Below, piece by piece: positions 1-64,000 of a stretch of 64,000 nucleotides of DNA. Each line of letters starts with the position of its first letter. Positions within the stretch are counted from its first letter, which is position 1. The notes under the pieces are model-generated. The model was not told the origin of the DNA. It did not search any database and was given only the letters and a program-made list of their open reading frames with translations. This stretch comes from an uncultured Alphaproteobacteria bacterium (GTDB lineage: Bacteria; Pseudomonadota; Alphaproteobacteria; Micropepsales; Micropepsaceae): positions 1 through 64,000 of the forward strand of contig CAIOYY010000100.1 in the NCBI GenBank assembly GCA_903862715.1, in the 5' to 3' direction. Both the position numbers and the translations under genes were made by a program.

Positions 1-1
1 G

Positions 2-277
2 ACATGGCCGCCCGAACGCCGGCTCGTCTTTTGCGATGAAGGCGGCGATGTGCCGCCGATGGCGGAGGCGCTGTCCCGCGACACATTGCCCTCCACGTCC
101 TGGGCCATATTGATAGGACCCGAAGGCGGCTTCGACGATGAAGAACGCGCCGCGATACGCAGCCATCCCTTCGCTCTTGCGGTCGGCCTTGGTCCGCGCA
201 TCATGCGCGCCGATACCGCAGCCCTTGCGGCGCTCTCCCTTTGGCAGTCGATCAAGGGTGACTGGCCGGGCGTATAA
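2..277 (+). CDS. rsmE: RsmE, 16S rRNA (uracil-1498-N3)-methyltransferase, 3' part only
   Basis: This is the C-terminal end of the SPOUT-class methyltransferase that methylates U1498 of 16S rRNA using SAM. The gene enters from the left edge in frame 2, so no start is visible. The SAM-binding knot signature is clear: IGPEGGF followed by an acidic stretch, then LGPRIMRADTAALAAL, which corresponds to the family's LG-x-RILR-x-ETA motif. The protein stops shortly after, as expected for the family. A plant-type gshA lies 142 bp downstream on the same strand, a neighbourhood common in alphaproteobacteria. The partial state is due to the window edge and is not a real truncation. Confidence 0.93.
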   Translation, partial: TWPPERRLVFCDEGGDVPPMAEALSRDTLPSTSWAILIGPEGGFDDEERAAIRSHPFALAVGLGPRIMRADTAALAALSLWQSIKGDWPGV

Positions 278-419
278 GACGCAGAAGGTCCCGCGAATAA
301 TATTGGCCCACCTTGTAACGGCGCGGGCACGACACTAGCTTCAGCCCATCGTTGCGAGCGACCCGTTGCAAGCGACCAATACACGCCGGGTACGCTCGCG
401 CGGTCAGGGGAAGTACCGA

Positions 420-1796
420 ATGTCCATCCCGCAATCTGCCGGCGGCGTCATTGGCTCGCGCGATGATCTTGTCGCGTGGATCGCCAACGGGTCCAAGCCG
501 CGCGAAAAATGGCGCATCGGCACGGAACATGAGAAATTCGTCTATTCGCTGAAGACCCGCAAACCGCTTCCCTATGAGGCGGCACAGCCGGGCGAACCGA
601 GCATCCGCACGCTTCTGAAAGGCATGGAAGGTTTCGGCTGGCAGCCCTTCTATGAGGGGGCGAACATTATCGGCCTTACCCAGAACGGCGCGTCGCTCAG
701 CCTTGAGCCCGGCGGTCAGTTCGAGCTTTCGGGCGCGCCGCTGAAATCCGTCCACGAGACCTGCGCCGAAGTCATGCTGCATCGGGAACAGGTGCGGGAA
801 GTCTGTGCTGCCATCGGCGCGGGCTGTCTCGGTGTCGGCTTCGCACCCAACTGGACGCTGGCCGAAATGCCGGTCATGCCCAAGGGCCGTTACGGCATCA
901 TGATGAACTACATGCCGAAAGTGGGCGGTTATGGGCGGGACATGATGTTTCGGACCTGCACCGTGCAGGCCAATCTCGATTTCAGTTCCGAAGCAGACAT
1001 GGTCAAGAAATTCCGCGTCGGTCTCGCGCTCCAGCCCGTGACGACGGCGCTGTTCGCTAATTCGCCCTTCCGCGAAGGCCGTTCCAGCGGCTTCCTGTCC
1101 TATCGCGCGCATATCTGGACCGATGTCGATAATGCGCGCTCAGGTATGCTGCCCTTCGTGTTCGAAGACGGCATGGGGTTCGAGCGTTATGTGGATTATG
1201 CGCTCGATGTGCCGATGTATTTCGTCTACCGCGACGGAAAATATATCGATGTCGCAGGGAAAAGCTTCCGCGATTTTCTCGAACGCAAAATCCCCGAGGT
1301 CAAAGACATCACGCCGATGATGTCCGACTGGGCCGATCACATGACGACGATCTTCCCGGAGGTGCGACTCAAAAGCTTCCTGGAAGTGCGCGGCGCCGAT
1401 GGCGGACAATGGCGGCGCATCTGCGGCTTGCCCGCGTTGTGGGCGGGTCTCTTTTACGACGACACCGCGCTCGACGCCGCCTGGGACATGGTGAAGGACT
1501 GGACGGTGGAAGAACGCGCCGCGATGCGCGCCTCCGTGCCGTTGCTCGCCTTCAAGACGCCCTTCCGCAACACCAATGTACGCGAACTCGCGCGGCAGAT
1601 GCTCGATATCGCCACCCACGGCCTCAGGCGCCGGGCAAAAATGGATCATGACGGCTCGTCGGAAGAAGGCTTTCTTCAGCCCTTGCAGGAACTGGCGCAT
1701 CGCGGCTTCACGCGTGCCGAAGAACTGCTCGAATCCTGCAGCGGCGAATGGCGGGGCGACGTCAATTGTGTCTTTGACGCCTATAATTTTCTCTAA
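420..1796 (+). CDS. gshA: Glutamate-cysteine ligase, plant/alphaproteobacterial type
   Basis: This enzyme makes gamma-glutamylcysteine from glutamate, cysteine and ATP, the first step of glutathione synthesis in the cytosol. The 458-residue protein matches the plant-type GshA family in length. Recognisable blocks include KWRIGTEHEKF near the N-terminus, NGASLSLEPGGQFELSG near residue 100, and a C-terminal region with LQPLQEL. The frame is open from 366, but the ATG at 420 is preferred because it follows AGGGGAAG at good spacing and begins the conserved MSIP start. It shares strand with rsmE. An intergenic palindromic repeat follows the stop codon. Confidence 0.95.
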   Translation: MSIPQSAGGVIGSRDDLVAWIANGSKPREKWRIGTEHEKFVYSLKTRKPLPYEAAQPGEPSIRTLLKGMEGFGWQPFYEGANIIGLTQNGASLSLEPGGQFELSGAPLKSVHETCAEVMLHREQVREVCAAIGAGCLGVGFAPNWTLAEMPVMPKGRYGIMMNYMPKVGGYGRDMMFRTCTVQANLDFSSEADMVKKFRVGLALQPVTTALFANSPFREGRSSGFLSYRAHIWTDVDNARSGMLPFVFEDGMGFERYVDYALDVPMYFVYRDGKYIDVAGKSFRDFLERKIPEVKDITPMMSDWADHMTTIFPEVRLKSFLEVRGADGGQWRRICGLPALWAGLFYDDTALDAAWDMVKDWTVEERAAMRASVPLLAFKTPFRNTNVRELARQMLDIATHGLRRRAKMDHDGSSEEGFLQPLQELAHRGFTRAEELLESCSGEWRGDVNCVFDAYNFL

Positions 1797-1830
1797 CCGA
1801 TCGCATTCTCGAAAATCGCAACCCCATTTG

Positions 1831-1888
1831 TCACCTCCCCCATGCGGGGAGGTCGAAGGCTTGCGCAGCAAGGCTTCGGGTGGGGTGA
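1831..1888. repeat. Intergenic palindromic repeat (CACCTCCCC type)
   Basis: A compact imperfect palindrome lies between gshA and the convergent small membrane gene. An inner stem of ACCTCCCC (1833-1840) pairs with GGGGAGGT (1846-1853) around a 5-nt loop. The outer part, TCACC...GGGGTGA, closes the element. Elements of this look are frequent between genes in alphaproteobacterial genomes. It may also serve as a bidirectional transcription stop between the two convergent genes, but there is no T-tract to prove that. Only one copy was found in this window. Confidence 0.55.
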
Positions 1889-1891
1889 AGT

Positions 1892-2155
1892 TTATTCGTC
1901 CTCGTAACGCTTCTCTCTCCGTCCCCAGCCGCCATCGGTTTTGCGCCACGCAAGAAATCCGAACGGTATCGTCAGGGCGATCATGGTGGCGAAACGCTGC
2001 GTCGAGCGCGGGGCGTATCCGAGCCACATCTCCAGCGGCCACGGGAAAATAATCAGCAGAAATATATAGCTGCCGAGCGTGATCCAGCCATTCCTGTGAA
2101 TCGGCAAGCCAGGACCAATCCCGCGTTCATTGTGCCGAAACCAGGGTTCGCTCAT
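1892..2155 (-). CDS. Small two-helix membrane protein, unknown function
   Basis: This is an 87-residue protein with an N-terminal polar stretch containing a GIGPGLPIHRNGW motif, then two hydrophobic segments (about residues 25-45 and 56-70) and a charged tail. The G-x-G-LPI-x-x-x-GW pattern recurs at the start of small uncharacterised membrane proteins of alphaproteobacteria, which supports a real gene. No function can be assigned. It runs convergently to gshA and lies 16 bp downstream of the pirin gene on the same strand, so the two may be co-transcribed. Confidence 0.7.
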   Translation of the reverse strand: MSEPWFRHNERGIGPGLPIHRNGWITLGSYIFLLIIFPWPLEMWLGYAPRSTQRFATMIALTIPFGFLAWRKTDGGWGRREKRYEDE

Positions 2156-2171
2156 ATCAGGTCCGTGGACT

Positions 2172-3029
2172 TCAAGCGGGAAGGGGAATGAATTCGTCGT
2201 CGTCCGCGATATGCCCCTTGGGATTCGCGCGCCATTCGTCTTTCGCGCGTTCGATGTGCTCCTTCGAACTTGAAACGAAATTCCACCAGATATGGCGCGG
2301 TCCGTCGAGCGGCGCGCCGCCGACTAGCATTACGCGCGCGGGCGCACGCGCGATAATGCGTGCGGTCTCACCTTCATCGAACAGCACCATCGCACCGCGC
2401 TCATAGACGGTTCCACCGATCTCGACGCTGCCTTCGACGACGAACACGCCGCGTTCCTCGTAATTGTCGAGCAGGTCAAGCGACGTGTCCGCGCGGAATT
2501 TCGCATCGACATAGAAGATCGGCGACGGAAAGGGGACGGGCGATTTCAGCCCATAGGCCTCGCCCGCAATCAGATGCAGCGACACGCCGTTCACCTCTGC
2601 CGATGGCAGGTCCTGCGCGCCGACATGCAGGAAAGACGGCGAGCATTCCTCTTCCGCTTGCGGCAGCCCCACCCAGCTCTGAATGCCATGGACGCGATGG
2701 CCTGCCGCACGCGTTTCGGGGTGGGTGCGTTCTGAATGCACGATGCCGCGGCCTGCGGTCATCCAGTTCACCGCGCCGGGCGTGATCTTCTGATGCGATC
2801 CGAGGCTGTCGCGGTGCATGAATTCTCCATCGAACAGGTAGGTGACGGTCGCAAGCCCGATATGCGGATGCGGTCGCACGTCGAGGCCCTTGCCGGGTGC
2901 GAAATCCACGGGGCCGAAATAATCGAAGAACACGAAGGGACCGAGCGCACGTCGCGCCACCTGCGGCAGCACGCGATTCACCTGAAACCCGTCGCCGAGG
3001 TCGCGCACATTTCCGGACAGAACGATCAT
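2172..3029 (-). CDS. Pirin family protein (cupin)
   Basis: This is a 285-residue double-cupin protein of the pirin family. Characteristic sequences are the metal-site motif RPHPHIGLATVTYLFDGEF with its two histidines, followed by HRDSLGSHQKITPGAVNWMTAGRGIVHSE and a WVGLP motif. Family members bind Fe(II), and some have quercetin 2,3-dioxygenase activity or act as redox regulators. The role here is not known. The reading frame is open further upstream (to 3080), but the start at 3029 gives the usual MIVLSGNVRDLG beginning. The strand and close spacing suggest an operon with the small membrane protein downstream. Confidence 0.9.
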   Translation of the reverse strand: MIVLSGNVRDLGDGFQVNRVLPQVARRALGPFVFFDYFGPVDFAPGKGLDVRPHPHIGLATVTYLFDGEFMHRDSLGSHQKITPGAVNWMTAGRGIVHSERTHPETRAAGHRVHGIQSWVGLPQAEEECSPSFLHVGAQDLPSAEVNGVSLHLIAGEAYGLKSPVPFPSPIFYVDAKFRADTSLDLLDNYEERGVFVVEGSVEIGGTVYERGAMVLFDEGETARIIARAPARVMLVGGAPLDGPRHIWWNFVSSSKEHIERAKDEWRANPKGHIADDDEFIPLPA

Positions 3030-3109
3030 GGCGTCATTCTCGTTTGAGCGCGGGGCACATGGCAAGACTGCGCGCCCCAAACCCGGTTCAACCTGGAATT
3101 CAAGTATTC

Positions 3110-3186
3110 GTCATGGCGGCTCGCCGAGGCGGCCATCCAACTTTTGCCTATTGCAGTTGGATGGCGGGGTCGAGCCCGGCCATGAC
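3110..3186. repeat. Intergenic palindromic repeat, family A, copy 1
   Basis: A long imperfect dyad spans this intergenic gap. GTCATGGC at the left end pairs with GGCCATGAC at the right end, and GCCATCCAACTTTT pairs with AGTTGGATGGC around a short centre. A closely related copy lies at 62938-63018 between anmK and the alpha/beta hydrolase gene. The conserved arms and variable loop fit a dispersed intergenic repeat of the REP/ERIC kind. Transcribed from either strand it would form a strong hairpin. Confidence 0.75.
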
Positions 3187-3198
3187 GGACTTGTAGAC

Positions 3199-4626
3199 CT
3201 ACGCCGCCTGCGCGGTGCCGCCGACCGTCATGGAATCGATGCGCAAGGTCGGCTGCCCGACTCCGACCGGAACCGTCTGGCCGCCTTTGCCGCAGCTTCC
3301 GATTCCGTTGTCGAGCTCCATGTCATTGCCGATCATGCTGATCTTGTTCATGGCTTCCGGTCCATTGCCGATCAGCGTCGCGCCCTTGATCGGCGCGCCG
3401 ATCTGCCCGTTCTCGATCTGATAGGCCTCGGTGCAGGAGAACACGAATTTGCCCGAGGTGATGTCGACCTGGCCGCCGCCGAAATGCACGGCGTAGATAC
3501 CCTTTTTCACCGAGCCGAGAATTTCCTCCGGCGTCTGGTTACCGCTCATCATATAAGTGTTCGTCATGCGCGGCATGACCTGGCTCGCATGCGATTCGCG
3601 CCGTCCATTGCCGGTCGGCGCCACGCCCATCAGCCGCGCATTCATCCGGTCCTGCATGAATCCGACGAGAATCCCGTCCTCGATCAGCACGGTGCGAGAG
3701 GTCGGCGTGCCTTCGTCGTCGATCGAAAGTGAGCCGCGACGCTCGGACAATGTTCCGTCATCGACCACCGTGACGGCCTTGGAGGCGACCTGCTGGCCCA
3801 TCAGTCCGGAGAAGGCGGACGTCTTTTTGCGGTTGAAGTCGCCTTCAAGGCCGTGCCCCACGGCTTCGTGAAGAAGAACGCCCGGCCAGCCGGGGCCCAG
3901 CACTACGGTCATTTCACCGGCGGGGGCGGGGATCGATTTCAGATTGACCAGAGCCTGGCGCAGCGCCTCGTCCACGCCCGCCTGCCAGTATTCCGGAGCA
4001 ATGTAATCGGTGTAATCGCGCCGTCCGCCGCCGCCGAAGAAGCCGCTTTCCTGTCGGCCGTTTTCTTCCGCGACGATGGAAATGGAGATCCGGACGAGGG
4101 GGCGTACATCGCTGTAAACCTCACCGCCGGGCCGGATGATCTCAACCACCTGCCATTCGCCCGCAAGCGAACAGGAAACCTGCCGTACCCTAGGGTCCTT
4201 GGCCCGCGCATAGGCGTCGACATCGCCCATCAGCTTCACTTTTGTTTCGAAACTCGCCGAATCGAGCGGGCTCGCATCGGTATAGAGGTGGAGATTGGTG
4301 CGCGGCGGGGCGCCCGCCATGGTGCCCGAATGCCCGGTTTTGACCGCCGAGATGGCGTCGGCGGCGCGTTTGATCGCGTCCTCGGACAGCTCCGAAGCAT
4401 GGGCATAGCCGGTTGCCTCGCCTGAGACGGCGCGCAATCCGAAGCCCTGCGTGGTGTCGTAACTGGCCGCCTTCAACCGCCCGTCATCGAAGGAAAAGCT
4501 CTCCGACCGGGCATATTCCAGGAACAGTTCGCCATCGTCCGCGCCCGCCAGCGTGTCGTCCACAAGGCGCTGCACCCTTTCGCGGTTCATGCCGCTATCG
4601 GTGAAAAACAGATCGTTATGGGCCAC
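3199..4626 (-). CDS. tldD: TldD metalloprotease
   Basis: This is a 475-residue TldD protein, the metal-binding partner of the TldD/TldE (PmbA) peptidase pair, which processes unfolded peptides. The diagnostic HExxxH zinc site (HEAVGHGLEGD) sits near residue 253, after the N-terminal barrel-like domain. The C-terminal part with GNQTPEEILGSVKKGIYAV and GKGGQTVPVGVGQPTLRI is typical of the family. Length is normal (about 470-480). The gene is divergent from the coxB operon, an arrangement common in alphaproteobacteria. pmbA/tldE is not in this window. Confidence 0.96.
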   Translation of the reverse strand: MAHNDLFFTDSGMNRERVQRLVDDTLAGADDGELFLEYARSESFSFDDGRLKAASYDTTQGFGLRAVSGEATGYAHASELSEDAIKRAADAISAVKTGHSGTMAGAPPRTNLHLYTDASPLDSASFETKVKLMGDVDAYARAKDPRVRQVSCSLAGEWQVVEIIRPGGEVYSDVRPLVRISISIVAEENGRQESGFFGGGGRRDYTDYIAPEYWQAGVDEALRQALVNLKSIPAPAGEMTVVLGPGWPGVLLHEAVGHGLEGDFNRKKTSAFSGLMGQQVASKAVTVVDDGTLSERRGSLSIDDEGTPTSRTVLIEDGILVGFMQDRMNARLMGVAPTGNGRRESHASQVMPRMTNTYMMSGNQTPEEILGSVKKGIYAVHFGGGQVDITSGKFVFSCTEAYQIENGQIGAPIKGATLIGNGPEAMNKISMIGNDMELDNGIGSCGKGGQTVPVGVGQPTLRIDSMTVGGTAQAA

Positions 4627-4692
4627 GAAGGGTTCCTTTTTTCGATTCTTCAGCGGGGGTGTTTCGACCGCGTTCGCTTAGGTATATATGGA

Positions 4693-4738
4693 TTGAAAAT
4701 CAGTCCGTCACGGGGTGCTGGAAGGCTCTGATTTTCAA
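4693..4738. repeat. Perfect 11-bp inverted repeat in the tldD/coxB divergent region
   Basis: TTGAAAATCAG at 4693-4703 is repeated inverted, without mismatch, as CTGATTTTCAA at 4728-4738, with 24 nt between. It lies in the AT-rich centre of the divergent promoter region, just upstream of a -35-like TTGACG. It is not placed to terminate either flanking gene, as both are transcribed away from it, so an operator or a 5'-leader hairpin is the likelier reading. The binding protein is unknown. Confidence 0.5.
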
Positions 4739-4750
4739 AGAAAAAACCTT

Positions 4751-4779
4751 TTGACGGCGACCTTACTGCCGCGTGGCAT
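4751..4779 (+). promoter_or_regulatory. Candidate promoter for the coxB-ctaD operon
   Basis: TTGACG (4751-4756) resembles a -35 box. A weak -10 candidate (TGGCAT, 4774-4779, or the overlapping GCATAA) follows after 17-19 bp. The position is about 130 bp upstream of coxB and just downstream of the 11-bp inverted repeat. Alphaproteobacterial -10 boxes are loose, so this is only a candidate. Confidence 0.35.
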
Positions 4780-4906
4780 AAGGTCGCAATGACTTGATGG
4801 TATCAGGCCGCCTAAATCGGGCGGAGGAATCTACACCGTTCGGGCGCGCCATGGCCGGATCTATCCTGCCTGTGGCGCAGTCGCACGTTTCAAACGAGGA
4901 CGACCG

Positions 4907-7404
<2,498 letters not shown>

Positions 7405-7423
7405 GCCTTAGGAAGGAAACGCC

Positions 7424-8371
7424 TTGTCGGCTGTTGCGCAGGAAACGGATCTGACCGCCGCCCCCGAACTTCGGGTGGCGACGGTCGGAGATTACTTTGC
7501 GCTGCTGAAGCCGCGTGTGATGTCGCTTGTCCTCTTCACCGCCATCGCAGGTCTGGTGATCGCGCCGGGCGACATTCATCCGCTCACCGCCTTTGTCGCG
7601 CTGCTTTGCATTGCGCTAGGGGCGGGTGCATCGGGTGCGCTGAACATGGCCTATGATGCGGACATCGACATATTGATGAGCCGCACCGCCACGCGTCCCA
7701 TTCCGCGCGGCGCGATCCTGCCCACCGACGCCTATGCCTTCGGCACGGTCTTCTCGGTCGCATCGGTCAGCATGATGTGGCTGTTCGTGAATCCGGCGGC
7801 GTCGCTGCTGCTGGCCTTCACCATCGGCTTCTACTTTTTCGTCTACACCAAATGGCTGAAGCGCCGTACGCCGCAGAACATCGTCATCGGCGGTCTTGCC
7901 GGTGCGCTGCCGCCTGCCATCGGCTGGGCCGCTGTCACGGGCTCGCTTGCGGTTGAGCCGCTCACGCTCGTCGCCATCATTTTTCTCTGGACGCCGCCGC
8001 ATTTCTGGGCGCTGTCGCTCTACCGTGCCGACGATTACGCCCGCGCTCGCATTCCCATGCTTCCCGTCGTCGCGGGCAAGAAGGAAACCCGCAAGCAGAT
8101 CGTCATCTATTCGATCGTCCTCGTGCTGGCCGGTCTTGCGCCGGTCGCGCTCGGGTTTGGCAGCATTGTCTATCTTGCGGTCAGCGCGCTGCTCGGCGCC
8201 TGGTTCCTCTATCTCAGCCTCGCGGTCCTGCGCGAACGCGACGAAGCGCGTGAGCCGAATGCGCGCCGCCTGTTCGGCGTTTCCATTCTTTATCTTTTCG
8301 CGCTGTTTGCGGCACTGATCGCCGAACAGCTTTTGGGCCTCGCGCCGTTTGCGCCGATGGTTTTGGGATGA
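7424..8371 (+). CDS. ctaB: Protoheme IX farnesyltransferase (heme O synthase)
   Basis: This enzyme adds a farnesyl group to heme b, giving heme O, the precursor of the heme A used by CtaD. It is an integral membrane UbiA-family prenyltransferase of 315 residues with about eight to nine helices. The prenyl-diphosphate motif is [15 protein letters not shown], followed by RPIPRG. The start is TTG at 7424, supported by the Shine-Dalgarno AGGAAGGAAAC just upstream. It lies 19 bp after ctaD and 6 bp before a tiny membrane gene. Confidence 0.96.
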
Positions 8372-8377
8372 GCGCCT

Positions 8378-8518
8378 ATGGCCCGCAAAAAACCTCAGTC
8401 TCCTGCGGAGCGCGCAAGGCGCAACCGCAACATCGCACTGGGGTTGGTGCTGGGCGCGATGGTCGTTCTGTTCTTCGTTATGACCATGGTGCGCATGGGC
8501 GCACAGATGGCGCAGTGA
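8378..8518 (+). CDS. Small single-helix membrane protein in the oxidase operon (CoxF-like)
   Basis: This 46-residue reading frame begins 6 bp after ctaB and ends 1 bp before ctaG. It codes a basic N-terminus (MARKKPQSPAERARRNRN) followed by one hydrophobic segment (ALGLVLGAMVVLFFVMTMV). Alphaproteobacterial oxidase operons regularly carry such a tiny gene between ctaB and ctaG, often called coxF or left unannotated. Its tight spacing and compositional fit argue that it is translated. It may be a small assembly or accessory subunit, but that is inference. Confidence 0.8.
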   Translation: MARKKPQSPAERARRNRNIALGLVLGAMVVLFFVMTMVRMGAQMAQ

Positions 8519-8519
8519 C

Positions 8520-9086
8520 ATGAAGCTCACGCGCAACGACACGGTGCTGGGAAGCTGCGTTCTCGTGGTGGCGGGAATGCTTGGCCTCTCTTATGCCGCG
8601 GTGCCGCTCTACGACATGTTCTGCCGCGCCACCGGCTATGGCGGGACGCCCGCGCGCGCCGACGCTGCGCCGCTTGAAACCAGCGAACGAACCGTCACCG
8701 TGCGTTTCGATTCCAATGTCGATCCGGCCTTGCCCTGGGGCTTTCAGCCCGACCAGCGCTCGGTCGAAGTCCATCTCGGCGAAAACAAGCTGACCTTCTT
8801 CAAGGCCGTAAATCACGGCGACGAAGCGGTGGTCGGCCACGCAACCTTCAACGTCGTGCCCGAAAAGGCCGCGCCTTATTTTGCGAAGATCGCCTGCTTC
8901 TGCTTCACCGAACAAAGGCTCGAAGCCGGTCAGTCTATCGACATGCCGGTATCGTTCTTCATCGATCCGGCGATTCTCGAAGACCGCGAAACCGCGGACA
9001 TCACCGAAATCACGCTCTCCTACACCTTCTTCCGTTCGGCAACCGGCAACACGGCTTCTGTGGCCGACGCCGGGACCGAAGGCTGA
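8520..9086 (+). CDS. ctaG: Cytochrome c oxidase assembly protein CtaG (Cox11)
   Basis: This is a copper chaperone that helps insert CuB into subunit I. The 188-residue protein has an N-terminal membrane anchor (about residues 10-30) and a periplasmic immunoglobulin-like domain. The Cox11 signature is visible: CFCFTEQ, with the copper-binding cysteines, preceded by [15 protein letters not shown], and DPAILED downstream. It lies between the small CoxF-like gene and ctaE, the normal place for this gene in alphaproteobacterial oxidase operons. Confidence 0.96.
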
Positions 9087-9114
9087 TCTTTTCGTTATCG
9101 AAAGGCGAACCCAA

Positions 9115-10038
9115 ATGGCCCACGACGAACCCCATCACGACTACCACCTCGTAGACCCGAGCCCGTGGCCCATCATCGGTTCGGTCGGTGCCTTCGTGAT
9201 GATGATCGGCGCCGTGTTCTGGATGCACGAGAATTACGACTTCTTCAGTCTCGGTGTTGCCGGAACGCCGTGGGTGTTCGCGGTCGGCTTCGTGCTCGTG
9301 CTCTACACGATGGCGGGCTGGTGGCGGGATATCCTGAAGGAAGGCATGGTTCAGGGGAAACACAAGCCGGTCGTCGCGCTCGGTTTCCGCTACGGCATGA
9401 TCCTCTTCATCGCCTCCGAAGTGATGTTCTTCTTTGCGTGGTTCTGGGCCTATTTCAATTCCGCGATCTTCCCGAGCGATGTCGGTATCGGTTCGTGGCC
9501 GCCGGAAGGAATTGCCACCTTCGATCCGTGGCATCTGCCCCTTCTGAACACGCTGATCCTGCTCACCTCGGGCACCACCGTCACCTGGGCGCATCACGCG
9601 ATCCTGACGGGCGACCGCAAGGGCGCCGTCAACGGCCTCCTGCTCACCGTCATTCTCGGTCTCCTGTTCTCCTGCGTGCAGGCCTATGAATACAGCCACG
9701 CTGCGTTCACCTTCGGCTTCAACGGCGCGGAACTTGTGCCCCTGACCGGCGACGCGCATGCCAATCTCGCGGCCGGTGTCGGCGATATGGGCGCCATCTA
9801 CGGTTCCACCTTCTTCCTCGCTACGGGCTTTCACGGTCTGCATGTCATCATTGGAACGATCTTCCTGATCGTCTGTCTGCTGCGCGTCCTCAAAGGGCAT
9901 TTCACACCGCAAGCGCATTTCGGCTTCGAAGCCGCCGCCTGGTACTGGCACTTCGTCGACGTGGTGTGGTTGTTCCTCTTCGCCGCGATCTATGTGTGGG
10001 GCGCGGGCGATATGGCGGCAGCGGCGGCGGCGCATTGA
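9115..10038 (+). CDS. ctaE: Cytochrome c oxidase subunit III
   Basis: This is the third core subunit of aa3 oxidase, a seven-helix membrane protein that supports stability and proton uptake. The predicted 307 residues include [25 protein letters not shown] and [15 protein letters not shown], all typical subunit III sequences, ending with [12 protein letters not shown]. The frame is open upstream to 8881 over ctaG, but the ATG at 9115 starts the usual [19 protein letters not shown]. The stop codon overlaps the TTG start of the next gene as TTGA. Confidence 0.97.
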
Positions 10039-10403
10039 CGCCGCCGGGCGGCGAGCCGAAGACCGCGTATGCGATTCTGTTGGCGCGCTGCCCCCGTTGC
10101 GGGCTGGGCCCTTTGTTCTCGGGCTATCTGACGCAAGCGAAATCCTGCAGCGCCTGCGCGCTTGATCTCAGCCGTTATGATGCGGGCGACGGCCCGGCGG
10201 TGTTCGCCATCCTGATCGTCGGTTTTCTGGTCGCGGGCGGCGCGCTGATCGTCGAGGTGTCGTATCAGCCGCCCTACTGGCTCCACGCGTTGATCTGGGG
10301 TCCTGCGATACTCATCCTGTCGCTGGGCATTCTGCGCCCGTTAAAGGCGTGGCTGATCGTATCGCAATATCGCCACCGCGCAGGGCCTGGAACCGCGGCT
10401 TGA
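10035..10403 (+). CDS. DUF983 family membrane protein with zinc-ribbon motif
   Basis: This is a 122-residue protein with two CxxC pairs ([10 protein letters not shown] and CSACALDL) near residues 19 and 38, then two hydrophobic helices, the plan of the DUF983 family. The function of that family is unknown, but the gene is a regular member of alphaproteobacterial oxidase operons between subunit III and SURF1, so a role in oxidase biogenesis is a fair inference. The start is taken as TTG at 10035, which overlaps the ctaE stop in a TTGA junction. No ATG lies in frame near the start. Confidence 0.85.
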
Positions 10404-10423
10404 GCAAGCGAGCGCGTCCCGCG

Positions 10424-11146
10424 ATGATTCGTTTTCACCCTCTTACGTTGCCGACGCTCATCACCATACCCGGGCTTATCCTTGCCTGCGCTCTCGGCGT
10501 CTGGCAGCTGCAACGCCTCGAATGGAAAGAGGGCCTGATCGCCGATGTCGACGCGCGCATTCATGCGCCCGCCATCCACCTGGCCGAAGCCCTCGGCCTC
10601 GGTCTCGAAACCGCCGAATGGCGCAAGGTGCGCGTCGAGGGCCGCTTCCTCCACGCAAACGAAACCTATCTCTTTGCCGTGGGCAAAGGTGGCGAGCCCG
10701 GCCTTCACGTCCTAACCCCGTTAGAGCTGGCGGAGCCGGAAGGCGGCATAGTTCTGGTCGATCGCGGCTTTATCCCTGAAGCCCTGCGCGATCCCGCCAC
10801 CCGCGTTTCGGCGCAATATCCTGGCATCGTCATGCTCGAAGGGGTGTTGCGCGCCCCCCAGATGCCGAACGCCTTTACGCCTGCCCCTGATATCCAACGC
10901 CGCGTCTGGTATGCGCGCGATCCGGAAGCGATGGCCGCGGCTTCCGGCCTGTCGCTGCTGGCCCCGGTCGTGATCGACGCCGACGCCACGCCCAATCCCG
11001 GGGGGTGGCCGCTGGGCGGACAAACCGTCATCGCCTTCCCGAACAGCCACCTGTCCTATGCGATCACCTGGTTCGGGCTCGCTTTGGCCCTTCTGGCGGT
11101 TTATCTGGTCTATCACTGGCGGCAGGGCCGCCTTCGTTTCGGGTAA
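10424..11146 (+). CDS. SURF1 family cytochrome oxidase biogenesis protein
   Basis: SURF1 proteins help place heme A in subunit I of aa3 oxidase. The 240-residue protein has the two-helix layout of the family: an N-terminal helix with LGVWQLQRLEWKEGLI, a periplasmic domain, and a C-terminal helix ending YLVYHWRQGR. The NSHLSYAITWFGLA motif just before the last helix is the family signature. The start is uncertain. ATG at 10424 is used, but a TTG at 10400 overlaps the DUF983 stop as TTGA and would add eight residues. Confidence 0.92.
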   Translation: MIRFHPLTLPTLITIPGLILACALGVWQLQRLEWKEGLIADVDARIHAPAIHLAEALGLGLETAEWRKVRVEGRFLHANETYLFAVGKGGEPGLHVLTPLELAEPEGGIVLVDRGFIPEALRDPATRVSAQYPGIVMLEGVLRAPQMPNAFTPAPDIQRRVWYARDPEAMAAASGLSLLAPVVIDADATPNPGGWPLGGQTVIAFPNSHLSYAITWFGLALALLAVYLVYHWRQGRLRFG

Positions 11147-11162
11147 TACGGGTTAGGATTCC

Positions 11163-12560
11163 ATGCGTTATGTGAGTACCAGAGGCGGCGCGACCGCGAA
11201 CTTCGCCGAAGTGTTGCTGGGCGGTCCTGCACCCGATGGCGGTCTCTATCTGCCCGAAACCTGGCCGCAATTTTCGCGTTCCGAAATCGAATCCTTCGCG
11301 GGTCTTTCCTATGCCGAGGTCGCGTTTCGCGTCATGCGTCCCTTCATTGGCGATGCGTTCACCGACGACGAATTCCGCGCCGATGTGGATGGCGCCTATG
11401 CGACCTTCACCCACCCCGAAGTCGTCCCGCTGACCGAATTGTCCTCAGACAAATATCTCCTCGAACTGTTTCATGGGCCTACGCTCGCCTTCAAAGATGT
11501 CGCCATGCAGCTCCTCGGGCGCCTCTTCGCGCGCGCGCTCGAAAAACAGGGCAGGCGGGCGACCGTCATTGTCGCGACCTCCGGCGATACCGGCTCCGCC
11601 GCCATCGCTGCGCTCAAAGGCCAGCCTAATGTCGATGTCGTCGTCATGCATCCGAAAGGCCGCGTGTCCGATGTGCAGCGCTGCCAGATGACGAGCGTGC
11701 TCGATGCTAATGTTCACAACATCGCGCTCGAGGGCACTTTCGACGACACGCAATCCATCGTGAAGGAGTTGTTCGCCGATCAGGCATTCGCCTCGCGCGT
11801 CAGCCTGACTGCGGTGAACTCGATCAATTTCGCGCGCATCATGGCGCAATGCGTCTACTACTTCACGGCTGCGCTGGCGCTCGATCCGAAACTGAAACGC
11901 CGCGCGGCCTTCGTCGTCCCCACCGGCAATTTCGGCGATGTCTTTGCCGGCGAGGCCGCCGCCCGCATGGGCCTTCCGATGGAAGTGCTGGTCGTCGCCA
12001 CCAATTCCAACGACATTCTGGCCCGCGCGCTCGAGACCGGATCGTACAATTCCGGTTCGGCGCAGGCGACGCTAAGTCCGTCGATGGACATACAGGTAGC
12101 CAGCAATTTTGAACGTGCTCTGTTTGAAGCCTCAGAGCGTGACGGACTCTGGGTGTCGGGCGCGATGAAAGCCTTTGCGCAAACGCGCAGCCTTCCCATT
12201 CGCGCCGATGCGCTGGCCGCTTTGCGCGAACGCTATGTATCGGGCGCGGCAGACGATGCCGAAACGATCGCCGCCATCGGCGAGGTACATCGCGCCTATC
12301 ATACCATAATCGATCCGCATACCGCAGTCGGCGTGGCTGTTGCAGGAAAGCTCCCGCGCATGCCTGGCATACCGCTGATATTCCTTGCCACCGCCCATCC
12401 TGCAAAATTTCCTGTTCCGGTCATGCGCGCCACCGGCATCTCGCCGCAATTGCCGCTGCACCTGAAAGATCTCCTGACGCGCGAGGAGCGCTGCACCGTG
12501 TTGCCCAATTCCACCGACGCCATTCGAGAATTCGTTTTTCAGCGAACGGGGGCAGCATGA
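11163..12560 (+). CDS. thrC: Threonine synthase
   Basis: This is a PLP enzyme that converts O-phosphohomoserine to threonine, the last step of the pathway. The 465-residue protein has the N-terminal MRYVSTRG motif, the PLP lysine in LAFKDVAMQLLGRLF, and the phosphate-binding stretch ATSGDTGSAA. The motif PTGNFGDVFAGEAA is also typical. It starts 16 bp after the SURF1 gene. Its stop overlaps the M16 peptidase start as ATGA. The homoserine kinase thrB lies about 7 kb away on the other strand. Confidence 0.97.
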   Translation: MRYVSTRGGATANFAEVLLGGPAPDGGLYLPETWPQFSRSEIESFAGLSYAEVAFRVMRPFIGDAFTDDEFRADVDGAYATFTHPEVVPLTELSSDKYLLELFHGPTLAFKDVAMQLLGRLFARALEKQGRRATVIVATSGDTGSAAIAALKGQPNVDVVVMHPKGRVSDVQRCQMTSVLDANVHNIALEGTFDDTQSIVKELFADQAFASRVSLTAVNSINFARIMAQCVYYFTAALALDPKLKRRAAFVVPTGNFGDVFAGEAAARMGLPMEVLVVATNSNDILARALETGSYNSGSAQATLSPSMDIQVASNFERALFEASERDGLWVSGAMKAFAQTRSLPIRADALAALRERYVSGAADDAETIAAIGEVHRAYHTIIDPHTAVGVAVAGKLPRMPGIPLIFLATAHPAKFPVPVMRATGISPQLPLHLKDLLTREERCTVLPNSTDAIREFVFQRTGAA

Positions 12561-13834
12561 GCGTGGAAATCACCCGTCTCGAAAACGGACTCATCGTGGC
12601 CACCGATCCGATGCCCCATTTACAAAGCGCGGCGGTTGGCGTCTGGGTCAATTGCGGCGCGCGCAATGAGACGCCGAAGGAAATGGGCCTCTCCCATATG
12701 CTTGAACATATGGCGTTCAAGGGTACCGCGCGCCGTTCGGCGAAGGATATCGCGGTCGAGATGGAATCCGTCGGCGGCGATCTCAACGCCTATACTGCGC
12801 GCGAACAGACCGCCTATCACGCGCGCATTCTGCGAAACGATATTCCGCTCGCCTTCGATCTTCTGTCCGACATTCTCATTCATCCGAGCTTCGTCGCCAA
12901 CGAGCTGGAACGCGAACGCGAAGTCATCATTCAGGAACTCGGGCAAACGCGCGACACGCCGGACGATCTCGTATTCGAACATCTGCAGGCCGCATGCTAT
13001 CCGGGTCAGCCTATGGGCTGGTCGATCCTCGGCACCGAAGAAACCGTCTCCGGGTTTTCCGAACGCGATTTGCGCAAATATATGGGCACGAATTACGGCG
13101 CGCCCGGCATGATCCTGATCGGATCGGGCGCGATCTCGCATGCGGAAATGCTCGGCTATGCAAGGGACCTGTTCTCCGGCCTGCCGGGCGGAAGTTCAGC
13201 CACGCCGCTCCCCGCCACCTTTCATGGCGGCGACATCCGCGAGGTGAGCCCCCTTGAACAGGCACACCTCGCGTTCGCTTTTCCGGGCGTTGCCACGACG
13301 GATGAGGATGTGTTCGTGGCGCAGGTCTACGCCACCGCACTCGGCGGCGGCATGTCTTCGCGCCTCTTTCAGGAAGCGCGCGAAAAACGCGGTCTCTGTT
13401 ATTCGATCTATGCCTTCGCGCAGGCCTATAATGATACCGGCTCGATCGGCATCTATGCCGGCACCGGCGAGGACAAGGCCGGCGAAATCGCGCCGATCAT
13501 CGCCTCCGAAATGGAATCGCTGGCCGAATCCGCCACCGAAGAAGAAACCGCGCGTGCGCGCGCACAGATCAAGGCGTCGCTGCTGATGGGGCTGGAAAGC
13601 CCGCAGGCGCGCTGCGAACTGATTGCGGGCCATCTTTATGCGTTTGGCCGCGTGCTGTCGGTCGAAGAATTGACGGCGCGTGTCGAAGCGGTCGATGCGC
13701 TGGCGCTGCGCCGCTTCGCGGAAAAAATCTGCCTGAGGGGTGATCCCGCCATCGCGGCCGTAGGTCCGGTGAAGCGTCTCGAGTCGCGCGAAAGATTCGC
13801 GGCCCGCTTCGGCCGCACGCTCGGTGCAGCGTAA
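12557..13834 (+). CDS. M16 family zinc peptidase (processing-peptidase-like)
   Basis: This is a 425-residue insulinase-family protein related to the mitochondrial processing peptidase beta subunit. The inverted zinc motif HxxEH is visible in HMLEHMAFKGT near residue 50, followed by NAYTAREQTAYHARIL. The second half-domain contains GGGMSSRLFQEAREKRGLCY, the glycine-rich loop region of the family. The protein is probably soluble and acts on peptides, but its substrate is unknown. The start codon overlaps the thrC stop (ATGA), which suggests translational coupling. The thrC-M16-GNAT order is common in alphaproteobacteria. Confidence 0.95.
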   Translation: MSVEITRLENGLIVATDPMPHLQSAAVGVWVNCGARNETPKEMGLSHMLEHMAFKGTARRSAKDIAVEMESVGGDLNAYTAREQTAYHARILRNDIPLAFDLLSDILIHPSFVANELEREREVIIQELGQTRDTPDDLVFEHLQAACYPGQPMGWSILGTEETVSGFSERDLRKYMGTNYGAPGMILIGSGAISHAEMLGYARDLFSGLPGGSSATPLPATFHGGDIREVSPLEQAHLAFAFPGVATTDEDVFVAQVYATALGGGMSSRLFQEAREKRGLCYSIYAFAQAYNDTGSIGIYAGTGEDKAGEIAPIIASEMESLAESATEEETARARAQIKASLLMGLESPQARCELIAGHLYAFGRVLSVEELTARVEAVDALALRRFAEKICLRGDPAIAAVGPVKRLESRERFAARFGRTLGAA

Positions 13835-13846
13835 GGAGACCACGCG

Positions 13847-14437
13847 ATGTTCCGGCGCGGCATGATCTTTCCCGGCGGGCGGGAACCGGTGCTGCAAGGC
13901 GAGGGCGTCCATCTTCGCTATCCGGAAGCTTCCGATTATGCGCAATGGTCTGAAGTGCGCGGCGCGAGCCGCGACTTTCTTTCGCCCTGGGAGCCGACCT
14001 GGGCACAGGACGAACTGACCCGTCTTGCCTATCGCCGCCGCCTGCGCCGCTACGAATCCGAAATCCGCGACGACGCCTCCTATCCGTTTTTCGTCTTCCG
14101 CAATGCAGACAACAGGCTGCTCGGCGGCTGCACCCTTTCCAATGTCCGACGCGGCGTATGCCAGTCGGCCAGCGTTGGCTATTGGGTGGGCCTGCCCTAT
14201 GCCCGTCAGGGCTACACCACGGCTGCGGTGAAGGCGATTTTCCCCTTCGTTTTCGATGTTCTGGGTCTGCACCGGCTGGAAGCAGCCTGCATTCCGGAAA
14301 ACGAACCCTCCCGCCGGCTGCTGCGCAAAATCGGCTTTCAGGAGGAGGGACATGCGCGCGGCTATCTGCAGATCAACGGCGAGTGGCGCGACCATATTCT
14401 CTTTGCTTTGCTGGAAGACGACCGGCCTGTAGGGTAG
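13847..14437 (+). CDS. GNAT N-acetyltransferase, RimJ/RimL type
   Basis: This 196-residue protein has the GNAT fold in its RimJ/RimL form. It has the acetyl-CoA loop region GYWVGLPYARQGYTTAAV and the C-terminal ENEPSRRLLRKIGFQEEG motif. Family members acetylate the N-termini of ribosomal proteins or small substrates. The substrate here is not known. A strong Shine-Dalgarno (AAGGAGA) precedes the ATG, 12 bp after the M16 gene, so the two are likely in one operon with thrC. Confidence 0.9.
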   Translation: MFRRGMIFPGGREPVLQGEGVHLRYPEASDYAQWSEVRGASRDFLSPWEPTWAQDELTRLAYRRRLRRYESEIRDDASYPFFVFRNADNRLLGGCTLSNVRRGVCQSASVGYWVGLPYARQGYTTAAVKAIFPFVFDVLGLHRLEAACIPENEPSRRLLRKIGFQEEGHARGYLQINGEWRDHILFALLEDDRPVG

Positions 14438-14467
14438 CCCCACGACGCAATTCCTTCATAAGGTCCC

Positions 14468-17400
14468 GTGCTTAAAGTCCAGTTTTCCTTAAGCGCTTTC
14501 GCGCCTATCGCTGCGGTCGGACTTCTTCTCTTGCTGGTTGGATTGCCTGCGCTCGCGCAGCAGCCGCTTGCGGGCGAGGCGCCGCAAACCGGCATGACGG
14601 GTCCATCGCCTGCAACCCCACCTGTAACCGCACCGCCTCCTGTTGCCGCACCGGTTGCTCCCGCCCCAACGGCCCCTGCACAGCCGGAAGCCGACGATGT
14701 TCCCGCCGCTGCAGCGCCGGGCCCCGAAACCGTCGCCGATTTTGCGTCTCAGGGCGCCGTGATCGATCTTGGCCCCGCGCTGGCCGAAACCCGCGTTACC
14801 GATCCCGCGCAGCCGGGCGTCGCCTGGTTCACGGTCTATGTCGAGAATTCCGGCAACGATCTCGTGTCGCGGGTCCTGCTCGCCGTCGATCCGCCGGGGG
14901 CGGGCGTCAGTTTTTCGCCGCCCTATCGTCGTCCGACATTGATCGAAGCTGCCGGTTCCGACAGCTCCGTAATTATCGAACGTGCCGCTGCCTTCGGTCC
15001 CAATGCGTTTCGCGTGGTGCTTCCGCCGTCGCATTCCACGGCGCTGGCGCTGCATTTCGATGGCGTCGGCCCTGCGCCGACATTGCTGGCCTGGACCGAA
15101 TCCGCCCTGATTGCACACAATCGCCAGATCGCGCTTCTGGCTGGTGCGATTGGCGGGTTGTTTACGGCGGCGCTCGCTTTTGCAGCGGGCGCGGCGGCCT
15201 TTGGCGGGCGTCCGTTTGCGAAATGGGCCGCGTTCTTTCTGGCGTCGCTTCTGCTCGCTTTCCTCACCTCATCGCGCGCTTTCGACGATGGGTGGCTTAC
15301 CGCGTTTGGCGGGCCCTATGGTCTGTTCGCATTGGCGCTGTCCTTCTCTCTCGCCGCCGGATCGCGTCTCATCGATCACGTTGCGCCTTACGAAGCTTTT
15401 CGTCCTTGGGCGCGTCTATGGGCGGACCGTGTCGCCATTCTGATGGTGGTTTTCGGCGTTGCCGCTCTCCTTGGTCTTCCCGGAGTGGGGCTTCTGTTGC
15501 GCTTGAGCGCGGTCGTCGGTGCGGCCGCGGCGGCGGGATATCTGACCCATTGCGGTCGCCTTGGCGTCGCAGGCGCGCGGCGCCTTGCCCCCGCGGCCAC
15601 GATCTTCGCCCTGGTAACAGCGGTGGCGACGTTCCGCTCGCTCGGTCTTCTCGGTACCGGAATCATGGCGCCCGCCATCATCGCGGGGTTCTCCGCTGTC
15701 GGCGCGGTGCTTGTAGCGCTGACGAGTGCTGTTGCATCCGCCGAGCCGACGGTCGCTCGGCTCCGCGCCATGCGTCAGGCGCATCTGCAGGATGATGTGC
15801 AGGCGACGACCACCGATGAAGGCATTGCCGAAACGCGCGAACATTCCGCGGTCATCGCCTCGCATCTGGGCATTTTCGATCTCGATCTTGATAGCGGCCT
15901 CTTATCGCTCTCCGGAGAGGCGTCGCAAATTCTGGGCTTAAGCGACAAGGCCGAGGAGATTGCGCATGATGCCTGGCTGCGCCATCTCTATCCGGAAGAC
16001 CGCGACGTCTACATTCAGGCGCTCGAAACCTACCGCCATCAGCCCGATCTTGCCTTCCGCATGGAGTTCCGCGCGAAACGGCCCGATGGCCAGATCCAAT
16101 GGTACGAACTGCGCGCGACAATGATCGGGCAGGCGACCGAACCCGAACGCTGTCTTGGTCTCATTGCCAATGTCACCGCGCGCAAAGAGGCCGATATCCA
16201 GCAGGATTCGCCACTACTCGATAAGCTTACCGGCCTTGGCAACCGGCTCGCGTTGTTTCAGTTGCTTGAGGACGCGCAGAAGGAATTTGCCCGCATCGCG
16301 CTTGTGATTGTCGATCTCGACCGCTTCAAGGCGGTGGATGCGTCGCTGGGCGCGGCAGGCGCGGACTGGTTGCTCCGCGCCGTTGCCGAACGTTTGGATG
16401 AGCGCTTCCGTAAGCGCGGCAAAGTCTTCCGTGTCGGCGGCGACATGTTCGCCGTCGTCGCGCCGAAACCCAACAACATGCTGACTCTCGGCGCGGCGGT
16501 AATGGACTGCATGGTGAAGCCCTTCCTTCTCAATGAGCGCGAGATATTTCTTCCCGCCAGCGCAGGGTTGGCGACCGGCGATATCGCCGAGGACGCGCAG
16601 GATCTTGTCGGCAAGGCCGAACTCGCGATGATACAGGCCAAGCGTGAAGGCGGCGGACGTGCGTCGATCTATTCCGCAGCGATGCTGGCGCCCGAGCCGC
16701 AGCCCGCGACCGGCGATCCGATCTCGCTGGATACCAGCCTGCGCCGCGCCGTGGAGCGCAACGAAATCGAAGTGCATTATCAGCCGATCATGCGTGTCAC
16801 CGATGGCAGCGTGGCCGGGTTCGAAGCATTGCTCCGCTGGAACCATCCGCAATTCGGCATCATCGAGCCGGGCGAATTTATTCCGTATGCGGAACGTTCG
16901 GGCCTGATCCTGCCTTTAGGGCGCATCGCGCTTGCGCGCGCGGCCGAAGATCTCGCCCGCTGGCAGCATTTCTTCCCGCTGGAACCCGCTTTGTTCGTCA
17001 GCGTAAATATCTCCTGGCGTCAGGTGGAAGCCGCGGAATTCGCCGGTGAAGTAAAGGCGCTGATTGAACGCTCCGGCCTCGCCCCGCACACGCTGCGCCT
17101 GGAATTGACCGAAAGCGCGGTGATGCAGGGCGCCAAATCGGCCGAAGAGGAACTGAAGAAATTGCGCGCGCTCGGCGCGGGTCTTGCGATCGACGATTTC
17201 GGCACAGGCCATTCCTCGCTCAGCCATCTGCGTCGCTTTCCCTTCGATGCCGTCAAGATCGACAAGAGCTTTCTGGCGGCGGGCGAGAAGGAACATTCCA
17301 TCCTCGCCTCCATCGTCAAGCTTGCGCACGGAATTGGTCTTCAGATTGTGGCGGAAGGTGTCGAGACCCAAGAAGAAGCGAAACGACTGCAGGAACTCGG

Positions 17401-17488
17401 CTGCGAATATGCCCAAGGCTTCTTCTTTGGCGTGGCGATGCCTGCGTCCCAGATTCCGAATTTCATTGCGATGACCTACGCGCGCTGA
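14468..17488 (+). CDS. Membrane-bound PAS-GGDEF-EAL protein, likely cyclic-di-GMP phosphodiesterase
   Basis: This large 1006-residue sensor starts at GTG 14468. It has a signal peptide (residues 1-30), a Pro/Ala-rich linker, a periplasmic beta-rich domain (about 85-205), and about seven membrane helices (about 215-430), so it resembles the 7TM-DISM sensors. A PAS domain (about 455-560), a GGDEF domain and an EAL domain follow. The GGDEF motif is degenerate (GGDMF, near residue 656), so cyclase activity is unlikely. The EAL part keeps FEALLRW (near 785), DDFGTGHSSL, KIDKSF and AEGVET, so phosphodiesterase activity is expected. Confidence 0.93.
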   Translation: MLKVQFSLSAFAPIAAVGLLLLLVGLPALAQQPLAGEAPQTGMTGPSPATPPVTAPPPVAAPVAPAPTAPAQPEADDVPAAAAPGPETVADFASQGAVIDLGPALAETRVTDPAQPGVAWFTVYVENSGNDLVSRVLLAVDPPGAGVSFSPPYRRPTLIEAAGSDSSVIIERAAAFGPNAFRVVLPPSHSTALALHFDGVGPAPTLLAWTESALIAHNRQIALLAGAIGGLFTAALAFAAGAAAFGGRPFAKWAAFFLASLLLAFLTSSRAFDDGWLTAFGGPYGLFALALSFSLAAGSRLIDHVAPYEAFRPWARLWADRVAILMVVFGVAALLGLPGVGLLLRLSAVVGAAAAAGYLTHCGRLGVAGARRLAPAATIFALVTAVATFRSLGLLGTGIMAPAIIAGFSAVGAVLVALTSAVASAEPTVARLRAMRQAHLQDDVQATTTDEGIAETREHSAVIASHLGIFDLDLDSGLLSLSGEASQILGLSDKAEEIAHDAWLRHLYPEDRDVYIQALETYRHQPDLAFRMEFRAKRPDGQIQWYELRATMIGQATEPERCLGLIANVTARKEADIQQDSPLLDKLTGLGNRLALFQLLEDAQKEFARIALVIVDLDRFKAVDASLGAAGADWLLRAVAERLDERFRKRGKVFRVGGDMFAVVAPKPNNMLTLGAAVMDCMVKPFLLNEREIFLPASAGLATGDIAEDAQDLVGKAELAMIQAKREGGGRASIYSAAMLAPEPQPATGDPISLDTSLRRAVERNEIEVHYQPIMRVTDGSVAGFEALLRWNHPQFGIIEPGEFIPYAERSGLILPLGRIALARAAEDLARWQHFFPLEPALFVSVNISWRQVEAAEFAGEVKALIERSGLAPHTLRLELTESAVMQGAKSAEEELKKLRALGAGLAIDDFGTGHSSLSHLRRFPFDAVKIDKSFLAAGEKEHSILASIVKLAHGIGLQIVAEGVETQEEAKRLQELGCEYAQGFFFGVAMPASQIPNFIAMTYAR

Positions 17489-17505
17489 CGCGCGCTTAGG
17501 AAATA

Positions 17506-18099
17506 CTAGGCCCGTCCCGCATTGGCGCTGAGGCCCATGGGGTTGATGCCCAGATGCGCGAGCGCCGCGCGCCATTTGCGTTCGGGCTCTACGCCGAGAA
17601 CGAGGTCGAGCTCGGCATCGCAATGCAGCCAGCCATTGTCCTGGAATTCACCCTCGACCTGTCCCGGTCCCCATCCCGCATAGCCGAGCGCGAACAATGC
17701 GCGCTTCGGTCCTCTGCCGCCGGCCATCGCGCGCAGTATATCCTTGGTTGCGGTCAGCGATATTTCGCTGGAGACCGGCAGCGTAGCCTCTGCTGTCTCA
17801 TAATCTTTGGTGTGCAGCACGAAGCCGCGCTCGGTGTCCACCGGACCGCCATACAGCACCGGCAGATCGTCGAAATCTTTGCCGATGGCGATGTCCATTT
17901 GCGTCATCAATTCCGAAAACGAAATGCCCGGTATAGGACGGTTGATGACAAGGCCCATCGCGCCCTTCGCGGAATGCGCGCACATGTAGATAACGGTCTG
18001 GGCAAAGCGGCTATCCGTCATCCCGGGCATGGCGATCAGCAACTTCCCCTCAAGGAAACTCTCGCCGTCCGCCACCCGTTTGTCCGGTCCTTCCGTCAT
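17506..18099 (-). CDS. YqgE/AlgH family protein
   Basis: This is a 197-residue protein of the UPF0301 (YqgE/AlgH) family. The family motifs are clear: GKLLIAMPGM near residue 20, YMCAHSAKGAMGLVINRP, YGGPVDTERGFVLH and GYAGWGPGQVEGE. The biochemical function is not settled, though AlgH was first linked to regulation in Pseudomonas. The gene lies convergent to the EAL gene and divergent from a peroxiredoxin gene, with 146 bp between the divergent starts. Confidence 0.93.
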   Translation of the reverse strand: MTEGPDKRVADGESFLEGKLLIAMPGMTDSRFAQTVIYMCAHSAKGAMGLVINRPIPGISFSELMTQMDIAIGKDFDDLPVLYGGPVDTERGFVLHTKDYETAEATLPVSSEISLTATKDILRAMAGGRGPKRALFALGYAGWGPGQVEGEFQDNGWLHCDAELDLVLGVEPERKWRAALAHLGINPMGLSANAGRA

Positions 18100-18245
18100 G
18101 ACGCAAGGCTAACCTTGCCGGGCCCGCGGAGGCAAATCGCACGCGCATTGCGCGGCCTACGGGAACTTTCGGACCTCTTTTGCCTCGTAAAGAGGCATGC
18201 GATAAGACGGCGTCCACGAACATCCAGAAAAAGTTGAGGAAAGAT

Positions 18246-18725
18246 ATGATTCAGGTTGGAGAAAAGATTCCGTCGGCCACCATTCGGGAGATCACGGGCG
18301 AAGGGCCGAAGGAGATTTCGACCGCCGATTTCTTCGCGGGAAAAAAGATTGCGCTGTTCGCGGTTCCGGGCGCGTTCACCTCGACCTGTTCTGCGAAACA
18401 TCTGCCGAGCTTCGCCAACAATGCCGACGCTTTCAAGGCGAAGGGCGTCGACGCCATCGCCTGCGTGTCGGTGAACGATGCCGCCGTAATGAAGGCCTGG
18501 GGCGAAAATGCCGGCACCAGCGACACGGTAACGATGCTCGCCGACGGCAATGGCGATTTCACCCGCGCATTGGGCCTTGAGGCTGACATGACGAAGAACG
18601 GCATGGGCAAGCGCAGCCGCCGCTATGCGATGCTGGTCGATGATGGCGTCGTGAAGCAGCTCAATCTCGAAGAGCCGGGCAGCTTCGGCAAATCGAGCGG
18701 CGATCATCTGCTGACGCAGATCTGA
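18246..18725 (+). CDS. Peroxiredoxin, Prx5/AhpE-like hybrid family
   Basis: This is a thiol peroxidase of 160 residues in the Prx5 group. The peroxidatic cysteine is Cys48 in PGAFTSTCSAKHLPSF, with the family's Pro and Thr around it. The C-terminal part RYAMLVDDGVVKQLNLEEPG is typical of the group. It probably reduces peroxides using glutathione or glutaredoxin in the cytosol. The frame is open upstream to 18180, but ATG 18246 follows GAGGAAAG at good spacing and fits the family's MIQVGEKIP start. Confidence 0.94.
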   Translation: MIQVGEKIPSATIREITGEGPKEISTADFFAGKKIALFAVPGAFTSTCSAKHLPSFANNADAFKAKGVDAIACVSVNDAAVMKAWGENAGTSDTVTMLADGNGDFTRALGLEADMTKNGMGKRSRRYAMLVDDGVVKQLNLEEPGSFGKSSGDHLLTQI

Positions 18726-18731
18726 TTTCGC

Positions 18732-19163
18732 CTACGGAATGGCCGCGCGGGCGAGGGCGTCCGCGCGCTCATTCTCTGCATGTCCCGAATGACCGGCGAC
18801 CCAGCGCCAGTCGACCTTGTGACGCGACACCGCTTCATCCAGCGCACGCCACAGATCGTCGTTCTTCACCGGCTTTTTGTCGGACGTCTTCCAGCCATTC
18901 TGTTTCCAGCGCGGCAGCCATTTCGTCAGGCCGTCCATGACGTAACGCGAATCTGTATGAACGATAACGGCGCTCGGCGCTTTGAGCGCGTTCAGGCCCT
19001 GTATGACAGCCGTCAATTCCATGCGGTTATTGGTGGTGGCCTTTTCGCCGCCGGAAATTTCTTTCTCATGGCCGTTTGCGCGCAGGATCGCTCCCCACCC
19101 GCCCTTGCCGGGATTGCCGCTGCACGCGCCGTCCGTAAAAATATCGACCTTGGTATCCGCCAT
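18732..19163 (-). CDS. rnhA: Ribonuclease HI
   Basis: This enzyme cuts the RNA strand of RNA-DNA hybrids, removing primers and R-loops. The 143-residue protein carries the catalytic set: Asp in [12 protein letters not shown], Glu in [10 protein letters not shown], Asp in [12 protein letters not shown], and His/Asp in [15 protein letters not shown]. The frame is open upstream, but the start at 19163 gives [12 protein letters not shown], the usual length. It is the last gene of the ispH-thrB-rnhA run, only 2 bp after thrB, and converges on the peroxiredoxin gene with 6 bp between the stops. Confidence 0.96.
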
Positions 19164-19165
19164 CT

Positions 19166-20125
19166 TCAGAACCCGTACGCCTCGGGCGATTGCACGCTCT
19201 GGTGAAAGCGCAGGCGGCGCACGAATTCGCGCGGGTCTTTCAATTTCACAAGGGCTTCCGGCGAACGGTTCACCCAATCGTAAAGCCGCGTCAGCAGAAA
19301 GCGGATCGCCGCGCCCCGGCACAAAAGCGGAAAGGCTACGCGTTCGGCGGGTGAGAATGGCCGTACCTGCTGATAGCCTGCAATCAGCGCCTGACCCTTG
19401 GTGATGTTATACGCGCCGTCGGATTCGAAGCACCACGCATTCAGCGTGACCGCGAGATCATAGGCAAGGGAATCGTAACAGGCGAAATAGAAGTCGATGA
19501 TGCCCGAGACGCGCTTATCGACGAACAGCACATTATCCGGGAAGAAATCGGCGTGAATGATTCCCTTGGGCAGTGTCACCGGCCATTGCGCGCTTAAAAT
19601 CGCAAGCTCGGCATCAATGATCTGTTTCAGTCCCGGATGCACGCCATCGGCGTCGGCGGCACAATCGGCGGCGAGCCCGCGCCAGCCCTTGAGACCAAGG
19701 CCGTTCTCGCGCTTTAGGGAAAAATTCGCGCCCTTCAGATGCATATTCGCCAGCGCGCCACCTGCAACGATGCAATGTTCCGCACTGGGACGGCGCAGGG
19801 ATACGCCGTCGAGAAAGGTCAGGATGGCCGCGGTGCGTCCGTTCAGCGCGCCGCTCGCGGCGCCGCTTTTGCTGTGCACGGGCGTGGGGCAGGGAAGGCC
19901 CTCTGCCGCCAGATGTTTCATGAGCCCAAGGAAAAAGGGCAGTTCCGCGACTTCCGTGCGCTTCTCATACAGCGTCAGGATGTAGCTGCCCTTGTCGGTC
20001 TGCAGGAAATAATTGGAATTGGATACGCCTTCGGCGATGCCTTTGAACACATGGGCTTCGCCGATGTCATAGGCTTCGAGAAATATCTCCAGTTCTTCAA
20101 AGGAAACGTCGGTGTAAACGGCCAT
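19166..20125 (-). CDS. thrB: Homoserine kinase, ThrB type II (choline-kinase-like fold)
   Basis: This enzyme phosphorylates homoserine before threonine synthase. The 319-residue protein belongs to the alphaproteobacterial type with the aminoglycoside-phosphotransferase fold. Visible motifs are the start [30 protein letters not shown] (nucleotide loop), and the catalytic [11 protein letters not shown] followed by [13 protein letters not shown], with the metal-binding aspartate. It sits 2 bp after ispH and 2 bp before rnhA, a tight operon with this order known from alphaproteobacteria. Confidence 0.96.
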
Positions 20126-20127
20126 GG

Positions 20128-21096
20128 TCAGGTCGCCAGCGCGCGGGGCAGTTTGAACTCGACGTCTTCGGTCGTCACCCGGACTTCTTCCACCCGCACG
20201 TCATAGCGCTCGCGGAACGCGGCGATGACCTCGTCGACCAATGTTTCAGGCGCCGATGCGCCCGCTGAAAGGCCGACCGCCTTCACGCCGTCCAGCGCGC
20301 TCCAGTCGATATAACTTGCGCCGTCGATCAGGTAGGCGCGGTCCACGCCCGATTTGCGAGCAACTTCGACAAGACGCTGTGAGTTCGACGAATTGGCCGA
20401 ACCGATAACGAAAACCGCATCGGCTTGCGGGGCGATGGCCTTCATCGCGTCCTGCCGGTTGGTGGTCGCATAACAGATGTCTTCCTTGTGCGGTCCCGCG
20501 ATATCGGGGAAACGCCGCTTGAGCGCCGCGACGATATCGGCCGTGTCGTCCACCGACAGAGTCGTCTGCGTGATATAGGCGAGTTTACGCGCATCCGTCA
20601 TTTCAATCGTCTCGACATCGGCGATGGTCTCGATCAGCGTCACTGCGCCGCTCGGCAATTGTCCCATCGTCCCGATCACTTCCGGATGCCCATTATGGCC
20701 GATCAGGAAAATCCGCCGTCCGGCCTGATGGTGGCGCTCGGCCTCGACATGGACCTTGGACACCAGCGGGCAGGTGGCGTCGAGATAATAGAGCTGGCGC
20801 GCTTTCGCTTCCTGCGGCACGGCCTTCGGCACCCCATGAGCGGAGAAGATCACCCGCGCGTCGGGCGGCGCTTCCGAGAGTTCCTCGACGAACACCGCGC
20901 CCATTTTCTCCAGCCTTTCGACCACCGTGCGGTTATGCACGATCTCATGGCGGACATAGATCGGCGCGCCGAATTTCTCGATGGCCAGCTCCACGATCCG
21001 AATCGCCCGGTCGACACCGGCGCAAAAGCCGCGTGGCGCGGCCAGCAAAAGCGTCAAAGGGGGGCGGGTGGGGGCTGCACTCATCCTATGGGGCAT
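20128..21096 (-). CDS. ispH: 4-hydroxy-3-methylbut-2-enyl diphosphate reductase
   Basis: This is the last enzyme of the MEP isoprenoid pathway, an Fe-S enzyme making IPP and DMAPP. The 322-residue protein has the three conserved cluster cysteines, in [24 protein letters not shown] and [11 protein letters not shown], plus [10 protein letters not shown] and the motif [10 protein letters not shown]. The start could be at either of two nearby methionines, residues 1 and 5. It heads the ispH-thrB-rnhA run and is divergent from the lipoprotein-argS pair. Confidence 0.97.
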
Positions 21097-21263
21097 CTTT
21101 AGGGCGCGGCCTTTCGGTCACGCGGCTTTCCTTCCGCCGACCGCTTGGCTACATTCGCGCCCGCATTGCGTCCTGCGACAAGTCCAGGGCTGCGTGTGAA
21201 AAGTCAAGCGATCGCGCCCGTTTCGGCCAAAATACGCCCTTGGGCCCCTATATGGAAATCCTG

Positions 21264-21794
21264 ATGCACCGGTCACGCCTCCTCGCAGTTCTCGTCGTTT
21301 TCGCGCCCCTCGCCGCGTGCAGCACGCCGGACCTCAACGATATCGCCCAATCCTGCCCGTCGACGGCCATTCTCGCCCAGGCGGCCGAAGTGATCAAAGT
21401 GCGCCCCGGCGGCCAGGCCCGAGAAGACGTCATTGTCCAGGCGGAAATGCTAACCCCGACCATCGCCTGCGACTACGAACTGGGCGATCCGGAAGTCTCC
21501 GTCGATATCAGCCTTCCCATCGTTGTACGCCGGGGGCCTGCGGCGGGTGAGGCCCAGGCGCTGCAATATTTTGTGGCGGTCATGGGTCCCAATGGCGCGA
21601 TGGTTTCCAAGCGTCTGTTTCAGCGCAATGTGGCGGGCGATGCGCCGACCGCGACTGTCACCGATTTCGTCAACGGAACGGTCATCGGCCTGCAGCAGAA
21701 CCAGCTGCCCTATCAGTACCGCATTGTGGTCGGCTTTCAGCTCACGCCCGATGAGTTCGCCCGTAATCAAGGCGAGACCATTTTCCGTCCATGA
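21264..21794 (+). CDS. Lipoprotein of unknown function upstream of argS
   Basis: This is a 176-residue secreted protein with a clear lipobox: MHRSRLLAVLVVFAPLAAC, with the acylated Cys at about residue 19. The rest is soluble and beta-rich, with no recognised enzyme motif. ATG 21264 is chosen because GGAAA sits just upstream. ATG 21252 would add four residues (MEIL). The frame is open further upstream over the divergent ispH promoter, but that part lacks coding character. The stop overlaps the argS start as ATGA, so the two genes are probably coupled. Confidence 0.8.
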   Translation: MHRSRLLAVLVVFAPLAACSTPDLNDIAQSCPSTAILAQAAEVIKVRPGGQAREDVIVQAEMLTPTIACDYELGDPEVSVDISLPIVVRRGPAAGEAQALQYFVAVMGPNGAMVSKRLFQRNVAGDAPTATVTDFVNGTVIGLQQNQLPYQYRIVVGFQLTPDEFARNQGETIFRP

Positions 21795-23554
21795 GTTCGC
21801 TGCTCGCCGAATTATGCGCGAGCGCCTCTGCTGCGTTCGCGGCGGAAGGGCTTGGCCCGGAATTCGGGATCGTTCAACCGTCCGACCGTGCCGACCTCGC
21901 GCAGTTTCAATGCAATGGCGCGCTCAGCGCCGCAAAGGCTGCGAAAACCAATCCGCGCGCCATCGCGGAAAAAATTGCCGCGCGCCTGTCCGGTACCGGC
22001 CTTTTCTCGGACGTCAGCATTGCCGGTCCCGGCTTCATCAATCTGAAGCTGAAAGACGCCTTTCTTCAGGCGCGGCTGCAAACGCTTGCCGACGCCCCCG
22101 AAAGCGCGCTGCCGAAAAGCGGCGCGGGCAAACGCGTATTGCTCGATTTCGGCGGGCCGAACGTCGCCAAGCCGATGCATGTCGGTCATTTGCGCTCGGC
22201 CATCATCGGAGATTGCCTGCAACGCCTTTTCGCGGCGTTGTCCTGGACGAAGCTCAGCGATGTCCATCTCGGCGATTGGGGCCTTCCGATGGGCCAGCTG
22301 ATTACCGAACTGGCGCTGCGCCAGCCTGATCTTCCCTATTTTCAGGATGCCGATCTTTCGCCCTATCCGGCCCAATCGCCGGTTACGATGGAAGATCTCG
22401 AAATCCTTTATCCGGAAGCCTCCAACGCCTGTAAATCCGATCCCATTCGCCTCGAAACCGCGCGTCAGGCGACGGCCGAATTGCAGGCCGGGCGTCCCGG
22501 CTACCGCGTCTTGTGGCAACACTTCTTCAAAGTGTCGGAAATCGGACTACAGCGTGAATTCGCCAGCCTTGGCGTGCGTTTCGATATGTGGAAGGGCGAG
22601 GCCGACGCCGCACCGCTGATCCCTCCGATGGTCGAAAACCTGAAAGCCGCAGGGCTCGCGGTGATGAGCGAAGGCGCGCTGGTCGTGCCGGTCGCGGAAG
22701 ACGGCGACACCAAGGAAATCCCGCCGCTCATTCTTCTGAAATCCGATGGCGCGGTGCTCTACGGCACCACCGATCTAGCCACCATCGTCGAACGCGAAAC
22801 CTCGTTCGATCCCGATCTCGTTCTCTATGTCGTCGATCAGCGCCAGCACGGTCATTTCGAACAGGTGTTCCGGGCCGCGAAGAAATCCGGTTTAAGCGGC
22901 GATGCGCTGCTCGAACATGTCGGTTATGGCACGGTGAACGGCACCGACGGCAAACCGTTCAAAACCCGCGCGGGCGGTGTGATGAAACTCTTCGACCTCA
23001 TCGCCATGGCGACCGAGGAAGCCGAGAAGCGTCTCGCCGAACAGGGCCTCGCGGCCGATTACCCTGCGGAAGAACGCGCCGCGATCGCCCGAATGGTGGG
23101 CGTCGCCGCGATCAAATTCGCCGATCTCTCAAACAATCGCGTCTCGGGCTATGTTTTCGATCTCGAACGCTTCACGCGTTTCGAGGGCAAGACCGGGCCG
23201 TATCTCCAATATGCCGCCGTGCGCATCAAATCGATCCTGCGCCGCGCGCGCGAGGAAGGGCACAGCTTAGGCGCGCCCGTCATCCGTTCCGAGGAAGAAC
23301 GCCGCCTCGCGCTGCAGCTTCTCGCATGGCCGGAAACATTGCTCGCCGCCGAGGAAAAACGCGCGCCGCATTACATCTGCGACTATGTTTTCACACTGGC
23401 GCAGAGCTTCAGCCGTTTTTATGCCGAGCATCACATTCTCAGCGAATCGGATGCCGAACTTCGCTCGGCGCGGCTTGGGCTCTGCGCGGTGACGCTGGCC
23501 GTCCTGGAACAGGGCCTCTCCCTTCTCGGCATCGAAATCCCCGAACGGATGTAG
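21791..23554 (+). CDS. argS: Arginyl-tRNA synthetase
   Basis: This is a class I synthetase that charges tRNA-Arg. The 587-residue protein has the N-terminal Arg-tRNA-binding domain (about residues 1-90) and the HIGH-type motif in NVAKPMHVGHLRSAIIGD. In the C-terminal half it has VDQRQHGHFEQVF and KTRAGGVMKLFDL, in the place of KMSKS, which is often degenerate in this enzyme. It then has a DALR-type anticodon-binding domain (FARFAYLQYAAVRIKSI-like region and the last 110 residues). Length is usual. It is followed by the glycine riboswitch. Confidence 0.96.
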   Translation: MSSLLAELCASASAAFAAEGLGPEFGIVQPSDRADLAQFQCNGALSAAKAAKTNPRAIAEKIAARLSGTGLFSDVSIAGPGFINLKLKDAFLQARLQTLADAPESALPKSGAGKRVLLDFGGPNVAKPMHVGHLRSAIIGDCLQRLFAALSWTKLSDVHLGDWGLPMGQLITELALRQPDLPYFQDADLSPYPAQSPVTMEDLEILYPEASNACKSDPIRLETARQATAELQAGRPGYRVLWQHFFKVSEIGLQREFASLGVRFDMWKGEADAAPLIPPMVENLKAAGLAVMSEGALVVPVAEDGDTKEIPPLILLKSDGAVLYGTTDLATIVERETSFDPDLVLYVVDQRQHGHFEQVFRAAKKSGLSGDALLEHVGYGTVNGTDGKPFKTRAGGVMKLFDLIAMATEEAEKRLAEQGLAADYPAEERAAIARMVGVAAIKFADLSNNRVSGYVFDLERFTRFEGKTGPYLQYAAVRIKSILRRAREEGHSLGAPVIRSEEERRLALQLLAWPETLLAAEEKRAPHYICDYVFTLAQSFSRFYAEHHILSESDAELRSARLGLCAVTLAVLEQGLSLLGIEIPERM

Positions 23555-23689
23555 CCAAACGCGCCGGAAATGCCCGATAGATGTGGGCAGTTTTGGGCGT
23601 GGTTTGACTCCCCTAGTCACCTCCCTATGATTGCTGCAACGCCGTTTCCCGCCGAGAGGCGCGTTTCTGCGGCACGTCAAATGATACCC

Positions 23690-23880
23690 AGCGGGAGAGG
23701 CCGGATCGCACCGGCGCCGAAGGAGCAACCGCCCCGGAAACTCTCAGGCAAATGGACCGTTGGGGGGATGACAGTCTGGAAAGCAGGGCGCTTTGTGAAT
23801 GCAGCGTTCTCACCGAAGGGGTAACACCATTCGCCTTGGCGAACGGGGCAAATCTCTCAGGTCAATGACAGACGGGGGCG
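23690..23880 (+). promoter_or_regulatory. Tandem glycine riboswitch for the gcv operon
   Basis: Two consecutive glycine aptamers are visible. The first (about 23691-23769) has GCGGGAGAGG, GCCGAAGGAGCAACCGCC and CTCTCAGGCAAATGGACCG. The second (about 23770-23877) has TCTGGAAAGC, CACCGAAGGGGTAACACC and CTCTCAGGTCAATGACAGACGG. These are the conserved core blocks of the tandem riboswitch found before gcvT in many bacteria, where glycine turns the genes on. Its 3' edge is followed by an inverted repeat reaching the gcvT start (23883-23890 with 23929-23936). Any open reading frame here is accidental. Confidence 0.95.
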
Positions 23881-23882
23881 CG

Positions 23883-23936
23883 GGTCCGGAGCAATCCGGT
23901 TCGTTGCCATAACCCTTTGTCAGATTAGTCCGGACC
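23883..23936 (+). promoter_or_regulatory. Expression platform hairpin masking the gcvT start
   Basis: GGTCCGGA at 23883-23890 is the perfect reverse complement of TCCGGACC at 23929-23936. The right arm ends 2 nt before the gcvT ATG at 23939, where a ribosome-binding site should be. No good Shine-Dalgarno is seen elsewhere before the gene. A glycine-controlled stem that blocks translation initiation is the natural reading, but this is inferred from pairing alone. Confidence 0.5.
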
Positions 23937-23938
23937 TT

Positions 23939-25075
23939 ATGAACGCCCCTGATACAGAAACGCTGCGCCGCACGCCGCTTCATGCTTTGCATCTGGAGCT
24001 TGGCGGCAAAATGGTCCCTTTCGCGGGCTATGACATGCCGGTGCAATATCCGACTGGCATTCTGAAAGAACATCTTCACACGCGGGAGCAGGCGGGCCTG
24101 TTCGATGTCTCACACATGGGGCAGCGCTTTCTTGTTGGTATCGATGACGCGGCGGTTGCACGCGCGCTGGAAGCCTTCACGCCGGGCGATTTTCAATCGC
24201 TGGGCCGGGGCCGCATCCGCTATTCGCTGCTCCTGAATGAAAGTGGCGGCATCGTCGATGATTTCATGACGACGCGTTCTCACGATCCGGACGAAGACGG
24301 CCGTTTCTTTCTCGTCGTCAATGCCGGACGCAAAGCCGTTGACGATGTCTTCATCCGCGAGCGTCTGCCGTCCAATGTCACACTGGAAAAAGCGGTCGAC
24401 CGCGCGCTCATCGCATTGCAGGGGCCGATGGCCGAAACGGTAATGGCGCGGCATTGCCCGCCTGCCGCCGCACTCTCTTTCATGTCGGCGACCGTCGCGG
24501 ACATTGACGGCGTGTCCTGCCGCATTTCGCGCTCCGGTTACACCGGTGAAGACGGTTACGAGATTTCGATCCCCGCATCCGATGCCGAACGCATCACAAG
24601 GTTGCTGCTGGCCGAAAAGGAAGTGCTCCCCATCGGGCTTGGTGCGCGCGATTCCCTTCGCCTCGAAGCCGGGCTGTCGCTTTACGGTCACGAAATCGAC
24701 GAAGGCACCTCGCCGGTAGAGGCCGATCTTACCTGGGTCATCGGCAAAAGACGGAAGATGGAGCGCAATTTTCCTGGTGCCACGCGCATCATGGACGAGC
24801 TTTTGTCCGGACCGTCCCGCAAGCGTGTCGGCATATTGCCCGACGGCAAGGCGCCCGCGCGCGAAGGCACCGAGATCGTCAATGGCAATGGCCAACGCAT
24901 CGGCATTGTGACCAGTGGCGGCTTTGGTCCCAGCGCGGGCGGTCCGATTGCGATGGGATATGTGGAATCCGCGTTTGCGCAGGACGGCAGCGAAATTGCC
25001 CTGATGGTGCGCGGTACGCCGCGCGCCGCGAAGGTCGTTCCGCTGCCCTTCATAGCGCATCGTTACAAAAGATAA
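23939..25075 (+). CDS. gcvT: Glycine cleavage system T protein (aminomethyltransferase)
   Basis: T protein takes the methylamine from the lipoyl H protein and passes the one-carbon unit to tetrahydrofolate, releasing ammonia. The 378-residue protein shows RRTPLHALHLELGGKMVPF near the start, the folate-site motif FDVSHMGQ, the GYTGEDGYEI region and the late RDSLRLEAGLSLYGHEID. Its length is typical. It is the first gene of the operon, and its start is next to the predicted riboswitch hairpin. Confidence 0.97.
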   Translation: MNAPDTETLRRTPLHALHLELGGKMVPFAGYDMPVQYPTGILKEHLHTREQAGLFDVSHMGQRFLVGIDDAAVARALEAFTPGDFQSLGRGRIRYSLLLNESGGIVDDFMTTRSHDPDEDGRFFLVVNAGRKAVDDVFIRERLPSNVTLEKAVDRALIALQGPMAETVMARHCPPAAALSFMSATVADIDGVSCRISRSGYTGEDGYEISIPASDAERITRLLLAEKEVLPIGLGARDSLRLEAGLSLYGHEIDEGTSPVEADLTWVIGKRRKMERNFPGATRIMDELLSGPSRKRVGILPDGKAPAREGTEIVNGNGQRIGIVTSGGFGPSAGGPIAMGYVESAFAQDGSEIALMVRGTPRAAKVVPLPFIAHRYKR

Positions 25076-25089
25076 GAATGAGGTGATTT

Positions 25090-25464
25090 ATGAGTGAAAT
25101 TCGTTTTACCGATCAGCATGAATGGGTCCGCGTCGAAAACGGCGTCGGCACCGTGGGGATCACGAAATATGCGGCGGATTCGCTGGGCGACGTCGTCTAT
25201 GTCGAGCTTCCTTCCGCGGGGAAGAAACTTAATCCCGGCGGCGAAGCGGCGGTCGTCGAGAGCGTCAAGGCGGCGAGCGAAGTCTATTCGCCGGTCGCGG
25301 GCGAAGTGATCGAAGCCAATCAGGTAATTGCCGATGAACCGGCGCAGGTGAATGCCGATCCGGAAGGCGAGGGCTGGTTCTTCCGCCTGCGTGTCTCCGA
25401 TATGGGCGCGCTTTCCAAGCTCATGACCAATGATCAGTACAAAGAATTTCTGAAAGGTCTCTGA
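25090..25464 (+). CDS. gcvH: Glycine cleavage system H protein
   Basis: This is the small lipoylated carrier that moves the methylamine between the P, T and L proteins. The 124-residue protein has the lipoyl lysine in [16 protein letters not shown] and the family start [14 protein letters not shown] Shine-Dalgarno (GAGGTG) precedes the ATG. The stop shares bases with the next start, so gcvPA is translationally coupled. The L protein (lipoamide dehydrogenase) is not in this window. Confidence 0.97.
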
Positions 25465-26804
25465 TGCGTTATCTGCCGCTCACCCATGGCGACCGCCGCG
25501 CGATGCTCGAGAAAATCGGCGTCGGCTCCGTCGATGCGCTGTTCCGCGATGTTCCGGCGGCCGCGCGCGATGCCGCGTTCGATCTGCCGCGCCATGCCGG
25601 TGAAATCGATGTCGAGCGCAGCCTGAAGACCTTCGCGTGCGCTAGCACGCCCGCTGGCGACGCGGCCTTTTTCTGTGGTGCGGGCGCCTATCGCCATCAT
25701 ATTCCGGCTTCCGTCGATCATCTGATCCAGCGTTCGGAGTTTCTCACTTCCTACACGCCCTATCAGCCGGAAATCGCACAAGGGACGTTGCAGGTCCTGT
25801 TCGAATTCCAGACCCAGGTGGCGCAGCTTACGGGCATGGAAGTTGCCAACGCCTCGCTCTATGACGGCTCGACCGCCAGCGCCGAGGGTGTGCTGATGGC
25901 CTGCCGTTTGACGAAGCGCGACCGTATCGTGCTGTCCGGCAATCTTCATCCGCATTATGCCGAAACCATCCGCACCGTCACCGAGCCCAGCGGCTACCGC
26001 ATCGCGACAGGCACACCCCGTCCCGGAAAACCGGAAGATATCGCCGCATTAATCGACAGCGAAACCGCCTGCATCGTCGTGCAGAATCCGGACGTCTTCG
26101 GCACGGTGCGCGATTTGCGTCCGCTCGCGGAAGCGGCGCATGAAAAAGGCGCGCTGCTGATTGCGGTGTTCACGGAAGCGATGTCGCTGGGGCTGATCGA
26201 ACCGCCCGGCGCGATGGGTGCGGACATCGTCGCGGGCGAAGGCCAGTCGATCGGTAATGGCCTCAATTTCGGCGGGCCCTATGTCGGGCTTTTCGCCACG
26301 CATGAAAAATTCCTGCGTCAGATGCCGGGCCGCCTTGCCGGACAAACCGTCGATGCCGATGGCCGCCGCGGTTTCGTGCTGACGCTGTCCACCCGCGAAC
26401 AGCATATCCGCCGTGAAAAGGCGACCAGCAATATCTGCACGAATTCCAGCCTCTGCGCGCTCGCCTTCAGTATCCACATGACGTTGCTCGGCGAGACCGG
26501 GCTGCATCGCCTTGCGAAAATCAATCATATGCGCGCGACCCAGCTCGCGGATCGTCTCGCACGCATGCCCGGCGTGGACCTTGCGACGCCGGTCTTCTTC
26601 AACGAATTCACGCTGAAGCTTTCGAAGCCCGCAGCCGATGTCGTCGATGCACTGGCGGACAAGGACATTATCGGTGGCGTGCGCGCTTCGCGCCTCTATC
26701 CCCACGATCCCGACCTGGCGAATTATCTGATCGTCGCCGCGACCGAATTGAACACCGACGAAGATGTTTCTGCCTATGCCGCTGCGCTTGAGGAGGTGCT
26801 CTGA
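25464..26804 (+). CDS. gcvPA: Glycine dehydrogenase (decarboxylating) subunit 1
   Basis: This is the N-terminal half of the split P protein, which decarboxylates glycine and transfers methylamine to GcvH. The 446-residue protein begins [15 protein letters not shown] and contains [41 protein letters not shown] and the [19 protein letters not shown] motif near residue 320. It does not carry the PLP lysine, which lies in the other half. The gene starts on the gcvH stop and ends on the gcvPB start, a tight operon. Confidence 0.97.
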
Positions 26805-28384
26805 TGCTGAACGCACAAGGACGCGCCACCGATACCGGCACGAGAGGCGAGGGCGGACGCGCGACTATTTCCGGTCATCGCGGACTCGATCATGAGGAAG
26901 GCCTTCTGTTTGAAATCGGGCGGCGTGAAGTCACCGGAGTCGATCTTCCCGATATCGAACTGACGGCGGACCGCCTCGGCGGATTGCAGCGCAAACTCCC
27001 TATCGGGCTTCCCGGCCTCACCGAGCCCGAAGCTGTGCGCCATTATGTGCGCCTGTCGCGCAAGAATGCCTCCATCGACGCCAATCTCTATCCGCTCGGC
27101 TCATGCACGATGAAGCACAATCCGCGCCTCAACGAAAAAATGGCGCGGCTTCCCGGCCTGTCGGACATTCATCCGCTGCAGCCGCAGAAAACGGTTCAGG
27201 GCGCGCTCGCGCTGCTGGACGAACTGGCGCATTGGCTGAAGACATTGACGGGCATGCCCGCGGTCGCGCTGTCGCCTAAGGCGGGCGCGCATGGCGAGTT
27301 GTGCGGCCTTCTCGCTATCCGTGCTGCCTTTCAGGCGCGCGGCGAAGACCGCCGCCGCATTCTCGTGCCGGAATCGGCGCATGGCACCAATCCGGCGACT
27401 GCGGCGCTATGCGGGTTCACGGTGGAAGATGTGCCCGGCACCGCCGATGGACGTGTCGACGTCGCGGCATTTCAGGAGCGCCTCGGCTCGGATGTCGCGG
27501 GCGTCATGATCACCAACCCAAACACCTGTGGCCTGTTCGAGCGCGACCTGGTGGCGATTGCCGACGCGGTGCATGCGGCGGGCGGCTATTTCTACTGCGA
27601 CGGCGCCAACTTCAACGCGATTGTCGGGCGTGTAAGGCCGGGCGATCTCGGCATCGACGCTATGCATATCAATCTGCATAAGACCTTTTCGACGCCGCAT
27701 GGCGGTGGAGGCCCCGGTGCCGGTCCGGTGGTGTTCTCCGAACGCCTTGCCAAATTCGCGCCGCTGCCGCTGCTCATTCATGACGACAATGGCTTTCGCC
27801 TGATCGAAGACATGCAGGAAGCGGAGGCGGCGGGGCACGCGCCCTTCGGGCGCATGTGCGCCTTCCATGGACAGATGGGCATGTTCGTGCGCGCACTCAC
27901 TTACATGCTGAGCCATGGCGGTGATGGTTTGCGTCAGGTCGCGGACGATGCCGTGTTGTCGGCGAATTATATTCTGGCTTCGTTAAGCGATGTCATGAGC
28001 GCGCCCTTCGAAGGCCCGTGCATGCATGAAGCATTGTTCGACGACACGTTCCTGAAGAATACCGGCGTCACCACGCTCGATATAGCGAAAGCGCTGATCG
28101 ACGAGGGCTTCCACCCGATGACCGTCTATTTCCCGCTGGTCGTGCATGGCGCCATGCTGATCGAGCCGACCGAAACGGAATCGAAGGAAACGCTGGACCG
28201 CTTTATCACGGTGATGCGGGAACTGGCGTCGGACGCCAAGGCCGGCCGTACCGAGCGTTTCGAGGGCGCGCCGCATTTCGCCCCCCGACGCCGCCTTGAT
28301 GAGACCGGCGCGGCGCGCAAGCCCGTGCTGCGCTGGCGCCCTTCGGATGCTAAGGATATGGCAAGGGTTGAAGCGGCAGAATAG
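26804..28384 (+). CDS. gcvPB: Glycine dehydrogenase (decarboxylating) subunit 2
   Basis: This is the C-terminal half of the split P protein, carrying the PLP site. The 526-residue protein has YPLGSCTMKHNPR, PQKTVQGALALLDEL, the motif ESAHGTNPATAA, and the PLP lysine in NLHKTFSTPHGGGGPG. Its N-terminal 25 residues are extra and polar. The ATG overlaps the gcvPA stop (TGATG). It completes the gcvT-H-PA-PB operon, and a short lipoprotein gene follows 49 bp later. Confidence 0.97.
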   Translation: MLNAQGRATDTGTRGEGGRATISGHRGLDHEEGLLFEIGRREVTGVDLPDIELTADRLGGLQRKLPIGLPGLTEPEAVRHYVRLSRKNASIDANLYPLGSCTMKHNPRLNEKMARLPGLSDIHPLQPQKTVQGALALLDELAHWLKTLTGMPAVALSPKAGAHGELCGLLAIRAAFQARGEDRRRILVPESAHGTNPATAALCGFTVEDVPGTADGRVDVAAFQERLGSDVAGVMITNPNTCGLFERDLVAIADAVHAAGGYFYCDGANFNAIVGRVRPGDLGIDAMHINLHKTFSTPHGGGGPGAGPVVFSERLAKFAPLPLLIHDDNGFRLIEDMQEAEAAGHAPFGRMCAFHGQMGMFVRALTYMLSHGGDGLRQVADDAVLSANYILASLSDVMSAPFEGPCMHEALFDDTFLKNTGVTTLDIAKALIDEGFHPMTVYFPLVVHGAMLIEPTETESKETLDRFITVMRELASDAKAGRTERFEGAPHFAPRRRLDETGAARKPVLRWRPSDAKDMARVEAAE

Positions 28385-28433
28385 GATTGCAGCTTGAACT
28401 CGCCCTTAAGGGCGCAAAGGTAGGGACGGTACG

Positions 28434-28838
28434 ATGACATCCTTGAGAGTTCTGTTGGTCGCCGCCCTCCTTCCACTTGCGGGTTGCGCGCTCTTCCGCG
28501 GTGTCGAAGATCTCCCCGAAACCTACATTGTGTTCTTCGCCTATGACTCGGCGGAACTCGACGACGCCGCGCGCGATGTGGTCGAGCAGGTCGCCGACGA
28601 CGCGGGCCGTTTCGATCCCGTTTCCATTCTGATCTCGGGCAATATGGGCGATCTTCCCAATGCCAATGTCAGCGCGGAAATGTCCGAACGGCGTTTCGCG
28701 GCGGTGGAAGAGGCGCTGGTCGCCGACGGCGTCGATGCATCGCTCTTTTCGCGCGCGCCGCTGGCCGAAGAACCCGCGCTTCCCGCCGACGCCATTCGCC
28801 GGATCGAAATCCGCTTCACGCTGCCGCCGCAGGAATAA
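28434..28838 (+). CDS. Small lipoprotein with an OmpA-like domain
   Basis: This is a 134-residue protein with a lipobox (LLVAALLPLAGC, Cys at about residue 18). It is followed by YIVFFAYDSAELDDAARDVV, a form of the OmpA/Pal peptidoglycan-binding domain start, and SERRFAAVEEALVADG, which resembles the later R/A-rich helix. The domain is short and lacks the full peptidoglycan-binding signature, so it may be degenerate. It is probably attached to a membrane facing the periplasm. It sits 49 bp after gcvPB and may be read through from the gcv operon. Confidence 0.75.
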   Translation: MTSLRVLLVAALLPLAGCALFRGVEDLPETYIVFFAYDSAELDDAARDVVEQVADDAGRFDPVSILISGNMGDLPNANVSAEMSERRFAAVEEALVADGVDASLFSRAPLAEEPALPADAIRRIEIRFTLPPQE

Positions 28839-28873
28839 AAACCAAGCGCGGCACGGAGCGCATCATCATTTCT

Positions 28874-28917
28874 CATGGCCGGGCCATCCTGGACTTGATC
28901 CGGGACCCGGCCCTCCA
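28874..28917. repeat. Intergenic repeat, family B, copy 1
   Basis: A palindrome-like element with the core GGGCCATCCTGGACTTGATC and CCGGGACCCGGCCC. A second copy, with the same core order, lies at 29711-29756. The CCCGGACTTGATCCGGGA type sequence is a widespread intergenic repeat in alphaproteobacteria. It lies just after the OmpA-like lipoprotein gene. Confidence 0.7.
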
Positions 28918-29007
28918 GCGTTTACCTGTCAGAATGCGCGAGCATTCATGGGCTCGCTGACGCTGGCCGATGGATGCCGTCTTCGGGGCGTTCTGGCGAG
29001 AACCGGA

Positions 29008-29043
29008 GGCAAAAGAAAACGCCCTCCTTTAGGGGGAGGGCGT
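29008..29043 (-). terminator. Rho-independent terminator of the pentapeptide-repeat gene
   Basis: On the minus strand an ACGCCCTCC / GGAGGGCGT stem (29019-29027 with 29035-29043, 7-nt loop) is followed by a T-rich run, TTTTCTTTT. It lies 57 bp downstream of the stop codon at 29100 and ends that transcript. The perfect 9-bp GC-rich stem makes it a strong candidate. Confidence 0.75.
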
Positions 29044-29099
29044 GAGGTCAATTGAGCATTGATCAGGAGAGGTCAGGCTAGGCTCGTCTTACGTAAAAC

Positions 29100-29684
29100 T
29101 CAGATGCAGAAATTGGGGGTAAGGCCTTCCGGCAATTTCGTGGTTTCGTCCGCGCAGGCGACATCGAGCTGCCCTTGCGTCAGGCCGCGGGCGGTGGAGA
29201 GGTCGGCGCCCTTAATCGAGGCGATGTCCAGTTTTGCGCCAGTCAGGTCGGCGCCCGAGAGATCGGAATGTCCCAGATTGGCCCCGGTCAGGTCGGTGTT
29301 GCGAAATGAGGCACCGGCGAAATTCGCGTAGGACATGCACATATAGACCGCTACGGAATCGTCGAACTTTGCGCCGGCCAGGTTCTTTTCCTTAACGCAG
29401 GTATGGGACAGGTCCACGCGGGAAAGATCGCAGCCGGGGCAGTCGATGATTTCGCCGGCCTGAAGGCGTTCCAGCGGCGAAAGCGTTTGAATAACAGGGG
29501 TTTCGTCAGGCGCGGCGAGCGCGGTGACCATCTGCCCGGACACGGCATTTTCTCCGGCCATGCTCGGCATCATTAACGCCAGCACGATCAGGCAGACCCC
29601 CAGGGTCATCAAGGCATAGGCGGTGCGCATCGGCGTCGTCCCATCACGAAACATCTGCCGGATATGTTGCAGGGTGCGTGCCAT
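29100..29684 (-). CDS. Membrane-anchored pentapeptide-repeat protein
   Basis: This 194-residue protein has an N-terminal hydrophobic segment (about residues 18-40) and then a run of pentapeptide repeats of the A(D/N)Lxx type (about residues 90-165). Examples are ANFAGASFRNTDLTGANL and LSGADLTGAKL. Such repeats form a right-handed beta-helix. A few cysteines (CPGCDLS, SHTC, VACAD) suggest a disulphide-stabilised periplasmic domain. The function is unknown. The start at 29684 is uncertain, as the frame runs upstream into repeat copy B2. It reads toward its own terminator at 29008-29043. Confidence 0.8.
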   Translation of the reverse strand: MARTLQHIRQMFRDGTTPMRTAYALMTLGVCLIVLALMMPSMAGENAVSGQMVTALAAPDETPVIQTLSPLERLQAGEIIDCPGCDLSRVDLSHTCVKEKNLAGAKFDDSVAVYMCMSYANFAGASFRNTDLTGANLGHSDLSGADLTGAKLDIASIKGADLSTARGLTQGQLDVACADETTKLPEGLTPNFCI

Positions 29685-29710
29685 GCCAGTCTTGGCGGAT
29701 GATGCCCGTC

Positions 29711-29756
29711 CTTGCCGGGCCATCCCGGACTTGATCCGGGACCGGGCCACGCATCC
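29711..29756. repeat. Intergenic repeat, family B, copy 2
   Basis: This copy reads CCGGGCCATCCCGGACTTGA then TCCGGGACCGGGCC, matching copy 1 at 28874-28917 apart from a few bases. It sits immediately upstream of the pentapeptide-repeat gene and would lie in its 5' leader if transcription starts further upstream. Confidence 0.7.
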
Positions 29757-29909
29757 CGTCCGCTTGATCTTTTCGAAGACCCCACGCTGAATGGGTCATC
29801 GTCGTTTTCTCTAAAAATCGCCGTCCCTTTTTATCTCGGCGGGCGCGGAGTTCGATCCGCCATGGGAACGGACCTGGATCAGGCGGGAAGTTTGGCCGCA
29901 TTCGGGCGT

Positions 29910-29935
29910 AAACATACCGAGCGGTCGGTTTTCCG
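29910..29935. promoter_or_regulatory. Degenerate TetR-type operator-like site
   Basis: AAACATACCGA followed by GCGGTCGGTTTT repeats the left half and centre of the perfect palindrome at 30050-30083, with a changed centre and a degraded right half. The two sites are 144 bp apart. No regulator gene lies nearby. Confidence 0.45.
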
Positions 29936-30049
29936 TGCGCGGTGAAATCACTCCAACACAGCCCTGCACGATCAAGCAAAAGCATTCGGCGCCAACGCGT
30001 TACTGCTGACACTGAATGTGGCAGACAAGCGCTCTGCCGCCCGCGGAAA

Positions 30050-30083
30050 AAGAAAACATACCGACCGGTCGGTATGTTTTCTT
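30050..30083. promoter_or_regulatory. Perfect 34-bp palindrome, TetR-type operator candidate
   Basis: The sequence is its own reverse complement over 34 bp, with no mismatch and no loop. The core is ACATACCGACCGGTCGGT plus its mirror half. The ACCGACCGGTCGGT core is like the operators of TetR-family regulators. A loop-free palindrome does not make a good terminator, so an operator is preferred. It lies 366 bp upstream of the pentapeptide gene start and just beyond the nrdJ terminator. Confidence 0.6.
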
Positions 30084-30093
30084 CCCCGGAGCC

Positions 30094-30126
30094 CAAACGA
30101 AAACGGGCGATCCGAAGACCGCCCGT
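30094..30126 (-). terminator. Rho-independent terminator of nrdJ
   Basis: On the minus strand ACGGGCG (30120-30126) and CGCCCGT (30103-30109) form a 7-bp stem with a 10-nt loop, followed by TTTCGTTT. It lies 25 bp after the nrdJ stop and is placed to end that transcript. Confidence 0.75.
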
Positions 30127-30150
30127 TCCGTCAACCAAAAGGAGAAGCGT

Positions 30151-33100
30151 TTAGCTGCAGCCGGAAGTGCCGCCGCAGGTATCGCATTTCATGCACGTGC
30201 CATTGCGCAGCAGCGTGAAGTTTCCGCAGGCGCCACAGGCATCGCCCTCATAGCCTTTCAGCCGTGCTTCCGCCGCGCGTTTGGCCTGGGCGTCGCGGGC
30301 AGCGCCCGTTTTGTTCGCCGCCGCCGTCGCCACCTGCGTGAAGCGCGTCTCCAGCGCTTCCATCACCTGACTGCCCGAATTGGCTGCCGCCGTCACCTGC
30401 GCCGTGATCTGGGCCAGCGCCGCCTCGACTTCGAGTTCTTCGGCGAGTTCCAGATCATGGTGGTGATCGTGGTGATGGGCATGGGCTTCTTCCGCCATCA
30501 CATCGACTTTGGCGACCGTGTTGCCGCGGACGACCGACAGGCGGCTCATATTGCCGCGGATGTAACCCGTCGAGGTGACGCGCGAAATCATCTGCTGCTG
30601 CGCGTCGCGCCCATCGGGCTTGCCGCTGCCGTCGCCATTGCCGAGGTCTTCATCGTCCGTCGGCTGCACATGGGCGAGGTCGTAGCGTCCGAGATAGGAA
30701 ACGGCCATTTCTCGGAAGATGTAATCGAGCACGCTGGTCGCGTTCTTGATCGAGTCATTGCCGATCACGATGCCCGCCGGTTCGAAGCGGGTGAAGGTGA
30801 AGGCATCGACGAATTCTTCCAGCGGTACGCCATATTGCAGGCCGATGGAGATCGCGATGGCGAAATTGTTCATCAGCGACCGGAAGGCGGCGCCTTCCTT
30901 ATGCATGTCGATGAAGATTTCGCCCGGACGTCCGTCTTCATATTCACCGGTCCGCAAGTAAACCTTGTGTCCGCCGACGACGGCCTTCTGGGTATAGCCC
31001 TTGCGGCGATGCGGCAGACGTTCGCGCGCCTGGGCGCGGACCTTTTCGACAATCCGTTCGACGATACGTTCGGTGACGGTTGTCGTACGCGCCGCCTGAG
31101 GCTGCGCCACGATTTCTTCTTCCTCGTCGTCCACGGCTTCCAGAATCTGGCTCGCCAGCGGCTGGGACAGTTTCGAGCCGTCGCGATAGAGCGCATTGGC
31201 CTTCAGCCCCAGTTTCCAGGACAGCATGTAGGATTCGCCGCATTCATCGACGGTGGCCGCATTCGGCATGTTGATCGTCTTCGAGATCGCGCCCGAGATG
31301 AAGGGCTGGCAGGCGGCCAGCATGCGGATATGGCTTTCGACCGACAGCGAACGCTTGCCGATGCGGCCGCAAGGGTTGGCGCAGTCGAACACCGGAAGAT
31401 GTTCGTCCTTCAGCTGCGGCGCGCCTTCGAGCGTCATGGTGCCGCAAACATAAAGATTGGCGGCCTCCACTTCGGCTTTGGAGAAGCCCATCGCCTTCAG
31501 CATGTCGAAGGTGGGGGAATCGAGTTCTTCGGCGCCGAAGCCCAGCACTTCGCCGCAGAACTCTTCGCCAAAGGTCCATTTGTTGAAGGCGAAGCGGATG
31601 TCGAAAGCATGCTCCAGCGCATGTTCCAGCGCGTCGATCTGCGCGTCGCCAAATCCCTTGGCGCGCAGTGCCTGATGGGTAAGGCCCGTGGTCGCGCCCG
31701 CAAGCGTACCGCGGCCGACGGCATACAGGATGATGTCTTCGATCTGCTGCGGGTTGTAGCCGAGCGTCTTCAGCGCCTGCGGCACGCAGCGATTGATGAT
31801 CTTGAAGTGACCGCCGCCGGCGAGCTTCTTGAACTTCACCAATGCGAAATCGGGTTCGACACCGGTCGTATCGCAATCCATTAGAAGGCCGATCGTGCCG
31901 GTTGGGGCAATCACGGTCGCCTGCGCATTGCGATAGCCATACGCGGTGCCGAGCGACAGCGCCTGATCCCAGGCCGCTTTCGCGGCTTCCGCCAGTTCCT
32001 TGTCCGGAATAGCGGCATGGTCGAGCGCGACCGGATGGGTGTGCAGCGATTCATAGCCGGACTTTTCGCCGTAGGCGGCGCGGCGATGATTGCGGATCAC
32101 GCGCAGCATCGCATCGCGGTTGTCTTCATGTCCGGGGAACGCACCGAGTTCGCCCGCCATTTCCGCCGAGGTCGCATAGGAGATGCCGGTCATGATCGCC
32201 GACACGGCGCCCGCAATGGCGCGGCCCTGTTCGGAATCATAGGGAATGCCCGCCGCCATCAGAAGGCCGCCGATATTCGCAAAGCCGAGGCCGAGCGTCC
32301 GGTAATCGTAAGAGAGTTGCGCGATTTCCTTGGACGGGAATTGCGCCATGAGGACCGAGATTTCCAGCACGATAGTCCAGAGTCGCACCGCATGTTCGTA
32401 ACCCGGCACGTCGAAGGCGAAACTGTCGTCCTTCGTCGCTTTCGCAAAGGTCATCAGATTCAGCGAGGCCAGATTGCAGGCCGTGTCGTCGAGGAACATG
32501 TATTCCGAGCACGGATTCGACGCGCGGATATCGCCGCCTTTGGGGCAGGTGTGCCAGTCATTGATCGTAGTGTGGAACTGGATTCCGGGATCGGCGCAGG
32601 CCCATGCGGCATGCGAAACCTTCTCCCATAGATCGCGCGCCTTCACGGTCTTGTGGAGCTTGCGGTCGGTGCGGCGTGTGAGATTCCAGTCGCCGTCGTC
32701 TTCCACCGCGCGCAGGAAGGTGTCGGTAACGCGGACCGAATTGTTCGAATTCTGGCCCGAAACCGTAAGATAGGCTTCGGAATCCCAGTCGGTGTCATAC
32801 GCCTTGAAGTCGAAATCGTCTTCGCCATAGCCCTGACGTGCAAACGAAATCACGCGTTCGATGTAATTGTCAGGGATCATCGCGCGGCGCGCAGCCTTGA
32901 TCTCGCGCTTCAGCGCCGGGTTTTTGGTTGGGTCGAAGCAATCGTCGCCGGAGCCTTCGCAATTCACGCAGGCGCGGATGACGGCCTTCAGATGGGTGCG
33001 CGCGAGCTTCGATCCCGCGACCAGCGCGGCGACCTTCTGTTCTTCGAGCACTTTCCATTCGATGAATTGTTCGACGTCGGGATGGTCGATGTCGACCACC

Positions 33101-33945
33101 ACCATCTTGGCGGCTCTACGCGTCGTGCCGCCCGATTTGATCGCGCCTGCCGCGCGGTCGCCGATCTTGAGGAAGCTCATCAGGCCCGACGATTTGCCAC
33201 CGCCCGAAAGGCCTTCGGTCTCACCGCGCAGCGCCGAGAAATTCGATCCCGTGCCCGAGCCATATTTGAAGAGCCGCGCTTCGCGGGTCCACAGATCCAT
33301 GATGCCGCCTTCATTCACGAGGTCGTCAGCGACGCCCTGGATGAAGCAGGCATGGGGTTGCGGGTGTTCATAGGCTGAATTGGATTTCGTCAGCTCGCCG
33401 GTTTTGAAATCGATATAGTGGTGGCCCTGGCTGGGGCCATCGATTCCATAGGCCCAGTGGAGACCGGTGTTGAACCATTGCGGGCTGTTCGGTGCGGCGC
33501 GCTGGCTGGCCAGCATGTGGCACATCTCGTCATAGAAGGCGCGCGCGTCGGTTTCGGAATCAAAATAGCCGCCCTTCCAGCCCCAATAGGCCCAGGTGCC
33601 GGCAAGGCGATGAAAGACCTGCTTGGCGCTGGTCTCGCCGCCCGTGCGGGCCGCGGTGGAGGACAGCGCGCCCAGAGCTTCGGCATCGGGGACCTGACGC
33701 CACAGGAAGGAGGGGACGTCGTTTTCTTCGACAGATTTCAGGACGCTGGCGACACCGGCGCGGCGGAAATATTTTTGTGCCATCACGTCGCAAGCGACCT
33801 GGCTCCAGCTCTCCGGCACTTCGATGTCGGAATGGCGGAACACGATCGACCCGTCCGGATTGCGAATCTCGCTGGTCGCGGTGCGGAAGGGGATACCCTC
33901 GTAAGGAGATTTGCCTTCGGTGGTAAAGAAACGCCGGATACGCAT
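30151..33945 (-). CDS. nrdJ: Class II (cobalamin-dependent) ribonucleotide reductase
   Basis: This enzyme reduces ribonucleotides to deoxyribonucleotides using adenosylcobalamin and needs no oxygen. The 1264-residue protein has the typical alphaproteobacterial start [17 protein letters not shown], a substrate region [15 protein letters not shown], active-site cysteines in [20 protein letters not shown], and a C-terminal four-Cys redox tail ending [10 protein letters not shown]. Near residue 1165 there is a His-rich insertion, [10 protein letters not shown], between the catalytic core and the tail. No B12 riboswitch is seen upstream. The gene stands alone with its own terminator. Confidence 0.97.
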
Positions 33946-34419
33946 GGAGATGCCCCCTAAGCCGTTGATCGAAATGCCCCACCTTCGGGAATAAAGGTCT
34001 CGTTTCCCGCGTGCGGAGATGCATCCGCGCGCTGGTTTTTCGCCTCGTTATTTCCGTCAGAGCCTCCGGCGCGAACCGCGTTGGAGGATTTCAAAGCTAA
34101 GACTCGATCTGGATGAGCGCAAGGGATTTTGTGTTAACAGGAGGGGTAACACGCTAGATGTTGTTAGGAACTGTCATACATAGAAACTGTCAGAAGTTTC
34201 AGTGCCTTCCCGCGATTCGCTCAAGCCCTGTGGAAGACTCTGTGGAAAACGAGAGGTTAAGAAGGCCCAAAATCCTGTCCTCGGCGGGGCGAGCTCAGGC
34301 TTCACCTGTGCGATTTGAGCGGCGGCGTCGCAGCGCATCAATGGTTCTTGGCGCTGGAAAACCGACCACCTATAGTCCGGCGCGCGAAATGCTTCGCGCT
34401 GGGAAAGCGGTTTGATTCG
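33946..34419. other. nrdJ leader and promoter region, no gene
   Basis: This 474-bp divergent gap between nrdJ and the NDUFA12-like gene has no convincing reading frame. It holds two DnaA-box-like sequences in direct repeat, TGTGGAAGA (34229-34237) and TGTGGAAAA (34241-34249), about 290 bp upstream of nrdJ. It also has a weak dyad around 34129-34166 (GTGTTAAC...GGTAACAC). No cobalamin riboswitch core was found. Confidence 0.5.
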
Positions 34420-34800
34420 ATGGCGTTGTTGGGAAAATTATTCGTCTGGTGGCGCGGCGCAACGCCGGGAACACTTATTACCACCTGGTGGTCCGGGTCG
34501 CCCGTCGGAGAAGACCAATATGGAAACCGCTATTATCAGACGAAGGACGGCAAACGCCGCTGGGTCGTTTATGCGGGCACGGTCGAGGCCTCGCGGGTTC
34601 CGCCCGACTGGCATGGCTGGCTGCATCACACCTTTGAACATACGCCCGCCGAAGAGCCGTTCCGCACGAAGCCCTGGGAACAGGAATACCGCCCGAATCT
34701 AACCGGTACCTCCGAGGCCTATCGGCCTTCCGGCAGCCTGTGGAATGACGGCAAGCGTCCGGCGGCGACCGGCGATTACAAAGCGTGGCGTCCGAATTAG
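34420..34800 (+). CDS. NDUFA12-like complex I accessory subunit
   Basis: This 126-residue protein is the bacterial counterpart of the mitochondrial complex I subunit NDUFA12 (B17.2), kept in alphaproteobacteria. Visible motifs are the paired tryptophans of VWWRGATPGTLITTWWSG, GEDQYGNRYYQTKDG and RRWVVYAG, and the W/P-rich end PPDWHGWLHHTF followed by KPWEQEYRPNLTGT. The start ATG at 34420 has GGGAAAG upstream, and the frame is open further up. The mlaD and DUF2155 genes follow, as in other alphaproteobacteria. Confidence 0.94.
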   Translation: MALLGKLFVWWRGATPGTLITTWWSGSPVGEDQYGNRYYQTKDGKRRWVVYAGTVEASRVPPDWHGWLHHTFEHTPAEEPFRTKPWEQEYRPNLTGTSEAYRPSGSLWNDGKRPAATGDYKAWRPN

Positions 34801-34887
34801 AACATATTCGTTGCGCATTTTCGGCGGCATGTTTTGCCGATGGCGTTGAGGAATAGACGAACAAGGACGCGAGGAGCCTAAAGCCCC

Positions 34888-35394
34888 ATGCAGAATTCCC
34901 TGGTCGAAACCCTTGTCGGCGCGGCAGTGCTTGCCGTTGCGGGCGGCTTTCTGATCTTCGCCTATTCCGGCACCGGCCTTGGCGCTGCTTCCGGCTACGA
35001 AGTCAGCGCAAAATTCGGCCGCGTCGATGGGGTATCGGTCGGTGCCGATGTCCGTATTTCCGGCATCAAGATCGGCGCCGTGTCGCGCCTCGATCTCGAT
35101 CCCGACGATTACAGCGCCGTGACCTATCTTTCGATCCGCGATGATATTCGTCTTCCCGACGATTCGTCGGTGCGCATCACCTCCGAGGGTATTCTCGGAG
35201 GTCAGTATATTTCGATCGAGCCGGGCGGCTCGCCGGACATGATCGCGCCTGGTGGCGAGATCGAATATACGCAAGGCTCCATCGACCTTATCGGCCTTCT
35301 GGGCCGCACCATGTTCGGCTCGGGCGAGGCCCCCACGGGCGCAACGGCCGCGCCCGCAAGTCCCGCACCGACAGAAGGCGTTCTCCCGCAATGA
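34888..35394 (+). CDS. mlaD: MlaD-type phospholipid transport periplasmic component
   Basis: MlaD proteins form the periplasmic MCE ring of the Mla system, which moves phospholipids between membranes to keep outer-membrane asymmetry. The 168-residue protein has an N-terminal membrane anchor (residues 5-27), then the MCE core: SAKFGRVDGVSVGADVRISG, with IGAVSRLDLDP and the GILGGQYISIEPGG region. A Pro/Ala-rich tail ends it. The other Mla genes are not in this window. Its stop overlaps the next start as ATGA. Confidence 0.94.
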   Translation: MQNSLVETLVGAAVLAVAGGFLIFAYSGTGLGAASGYEVSAKFGRVDGVSVGADVRISGIKIGAVSRLDLDPDDYSAVTYLSIRDDIRLPDDSSVRITSEGILGGQYISIEPGGSPDMIAPGGEIEYTQGSIDLIGLLGRTMFGSGEAPTGATAAPASPAPTEGVLPQ

Positions 35395-36068
35395 TCCGTC
35401 ATGCCTCTTCTGCCCTGGCCGTTGTATTTATCGCGGGCCTTGTGGCCTGCGGTGAGGAACCGGCCGCTCCCGTTGCCGAAGTCCCGGCGGAAGGCGCGCC
35501 CATGCCCGCGCAACCGGCTCCCGGACAGAACACACCGCAACCCGATATCGAGCGCGAATACACGCTGCTCGACGCCGTATCGGACGCGAACGGCATTCAC
35601 CGCATGGCGATCCTGCGCGCGCTCGACAAGGTGACGGGACGGGCGATCGATCTTTATGCGCCCGCGGGCATTCCCATTGATTACGGCACGCTCACCATCA
35701 CCGTGCAGCATTGCTACACGGTGCCGCCGGAAGAGCCGCCTGAGACCAATGCCTTCCTGCAGATCGACAACCGCGAAGGCGGCGTCGGCGAGCCCATGCG
35801 CATTTTCTCAGGCTGGATGTTTGCCTCGACGCCTGCGCTTCATGCGCTGGAACATCCCGTCTACGATGTTTGGGTAATCACCTGCAGAACCGACGCGCCG
35901 CCTCCTGCGCCGCCCGTACCCGAGGTGGTGTCCGAGCCATTGCCCGAAGACGAAACGCTCGCGGTCCCGGATGGCGACGTTGCGCCCTTTGACGCCGCCG
36001 ACGTTCCGCTATTCGACCCCAATGCGCCCGCGGATCCCGCAGCCCCAGTAACGCCGTCAAACGAGTAA
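35391..36068 (+). CDS. DUF2155 domain protein, secreted or lipoprotein
   Basis: This 225-residue protein has a signal peptide ending in a lipobox-like LVAC (about residue 20), a Pro/Ala-rich linker, and the DUF2155 domain (about residues 62-165) with LDKVTGRAIDLYAP, FLQIDNREGG, FSGWMFASTPALHALEHPVYDVWVITC. It then has a Pro/Glu-rich low-complexity tail. The family's function is unknown. The last 208 bp are also the antisense of the aat 3' end (see the aat entry). It is coupled to mlaD by ATGA. Confidence 0.88.
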   Translation: MIRHASSALAVVFIAGLVACGEEPAAPVAEVPAEGAPMPAQPAPGQNTPQPDIEREYTLLDAVSDANGIHRMAILRALDKVTGRAIDLYAPAGIPIDYGTLTITVQHCYTVPPEEPPETNAFLQIDNREGGVGEPMRIFSGWMFASTPALHALEHPVYDVWVITCRTDAPPPAPPVPEVVSEPLPEDETLAVPDGDVAPFDAADVPLFDPNAPADPAAPVTPSNE

Positions 36069-36655
36069 AAGTCACCGTGCCTGCCCAGTGCGTCGTCGAG
36101 CAGACGCTCGAAGTCGCGCTCATCGATATCGAGCGCTCCGAACTGATCGAGGTGCGGATTTGGAAATTGCGCATCGAGAAGCGTATAGCCGCCATATTTC
36201 AGGCGCGCGGCCAGATGCACCAGCGCCACCTTGCTCGCGTCGCTCCGTAGCGAAAACATGCTCTCGCCGAAAAACGCCGCGCCTATGGAAAGCCCGTAAA
36301 GCCCGCCGACGAGCTCGCTTCCCTCCCAGGCCTCGATGCTATGGGCGTGTCCACGCGCATGCAGTATCTCGAAAACCTCGACGATGTCGGGATTGATCCA
36401 GGTCTCGTCGCGTTCGGGCCGTGTAGCGCCGCAAAGTCGGATGACCTCGGAAAAAGCCGTGTCGCGGCGCATGTCGAAGGGCGCGTTGCGGATGGTGCGC
36501 GCGAGGCGCTTTGGTACATGGAAATCATTCAGCGGCAGGATACAGCGTTCGTTGGGACGCACCCAGAGAACGTCCGGCGCATCATGTTTCTCCGCCATCG
36601 GGAAAACGCCGAGGCGATAGGCAAGAAGCAGTTCTTCCGGATCGATTCGTGCCAT
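35861..36655 (-). CDS. aat: Leucyl/phenylalanyl-tRNA-protein transferase
   Basis: This enzyme adds Leu or Phe from tRNA to proteins with N-terminal Arg or Lys, marking them for ClpAP degradation. Known Aat blocks are all present: PEELLLAYRLGVFPMAE, WVRPNERCILPL, WEGSELVGGLYGLSIGAAFFGESMFSL and YGGYTLLDAQFPNPHLDQFGA. The family normally ends near DALGRHGDFYSF, at about residue 205 here. This copy runs another 60 residues of Gly/Ser/Thr-rich sequence, read antisense across the DUF2155 gene's tail, so the stop codon has moved. Confidence 0.92.
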   Translation of the reverse strand: MARIDPEELLLAYRLGVFPMAEKHDAPDVLWVRPNERCILPLNDFHVPKRLARTIRNAPFDMRRDTAFSEVIRLCGATRPERDETWINPDIVEVFEILHARGHAHSIEAWEGSELVGGLYGLSIGAAFFGESMFSLRSDASKVALVHLAARLKYGGYTLLDAQFPNPHLDQFGALDIDERDFERLLDDALGRHGDFYSFDGVTGAAGSAGALGSNSGTSAASKGATSPSGTASVSSSGNGSDTTSGTGGAGGGASVLQVITQTS

Positions 36656-36723
36656 GGCCCCGTCAGTGTCGGGGAAGAGAGGCCACGCGCGCAAGGCTTG
36701 CCTCGCGCGGCCTCCAAAGCCAA

Positions 36724-37095
36724 TCAGGCCGTCTTGCGTATTTGCGCGTCGAGGCTGAAGGGACCGCCACCTGCGGCAGCAAGATAGAAAAATACAAAGC
36801 AGAAAATGATGGCGAGGTCGCCGCCATTCAGAATGGGATAGATATCTCTCGGTGCATGCACCATGAAATAGGCGACCGCCATCATGCCCGAACAGACAAA
36901 GGCGGCGGGACGTGTGAAAAGGTCGAGCGTCAGTAGCACCCCGCCGGCAAACTCGATGACGCCGGCCACCCACATCATCGAGAAGAGTTCGGGATAGCCA
37001 CCGCCACCGTCCGGGCTGACGGGGAATTGCAGCAGTTTCTGTGTGCCGTGCTGAAGAAAGACGAGGCCCGATACGCATCGAAGCAGGCTGAGCAA
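36724..37095 (-). CDS. DoxX family membrane protein
   Basis: This 123-residue protein has four hydrophobic helices and the DoxX start SLLRCVSGLVFLQHGTQKLL, with the family's HG-x-QK motif, and the GVIEFAGGVLLTLDLFTRPAA region. The family is linked to redox and thiol metabolism in the membrane, with no firm role here. The start is doubtful. TTG 37095 is used. The frame is open upstream and the codons ATNFLSSWSGA look coding, with a strong GGGAGGA just before them but no standard start codon. It lies between accC and aat, downstream in the same run. Confidence 0.8.
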   Translation of the reverse strand: MLSLLRCVSGLVFLQHGTQKLLQFPVSPDGGGGYPELFSMMWVAGVIEFAGGVLLTLDLFTRPAAFVCSGMMAVAYFMVHAPRDIYPILNGGDLAIIFCFVFFYLAAAGGGPFSLDAQIRKTA

Positions 37096-37190
37096 CGCGC
37101 CCGACCAAGACGATAGAAAATTCGTGGCGTCCTCCCGAATGGCCGGAAGATGCCGGGCGCGGAACGCACTATAACCGGAGATGGACCGAT

Positions 37191-38546
37191 TTAGTTACGG
37201 CCTGTGGCCCTGCGGGCAAGATAATGTTCCAGCCAGTGAATATTATAGGCGCCGTCGATGATGTCGGCCTGGCCGATCAACTCCTGAAACAGCGGGATCG
37301 TTGTTTCGATGCCGCCCACCACCAATTCGTCGAGCGCACGGCGCAGGCGCATCAGGCATTCATTACGGCTTTTGCCGTGCACGATGAGCTTACCAACGAG
37401 GCTGTCGTAATAGGGCGGAATTTTGTAACCGGCATAAGCGGCCGAATCCATGCGCACGCCGAGACCGCCGGGCGCATGAAAATCGGTGATCTTTCCCGGG
37501 GACGGCTGAAAGGTGAACGGGTTTTCCGCATTGATCCGGCACTCGATGGCGTGGCCCGCGAAGGTGACATCTTCCTGCTCGATTTCTAGCGCAGATCCCG
37601 CGGCAATACGGATCTGCTCGCGCACGAGATCTAGACCGGTGATCAATTCGGTCACGGGATGTTCGACCTGCAGACGGGTGTTCATTTCGATGAAGTAGAA
37701 ATTTCCGTCTTCATATAGAAATTCGACTGTACCGACGCCGAGATAGCCGAGCTTCTTCAGTGCGTCGGTGACGACCTTGCCGATTTTTTCGCGCGCCTGA
37801 ATATTCAGCGCGGGGCTCGGCGCCTCTTCCCAGACTTTCTGGTGACGGCGCTGCAGCGAACAATCGCGTTCGCCGAGATGCAGAACATGGCCCTGCGAAT
37901 CCGCGATAACCTGGATTTCGATATGACGCGGCTTTTCGAGATATTTCTCCATATAGACCGCGTCATCGCCGAAGGCGGCTTTGGATTCGCTCTTTGCAGT
38001 GGACAGTGCGAGCGAGAGCTCGCTTGCGGACCGCGCGACCTTCATGCCGCGTCCGCCGCCGCCCGCGGCCGCCTTGATGAGGACCGGATAGCCCATGTCA
38101 TTGGCGACGCGGATGGCTTCCGCTTCGCTTTCCACTGCGCCATCCGAGCCGGGAACGGTCGGAATGCCGAGCGATTTGACGGCGGCCTTGGCTGCAATCT
38201 TGTCGCCCATCAGGCGGATATGTTCGGGCTTTGGACCGATGAAGGTAATGCTGTGTTCGCCGAGGATTTCGGCGAAACGTGCATTCTCCGAAAGAAAACC
38301 GTAGCCGGGATGAATGGCGTCCGCCCCCGTGATCTCGCAGGCCGAAACGATGGCGGGGATATTTAAATAGGATTGCGACGCCTGAGGCGGGCCGATGCAG
38401 ACGCTTTCATCGGCGAGGCGCACATGCATCGCGTCGGAATCGGCGGTCGAATGCATCGCAACGGTCTGAATGCCCATTTCCTTGCATGCACGATTGATGC
38501 GAAGGGCAATTTCGCCGCGATTGGCAATGAGGACTTTTTCGAACAT
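37191..38546 (-). CDS. accC: Acetyl-CoA carboxylase biotin carboxylase subunit
   Basis: This subunit carboxylates biotin on AccB using ATP and bicarbonate, the first step of fatty acid synthesis. The 451-residue ATP-grasp protein has the usual motifs: [16 protein letters not shown] at the start, [14 protein letters not shown] for ATP binding, [14 protein letters not shown] and [16 protein letters not shown] at the catalytic site. It lies 13 bp after accB, with the DoxX and aat genes following. Confidence 0.98.
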
Positions 38547-38559
38547 CGGAATAGGGATG

Positions 38560-39027
38560 TTAATCTACGAGCATGAGGGGTTCGCCGAATTCTACCGGCT
38601 GCCCGTCTTGCACATAGATTTCGACCACGCGGCCGGAAATATTGGACGGCACCTGATTCATGGTCTTCATCGCTTCGATGATGAGGAGCGTCTGTCCGTC
38701 GCTCACCTTGTCGCCGGGCTTCACGAAAGGCGGAGCGCCCGGCGCGGGACCGAGATAGACGGTACCGACCATGGGCGACGCGATCACGGTGCCGCGCGGC
38801 GCCGCTTCTTCCTTCGCCGGAGCGGCACCGGAAATAAGGGCAGGGGCAGGCGCGGCATAGGCCGGCATCGGCGCACCCTGGCGCGCCACACGCACGCGCG
38901 TTCCGGTTTCTTCGACTTCGATTTCCGTAAGTCCCGTTTCCTCGAGAAGCTCCGCGAGCTCGCGAACAAAATCGGGATCGATATTCGGGCGCTTCTTGGA
39001 AGGATTGGCGCGTTTGCCGTCAGTCAT
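38560..39027 (-). CDS. accB: Biotin carboxyl carrier protein of acetyl-CoA carboxylase
   Basis: This is the 155-residue carrier that is biotinylated and shuttles carboxyl groups between AccC and the carboxyltransferase. The biotinyl lysine is in [12 protein letters not shown] near residue 122. An N-terminal domain (about residues 12-40, with [17 protein letters not shown]) and a Pro/Ala linker precede the biotinyl domain, as in the family. Its start overlaps the aroQ stop by 4 bp. The accC gene follows 13 bp later. Confidence 0.97.
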
Positions 39028-39473
39028 TTCGTTTTGACCTTGATGAGTCTAGCTATGGCATCTACCGCCAGCAGGTACCCCGTATCCTTGAGCCCACAAA
39101 TGAGGCCGGTCGCGGCATCCGTCACATAGGAATGCCGACGATAGGGTTCCCGCCGAAACAGATTCGACAGATGCACTTCAATGATAGGCTTTTCCACGGT
39201 GCGCAAGGCGTCGAGGATCGCGACCGAGGTGTGGGAATAGGCAGCGGCGTTGATGATCAGGCCCGAGGCCTTTGTCCGCGCCTCCTGGATCCAGTCCACT
39301 AATTCGCCCTCATGGTTGGATTGCCGGAAGACGATCTTGAGACCGAGTGTCTTGGCATGGGCGGTGACCGCCTGCTCGATATCTGCCAGCGTCATGCTGC
39401 CATAGATCTCCGGTTCCCTTGTGCCTAAGAGATTGAGCGTAGGGCCATTCAGGACATATATGGGGAGCGTCAT
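39024..39473 (-). CDS. aroQ: 3-dehydroquinate dehydratase, type II
   Basis: This shikimate pathway enzyme removes water from 3-dehydroquinate. The 149-residue protein has the type II motifs: [17 protein letters not shown] with the active tyrosine, [29 protein letters not shown] and [14 protein letters not shown]. It is the first gene of the aroQ-accB-accC run, a common alphaproteobacterial arrangement. It is divergent from the thiS-thiG fusion gene. Confidence 0.97.
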
Positions 39474-39589
39474 GGGCTTAACGGCCCTTTCGAGGGGTGT
39501 GGCGAGGGAGGCTGCCGGGTGGGTCGAAATCGGGCAGCATTAGAAGACCAAATCCCGGCAAAACGAAACGGAAATCAGGGTACCTAGCA

Positions 39590-40582
39590 ATGGCATTACG
39601 CTTAAGTCTTAACGGAGAAAGCCGGGATTTTCCTAGCCCCCTGACCGTGGAGGGGCTTCTTGCCCATCTGAAGCTGGACCCCGCCAAAGTGGCCGTGGAA
39701 CGCAATCTCGAAATTGTGCCTCGCTCGACCTACACCACCGCCGGGCTTGATGAGGGCGACCGGCTGGAGATCGTGCAATTTATCGGGGGCGGCAACACTC
39801 CGTCGGCCCCTGTGGATAAGCCGCTGGTCGTGGCCGGGCGCGAACTGCGCTCGCGGCTGATCGTCGGCACCGGGAAATACAAGGACTATGCGGAAAACGC
39901 CGCGGCTCTGGAGGCCTCAGGCGCCGATATGGTCACGGTGGCTTTGCGCCGGGTCAATCTGATGGAGGCGGGCGCGCCGCGTCTCGTCGATTTCATCGAT
40001 CCGAAAAAATACATTTATCTCCCCAATACGGCAGGGTGTTTCACAGCCGAGGACGCCTTGCGTACTCTGCGCCTCGCGCGCGAAGCGGGCGGTTGGACGC
40101 TCGTGAAGCTCGAAGTGCTGGGCGACAAGAAAACGCTTTACCCCGATATGATCGAAACGCTGCGCGCGACCGACATCCTCGTGAAAGAGGGTTTTCAGGT
40201 CATGGTGTATTGCTCGGACGATCCGTTGATGGCCAAGCGTCTTGAGGAGATGGGCGCGGCCGCGATCATGCCGCTGGCGGCGCCGATCGGTTCGGGCCTC
40301 GGCATTCAAAATCCGGTGAATATCCGGCTGATCATCGAGGAAGCGAAAGTGCCGGTGATCGTCGATGCCGGTGTCGGCACGGCCTCCGACGCGGCGATTG
40401 CGATGGAGCTGGGTTGCGACGGCGTGTTGATGAACACGGCTATCGCGGAAGCCAAAAATCCTATCCTGATGGCACGCGCCATGCGCCTTGCGGTGGAAGC
40501 GGGACGGCTTGCCTATCTCGCGGGACGTATGCCGAAGCGACGTTACGCCGACCCCTCCAGCCCGCTGGCAGGCATGATTTGA
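39590..40582 (+). CDS. ThiS-ThiG fusion, sulfur carrier plus thiazole synthase
   Basis: This is a 330-residue protein joining two thiamine enzymes. Residues 1-66 are ThiS-like, ending [11 protein letters not shown], where a free ThiS would stop at GG. After a linker, ThiG begins ([20 protein letters not shown]), with the Schiff-base lysine in [11 protein letters not shown], and the C-terminal [17 protein letters not shown]. ThiG makes the thiazole ring from DXP, glycine imine and sulfide carried by ThiS. The start ATG 39590 follows the divergent promoter gap. No TPP riboswitch is seen upstream. The stop overlaps the next start as TTGA. Confidence 0.93.
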
Positions 40583-41094
40583 TCGTCCGCGACGAAAACG
40601 AGGAAGACCGTGGCGCCCTCGACGCGCTGCATCGTGCCGCCTTCGGCGGCGGCGATGAAATGGCGCTGGTGCACCGTCTTCACGACGAGGATCTGGTGGC
40701 GCTTTCGCTGGTTGCGACCATCGGCGGGCACATCGTCGGACATGCATTGTTCAGCAGGCTCGATATGGAGATAGACGGCCGCAAAGTGCGGGCGCTCGCG
40801 CTCGCGCCTATGGCGGTCGTGCCCTTACGTCAGCGGCAGGGCGTCGGAACGCGCCAGATGGGAGAAAGCCTGTTGCGGCTGGGAAAGACGAGATACGAAG
40901 CGGTGATCGTCGTCGGACACGAAGACTATTATCCGCGTTTCGGATTTTCATCCGAGCTGGCGCGCAAACTGGCCTCACCCTTTCAGACAGACGCCTTCAT
41001 GGCGCTGGAATTAAAGGAGGGCGCCCTGGAAGGCGAAAAGGGCAGGGTTATATATCCGCCCGCGTTTGGATTGGACGGAACGGCTTCGGCTTAG
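40579..41094 (+). CDS. GNAT family N-acetyltransferase
   Basis: This 171-residue protein has the GNAT pattern of the YhbS-like group: start [22 protein letters not shown], then [38 protein letters not shown] at the acetyl-CoA loop, and [13 protein letters not shown]. The substrate is unknown. The start is TTG 40579 inside the thiS-thiG stop (TTGA). No in-frame ATG is near. It converges on the DsbA gene with the stops overlapping by 4 bp. Confidence 0.85.
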
Positions 41095-41855
41095 CCATTG
41101 GCTTCGGCGATCTGACTCGCCAGTTCTTCTTCCGTCATCTGTCCGGCGGTGAATTTGCCGTTGATCACGAAGCTCGGCGTTCCGCCGACATGCAGCGATT
41201 CCGCCAAGGCGCGCGAGGCCTCAAGGCTTGCCAGCACCGACGGATCGGACATGTCGGCCTGTAATTGTTCGACATTCAGTCCGACGCTTTCCGCGATGGA
41301 GAGGATTCGCTCCAGCGGGAGTTCGCCTTGCGTTTCCATCAGCGCGAGATGAAACGGCAAATAGAGACCGGGCTGCTTGCGCGCCGCGACGGCCGCATGC
41401 GCGGCGACCAGCGAATCCTGCGTGAGAATGGGGTATTCTATGAACGCAAAACGCACTTCCGGATGGGCGGCGACGACCGCCTTGATCGCGGGCAACGTTG
41501 CCTTGCAGAAGCCGCAGCGATAATCGAAAAATTCGGCCACGGTGACTTTCGCATCCGCCGGGCCCTCGACGTAAGCGACCATCGGATCGACCAGCGCGTC
41601 CATGCCGACCGAGGTGAGGGCGGCGTGCCGGGCGGCCTGCTCCTCGGCGTCCCGTTGCTGTAAAAGCGCTGTCTGCATTTCCATCAGAATTTGCGGATGG
41701 GTCACCAGATAGTCATGCACAGAGGCTTCGAACTCAGCGCCGCCCGTGCCTGGATTCTGCTGAAGAAGCGTCAATCCGCCATAAACGGCGGCGCCGGAAA
41801 CAATGGCCGCGATGCAAGCCGGCAGCAGCGTCGTTTTCAAAAGAGATTGCGTCAT
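41091..41855 (-). CDS. DsbA family thiol-disulfide oxidoreductase
   Basis: This 254-residue secreted protein has an N-terminal membrane anchor or signal (residues 8-30), a DsbA-type N-terminal extension and a thioredoxin fold with active site CGFC (DYRCGFCKATLPA) and cis-proline loop GGTPSFVING. It probably forms disulphides in periplasmic proteins. The form is the BdbD/27-kDa type rather than classic DsbA. It is downstream of the M48 protease gene by 8 bp, so they likely form an operon. Confidence 0.92.
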   Translation of the reverse strand: MTQSLLKTTLLPACIAAIVSGAAVYGGLTLLQQNPGTGGAEFEASVHDYLVTHPQILMEMQTALLQQRDAEEQAARHAALTSVGMDALVDPMVAYVEGPADAKVTVAEFFDYRCGFCKATLPAIKAVVAAHPEVRFAFIEYPILTQDSLVAAHAAVAARKQPGLYLPFHLALMETQGELPLERILSIAESVGLNVEQLQADMSDPSVLASLEASRALAESLHVGGTPSFVINGKFTAGQMTEEELASQIAEANG

Positions 41856-41863
41856 TTCGTTTC

Positions 41864-43234
41864 CTAATTGCGCGCGTTCGGGATTTGCGCCTGCGCGATG
41901 GCCATGATGTCGTTAGCACGCTGCCATTCACGGGTACCGCCCGTAAGGCGCTGCTGAGCGCGATAGGCGAATTGCATCGCCTCAGGATAGGAGCCGGCAG
42001 AGAAATAGCGCTCGGCGGTGGCGAGCTGTGCTTCGCCCTGCAGCCCCAACTGGTTGTAGGCCTTAGCCAGTTCGTACCAGGCGAAGGGCAGATCGTTTTC
42101 CTGCTGCAGCGCGGTTTCCAGTTCTCCGCGCGCTTTCTGCACATTTTCCTCGGTGCCGGTTCCAAGAAGCGCCGACCCGTAGGCGGTGCGGATCTGCGGT
42201 GCGTCCGGCAGAATGGCGACGGCTCTTTCGTAAGGCGCGATACCGTCCGTGATACGACCCATCTCGACATTGATCTGGCCATACATTTCCAGGAAGTAGG
42301 GATTTTCCGGTTCCTCGGAGAGCAGGCTTTCAATTTCCTGAAAGGCGCGCGCCATGTCGGGCTGACGGAAATACGCCATCGCTCTCGCATAACGCGCCTG
42401 TTTCGACGTGTCGCTGATCGGATACTGGCGCAGCGTGACGGTAGGAGAAGTGGTATAGCCGCGGAGCTTCGCCTTCAACATCTCGAAGGCATATTGCACT
42501 TCCGGAGAGTCCGGTTTGTCGGCATAGGGGGAGGCTTCGACAAGCTGTTCCAGCCGGTTGATACGGTCGCGCGGGGCGGGATGGCTGCGCGCATATTCTT
42601 CCTGGCGCTCATAGGAAAGGATCTCTTCGCCTTCAAAGCGGCGGAAGAGGTCGAGCATGCCGCGGCCCGATTGCTGGGTCGCTTCGAGATAGCGCAGGCC
42701 CGCCTGATCGGCGGCGGATTCCTGTACGCGGGTAAACGCGAACAGGCTTCCCATCGCAAATTGCTGGCCGCTCATCATGATGGCGGCGCCCGCATCGGGC
42801 GCGCCAAGCAGCATGACACCAAGACCTGCCGCCATCGACAACAGCATCGGAACGGTTGCGACGCGTACGCCTTCACGCAGGCGGATCAGATGGCCACCCG
42901 CCATGTGGCCGGTTTCATGCGCCAGCACGCCGATCAGCTGATTGGCGCGGTCAGATTCGGTGATGAGGCCGGTGTGAATGAACATGCGCTGTCCATCGGC
43001 CACGAACGCGTTGATCGACGGATCATTGACGATGTGAAGTTTTACCGCCTGAGGATTGAGCCCTGCGACGACGAGCAGCGGATCGAGATAGGAACGCAGT
43101 ACGCGCTCCGTCTCCGTGTCCCGAATGAGCGCCATGTCCTGTGCGCTTGCCGTGCTGACAGGTACGGAAACGGCGAGCATCGTGGCAGCGACGGCAACCG
43201 AAACATGTTTTAATAAAGCGGAATTCCAATTCAA
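41864..43234 (-). CDS. M48 family metalloprotease with TPR repeats (BepA-like)
   Basis: This 456-residue secreted protein has a signal peptide (residues 10-31, ending STASA-QD), the zinc motif HETGHMAGGHL near residue 105, QESAADQAGLRYL with the third zinc ligand, and C-terminal TPR repeats. BepA-type proteins help assemble or degrade outer-membrane proteins. The start is TTG 43234 with CGGGAG nine bases upstream. It overlaps the stop of a 29-codon upstream ORF as TTGA. Confidence 0.93.
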   Translation of the reverse strand: MNWNSALLKHVSVAVAATMLAVSVPVSTASAQDMALIRDTETERVLRSYLDPLLVVAGLNPQAVKLHIVNDPSINAFVADGQRMFIHTGLITESDRANQLIGVLAHETGHMAGGHLIRLREGVRVATVPMLLSMAAGLGVMLLGAPDAGAAIMMSGQQFAMGSLFAFTRVQESAADQAGLRYLEATQQSGRGMLDLFRRFEGEEILSYERQEEYARSHPAPRDRINRLEQLVEASPYADKPDSPEVQYAFEMLKAKLRGYTTSPTVTLRQYPISDTSKQARYARAMAYFRQPDMARAFQEIESLLSEEPENPYFLEMYGQINVEMGRITDGIAPYERAVAILPDAPQIRTAYGSALLGTGTEENVQKARGELETALQQENDLPFAWYELAKAYNQLGLQGEAQLATAERYFSAGSYPEAMQFAYRAQQRLTGGTREWQRANDIMAIAQAQIPNARN

Positions 43235-43320
43235 ATCCGCATACTCCCGATAACCCCGTTACCCCCGCCCTGAAGGGGACGGTAGGTGTGCACCAGAACG
43301 CCGTCAATCTCGACCCGCAT
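43231..43320 (-). CDS. Possible 29-residue leader peptide before the M48 gene
   Basis: ATG at 43320 opens a 29-codon frame (MRVEIDGVLVHTYRPLQG...) whose TGA overlaps the TTG start of the M48 gene. The preceding bases form a CATGACG / CGTCATG stem (43318-43335 region). No homologue is known to me. Its only support is the position and the overlapping junction, so it may be accidental. Confidence 0.3.
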   Translation of the reverse strand: MRVEIDGVLVHTYRPLQGGGNGVIGSMRI

Positions 43321-43356
43321 GACGTTGGCGTCATGAATCCGGGGCGGGACTACGCC

Positions 43357-46062
43357 TTAAATGCCAAACCGCCTTTGCCACCAGCCGCCCTTGCGGTTTT
43401 CGCCGGAGGTTTCGGTTTCGGTGGTTTCCGAAGCGGATGTGGATTTGGGCGCTGCGAGTTGCGTGTCGCCGCGCTCCGCCGGGTTTTCGTCAGGTTTGCT
43501 GTCGTCCAAAGACCATTGCGGCGCGGAGGGCGCGTTCGGCGCAATGCCGAGAGCGGCAATGCTTTGCGCCTCCGGCTCATCTCCGCCCTCAGGCAGTGTC
43601 TGCGGCACATCGGAGGAGGACGCATCGCGTGGTGCTTCCATCCCCGTATCATTGTCCCTGCGTCTGCCGCGGCGCCCACGGCGACGACGGCGGCGCTTGC
43701 CGCCTTCTTCTCCGGCAACGCCGCCCAAATTTTCCTGCGTGTTTTCCTGCTCGCCGTCTTCGTGGCCGTCCTGATCGTCCGCAGCATTCGCCGTTGTATC
43801 CGTGCGAATTTCGGCATTCGCGTCGGATGATCCCCCCGACATGGCGACGCCCGATACGTTTTCGCCATAAGTCTGCGCATTGCGTCCGCGTCCACCGCGA
43901 CGGCGTCTGCGCTTGCGTTTGCGGCCATTGGCGTCTTCCGCCTGCGGGCGCTGGGTTTCACTGGACGCTGCGGCGGCAGGCCTTTGCGTCTGTTGTGTCT
44001 GCTCCGTATCGTCCTCGGCTTCGACGATGTCCTCCGCTTCCTCCGGCTCGTCTTCCATGACGATTTCGGGCGTAACGGCAATCTGTTTCGGAGGACGAAC
44101 CGCGGAGCGTGTACCGGTGCGTTCAATCTCGAACGAACCGCCCGACATATCGTCCTTTGTCTCGAACAGAACGACCATGTCGTAGGTCTGTTCGATGCGC
44201 AGGATTTCGGCGCGCTTATGATTGAGAGTGTAAATGGCGATCTTGCTTGGTGCGCGGACCAGAACGCTGGCGACGGTCAGCTGCTGGCCTTCGTCATCGA
44301 GCGAGCGCAGGAGACGCAACGCTGCCGATTCCGTCGAACGGATATAGCCAAGGCCTTCGCAATGTGGGCAGGCGACGGTCGATCCGGCGAGAACACCGGC
44401 GCGCAGACGCTGACGGGACATTTCCAGCAGGCCGAACTGGCTGATCTTGCCGATCTGGATACGCGCACGGTCGTCGCGCAGCGCATCGCGGATGCGCTTT
44501 TCGACATTGCGGTCGTTCTTGCCGTCTTCCATGTCGATGAAGTCGATCACGATAAGACCCGCGAGATCGCGCAATCGCATCTGGCGGGCGACTTCGTCGG
44601 CGGCTTCGAGATTGGTCTTGTAGGCCGTGTCTTCAATCGAGTGTTCGCGCGTCGCCTTGCCCGAATTGACGTCGATCGAAACCAGCGCCTCGGTCTGGTT
44701 GATCACGATGTACCCGCCGGATTTCAGCGTGACGACGGGCGAGAACATCGCGTCGAGCTGCGCTTCGACATGATAGCTCTGGAAAAGGGGTAGCGTGTCC
44801 TTATAGGGCTTCACGTTTTTCGCGTGGCTCGGCATGAGCATGCGCATGAAGTCTTTGGCGTCACGATAACCGGCATCGCCATCGACAATGACTTCGGAAA
44901 TGTCCTTTCCGTAAAGATCGCGTATGGCGCGCTTGATCAGATTGCCTTCCTCATAAACGAGCGAAGGTGCATTCGATTTGAGGGTCAGTTCGCGGACCGA
45001 ATCCCATAGCCGCAACAGATATTCGTAGTCGCGCTTGATCTCGACCTTGGTGCGGTTGGCGCCAGCGGTGCGGATGATGAGGCCCATTCCCTCCGGAAGC
45101 TCAAGCGACTGTGCCGCCGATTTCAGGCGCTTGCGGTCGGTGGCCGAAGTGATCTTGCGTGAAATGCCGCCGCCGCGCGGGGTGTTGGGCATCAGAACGC
45201 AATAGCGCCCGGCGAGCGAAAGATAGGTGGTGAGCGAGGCGCCTTTATTGCCGCGTTCTTCCTTGACGACCTGAACGAGGATGATCTGCTTGCGGCGGAT
45301 CACTTCCTGAATTTTGTATTGGCGGCGGCGCGGCGGACGGGCGCTGCGGCGGCGGTTGTCGCGCTGCGCGGGCGCGCCGGTGTTTTCGGTCAGAACTTCC
45401 GATGGCGCCGGGGCGGCGGCGTTCTCGTCGAGGCCCTGGCTCTCGCCACTGGAATCGGTCTCGCCGTCTTCGTCGCTGTCGCTCTCATCGTCGCCTTCGG
45501 AAGGCGAAGCGTCTTCGTCTTCGTCATTCTCCTCGGCCGTGTGGTCATGCGTTTCGTCATGCCCGTGATCGTGCGAATGGTCGTGATCGTGATCATGCGC
45601 GTGATCGTGATCCGCGTGTTCGTCACTTTCCGAAGCGGAGCCGGAACCCGTATAGTCACCGGACTCGCTGCCCTCGGAGGCGAGCATTTCGCCGGAGCTT
45701 TCCCCATCGGTCTTTTCGGTGAGCGATGCAGGCGCGGGGGTGACACCGTCGAGATCGTCGTCTTCCGCCATCAGGCGGCGGGACTGATCGGCCAGCAGCG
45801 CCATGCGATCAGCGACAGGGATCTGATAATAGTCGGGATGGATTTCCGAGAAGGCGAGAAAGCCCTGACGGTTACCGCCATATTCGACGAACGCCGCCTG
45901 CAGCGAAGGCTCTACGCGCGTGATCTTGGCGAGATAGATATTGCCTTTAAGGGGGCGGCGGCTCGCGGATTCGAAATCGAATTCGTCTACCTTGTTGCCG
46001 TCGAGAACGACGACCCGGGTTTCTTCCGGGTGACTTGAATCAATAAGCATGCGCTTGGACAT
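43357..46062 (-). CDS. rne: Ribonuclease E
   Basis: This is the main RNA-decay and processing endonuclease and degradosome scaffold. The 901-residue protein has the start KRMLIDSSHPEETRVVVLDG, the S1 region KGNIYLAKITRVEPSLQAAFVEYG, the catalytic VIDFIDMEDGKNDRNVEKRI, and the zinc-link CPHCEGLGYI. As in alphaproteobacteria, a long acidic insertion breaks the S1 domain (about residues 100-235), here with a His/Asp-rich run (HDHAHDHDHDHSHDHGHD). The last 230 residues are Arg-, Asp- and Glu-rich, the scaffold part. It has a long leader upstream. Confidence 0.96.
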   Translation of the reverse strand: MSKRMLIDSSHPEETRVVVLDGNKVDEFDFESASRRPLKGNIYLAKITRVEPSLQAAFVEYGGNRQGFLAFSEIHPDYYQIPVADRMALLADQSRRLMAEDDDLDGVTPAPASLTEKTDGESSGEMLASEGSESGDYTGSGSASESDEHADHDHAHDHDHDHSHDHGHDETHDHTAEENDEDEDASPSEGDDESDSDEDGETDSSGESQGLDENAAAPAPSEVLTENTGAPAQRDNRRRSARPPRRRQYKIQEVIRRKQIILVQVVKEERGNKGASLTTYLSLAGRYCVLMPNTPRGGGISRKITSATDRKRLKSAAQSLELPEGMGLIIRTAGANRTKVEIKRDYEYLLRLWDSVRELTLKSNAPSLVYEEGNLIKRAIRDLYGKDISEVIVDGDAGYRDAKDFMRMLMPSHAKNVKPYKDTLPLFQSYHVEAQLDAMFSPVVTLKSGGYIVINQTEALVSIDVNSGKATREHSIEDTAYKTNLEAADEVARQMRLRDLAGLIVIDFIDMEDGKNDRNVEKRIRDALRDDRARIQIGKISQFGLLEMSRQRLRAGVLAGSTVACPHCEGLGYIRSTESAALRLLRSLDDEGQQLTVASVLVRAPSKIAIYTLNHKRAEILRIEQTYDMVVLFETKDDMSGGSFEIERTGTRSAVRPPKQIAVTPEIVMEDEPEEAEDIVEAEDDTEQTQQTQRPAAAASSETQRPQAEDANGRKRKRRRRRGGRGRNAQTYGENVSGVAMSGGSSDANAEIRTDTTANAADDQDGHEDGEQENTQENLGGVAGEEGGKRRRRRRGRRGRRRDNDTGMEAPRDASSSDVPQTLPEGGDEPEAQSIAALGIAPNAPSAPQWSLDDSKPDENPAERGDTQLAAPKSTSASETTETETSGENRKGGWWQRRFGI

Positions 46063-46771
46063 GAATGTCTCCGTGCGACCCGGTCCGGCGCTAAATGCAA
46101 AGAAACGCGCAGTGTCCTGCGCGCGCGCTCAACGAACCGAAGGGGCCGCGATGTCTGTGATTGGGCGTGGGGCTGACGCGGCAACGCGCGCGGAAGGCGT
46201 GAACCTTGCGTGTCTCGTCCGAACTCGCGAATAACGTCCCTGCCAGCCATTTCGTTTTATGCCGATGCCGGCGGGCGCTCGAACGCGACCCCGTCTGCAA
46301 CCGGCGGTATCCTCTGGGCCGAAACGCGAGCGATGGATCGGCATCGCGCTGCGGTCATCGAGTTTTCCGGGCCCGGGGCACACGAAAAACCCTATCTTGC
46401 CCCCCGGACGGCGCGCCTTGGCGACTCGTGTCCGCGGGACAGTGCCGAAACTTGTATTGGCGCTTTGCCTTTACGGCAAGCGGTTTACCCCTTCGGGGGG
46501 CGCCAGGCCCCAGCAGATGGGAGGCCACGCCTTGCCTGCCTTTTGCCGGCCTTGGCCGGGGGGGAAGGGGTCGCCATGACAGCATCTCTTTATAAGTGTC
46601 TGTTACAAAATACATTTCTCGTAGTTGCCCCTCCAGAAGGAGGGGCGGTCATGTTTTCTAGGGCTGAAAGGCCTGCCGGAAGAAGTTCAGGGCGGTCCTG
46701 AGATAATTGTGCTGCTGGGGGGTGAGGGACTGGCCGATCGCAAAGGCCCATACCGTATAGGGCGCGGTCCC
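46063..46771. other. rne leader region, 709 bp without a gene
   Basis: No convincing gene lies here; the frames seen are short and have no family likeness. It is the 5' side of rne on the minus strand and the 3' side of the beta-helix gene. It contains an AT-rich island at 46583-46622 with TATAAA on the minus strand (46589-46594), a GC-rich region with short dyads around 46490-46560, and a perfect 8-bp hairpin at 46627-46646 (GCCCCTCC / GGAGGGGC). Confidence 0.5.
46589..46594 (-). promoter_or_regulatory. Candidate -10 box for rne
   Basis: TATAAA on the minus strand, in the only AT-rich patch of the leader, would place the rne start about 520 bp upstream of its ATG. No good -35 was identified 16-18 bp upstream. 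RNase E genes commonly have long, self-regulated leaders. This is a candidate only. Confidence 0.3.
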
Positions 46772-48664
46772 CTAAACATCGGCCCGCCCCAGGAGCGTTA
46801 CGACGGAATCGTGATGGGCAACGGCGGGCATGGCAGCCGTTCCGAGAAGGTTGCCGTCCTTGAAATGCTCGAGAAGGGTCGCCGAATTGCGCCGTTGTAC
46901 GGCATGAACGCCGGGCGCAGAGGCCACCGGCTCGGGGAAATTGGCGGCCACGCCGCTGGCGATGCGGGCCGTGTGCGCGTCGGCAGGGGTCGTGTTGCGA
47001 ACCACCAGCGATAGCCCGGCATTGCCGCAGACATTGCGATTGCTCCGGACATCATTGCCGTCCACCGCCACCATCAGCATGCAATCGCTCGCGGGTAGAT
47101 CATCGGCGACCGGATTATAGCCGGTACTCAGTTTCTGGCCGTCGGCGGTGGCCCGGTACCCGGAGAAGGGAATGAATTCGGGTGCGCCCGTTGCCGTCAG
47201 CACGCGCGATGGGAACCGCCAATCGACAGATGCCATGGCAGCGTCGGCAGCATGGAGAAGATTGAGCGCGCGAAGCTTGGGCCAGATGTCCCGGAATTTC
47301 AGGTCGCGCACCAGAAAGTCCATCGCCACGCCCTGCGTTTGATTGAGTGGCATGGACGCTGCCGCGATGACCGCGTCGGCATCGGGCTCGTGGCCGACGG
47401 TCAAGGCCATGCCTTCGAGATTGAAGCAATTTTCAATGGCGACGTCGCCGTTGAAAATATCGGTGCGTTCCCCGTCGAATGCCACCCTGAAATCCTCGGC
47501 CAGCATCGTGCCGCCCCGCGCCTCGCCCATAGCATAGCCCCGGTGTGCGTTGCCGGGAGCCGTGCCGCAATTCACGAAGGCTGGGCGGGTTACGAGAACC
47601 GGGCCACCGGAATAAGAGCGGATCATGGAATCGCGCGTCATGTGATCGCCGCTATAGCGCCAATCCTCAAAGCGGTTGCCGTCCAGTGCCGCGTTTTGCG
47701 TCATGAGGATCATCGGCACGTCGGTACGGGTGCCAGCCTCGAAAATATTGTTGCGGATGGTACTATGACAGCGGCTGTTTCCCTTGAAGGTCAGGAGTGA
47801 GCCTTCGGAACCGGCTTCGCCTGTGGTCAATCCGCGTGCGTCCGCGCCGCAATTTGCGACGAAATTGTTTTCGAACCGCACGCTCGATTTGGCATAGACG
47901 CCATTGCTGTCGACATGTCCGGCGGTATTCAGAACATTGCGCACGATGTTGTTTCGGATGACGGCTTCTGCCGTTTCGCGCACATCGATGCCAACGCCGC
48001 TATTGGTGTTGGCCTGTGTACCCGACGCCGTCACATTGTCGATGCGGTTGTGTTCGATGTGGACACCGAGATTCCTCGTGAAGTTGGGGCTGTTGTCGAC
48101 CGTCGATCCAACCCACAATGCCGTCCCTACGTGATTACCGCGCAACGTGCCCTGATTGAGACCGCTGATGCGGTTTTGATAAATATGGATATCGTCGAAG
48201 CGATCCGACCATACGCAAGCAAAACCCGCGCAGCCGGAAAGCGAGCGGTTCCGGGCGATATGGATGTCGCTCACCCGATGATATTGCGACATGAAAACGA
48301 TGGGCAGCACACAGCCGAATTCGCAATCGAGGATGCGAATGCCGGAAATGTCACTGTCATGCTGGAGCGCGGTCGAACCTGCGCGCTCCGCCCCTTCGAG
48401 ATCGGCGGAGCGCCATTCGCCATTCACGATCAGATTGCCGCCGCGATCCACATAGGCGAAGGCAAGGCTTGGCGTCTCAACACGGATATACTGAACGGTG
48501 ATGTCGTTCGCGCTAAAATAGAGGATGCAGGGACCGGTCGCGGTGCGCAGGACAGGTCGCGTATTACCATAGCCATAGATCGATGTGTGAAGGCGTCGCC
48601 GTCCGACACCGGTGACATCATAAAGGCCGGAGGCGATTTTCCCTGGACGCATTTCTGACTGCAT
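46772..48664 (-). CDS. Right-handed beta-helix repeat protein, N-terminus out of frame
   Basis: This 630-residue protein is rich in NN-x-(I/V/F) turns (IRNNIVRNVLN, FENNFVANC, IRNNIFEAG, IHIYQNRISG), the pattern of a right-handed parallel beta-helix of the pectate-lyase type. It may bind or cut polysaccharide. The function is unknown. The first ATG in this frame is at 48664, but coding sequence continues upstream in the same frame (PPYDPSGAQIPTDALDAGDY) until a TGA near 48760. A twin-arginine signal lies in another frame just there (48665-48788). It is probably a frameshifted gene; no sequencing check is possible here. Confidence 0.75.
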   Translation of the reverse strand: MQSEMRPGKIASGLYDVTGVGRRRLHTSIYGYGNTRPVLRTATGPCILYFSANDITVQYIRVETPSLAFAYVDRGGNLIVNGEWRSADLEGAERAGSTALQHDSDISGIRILDCEFGCVLPIVFMSQYHRVSDIHIARNRSLSGCAGFACVWSDRFDDIHIYQNRISGLNQGTLRGNHVGTALWVGSTVDNSPNFTRNLGVHIEHNRIDNVTASGTQANTNSGVGIDVRETAEAVIRNNIVRNVLNTAGHVDSNGVYAKSSVRFENNFVANCGADARGLTTGEAGSEGSLLTFKGNSRCHSTIRNNIFEAGTRTDVPMILMTQNAALDGNRFEDWRYSGDHMTRDSMIRSYSGGPVLVTRPAFVNCGTAPGNAHRGYAMGEARGGTMLAEDFRVAFDGERTDIFNGDVAIENCFNLEGMALTVGHEPDADAVIAAASMPLNQTQGVAMDFLVRDLKFRDIWPKLRALNLLHAADAAMASVDWRFPSRVLTATGAPEFIPFSGYRATADGQKLSTGYNPVADDLPASDCMLMVAVDGNDVRSNRNVCGNAGLSLVVRNTTPADAHTARIASGVAANFPEPVASAPGVHAVQRRNSATLLEHFKDGNLLGTAAMPAVAHHDSVVTLLGRADV

Positions 48665-48788
48665 CGCATCGAGCCATGCGGGGATCGACGGATAGTCCCC
48701 CGCGTCGAGCGCATCGGTCGGAATCTGCGCGCCGGAAGGATCGTAAGGCGGCAGCGCCAGTCAGGAGGAGCGTACGTCGTGAAAGCAT
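48665..48788 (-). pseudogene. Displaced Tat-type signal peptide of the beta-helix gene
   Basis: ATG 48788 opens MLSRRTLLLTGAAAL, a twin-arginine-like signal (RR plus hydrophobic core), in the frame one base off from the beta-helix protein. Joining the two by skipping one base between about 48745 and 48760 gives a normal signal followed by PPYDPSGAQI. The out-of-frame continuation is meaningless (RSFRRADSDRCARR). This supports a single-base indel that split the gene. A GTG at 48803 could also begin it. Confidence 0.65.
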
Positions 48789-49087
48789 GTCAAAACCCAC
48801 CACGACCTCAACGCGAGCCTGTGCGCTTGGGTTGCTGCTTTCTGGTCGTCGTTATGAAGGGCAGGTTAAGCGCTGCTGCCGGAGCGGGCATCGATCAAAC
48901 GGGCAACCTGCAATGGGCCCACGGAAAGGGCATTTCACGCCCTCGGGTTCTGCTTTTTCCTATTTTCCGGATGAAGCGTGGCTGCGCTTGTTGGCCGGAA
49001 GCCTATCGCAAAAAACAACTTCCAGGCGCAGGACGGGTGGGCGGATTTGTTTGCAACGAAGTATAAAGGGTTAGGCCCGAATTTATC

Positions 49088-50545
49088 GTGATTCGAACCG
49101 AGGTCGGCTTTTTGAATACGGCACGCATATTTCCGTCTTTTCGGGCCACCGGGCTCTCGGCTGCCATTGTCGGCATGGCAGTGCTGGCGTCGGCCGCGGG
49201 CGCGCAAAATATTCCCATTCCGATACCGGCTCCCAGAGGCGAAATTTCCCGCAGCCAAACGATCATACCTGTTGCGTTTCCCATACAGGCGCCCCGAACG
49301 GCGCCCGCACGATCTGCGCCTGCGCCAGCCGCGGAAGCGGATCCGCTGGGCGCGCTGCTTGATCGGGTGACAGGAAATCCTGTGGCGGAGGCGGACACCA
49401 AGCCGGTCGTGATCGGCCTGCGGCTGGGGGAAGACGCCGAGCGCTCGCGCTTTGTGGTGGAACTTAGTGATCCAGTGGATGTGCATGTTTTCACTTTGAC
49501 CGAGCCCAATCGTGTGGTCATCGACATGCCCGAAGTGCTGTGGCGGGCCGCCGATGCGGTGCGCCCGAACGGCAGAGGCCCGGTCGAAAGCTATCGCTAT
49601 GGGCTCTTTCGTGAGGGCAATTCACGCTTTGTCATTGATCTGAACTCGCCCGTGCGGGTGGGCGAACCGCAGCTTCTCCCCCCCTCTGACGGCTTCGGCT
49701 TTCGCCTCGTCGTCGATCTCTACCCCGAGACCATTGCCGATTTCATCGCCCGGGCGGGCTGGCCGGAAGAACTGGCAGCGCTCGAAACGCCGAGCCCGGC
49801 TGCAATTGCACCGCCGCGTCCCGGCGCGCCGACGAAGCGCATTATCGTCGTCGACGCCGGGCATGGCGGCATCGACCCCGGAACGCACGGCCCCAGCGGC
49901 TTGCTGGAGAAAACGGTGGTTTTGTCGGTGGCGCAGAAACTGCGTGATGCCCTTGAGGCGACAGGCCGTTACACGGTTCACCTGACGCGCGATACGGACG
50001 TGTTCATCCCGTTGCGAGGCCGGGTCGATATCGCCCGCGCGGCCAAGGCGGATCTCTTTCTATCGCTGCATATCGATTCACATGAAAGTCACGATATTCG
50101 CGGTGCGTCGGTCTATACGCTGTCCGAGGATGCGTCCGACCGCGAGGCCGCAAGCCTCGCCGAGAAGGAAAACATGTCCGACATCATTGCGGGCGTCGAT
50201 CTCTCCGGCGACAACAACCCGGTCGCCACCATCCTGATCGACCTCGCGCAGCGCGATACGCTGAACCGCTCGGTACGGTTCGCCGAAACGGTGCTGACCA
50301 CGCTTCGGGAGGCGACTGCCATCCGTCCGTCCACCCCGCACCGGGCCGCCGGTTTTGCCGTGCTCAAGGCGCCGGATGTGCCTGCGGCGCTGATCGAACT
50401 CGGCTATATTACGAATCACGCGGATGAGGCCGAAATGACAACGGAAGCGTGGCGGTCGCGGGTCGCGGTGGCGATAACCGCCGCGGTAGACCGGCATTTC
50501 GGTACGGGAACATCGCCAGCGGCGGTTCAAGCTTCTATACCGTGA
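49088..50545 (+). CDS. amiC: N-acetylmuramoyl-L-alanine amidase with AMIN domain
   Basis: This periplasmic enzyme cleaves the bond between muramic acid and the stem peptide, helping daughter-cell separation. The 485-residue protein has a signal peptide (about residues 20-40), a Pro/Ala-rich linker, an AMIN domain (about residues 108-210, with RFVVELSDPVDVHVFTL), and an amidase_3 domain. The zinc motifs are VDAGHGGIDPGTHG, the LHIDSHESHDIRG region, and a late ALIELGYITNHADE with the catalytic Glu. It starts at GTG 49088. It precedes mrcA and prfB, as in other alphaproteobacteria. Confidence 0.95.
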   Translation: MIRTEVGFLNTARIFPSFRATGLSAAIVGMAVLASAAGAQNIPIPIPAPRGEISRSQTIIPVAFPIQAPRTAPARSAPAPAAEADPLGALLDRVTGNPVAEADTKPVVIGLRLGEDAERSRFVVELSDPVDVHVFTLTEPNRVVIDMPEVLWRAADAVRPNGRGPVESYRYGLFREGNSRFVIDLNSPVRVGEPQLLPPSDGFGFRLVVDLYPETIADFIARAGWPEELAALETPSPAAIAPPRPGAPTKRIIVVDAGHGGIDPGTHGPSGLLEKTVVLSVAQKLRDALEATGRYTVHLTRDTDVFIPLRGRVDIARAAKADLFLSLHIDSHESHDIRGASVYTLSEDASDREAASLAEKENMSDIIAGVDLSGDNNPVATILIDLAQRDTLNRSVRFAETVLTTLREATAIRPSTPHRAAGFAVLKAPDVPAALIELGYITNHADEAEMTTEAWRSRVAVAITAAVDRHFGTGTSPAAVQASIP

Positions 50546-50657
50546 CGGAATGGTCTTTTTCCCGCCCCAATAGGGGTGTTAGACGTGAATGTGCCGTGGA
50601 ACGGGGCTTGGTCAGATATTGCGACCGGCATCATGCGTTCCGGCGAGGCGAGCGAAG

Positions 50658-53096
50658 ATGAAGCCAATTTGGAAATACCTTCTCGGCGGCGTAGCCGTTT
50701 TATCGGTTTGCGGCCTGCTGGCCGTAAGCGGTTTTGTCTATTGGCTCACGCGCGATCTACCTGGCTATGAACAGCTGGCGGACTACGAACCGCCGGTGAC
50801 GACCCGCCTGTATGCGGGCGACGGTACCTTGATCGGTGAATATGCGCGCGAACGCCGCTTGTTCTCGCCGGTCTGGGCCATCCCCACCTCGCTGAAGGAA
50901 GCGTTCCTCTCCGCCGAGGACAAGAATTTCTACAGCCATCCCGGCATCGACGTATTCAGCATCGCGCGCGCCGCGATTTATAATCTGCGTTCCTCCGGCC
51001 GGCCTCAGGGCGCGTCCACCATCACGCAGCAGGTCGCCCGCAATTTTCTGCTGACGCGCGACGTCAGTTATTCGCGGAAAATCCGCGAGATGGTTCTCGC
51101 CATGCGCATCGACAGCGCGTTCACCAAGGACGAAGTGCTCGAGCTCTATCTCAACCAGATATTTCTCGGCGACAATTCCTATGGCGTGACGGCCGCCGCG
51201 ATCAATTATTTCGGCAAGACGCTCGACGAATTGACGCTGGGTGAATCCGCCTATCTCGCGGCGCTTCCCAAGGGGCCTGCCAACTACCATCCGGTACGCC
51301 GTAAGGCCGATGCCATCGAGCGCCGCAACTGGGTGCTCGATCAGATGGAAGAGAATGGCTACATCACGGAAGAAGAAGCCGTAGTCGCCAAGGCCGAAGA
51401 TCTGGTCACCTATAGTCGGCCCTTTGGCGCGGTGGCGCCGGACGTCGATTACTTTGTCGAAGAAGTGCGCCGCTTCCTCTACGACCAGTATGGTGAACAG
51501 GCGCTCTACGATAATGGCTTGCAGGTCCGCTCTACGCTCGACACGCGCCTGCAGGCGATTGCCGTGCGCGCACTGCGCAACGGCCTTCTGACCTATGACC
51601 GCCGTCATGGCTGGCGCGGTCCCGTGGCGCAGCTCGATATGGCGACGGACTGGCAGGCGGCGTTCGCGGAAGTGCCGAACCGTTCGGGCATCGAAACCTG
51701 GGAATTGGCGACGGTCACCGCCATCGCGGACAATGTTACGCAGCTTGCGTTTGCCGAAGGCGCGACGGGACATATTCCGTTTGCCGAACTGACCTGGGCG
51801 CGCGCCAAGGTCAACGCCTATGTCGGCCCGGAAGTGCGCAATGCCAGCGATGTGCTGGCGGTGGGCGACGTCGTTTATGTCGAGGCGGTCACCGGCGAAG
51901 ACGCCGAGCCGGGCAGCTATGGATTGCGGCAGATTCCGGAAGTGAACGGCGCCATCGTTGCGGTCGATCCGTTCTCCGGCCATGTGCTCGCGCTGTCGGG
52001 CGGGTTCTCCTACGGCTCCAGTGAATTCGACCGTGCGATGCAGGCGTTGCGTCAACCGGGTTCGACTTTCAAGCCCTTCGTTTATGCGGCCGCGCTAGAC
52101 AATGGTTACACGCCCGTGACCCGCGTGCTCGATGCGCCCTTCGCGGTGGAGCAAGGGCCGGGGCTTCCTTTATGGACGCCGGAAAATTACGAAGAAGGTG
52201 ACTATCTCGGCCTCACGACCTTGCGCCGCGGCGTCGAGCTGTCGCGCAACATCATGACCGCGCGGCTCGCCCATGAGGTTGGTATGGACAAGGTGAAGGA
52301 TCTCGTCGAGCGTATGGGCGTCTACGACAATCTTCCGCCGTTCCTGTCGATGTCGTTGGGCGCGGGCGAAACGACGCTGCTGAAGATGACGACCGGCTAT
52401 GCCGAATTCGTCAATGGCGGGCGCAAGCTCGAACCGACGCTCATCGTTCGCGTTCAGGATCGTCACGGTAAGACCATCTACCGCTTCGATGACCGCGAAT
52501 GCACCGATTGCGCCGCAGAGACATGGACCCATCAGGAAGAGCCGCTGTTAAACGAAAACATGCCGCAGGTTCTCGACCCGCGCACGGCCTATCAGATCAC
52601 ATCGATCCTTGAAGGCGTCGTGCAGCGCGGGACGGGCGCGTCGGTCAGCGCGGTCGGCAAGCCGCTGGGCGGCAAGACCGGAACGTCGAGCGATTTCCGC
52701 GACGCATGGTTTGTCGGCTTCTCTCCTGATCTTGCCGTGGGTGTTTATATCGGTTTCGACGGGCCGCGGAGCCTTGGACCAGGCGAAGCCGGTTCGCGCG
52801 TTTCCGCGCCGATTTTCCGCGAATTCATGACTGATGCGTTGGCCGATCAGCCGCCGACTCCGTTCCGCATTCCGCAGGGCGTCGTGCTCGTGCCGGTCAA
52901 TCCGCGCACCGGCGAAACGATGCAATCCGGTCAACCCGGTGCGATCCTGGAAGCGTTCCGTCCAGGCACCGAGCCCGGCCTGCAATCTGTCTACGGTCTT
53001 GGCGGCAATTATCCCGGTGGTTATTCGGCCGAGGTGACGTCGAACCCCGATACGCTGGATGTCGAAATCGGTTCGGGCACCGGCGGTCTCTACTGA
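50658..53096 (+). CDS. mrcA: Penicillin-binding protein 1A
   Basis: This bifunctional peptidoglycan synthase has both glycosyltransferase and transpeptidase domains. The 812-residue protein has an N-terminal membrane anchor (residues 7-31), the glycosyltransferase motif AEDKNFYSHPGIDVFSI, GASTITQQVARNFLL, and the transpeptidase set: STFK near residue 468, LSRN, and KTGTSS near residue 672. An additional OB-like region lies between the two domains. The ATG at 50658 has GAGGCGAGCGAAG just upstream. It is downstream of amiC and upstream of prfB. Confidence 0.96.
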   Translation: MKPIWKYLLGGVAVLSVCGLLAVSGFVYWLTRDLPGYEQLADYEPPVTTRLYAGDGTLIGEYARERRLFSPVWAIPTSLKEAFLSAEDKNFYSHPGIDVFSIARAAIYNLRSSGRPQGASTITQQVARNFLLTRDVSYSRKIREMVLAMRIDSAFTKDEVLELYLNQIFLGDNSYGVTAAAINYFGKTLDELTLGESAYLAALPKGPANYHPVRRKADAIERRNWVLDQMEENGYITEEEAVVAKAEDLVTYSRPFGAVAPDVDYFVEEVRRFLYDQYGEQALYDNGLQVRSTLDTRLQAIAVRALRNGLLTYDRRHGWRGPVAQLDMATDWQAAFAEVPNRSGIETWELATVTAIADNVTQLAFAEGATGHIPFAELTWARAKVNAYVGPEVRNASDVLAVGDVVYVEAVTGEDAEPGSYGLRQIPEVNGAIVAVDPFSGHVLALSGGFSYGSSEFDRAMQALRQPGSTFKPFVYAAALDNGYTPVTRVLDAPFAVEQGPGLPLWTPENYEEGDYLGLTTLRRGVELSRNIMTARLAHEVGMDKVKDLVERMGVYDNLPPFLSMSLGAGETTLLKMTTGYAEFVNGGRKLEPTLIVRVQDRHGKTIYRFDDRECTDCAAETWTHQEEPLLNENMPQVLDPRTAYQITSILEGVVQRGTGASVSAVGKPLGGKTGTSSDFRDAWFVGFSPDLAVGVYIGFDGPRSLGPGEAGSRVSAPIFREFMTDALADQPPTPFRIPQGVVLVPVNPRTGETMQSGQPGAILEAFRPGTEPGLQSVYGLGGNYPGGYSAEVTSNPDTLDVEIGSGTGGLY

Positions 53097-53162
53097 CCCG
53101 CGGGCTTTACGCCTTCCGGACGTGCCCCTATATCCCTCTTTCGAAGAACGAACGGTAAAGTC

Positions 53163-54294
53163 ATGCGTGCGGAAACCGAGAGATCCATTGGCCAGATCAA
53201 GCAGTCGCTCGAACTGCTGAGGAGGCATCTTTGACCTCGATAATTCCAAGCGCCGCCTCGACGAACTGAACGCCCGATCCGAATCTCCCGATTTCTGGAA
53301 CGATGCCGCAAAAGCCCAGACGCTGATGCGCGAGCGCACGCGGCTGGATGAAGCGCTGTCCTCTTATTTCGGCCTGGAGCGCGAGTTGAACGACGCGGTC
53401 GGCATGATCGAACTGGCCGAAGCCGAAGGCGATAAGGAACTGGTCGCAGAGGCGGAAGCGGGTCTTGCCGGACTGAAGGCGCGCGCGCGCGCGCTGGAGC
53501 TGGAATCGATGCTGTCGGGCGAAGCCGACGGCAACGATGCCTATCTCGAGGTGCATGCGGGCGCGGGCGGAACGGAATCCCAGGATTGGGCTTCCATGCT
53601 TTTGCGCATGTATATGCGCTGGGCGGAGAGCAAGGGCCACAAGGTCGAATATCTGGAAGAGAGCGAAGGCGAAGAAGCCGGGATCAAATCGGCGACCATT
53701 CTCGTCAAAGGCCACAATGCCTATGGCTGGCTGAAGACGGAGACGGGCGTGCATCGTCTGGTGCGCATATCGCCCTTCGATTCGAATGCACGCCGCCATA
53801 CGAGCTTTTCCAGCGTCGGTGTCTACCCGGTCATCGACGACAAGATCGAAATCGACATTCCCGAAAAGGAAGTGCGCATTGACGTCTATCGCGCCTCGGG
53901 CGCGGGTGGGCAACACGTCAACAAAACCGAAAGCGCGGTGCGTATCACGCATCTGCCCACCGGCATCGCTGTGCAGTGCCAGAGTGACCGTTCGCAGCAC
54001 AAGAACCGCGCGACGGCCTGGGACATGTTGCGCGCAAGGCTTTATGAAGCCGAACTCAAGAAGCGCGAAGACGCCGCGCAGGCCGTAGCCGATTCCAAAT
54101 CGGATATCGGCTGGGGACACCAGATAAGGTCCTATGTGCTGCAGCCCTATCAGATGGTGAAGGATCTGCGCACAGGCGTTGAAAGCCATTCGCCGCAGGA
54201 CGTGCTCGATGGCGGGCTGGATGCGTTTATGGCCGCGTCCCTGGCGCAGAAGGTCGGGGTAGAACCGGCTGCAAGCTTGACAGATATCGATTAG
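53163..54294 (+). CDS. prfB: Peptide chain release factor 2, programmed +1 frameshift
   Basis: RF2 releases proteins at UGA and UAA. The first 23 codons (53163-53231) end in CTT, then an in-frame TGA (53232-53234) stops translation. Skipping one base continues in the frame 53233-54294 for 353 residues, giving 376 in total. The second part has the codon-recognition SPF in [15 protein letters not shown] and the catalytic GGQ in [16 protein letters not shown]. The AGGAGG-CAT-CTT-TGA-C site is the classic frameshift signal (see 53220-53235). It follows mrcA by 66 bp. Confidence 0.96.
53220..53235 (+). promoter_or_regulatory. prfB +1 programmed frameshift site
   Basis: AGGAGG (53220-53225) lies three bases before CTT TGA C (53229-53235), the same layout as E. 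coli prfB. When RF2 is scarce, the ribosome pauses at TGA and slips forward on CTT to reach the long frame. It forms a feedback loop on RF2 level. Confidence 0.95.
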
Positions 54295-54317
54295 GGCGCT
54301 TGCCGCTGACAGCACAT

Positions 54318-54355
54318 AAAGAAAAGCCCGCGTCGTACGACACGGGCTTTTCTTT
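54318..54355. terminator. Bidirectional terminator between prfB and bactofilin genes
   Basis: AAAGAAAAGCCCG pairs with CGGGCTTTTCTTT around GTCGTACGAC. The A-run on the left and the T-run on the right give U-tracts on both strands, ending both convergent genes. It lies 24 bp after the prfB stop and 16 bp before the bactofilin stop. Confidence 0.9.
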
Positions 54356-54370
54356 TGAAGTGTGCGCGCT

Positions 54371-54907
54371 CTAACTCTTGAGCGGTGTGAAGCTCGCCGC
54401 GGCGCGGGCCGCGGCAGGAGCTGGGCGCTGTTCGTCACCGAGAAGAGAAGGCGCCGCGCCGTTCTGGGACGGTGTTAAGGACGCAACGGCGACCGGTTTC
54501 ACTACGGCGGGAGCTGCATCGCTGAGCGGATTTTCGGAATGACGGCAATTGCCTTCGAAGAAGGCACCGGCTTCGACTAAAAGCGTTTGATGAAGGAGTT
54601 TTGCCTCCACGTGCGAGGTAGCACAGAGCTGAATTTTACGGGCTCTGATGCTGCCTTCAACTCGGCCACGGATGACAGCCTCTTCCGCGCTGATATCACC
54701 TATGACGAAGGCCAGCTCACCGACAACAATCGCATTGGCAATAATTTCGCCTTCAATGCGTCCATCAACCTGGACGTCGCCGGTAGAGCTAAAGGTACCT
54801 TTGGCGAGGGTGTCGGCGCTGATAATGGAGGGCGCCGCCGTGCGTGAGGTGCGCTTCTGCTGAACCGGAGATATGGTCTCAGTTTCTTTATTATTCTTCA
54901 TTAACAT
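54371..54907 (-). CDS. Bactofilin
   Basis: This 178-residue protein has the bactofilin (DUF583) core, residues about 25-125, a beta-helix that polymerises into a membrane-linked filament. Typical sequences are ISADTLAKGTFSSTGDVQVDGRIEGEI and VGELAFVIGDISAEEAVIRGRVEGSI. The core is flanked by polar tails. Bactofilins position cell-wall enzymes and shape the cell. The start overlaps the M23 gene stop by 17 bp, so the two are likely coupled and work together. Confidence 0.93.
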   Translation of the reverse strand: MLMKNNKETETISPVQQKRTSRTAAPSIISADTLAKGTFSSTGDVQVDGRIEGEIIANAIVVGELAFVIGDISAEEAVIRGRVEGSIRARKIQLCATSHVEAKLLHQTLLVEAGAFFEGNCRHSENPLSDAAPAVVKPVAVASLTPSQNGAAPSLLGDEQRPAPAAARAAASFTPLKS

Positions 54908-56306
54908 AATTACCAGCCCTCAAAAATCTGCTCGGGTTCTTCAGTTCATTGTCGAACCACACTTCGTAATGCACATGCGGTCCGGTGCTGCGTCCCGTAG
55001 ACCCGAGTTTCCCGACGACGGCACCTTTTTCGATTTCGCTGCCGACCGTTACAAGGATCTTGGAAAGATGGCCGTAGCGCGTCTTCAATCCAAAACCGTG
55101 ATCGACTTCCACGACGGTGCCATAGGCCCCGCGCGATCCCGCGAAAACCACCTTGCCCGGCGCCGTGGCACGAACCTCGGAGCCCCAGGGACCCGAGAAG
55201 TCTATTCCACCATGAAATGCTAAGCTTTTCGTAAAGGGGTCGCTTCGTGCGCCGAAGCCGCTGGTCTGGCGGAAACTGTTGCCGGTCACCGGGGCGTTCA
55301 GGGGCACGGCGCGGAGCGCCAGCGCGACGCTGCGCAGCTCCTCGAAGCTCGCTTGTGCATCTAGCGCGAGGGCGCCGAATTCCGCGTCGCCATACCCGAG
55401 TACGGCTGGGGAAATCGTCATTTCGGGACCGCCGACGCCACCGCCGCCAGCATCCAGCATGCGCCTTTCCAGCGTGGCGGGGTTGAGGCCCGCAGTGCGG
55501 ATGGTTTCCGTGTAATGCGCGGCTTCGCGGTCCATTTCCTTTTGCGCTTCCGCGATCAGGGTACGCTGGACAGGAACAAGGTGTTCCAGTCGCGTTTCCA
55601 GTTCGGCGATCTGGCGCAGGGAGGGATGATCGACCGGACGCGGCTCGGGGCGGCCGGCGAACAGACTGCCCAGACGCCGGAACGTTCCTTCGAGGAAGGT
55701 GTGCGACGGGCCGCCCGCGCCCTCCACATCCGTTCCGGTTTCCTCTGGCGTCGCATTTTCCGGCGCATTCTCTTCGGTGGCGGAGCCCGGAACCGGCGCG
55801 GCGTTCGTATCAAATATCGTGAAATGGGGTTCTTCGCCTGCGTCCAATGTACCGTTGAGAACCGAGTCCATGTGAATGGCGGACGGTTCCGCCTCAAGGC
55901 CCAGTTGGGCGCGAAGGTCTTCCTTGCCGCGAATGAGAGAGGCGAGGGTGTTGTGTCGGCCTTCCAGATCCTCGACGACCGAACGGAAATGATCTTCCGT
56001 TGCGACCACCGCGCCGTTCAACTCGTCATAGGAAAGTTGCAGCGATGCGATGCGGCTCTCATACGAGCCCTGCATCTGGCGGAAGTTCTCTTCCTTCGAG
56101 GCGATGATACGGTCTTTGAAAATCGTATTCACCGACGTGAATGCGACCCAGCCGAGAAACAGAAGCGAGATGCCGGCAAGGGTGGCCTGCATCAGCGGAT
56201 TGAATGTGAAGAATTGAACGCGGCCGTCGCTGCGAATGTAAACTTGTCGCTCCGGGAACTTTGCGCAAACAAATTCCCAAGCTTGTTCGCGAAGCGAAAC
56301 CAGCAT
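54891..56306 (-). CDS. M23 family peptidoglycan endopeptidase, membrane-anchored
   Basis: This 471-residue protein has a membrane helix (about residues 40-60), a coiled-coil region (about 75-130), a Pro/Glu-rich linker and a C-terminal LytM/M23 domain (about 350-460) with HGGIDFSGPWG, GHLSKILV and HVHYEVWF, the zinc and catalytic motifs. It is expected to cut peptidoglycan cross-links. The start at 56306 has GAGGGA upstream; a longer frame begins at 56348. The bactofilin gene overlaps its stop. M23-bactofilin pairs are known to control cell shape. Confidence 0.93.
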   Translation of the reverse strand: MLVSLREQAWEFVCAKFPERQVYIRSDGRVQFFTFNPLMQATLAGISLLFLGWVAFTSVNTIFKDRIIASKEENFRQMQGSYESRIASLQLSYDELNGAVVATEDHFRSVVEDLEGRHNTLASLIRGKEDLRAQLGLEAEPSAIHMDSVLNGTLDAGEEPHFTIFDTNAAPVPGSATEENAPENATPEETGTDVEGAGGPSHTFLEGTFRRLGSLFAGRPEPRPVDHPSLRQIAELETRLEHLVPVQRTLIAEAQKEMDREAAHYTETIRTAGLNPATLERRMLDAGGGGVGGPEMTISPAVLGYGDAEFGALALDAQASFEELRSVALALRAVPLNAPVTGNSFRQTSGFGARSDPFTKSLAFHGGIDFSGPWGSEVRATAPGKVVFAGSRGAYGTVVEVDHGFGLKTRYGHLSKILVTVGSEIEKGAVVGKLGSTGRSTGPHVHYEVWFDNELKNPSRFLRAGNYVNEE

Positions 56307-56445
56307 TAACCCATTCCCTCGCCGCCCCGTTTCAGGGCGTAACCCCATGGCCTATTTGAACCGATTAATGGCGGCAGATCAAGCTCTTAGGCATGCCGCT
56401 TTAACGGGCTAACAGAGCCCGGGATGGTTACAAATGCGTCATAAA

Positions 56446-56925
56446 TCAGAGGGTCTTCACGGCTGCGAGGACTTCCTCGACATGTCCGGGAACCTTCACT
56501 TTCCGCCAGATTTTCCGGATGTTCCCTTTGCCATCAATGAGAAAGGTCGTTCGTTCCGTGCCCATATAGCGTCGGCCATACATGCTTTTCTCGACCCAGA
56601 CCCCATAGGCATCGGCGACCTTTGTCTCCTCGTCGGCCGCGAGCGCCATCTTAAGGCCGTATTTTTTCTTGAATTTGTCGTGTGAAGCGGGGCTGTCCTT
56701 GGAAATGCCCACAATTGCGGCTCCGGCCGCGGCAAAGTGCTTCGCCTCCTCGGAAAAGGCGATGGCCTCCTTGGTACAGCCCGAGGTGTCATCCTTGGGG
56801 TAGAAATAGAGGACGAGTGTTTTGCCTTTGAAATCCTTCAGGGAAATTTCGGAACCGCCATCGCCTGGTAGCTTGAAGGCTGGTGCCTTGTCCCCCGCTT
56901 CCAGTTCTTTCGGTTGTGACGCCAT
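56446..56925 (-). CDS. bcp: Thioredoxin-dependent thiol peroxidase (BCP/PrxQ)
   Basis: This 159-residue peroxidase has the BCP signature FYPKDDTSGCTKEAIAFSE, with peroxidatic Cys50. The usual resolving cysteine five residues later is absent (Ile55), so this copy is probably the one-Cys form and must be reduced by another thiol. ERTTFLIDGKGNIRKIW follows as in the family. It protects against peroxides in the cytosol. It is divergent from the AsmA-like gene. Confidence 0.93.
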   Translation of the reverse strand: MASQPKELEAGDKAPAFKLPGDGGSEISLKDFKGKTLVLYFYPKDDTSGCTKEAIAFSEEAKHFAAAGAAIVGISKDSPASHDKFKKKYGLKMALAADEETKVADAYGVWVEKSMYGRRYMGTERTTFLIDGKGNIRKIWRKVKVPGHVEEVLAAVKTL

Positions 56926-57080
56926 GCGGGCACCTCTTGGCCGTTGTTAACCTCTTTGTATTACGCGATAAGCAGGAATAGCGCGCCTTGCAAGCAATCC
57001 TAGAGGCAGGCATCGCGCGTCGATTTTGGAGCCTGGCGGGGCAGCCCTGTGTATAGTTGGCTGGTGGAGTAACCTTGCCG

Positions 57081-60000
57081 ATGCGGAGCCGCCATTTTCA
57101 GCGTGTGGGCCTCACTCTAGGAGCGGTCCTCGCAGCTGTGCTTTTTTTCATGGGTGGCGCAGCCTTGCGCCTGCTCATGGGGCCGATTTCGCTCGGACCT
57201 TTTTCCGGCGCGATTGAAGACGCCGTCAACCGCTCCCTCACTGGACTCGTCGTGCGATTCGATCAGGCCGCGCTCGAATGGTCGCGCGCCGACGGACAGA
57301 TCAATCTCGTTATCCTCGGCACCAATGTATTCGACGCCACCGGACGTATTGTGGCGCAGGCGCCGAAATCCGATCTCGATTTCGATGCGGCGTCTCTTCT
57401 GTCGGGTGAGTTTGCGCTGAAACGCTTCGCGCTGCTCGGCGTTCAGCTCACCGCCGTGCGCGATACGGAAGGAACATTGAAGCTCGGCTTCGGTCCGGCG
57501 CAGGGAGATGTGGATCTTCTGGAGGTGATCCGCAAGACCTTGGAAGGCGGCGAGAGTGGTCCCGGTTCGCTAGAAACCTTCTCCATCCAGGATGCGCGTC
57601 TCGCCTTTCGCGACGACATCACCGGTCTCTTTGTCATTTCTCCGGATGTGAGTTTCACCGTCGAAAACAGGGACGGTGCGTTCACCGCGACCCTTGACGC
57701 CGAAGTCGAGATTTCAGGCGCCCCCGCGCAGCTCGATGCCGTCGCCACGCTCGATACCAATGGCATGCCGCAAAACGGTACGGTCAGCATTGAGGGACTC
57801 GACTTTGCGGCGCTTGCCGCCAACAGCGAAAAATTCGCGGCGCTAGCGCCCTATGCCTTGAAGGCGAATGTTTCCTCGAATTACCGCCTCGGAGAAGACG
57901 GACAAATCGCCGATGCGAGTCTGACCTTCGCGGCCGCGGGGCAGATTTCGCCGCCGGGAATGGACAAGACCTATCAGGTCGATGCGCTCGAGATTGAGGG
58001 CGCCTATGTCGGCATCGATCATCGCGTCGTTTTCGACCGCGCACATATTTCGGGTCCGAACGGAAACGCCGATGCCAGCGGCGTCGTGGATTTCGTCTGG
58101 GGCGAAGCGGGGCTTGTCTCGCTTGCGGTCGATCTCGCCGCCGAAAACGTGCTCCTCGACGAACCTGACCTGTTTGCCGATCCCTTCGCTCTGGATTCTC
58201 TCATCGTGTCGGCGGCGTTTGATGCCGCCACACGGGAGGTCGCCGTCGAGCAATTGCGTCTTGCGGGCAATGGCCTGGACGCAGAGTTTGAAGGAACGAC
58301 GGCTTTTCCCGAAGGCATGACGCCCGCGATTTCCGTTACCGGAACGATAGCAAAATTGTCTGTAGCGGATGCGCTGCGCGTGTGGCCGCTCATCGTGGGA
58401 CGCGGCGCCCGCAACTGGATCGCCGACAATGTATCCGAAGGTATGATGGGACCCTTGGGCATTGCCGCCGATATTCCGGCAGGCATCATCGGTGCGGGAC
58501 CTTTGCCGCAGGAAGCGTTGACGCTGACCTTTCCGGTCGAGGGCGTTGCCGCCAATTACATGCGGGGCCTGACGCCCGTCACCGAACTGAACGGCGAAGG
58601 CACGCTCACCGGTAATACATTCCAGATGACGGTGGTGGACGCGAAGATCGGACCCTTGTTGGTTACAGGTGGGACGATGATCATTCCCGATCTGCACATT
58701 CCGCAGCCGCCGGGCAATATCAAAGCCAGCGTAACGGGCTCGATGGTCGACGTGCTGACCCTGATCGACATGGAGCCGCTCGGCTATCCGACGCGATTTC
58801 GTGTAAGACCGCAGGATGTGAGCGGCACGGCGATGGTGGATCTCGATGTGTCGCTGCCCATGCGGCGCAATCTCGCCATCGAAGAAGTGCGCATTGCCGT
58901 CACCACGCAGGTCGAGGGGCTGGGTCTACCGATCCAGGCGACACGTATGCTCAGTGGTGCGAACGCGACCATCATGGTCGACAATGATCATCTTACGGCG
59001 GAAGGCACCGGTGCGCTGAACGACGTGCCGATGCAATTCGCATGGGAAGAAGTTTTCGCGGGCGAGGATGAAATCACCACGCGCGTGGATGTCAGCGGTA
59101 CGCTGGACGAAGAGGCGCGCGGGCGCTTGCGCCTGACCACTCCGGAATGGCTCTCGGGGCCGGTTGAAGTGAGCGCGAACTTTACGGGCAGACGCTTCGA
59201 TTTTCGTGAAGCCGAAGTGACCGCCGATCTGAGCGCCGTGAGCATCGATCTTGAGGCGATCAATCTCGTCAAGGAATCGGGCGCACCCATGACCGGGACG
59301 GGAACGGTCGCCTTCCTCGAAGGGGGCGCGGCGCATATCGGCAATATGCGGGTTACGGGCGGCGATATTTCTCTCACAGGCGAACTTGATCTCGATGCGA
59401 CCGGCAGGCTTGTTGCGGCGTCGCTACCCTCTGTGCGCTATGGCGAAGTGGGCGATCTCAGCATTTTGCTTGATGCGGCGCCGGGAATGGCGCCGTCCTG
59501 GCGTATTGCCGGGCGCAGCCTGGATGCGAGCCGAATCTTTGCAGATGACGAAGAGGCGGAGCCGCCGGCGGAAGTCGCCGCTGAAGAAAGAAAGCCCCTC
59601 GCGCCGATCACGCTAATCGCGGACATGGACAGCGTTCTGCTGCGTGAAGGCGTTACGTTGCGCGATGTCGCGTTCCGTCTCGGCATCAGCGAAGGCGAGC
59701 GGCTCACCGACTTTTATATCGATGCCCAGGGGCCGGGTGACGGGATCATCGAAGGCCGATTTGTCCGCGGCGAGACCCGTGGCATCACGCTGCACTCGGA
59801 CAATGCAGGTGAGTTCGTCGAGGCATTCACGGGCTTTCAGTCGTTGCACGACGGGGAAATCGACATCGAAGCGAGTTTCCGTCCCGACACCGAAGCGTTA
59901 TCGACGGTGCCGGGTCCGGATTACAGCGGCACGATACGCATCACGAATTTCACGGTCGTGGACCAACCCTTCGTAGCACGTCTGTTTTCCATCGGCTCGC

Positions 60001-60395
60001 TCGACGGACCGTTGCGTCTGTTGCAGGGCGACGGCATTCCGTTTTCCGAACTGGAAGCGCCCTTTGTGGCACACGGCGGGAACGTCGCGCTGCGCGACGG
60101 CACCGCGTCGGGCATGGCGATGGGCCTGTCGTTTCAGGGCGTGATCGACCGCGACAATGACACCATGGATGTGAATGGTTCGCTGGTGCCGTTGTTCGGG
60201 CTGAACAATATGCTGGGAGCGCTGCCCATTGTTGGAGATATTCTGGTGTCGAAGGAAGGTGAAGGCATTATCGGACTCACCTATGCGGCGCGCGGCGATC
60301 TCGATGAACCGCAGGTGATGGTCAATCCGCTCTCGGTTCTGACGCCGGGCATTTTTCGCCGCATGTTCGAATTTGGCGGACCACCGCCGGAATAA
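57081..60395 (+). CDS. Large AsmA/YhdP-like membrane-associated protein
   Basis: This 1104-residue protein has one N-terminal helix (about residues 10-32) and then a long beta-rich region, with the YhdP/DUF3971-like core in the middle and an AsmA-like C-terminal domain ending in LFGLNNMLGALPIVGDILVSKEGEGIIGLTY. Such proteins bridge the inner and outer membranes and take part in phospholipid transport. Start choice is open: ATG 57081, or TTG 57075 (GGAG five bases upstream), or TTG 57057. It lies between divergent bcp and convergent tyrS. Confidence 0.88.
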   Translation: MRSRHFQRVGLTLGAVLAAVLFFMGGAALRLLMGPISLGPFSGAIEDAVNRSLTGLVVRFDQAALEWSRADGQINLVILGTNVFDATGRIVAQAPKSDLDFDAASLLSGEFALKRFALLGVQLTAVRDTEGTLKLGFGPAQGDVDLLEVIRKTLEGGESGPGSLETFSIQDARLAFRDDITGLFVISPDVSFTVENRDGAFTATLDAEVEISGAPAQLDAVATLDTNGMPQNGTVSIEGLDFAALAANSEKFAALAPYALKANVSSNYRLGEDGQIADASLTFAAAGQISPPGMDKTYQVDALEIEGAYVGIDHRVVFDRAHISGPNGNADASGVVDFVWGEAGLVSLAVDLAAENVLLDEPDLFADPFALDSLIVSAAFDAATREVAVEQLRLAGNGLDAEFEGTTAFPEGMTPAISVTGTIAKLSVADALRVWPLIVGRGARNWIADNVSEGMMGPLGIAADIPAGIIGAGPLPQEALTLTFPVEGVAANYMRGLTPVTELNGEGTLTGNTFQMTVVDAKIGPLLVTGGTMIIPDLHIPQPPGNIKASVTGSMVDVLTLIDMEPLGYPTRFRVRPQDVSGTAMVDLDVSLPMRRNLAIEEVRIAVTTQVEGLGLPIQATRMLSGANATIMVDNDHLTAEGTGALNDVPMQFAWEEVFAGEDEITTRVDVSGTLDEEARGRLRLTTPEWLSGPVEVSANFTGRRFDFREAEVTADLSAVSIDLEAINLVKESGAPMTGTGTVAFLEGGAAHIGNMRVTGGDISLTGELDLDATGRLVAASLPSVRYGEVGDLSILLDAAPGMAPSWRIAGRSLDASRIFADDEEAEPPAEVAAEERKPLAPITLIADMDSVLLREGVTLRDVAFRLGISEGERLTDFYIDAQGPGDGIIEGRFVRGETRGITLHSDNAGEFVEAFTGFQSLHDGEIDIEASFRPDTEALSTVPGPDYSGTIRITNFTVVDQPFVARLFSIGSLDGPLRLLQGDGIPFSELEAPFVAHGGNVALRDGTASGMAMGLSFQGVIDRDNDTMDVNGSLVPLFGLNNMLGALPIVGDILVSKEGEGIIGLTYAARGDLDEPQVMVNPLSVLTPGIFRRMFEFGGPPPE

Positions 60396-60497
60396 ATGGG
60401 CCCGACGACCATGGTGCCTGTGGCCCCGTCGTCACCTGCTCAAACAGCGCCGGGCGGTGCGGCGAATTCCGCGCCGATACAGACCGAGTAGTGCGGG

Positions 60498-61769
60498 CTA
60501 AACCGGTTTGACGAGAACATGCTTCTTGCGTCCGACCGAAAGCTTGATGACGCCTTCGGCGGTGAGGTCCGCGAGCGATACCGCTGCCTTCACGTCGGAA
60601 ACCGCTTCGTCGTTCACGCGCAATCCGCCGCCCTGAATGAAGCGCCGCGCTTCGCCGGAAGATGCGGTCAGGCCGCTGAGCTGCGCGAGCGTCGTAAGCG
60701 GCAATCCTTCCGAAAGCCGCGCACGCTCAATTTCGAAGGTCGGTAGCCCCTCGGCGATGCCCCCTTCCTCGAAGGTGCGGCGCGCGGTTTCAGCGGCGTC
60801 GTTCGCGGCTGCGTCGCCGTGCAGCATGCGCGTGGTCTCATTAGCGAGGATCTTCTTCGCCTCGTTGCGCTCGGCGCCGCCCAAATTTTCCAGCCGCGTA
60901 ATTTCGGCCTCGGGCAGTTCGGTGAACAAGCGCAGGAAGCGTCCGACATCGGCGTCTTCGACATTGCGCCAGAACTGCCAGTAGTCGTAGGGGCTCAGCA
61001 TATCCGCGTTCAGCCACACCGCGCCCTTCGCGGTTTTCCCCATCTTGGCGCCGGATGCGGTGGTGATGAGCGGCGACGTCACGCCGAACAATTCGGCTTC
61101 CGCCACGCGACGGCCGAGATCGATACCGTTGACGATGTTGCCCCATTGATCGGAGCCGCCGAGCTGCAGCGTGCAGCCATAGCGCCGGAACAGCTCGACG
61201 AAATCATAAGCCTGCAGGATCATGTAATTGAATTCGAGGAAGGACAGCGGCTGATCGCGTTCTAAGCGGAGCTTTACCGAATCCATCGTCAGCATGCGGT
61301 TGACGGAGAAGTGGCGCCCGACATCGCGTAAGAACGGAATATATTCGAGCTTGTCCAGCCAATCGGCATTGTCGACCATGATGGCGTCGGACGGGCCGTC
61401 CCCGAAAGTCAGGAAGCGCTCAAAGCATTTGCGTATGCTCTGCTTGTTGGCCTCGATCTGCTCATTGGTGAGCAATGACCGCATGTCATCCTTGCCCGAG
61501 GGATCACCGACTTTTGTGGTCCCGCCGCCCATGACGACGATGGGGCGATGGCCGCTCTGTTGCAGCCGGCGCAAAATCATGATTTGCGACAGGCTCCCGA
61601 TATGAAGGCTGGGCGCGGTGCAATCGAAGCCGATATATCCCGTCACATGTTCTTTCTGCAGCCGGGCGTCGAGCCCGCCTGCATCGGTGCAGTCCTGCAA
61701 CTGGCCGCGCTCGGCCAGGAGGCCGAGAAACGAAGAACGGTATTGATGTGAAGGGTTGGACATTGGCAT
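60498..61769 (-). CDS. tyrS: Tyrosyl-tRNA synthetase
   Basis: This class I synthetase charges tRNA-Tyr. The 423-residue protein has the HIGH-like motif HIGSLSQI in [11 protein letters not shown], the KMSKS-like [15 protein letters not shown], the substrate region [23 protein letters not shown], and an S4 RNA-binding domain at the C-terminus with [14 protein letters not shown]. Two nearby methionines (61769 and 61763) could be the start. It is divergent from anmK with a 36-bp gap. Confidence 0.97.
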
Positions 61770-61805
61770 GTGCTATCAGAAAATGACGGCGAGGCTGTAT
61801 CACGA

Positions 61806-62930
61806 ATGACGGAATCGAAGAAAGATGGCGTCCTGAAAGTCATCGGTCTGATGAGCGGAACCTCGCTCGACGGCGTCGATGCGGCGATCCTGGATACGGA
61901 TGGAGAAAGCGTGGCCATTCCCGGTCCCGCCTTCACACGGCCCTATGATCCGGAATTGCGGGCGCTTTTGCGCCGGGCACTGGATGAGGCGGTGAATGTC
62001 GCCGTGGGCGCTGAATTACCCGAAACGATTCGGGAGGCCGAGCGCCGGATGACCGAGGCCCATGCCGAGGCGGTGAAGGCGCTTCTGAAAGAAGCTAGGC
62101 TCGAGCCGGGCGCCATCGCCTATGTGGGCTTCCACGGCCAGACCATTCTGCATCGGCCACGCGAACGGCGCACCTGGCAGATTGGCGACGGCGCGATGCT
62201 GGCGCGTCTGACCGGCATACCGGTGGTGAATGATTTTCGCAGCGCCGATGTAGCGGCCGGCGGGCAGGGCGCTCCCCTGGCGCCGCTCTATCATGAGGCG
62301 CGGGCACTCAGCGTCAACGCGAAGCCGCCGATGGTGGTGCTGAATATCGGGGGCGTCGCCAACATCACCTATATCGGTGCGGACGGCGAACTCATCGCGT
62401 TCGATACCGGTCCCGGTAATGCGGCGATCGACGACTGGATGATGAAACACACAGGCGAACCGATGGACCGCGATGGCGCTTTCGCCAACAAGGGCGCAGT
62501 CGATCAGGACCGTGTGGTCGGGATGCTGTCGCATCCTTATTTTGTGGTGCCGCCGCCGAAATCGCTCGACCGCCTGGATTTCGGCCATGCCTTTGTCGAC
62601 GGGCTATCCCCCGAAGACGGCGCCGCCACGCTTACGGCGCTGACCGCGCTTTCGATTGTGCGCGGAACCGAACATTTTCCGGTCAAGGAACGGGGCTGGA
62701 TCGTCACCGGCGGCGGACGCAACAACCCCGCATTGATGCAGGCATTACGCGGACTCTTGCGCGCGCCGGTTCTGGAAGCGGAAAAGGCGGGATGGCGCGG
62801 CGATTCCCTTGAGGCGGAAGCCTTTGCCTATCTGGCGATGCGCAGCGTGAAAGGTTTGCCGCTCAGCTATCCCACCACCACCGGCGTGCCGTCTCCGGCC
62901 ACCGGCGGAGTGTTGCATCGGCCCCAATAA
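61806..62930 (+). CDS. anmK: Anhydro-N-acetylmuramic acid kinase
   Basis: This enzyme opens and phosphorylates anhydro-MurNAc released during wall turnover, giving MurNAc-6-P for recycling. The 374-residue protein has GLMSGTSLDGVDAAI at the start, VGFHGQTILHRPRE, FDTGPGNAAIDDWM and IVTGGGRNNPALM, all family motifs. The frame is open to 61770, but ATG 61806 (MTESKKDG) fits the family. It fits with the wall enzymes nearby (amiC, mrcA, M23). Confidence 0.97.
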   Translation: MTESKKDGVLKVIGLMSGTSLDGVDAAILDTDGESVAIPGPAFTRPYDPELRALLRRALDEAVNVAVGAELPETIREAERRMTEAHAEAVKALLKEARLEPGAIAYVGFHGQTILHRPRERRTWQIGDGAMLARLTGIPVVNDFRSADVAAGGQGAPLAPLYHEARALSVNAKPPMVVLNIGGVANITYIGADGELIAFDTGPGNAAIDDWMMKHTGEPMDRDGAFANKGAVDQDRVVGMLSHPYFVVPPPKSLDRLDFGHAFVDGLSPEDGAATLTALTALSIVRGTEHFPVKERGWIVTGGGRNNPALMQALRGLLRAPVLEAEKAGWRGDSLEAEAFAYLAMRSVKGLPLSYPTTTGVPSPATGGVLHRPQ

Positions 62931-62937
62931 CGATTCT

Positions 62938-63018
62938 CGCCATGGCCACAAGCCGAGGCCGCCATCCAACTTTTTTGTGCATGGAAGTTGGGTGGCCGGG
63001 GCAAGCCCGGCCATGACG
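62938..63018. repeat. Intergenic palindromic repeat, family A, copy 2
   Basis: This copy matches 3110-3186: the same arms (GCCATCCAACTTTT / AAGTTGGGTGGC and CATGGCC / GGCCATGAC), with a different centre. It lies between the convergent anmK and alpha/beta hydrolase genes and could stop both transcripts. Confidence 0.75.
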
Positions 63019-63029
63019 CATCAAAATAT

Positions 63030-63683
63030 TTAACGGCCTTCGGGGTTGGCCATACGGTTGCGGGCATATTCCTCGACGATTTCGAGCACATCGTCGGTGT
63101 GATTGTCGAAGAAATGGTTTGCGCCTTCGACCTTGGTGTAGGTGATCTTGATTCCCTTTTGCGCCGTCAGGCGGTCGACGAGCTTCTGCACGTCGGCTTC
63201 CGGTACGACCGAGTCTTTCGTGCCGTGCACGATGACGCCCGAGGTGGGGCAGGGCGCGAGAAAGGCGAAATCATACATATTCGGCTGCGGGGCGATGGAA
63301 ACGAAGCCGGTGATTTCCGGGCGGCGCATCAGCAGCTGCATGCCGATCCAGGCACCGAACGACACGCCGACGACCCAGCAGAAGGACGGATTGGGATAGA
63401 GCGTCGCCATCCAGTCGAGTACGGCGGCGGCATCGGACAATTCGCCTGCGCCATTGTCGAACGAGCCCTGGCTGCGGCCGACCCCGCGGAAATTGAAGCG
63501 CACGGTGGTGCAGCCGAGATTATGGAAGCGATGATACAGGTCGTAGATCAGCGGATTGTTCATCGTCCCGCCGAATTGCGGGTGGGTATGGAGAATGAGC
63601 GCCATCGGGGCGTTGGGCGCTTTTTGCCGCATATAACGGGCTTCGATGCGCCCCGCCGGGCCGGGAAGGATAATGTCGGGCAT
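63030..63683 (-). CDS. Alpha/beta hydrolase
   Basis: This 217-residue alpha/beta hydrolase has HTHPQFGGTMNN near the start, FNFRGVGRSQG, the nucleophile elbow GVSFGA (Ser), and a late GANHFFDN with the catalytic His. The Asp is probably in HGTKDSVVPE. This is the small KANL3/Tex30-like hydrolase group common in proteobacteria. The substrate is unknown. It converges on anmK and is divergent from iscR. Confidence 0.92.
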   Translation of the reverse strand: MPDIILPGPAGRIEARYMRQKAPNAPMALILHTHPQFGGTMNNPLIYDLYHRFHNLGCTTVRFNFRGVGRSQGSFDNGAGELSDAAAVLDWMATLYPNPSFCWVVGVSFGAWIGMQLLMRRPEITGFVSIAPQPNMYDFAFLAPCPTSGVIVHGTKDSVVPEADVQKLVDRLTAQKGIKITYTKVEGANHFFDNHTDDVLEIVEEYARNRMANPEGR

Positions 63684-63814
63684 AGGCTCTTTCTCTGGCT
63701 CGAGGGAATAATGGGCGTGCCGGGCACGGAAAGGCGGCTTACCGCTCCGCGGACGTCGAATAAACTTAATAAAAACAGTATGTTAGAAAGTTTTCTCCGC
63801 GTCTCGCCGAATTC

Positions 63815-63843
63815 TTGACTAGTATACTCAGGAATTCTATATC
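63815..63843 (+). promoter_or_regulatory. iscR promoter, possibly with an IscR site
   Basis: TTGACT (63815-63820), a 17-bp spacer and TATATC (63838-63843) form a good promoter about 100 bp upstream of iscR. The spacer has GACTAGTATACTC, a short dyad that resembles parts of IscR-type sites, so self-repression at the spacer is plausible but not proven. Confidence 0.6.
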
Positions 63844-63945
63844 CCGGGGACCGCCGGAAGGCGGCGATTGCTGCTTCTTACTACATCGGTGGGTTGGCGT
63901 GGCAAGAGAATGTGATGTTTTCCGCCGAAACTTGAGGTGCCAAAG

Positions 63946-64000
63946 GTGAAACTGAGTACAAGAGGGCGTTATGCGGTGATGGCCATGGCCGATCTCGCCC
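63946..64000 (+). CDS. iscR: IscR, Rrf2-family regulator, 5' part only
   Basis: This is the start of the iron-sulfur cluster regulator. GTG 63946 opens MKLSTRGRYAVMAMADLA, the typical winged-helix start of IscR, with GAGG eight bases upstream. The gene runs off the right edge after 18 codons. Rrf2 proteins sense Fe-S clusters and control isc/suf genes, so those genes are probably next. Confidence 0.88.
   Translation, partial: MKLSTRGRYAVMAMADLA

Follow-up and report, generated by a model that had tools for sequence, protein, structure and literature searches.

What is the function of a long perfect palindrome in a gap that holds no regulator gene? In the window (the whole stretch of 64,000 nucleotides that was analysed), positions 30050-30083 form a palindrome of 34 bp, AAGAAAACATACCGACC/GGTCGGTATGTTTTCTT, with 17-bp arms that are 100% complementary and no loop, exactly as the original prediction had described it. 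By chance, a 64-kb sequence of 61% G+C should contain about 8 × 10-6 such palindromes. Only two genes border the gap, both on the minus strand, and the earlier statement that it lacks a regulator gene holds. On the right is a gene named from its sequence as that of the B12-dependent ribonucleotide reductase NrdJ (30151-33945), the 3' end of which faces the palindrome; about 73 bp separate its stop from site D (defined below), and a G+C-rich hairpin can be read from the sequence between them (about 30101-30124). On the left is a gene for a pentapeptide-repeat protein (29100-29750; Pfam PF00805, E = 3.6 × 10-16), co-directional with nrdJ. Translation of the pentapeptide gene more likely begins at an internal ATG (about 29684) than at the GTG at 29750. 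An open frame of 622 codons on the plus strand (30016-31884), antisense to nrdJ, covers the palindrome and probably owes its existence to the high G+C content. The window also contains REP-like inverted repeats of the GGACTTGATCCGGGA type at 28880-28915 and 29715-29750.

Copies of the palindrome and their distribution

The palindrome had been taken for an orphan, which it is not. In the assembly of its own genome (2.59 Mb, 107 contigs, 88.9% complete), the 22-bp core is found at 11 places, nine of them exact and two with one mismatch; the expected count at up to one mismatch is about 10-7, and the reversed pattern gave no match in the same assembly. A gapped search of the assembly adds a shortened copy on contig C89, so that there are 12 near-identical sites in total, on 12 contigs, one of which adjoins a TetR gene. 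The stretch common to the full copies, designated site D, is AAAACATACCGACCGGTCGGTATGTTTT (28 bp; 30053-30080 in the window, no strand assigned), outside which their flanks are dissimilar. In the shortened copy (C89:8302-8319; L055), D is 4 bp shorter, ACATACCGACCGGTATGT, and the other two parts of the same module (A and B, see below) are intact. On contig C90 (L019), a small palindrome of 17 bp, ACATACCGTTGGTATGT, lies at about 5436-5452, 20 bp from D, and resembles a miniature relative of the predicted operator.

With up to two mismatches, the core has no match in the 60 relatives searched, six of which are congeneric. The exact 22-mer was not found in viral contigs, and a search of plasmids gave weak partial matches at best (E = 0.9 or worse). 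In the genus mates nrdJ is 71-82% identical and is followed by different genes, and no site is present at the nrdJ locus in the three cases that are readable.

Composition and placement of the module

Every D that is away from a contig edge constitutes the right end of a module, with an imperfect site, B, 86-179 bp to its left. The second site was first located by a half-site search, which placed it at comparable distances from most of the copies, and the three parts, A, B and D, were then delimited by oriented alignment. In the window, B is a putative imperfect second operator, TAAACATACCGAGCGGTCGGTTTT, followed by a conserved CGGTGA (29910-29946, plus strand). It corresponds to the degraded partner noticed earlier 144 bp away: positions 29910-29929 are 95% identical to the left 20 bases of the palindrome, with a start-to-start distance of 144. 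The consensus of B across the modules is AAAACATACCGrACGGTCGGTTTT, then CGGTG. A sequence model of B identifies exactly 11 sites in the genome, each D having one apart from that at a contig edge on C29, and no clear B without an accompanying D in the same genome.

Box A, CTTGATCTTTTCGAAGACCCCACGCTGAATGGGTCATCGTCG, lies at 29763-29804 (plus strand), between B and the pentapeptide gene, and contains a promoter-like TTGATCT-N15-GCTGAATG that points at B and D. The pattern common to the modules is CTTGATCTTTTCGAAnnC...GCTGAATT...TATCGTCG. A model of the box yields eight strong copies (32-45 bits), all within modules, and three weaker matches, on C20 and C42. The box is absent near the copies on C68, C20 and C42, and in the latter two a weaker A lies past the next gene. 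On C20 (L014), two weaker A-like boxes (4733-4774 and 5325-5362) flank an ORF of 145 aa (4829-5266); the first of them is 55 bp before the start of the ORF, which fits A as a promoter. A strict sigma-70 scan found no promoter at box A, which would fit only a loose alphaproteobacterial promoter pattern. Box A is at least 25 bp from B, and a geometry of operator over promoter is clear only on C72. In several modules, G+C-rich repeats akin to the GGACTTGATCCGGGA type stand between A and B.

The interior between B and D is mostly drifted. A faint residual similarity is left (z = 6.6, versus 3.8 for the neighbouring gene ends), the closest pair of interiors being those of C3 and C101, and a loose inversion seems to be present in the inner flanks of B and D. 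A motif search between B and D gave only a slight excess over shuffled sequences, in a G+C-rich stretch before D, and Rfam returned only sub-threshold matches, with no RNA at the gathering level. Because the interior keeps this faint excess of similarity, the copies are probably related by descent, and B and D appear to be maintained by selection. The range of B-D spacings speaks against a rigid repression loop.

In 11 of the 12 copies, the gene to the right of D (X) is oriented toward D and has its end 1-157 bp from it, and in eight of the 12 D is within 30 bp of the stop codon (p of about 2 × 10-5 under random intergenic placement, with crude gene calls). The genes that end at D in these 11 copies encode a FAA hydrolase, a histidine kinase, an FkbM methyltransferase, a member of the isochorismatase family, an ABC transporter, a GlcG-like protein, a succinate dehydrogenase flavoprotein, a TctC-like protein, a propeller-like protein, NrdJ and RpsD (the GlcG-like and TctC-like identities, as that of NrdJ, being named from sequence). 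The sole exception is C72, where D adjoins the start of a TetR gene. No common theme is found among the neighbours of the 12 copies. In eight of 11 copies the gene on the far side of box A (Y) points leftward, with D and B behind it, which places the module upstream of it; these genes encode the pentapeptide-repeat protein in the window, a GST (C101), a Gly-zipper protein (C68) and small secreted or membrane proteins (C72, C89 and C90), and the remaining two are on C20 and C42. The copies on C3, C15 and C22 are between convergent genes.

The candidate regulator

The TetR-type core proposed in the original prediction is well supported by the association of the site with TetR genes in other genomes. 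Among about 85,000 species, 24 further loci carry the 20-mer CATACCGACCGGTCGGTATG, with a range that extends from Anaerolineales to Actinomadura and Novosphingobium. At 16 of the 24, a TetR gene starts within about 100 bp, and all 16 of these TetR proteins have the recognition helix [ST]KGA[FL][YF]. Three alphaproteobacterial TetR proteins found independently by similarity, with TKGA[FL][YF]HHF, have variant operators near their starts: ATACCGAACGGTCGGT in G039 (a near copy of B), TACCAACCAGTCGGTA in L067 and TACCGACCAGTTGGTA in L072. In a control genome with 72 TetR proteins, KGA[FLM][YF]H occurs in none of the 62 that are analysable, and the sole TetR with an operator at one mismatch carries TKGSLYHHF. 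The palindrome is therefore very probably the operator of a TetR-type repressor, as predicted from this association. A second operator was sought upstream of these 16 TetR genes and not found, so that B is particular to the present genome among them. In two Actinomadura genomes (L142, L145), the 20-mer stands in a shared context that is not TetR-adjacent. On contig C62 of G039 (L092), the TetR promoter reads TTGACA-N17-TAAAGC; its hexamers enclose a palindrome, CAGACCACGCGGTCTG, and are closely followed by a B-like operator.

The genome under study encodes seven TetR domains, and the helix SKGAFFHHF is found in only one, that of the protein encoded on C72 (start 2354 or 2387, end 2992). Since this is the only TetR with the helix shared by all 16 TetR proteins encoded beside the 20-mer elsewhere, the C72 protein most likely has D and B as its operators, which would belong to the PaaR/PfmR operator class. 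On C72, D is 57 bp before the helix-turn-helix (HTH), within the range of 32-70 bp at the TetR loci of other genomes, and the order is A, B, D and then tetR, the natural reading of which would be autorepression of tetR. The earlier suggestion that the regulator is elsewhere gains a specific candidate on C72, and the alternative, a relic of a lost pair, is not supported, as a candidate regulator is present together with 12 maintained copies. Like the sites, the gene is missing from the six genus mates, some of which are incomplete assemblies. Its best match of solved structure is NemR (E = 1.9 × 10-11), in the HTH region. Against the NCBIfam models, it scores 49.7 of 300 bits for CurR and 35.4 of 247 for AcuR, both under the curated cut-offs; with scores so far below, the protein was rejected as an orthologue of either.

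Possible functions and known systems

That the same block stands at the 3' end of, and points at, unrelated genes leads to the proposal that transcription from box A is repressed. D would be the high-affinity operator of the repressor encoded on C72 and B a weaker one, and the two would form a fixed pair in a lineage-specific intergenic module, A-B-D, multiplied to 12 loci. On C72 the arrangement would give ordinary autorepression. At the other loci, where an unrelated gene ends at the module and is faced by it, the repressor would block transcription from box A and so keep down a short RNA, non-coding or antisense, that would otherwise run against the neighbour, and D may also mark a transcription boundary. 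Protein binding, promoter activity of box A, repression and any RNA product are all predicted in this proposal, which, taken as a whole with the C72 protein as repressor, is given roughly even chances. The negative sigma-70 scan, the copies that lack a box A nearby, the variable B-D spacing, the disparate neighbours and the sub-threshold Rfam matches count against it. The 11 copies at gene 3' ends may serve the repression of box A, or else control of gene Y, insulation or marking of the chromosome.

Control of gene Y is the nearest of the other readings: each module would control the gene on the far side of box A, which has the same direction as X and would be repressed by the C72 protein in an ordinary regulon. 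It accords with the eight modules upstream of a leftward Y, and operators of the same class sit in promoters in the PaaR and PfmR regulons. However, D is close to the stop of X and not to the start of Y, the Y genes have no shared function, and no leftward promoter is recognisable at B or D. The particular version put forward earlier, a control region of the pentapeptide gene, may be correct for that locus, but it leaves the three copies between convergent genes unexplained, and a regulon of this kind is considered unlikely. Alternatively, the control region of tetR may have been dispersed through the genome by mobility or recombination, the modules being its decaying copies with no present function. 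The copies are multiple, intergenic and confined to one lineage, and the faint similarity of interiors, with C3 and C101 closest, and the loose inversion of the inner flanks would agree with such an origin. The original prediction had set occurrence at many unrelated intergenic places against an operator, and this was borne out in part, but the repeat is a multi-part module in which the operator is conserved and the interior has drifted. Nine D copies are letter-perfect beside 80-130 bp that have drifted, so that D is probably under selection; moreover, no target duplications were seen, the flanks differ outside the 28 bp, and the orientation to X is non-random (11 of 12). A functionless repeat is considered quite improbable.

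If the A-arm/T-arm hairpin of D were a bidirectional terminator, ending transcription of X and opposing transcription, the proximity of D to the stop in eight copies and the 15-bp stem (-19 kcal/mol) into which it folds as RNA would be expected. However, a terminator does not depend on one exact core, hairpins already precede D at nrdJ and rpsD, and the TetR association would be left unexplained. D also lacks the form of an intrinsic terminator: in place of a G+C-rich stem with a free T run, its T run is part of the stem, and a terminator scan does not flag it. This reading has the slightest probability of all. Alternatively, TetR at dispersed operator pairs could serve in nucleoid organisation or in positioning cell division, by analogy with SlmA and RefZ, which are precedents (PMC6657595). 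The candidate is of the TetR family, the 12 near-identical sites are on 12 contigs beside unrelated core genes, and most of them disturb no promoter. A role in transcription is nevertheless suggested by box A, by site B and by the C72 copy with its presumed autoregulation. The sites of RefZ keep their positions throughout the genus, while the present sites are species-specific, and the 107-contig assembly gives no map positions. A chromosome landmark is considered very improbable.

TetR regulators are usually regarded as local switches with few targets and with the operator between regulator and target. Here, a candidate cognate regulator can be named from the helix-operator correspondence, yet most of the predicted sites are paired and after stop codons. 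It may be suggested, tentatively and with more doubt than confidence, that one acquired TetR has built, in one lineage, a network of a dozen operator pairs located where unrelated core genes (nrdJ, sdhA, rpsD and others) end, and that it controls convergent non-coding or antisense transcription there, or insulates gene ends, rather than acting on the promoters of metabolic genes. If the predicted binding is true, this would be a compact system for how a local repressor turns into a dispersed network, and for the question of TetR action at the 3' ends of genes.

Among known systems, REP/BIME-type repeats are likewise multi-copy palindromes at gene 3' ends, paired with a linker; here, in contrast, the linker is not conserved, the core is letter-perfect and is a known TetR operator core, and there are only 12 copies. 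The drifted interior, the unrelated flanks and the lack of visible target duplications speak against a REP/MITE-type repeat. SlmA of E. coli and RefZ of B. subtilis are TetR-family proteins that act at a limited set of dispersed near-palindromic sites (PMC6657595); the present system resembles them in its TetR-family candidate and dispersed sites, and differs in that the sites are species-specific and paired. Within the NemR/CurR/AcuR group, the C72 protein is closest to NemR by structure match and weakly related to the CurR and AcuR models. In Thermus thermophilus, the TetR-family PfmR (TTHB023) binds TACCGACCGNTNGGTN, which is close to the D core, with nanomolar affinity, and some promoters have two sites (PMC7022988); its targets, however, are fatty-acid gene promoters, with no 12-copy intergenic module. 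In Burkholderia cenocepacia, mutation has shown that a 14-bp core, ACCGACCGGTCGGT, is needed for control attributed to the TetR-type PaaR (PMC2770484). This core is identical to that of D, but the PaaR sites are in the promoters of phenylacetate genes, whereas most of the present copies are after the stop codons of unrelated genes, as D and B pairs with box A. The sites are read as operators by association and precedent, and what is particular to them is the paired, 12-fold and mostly 3'-end placement in one lineage.
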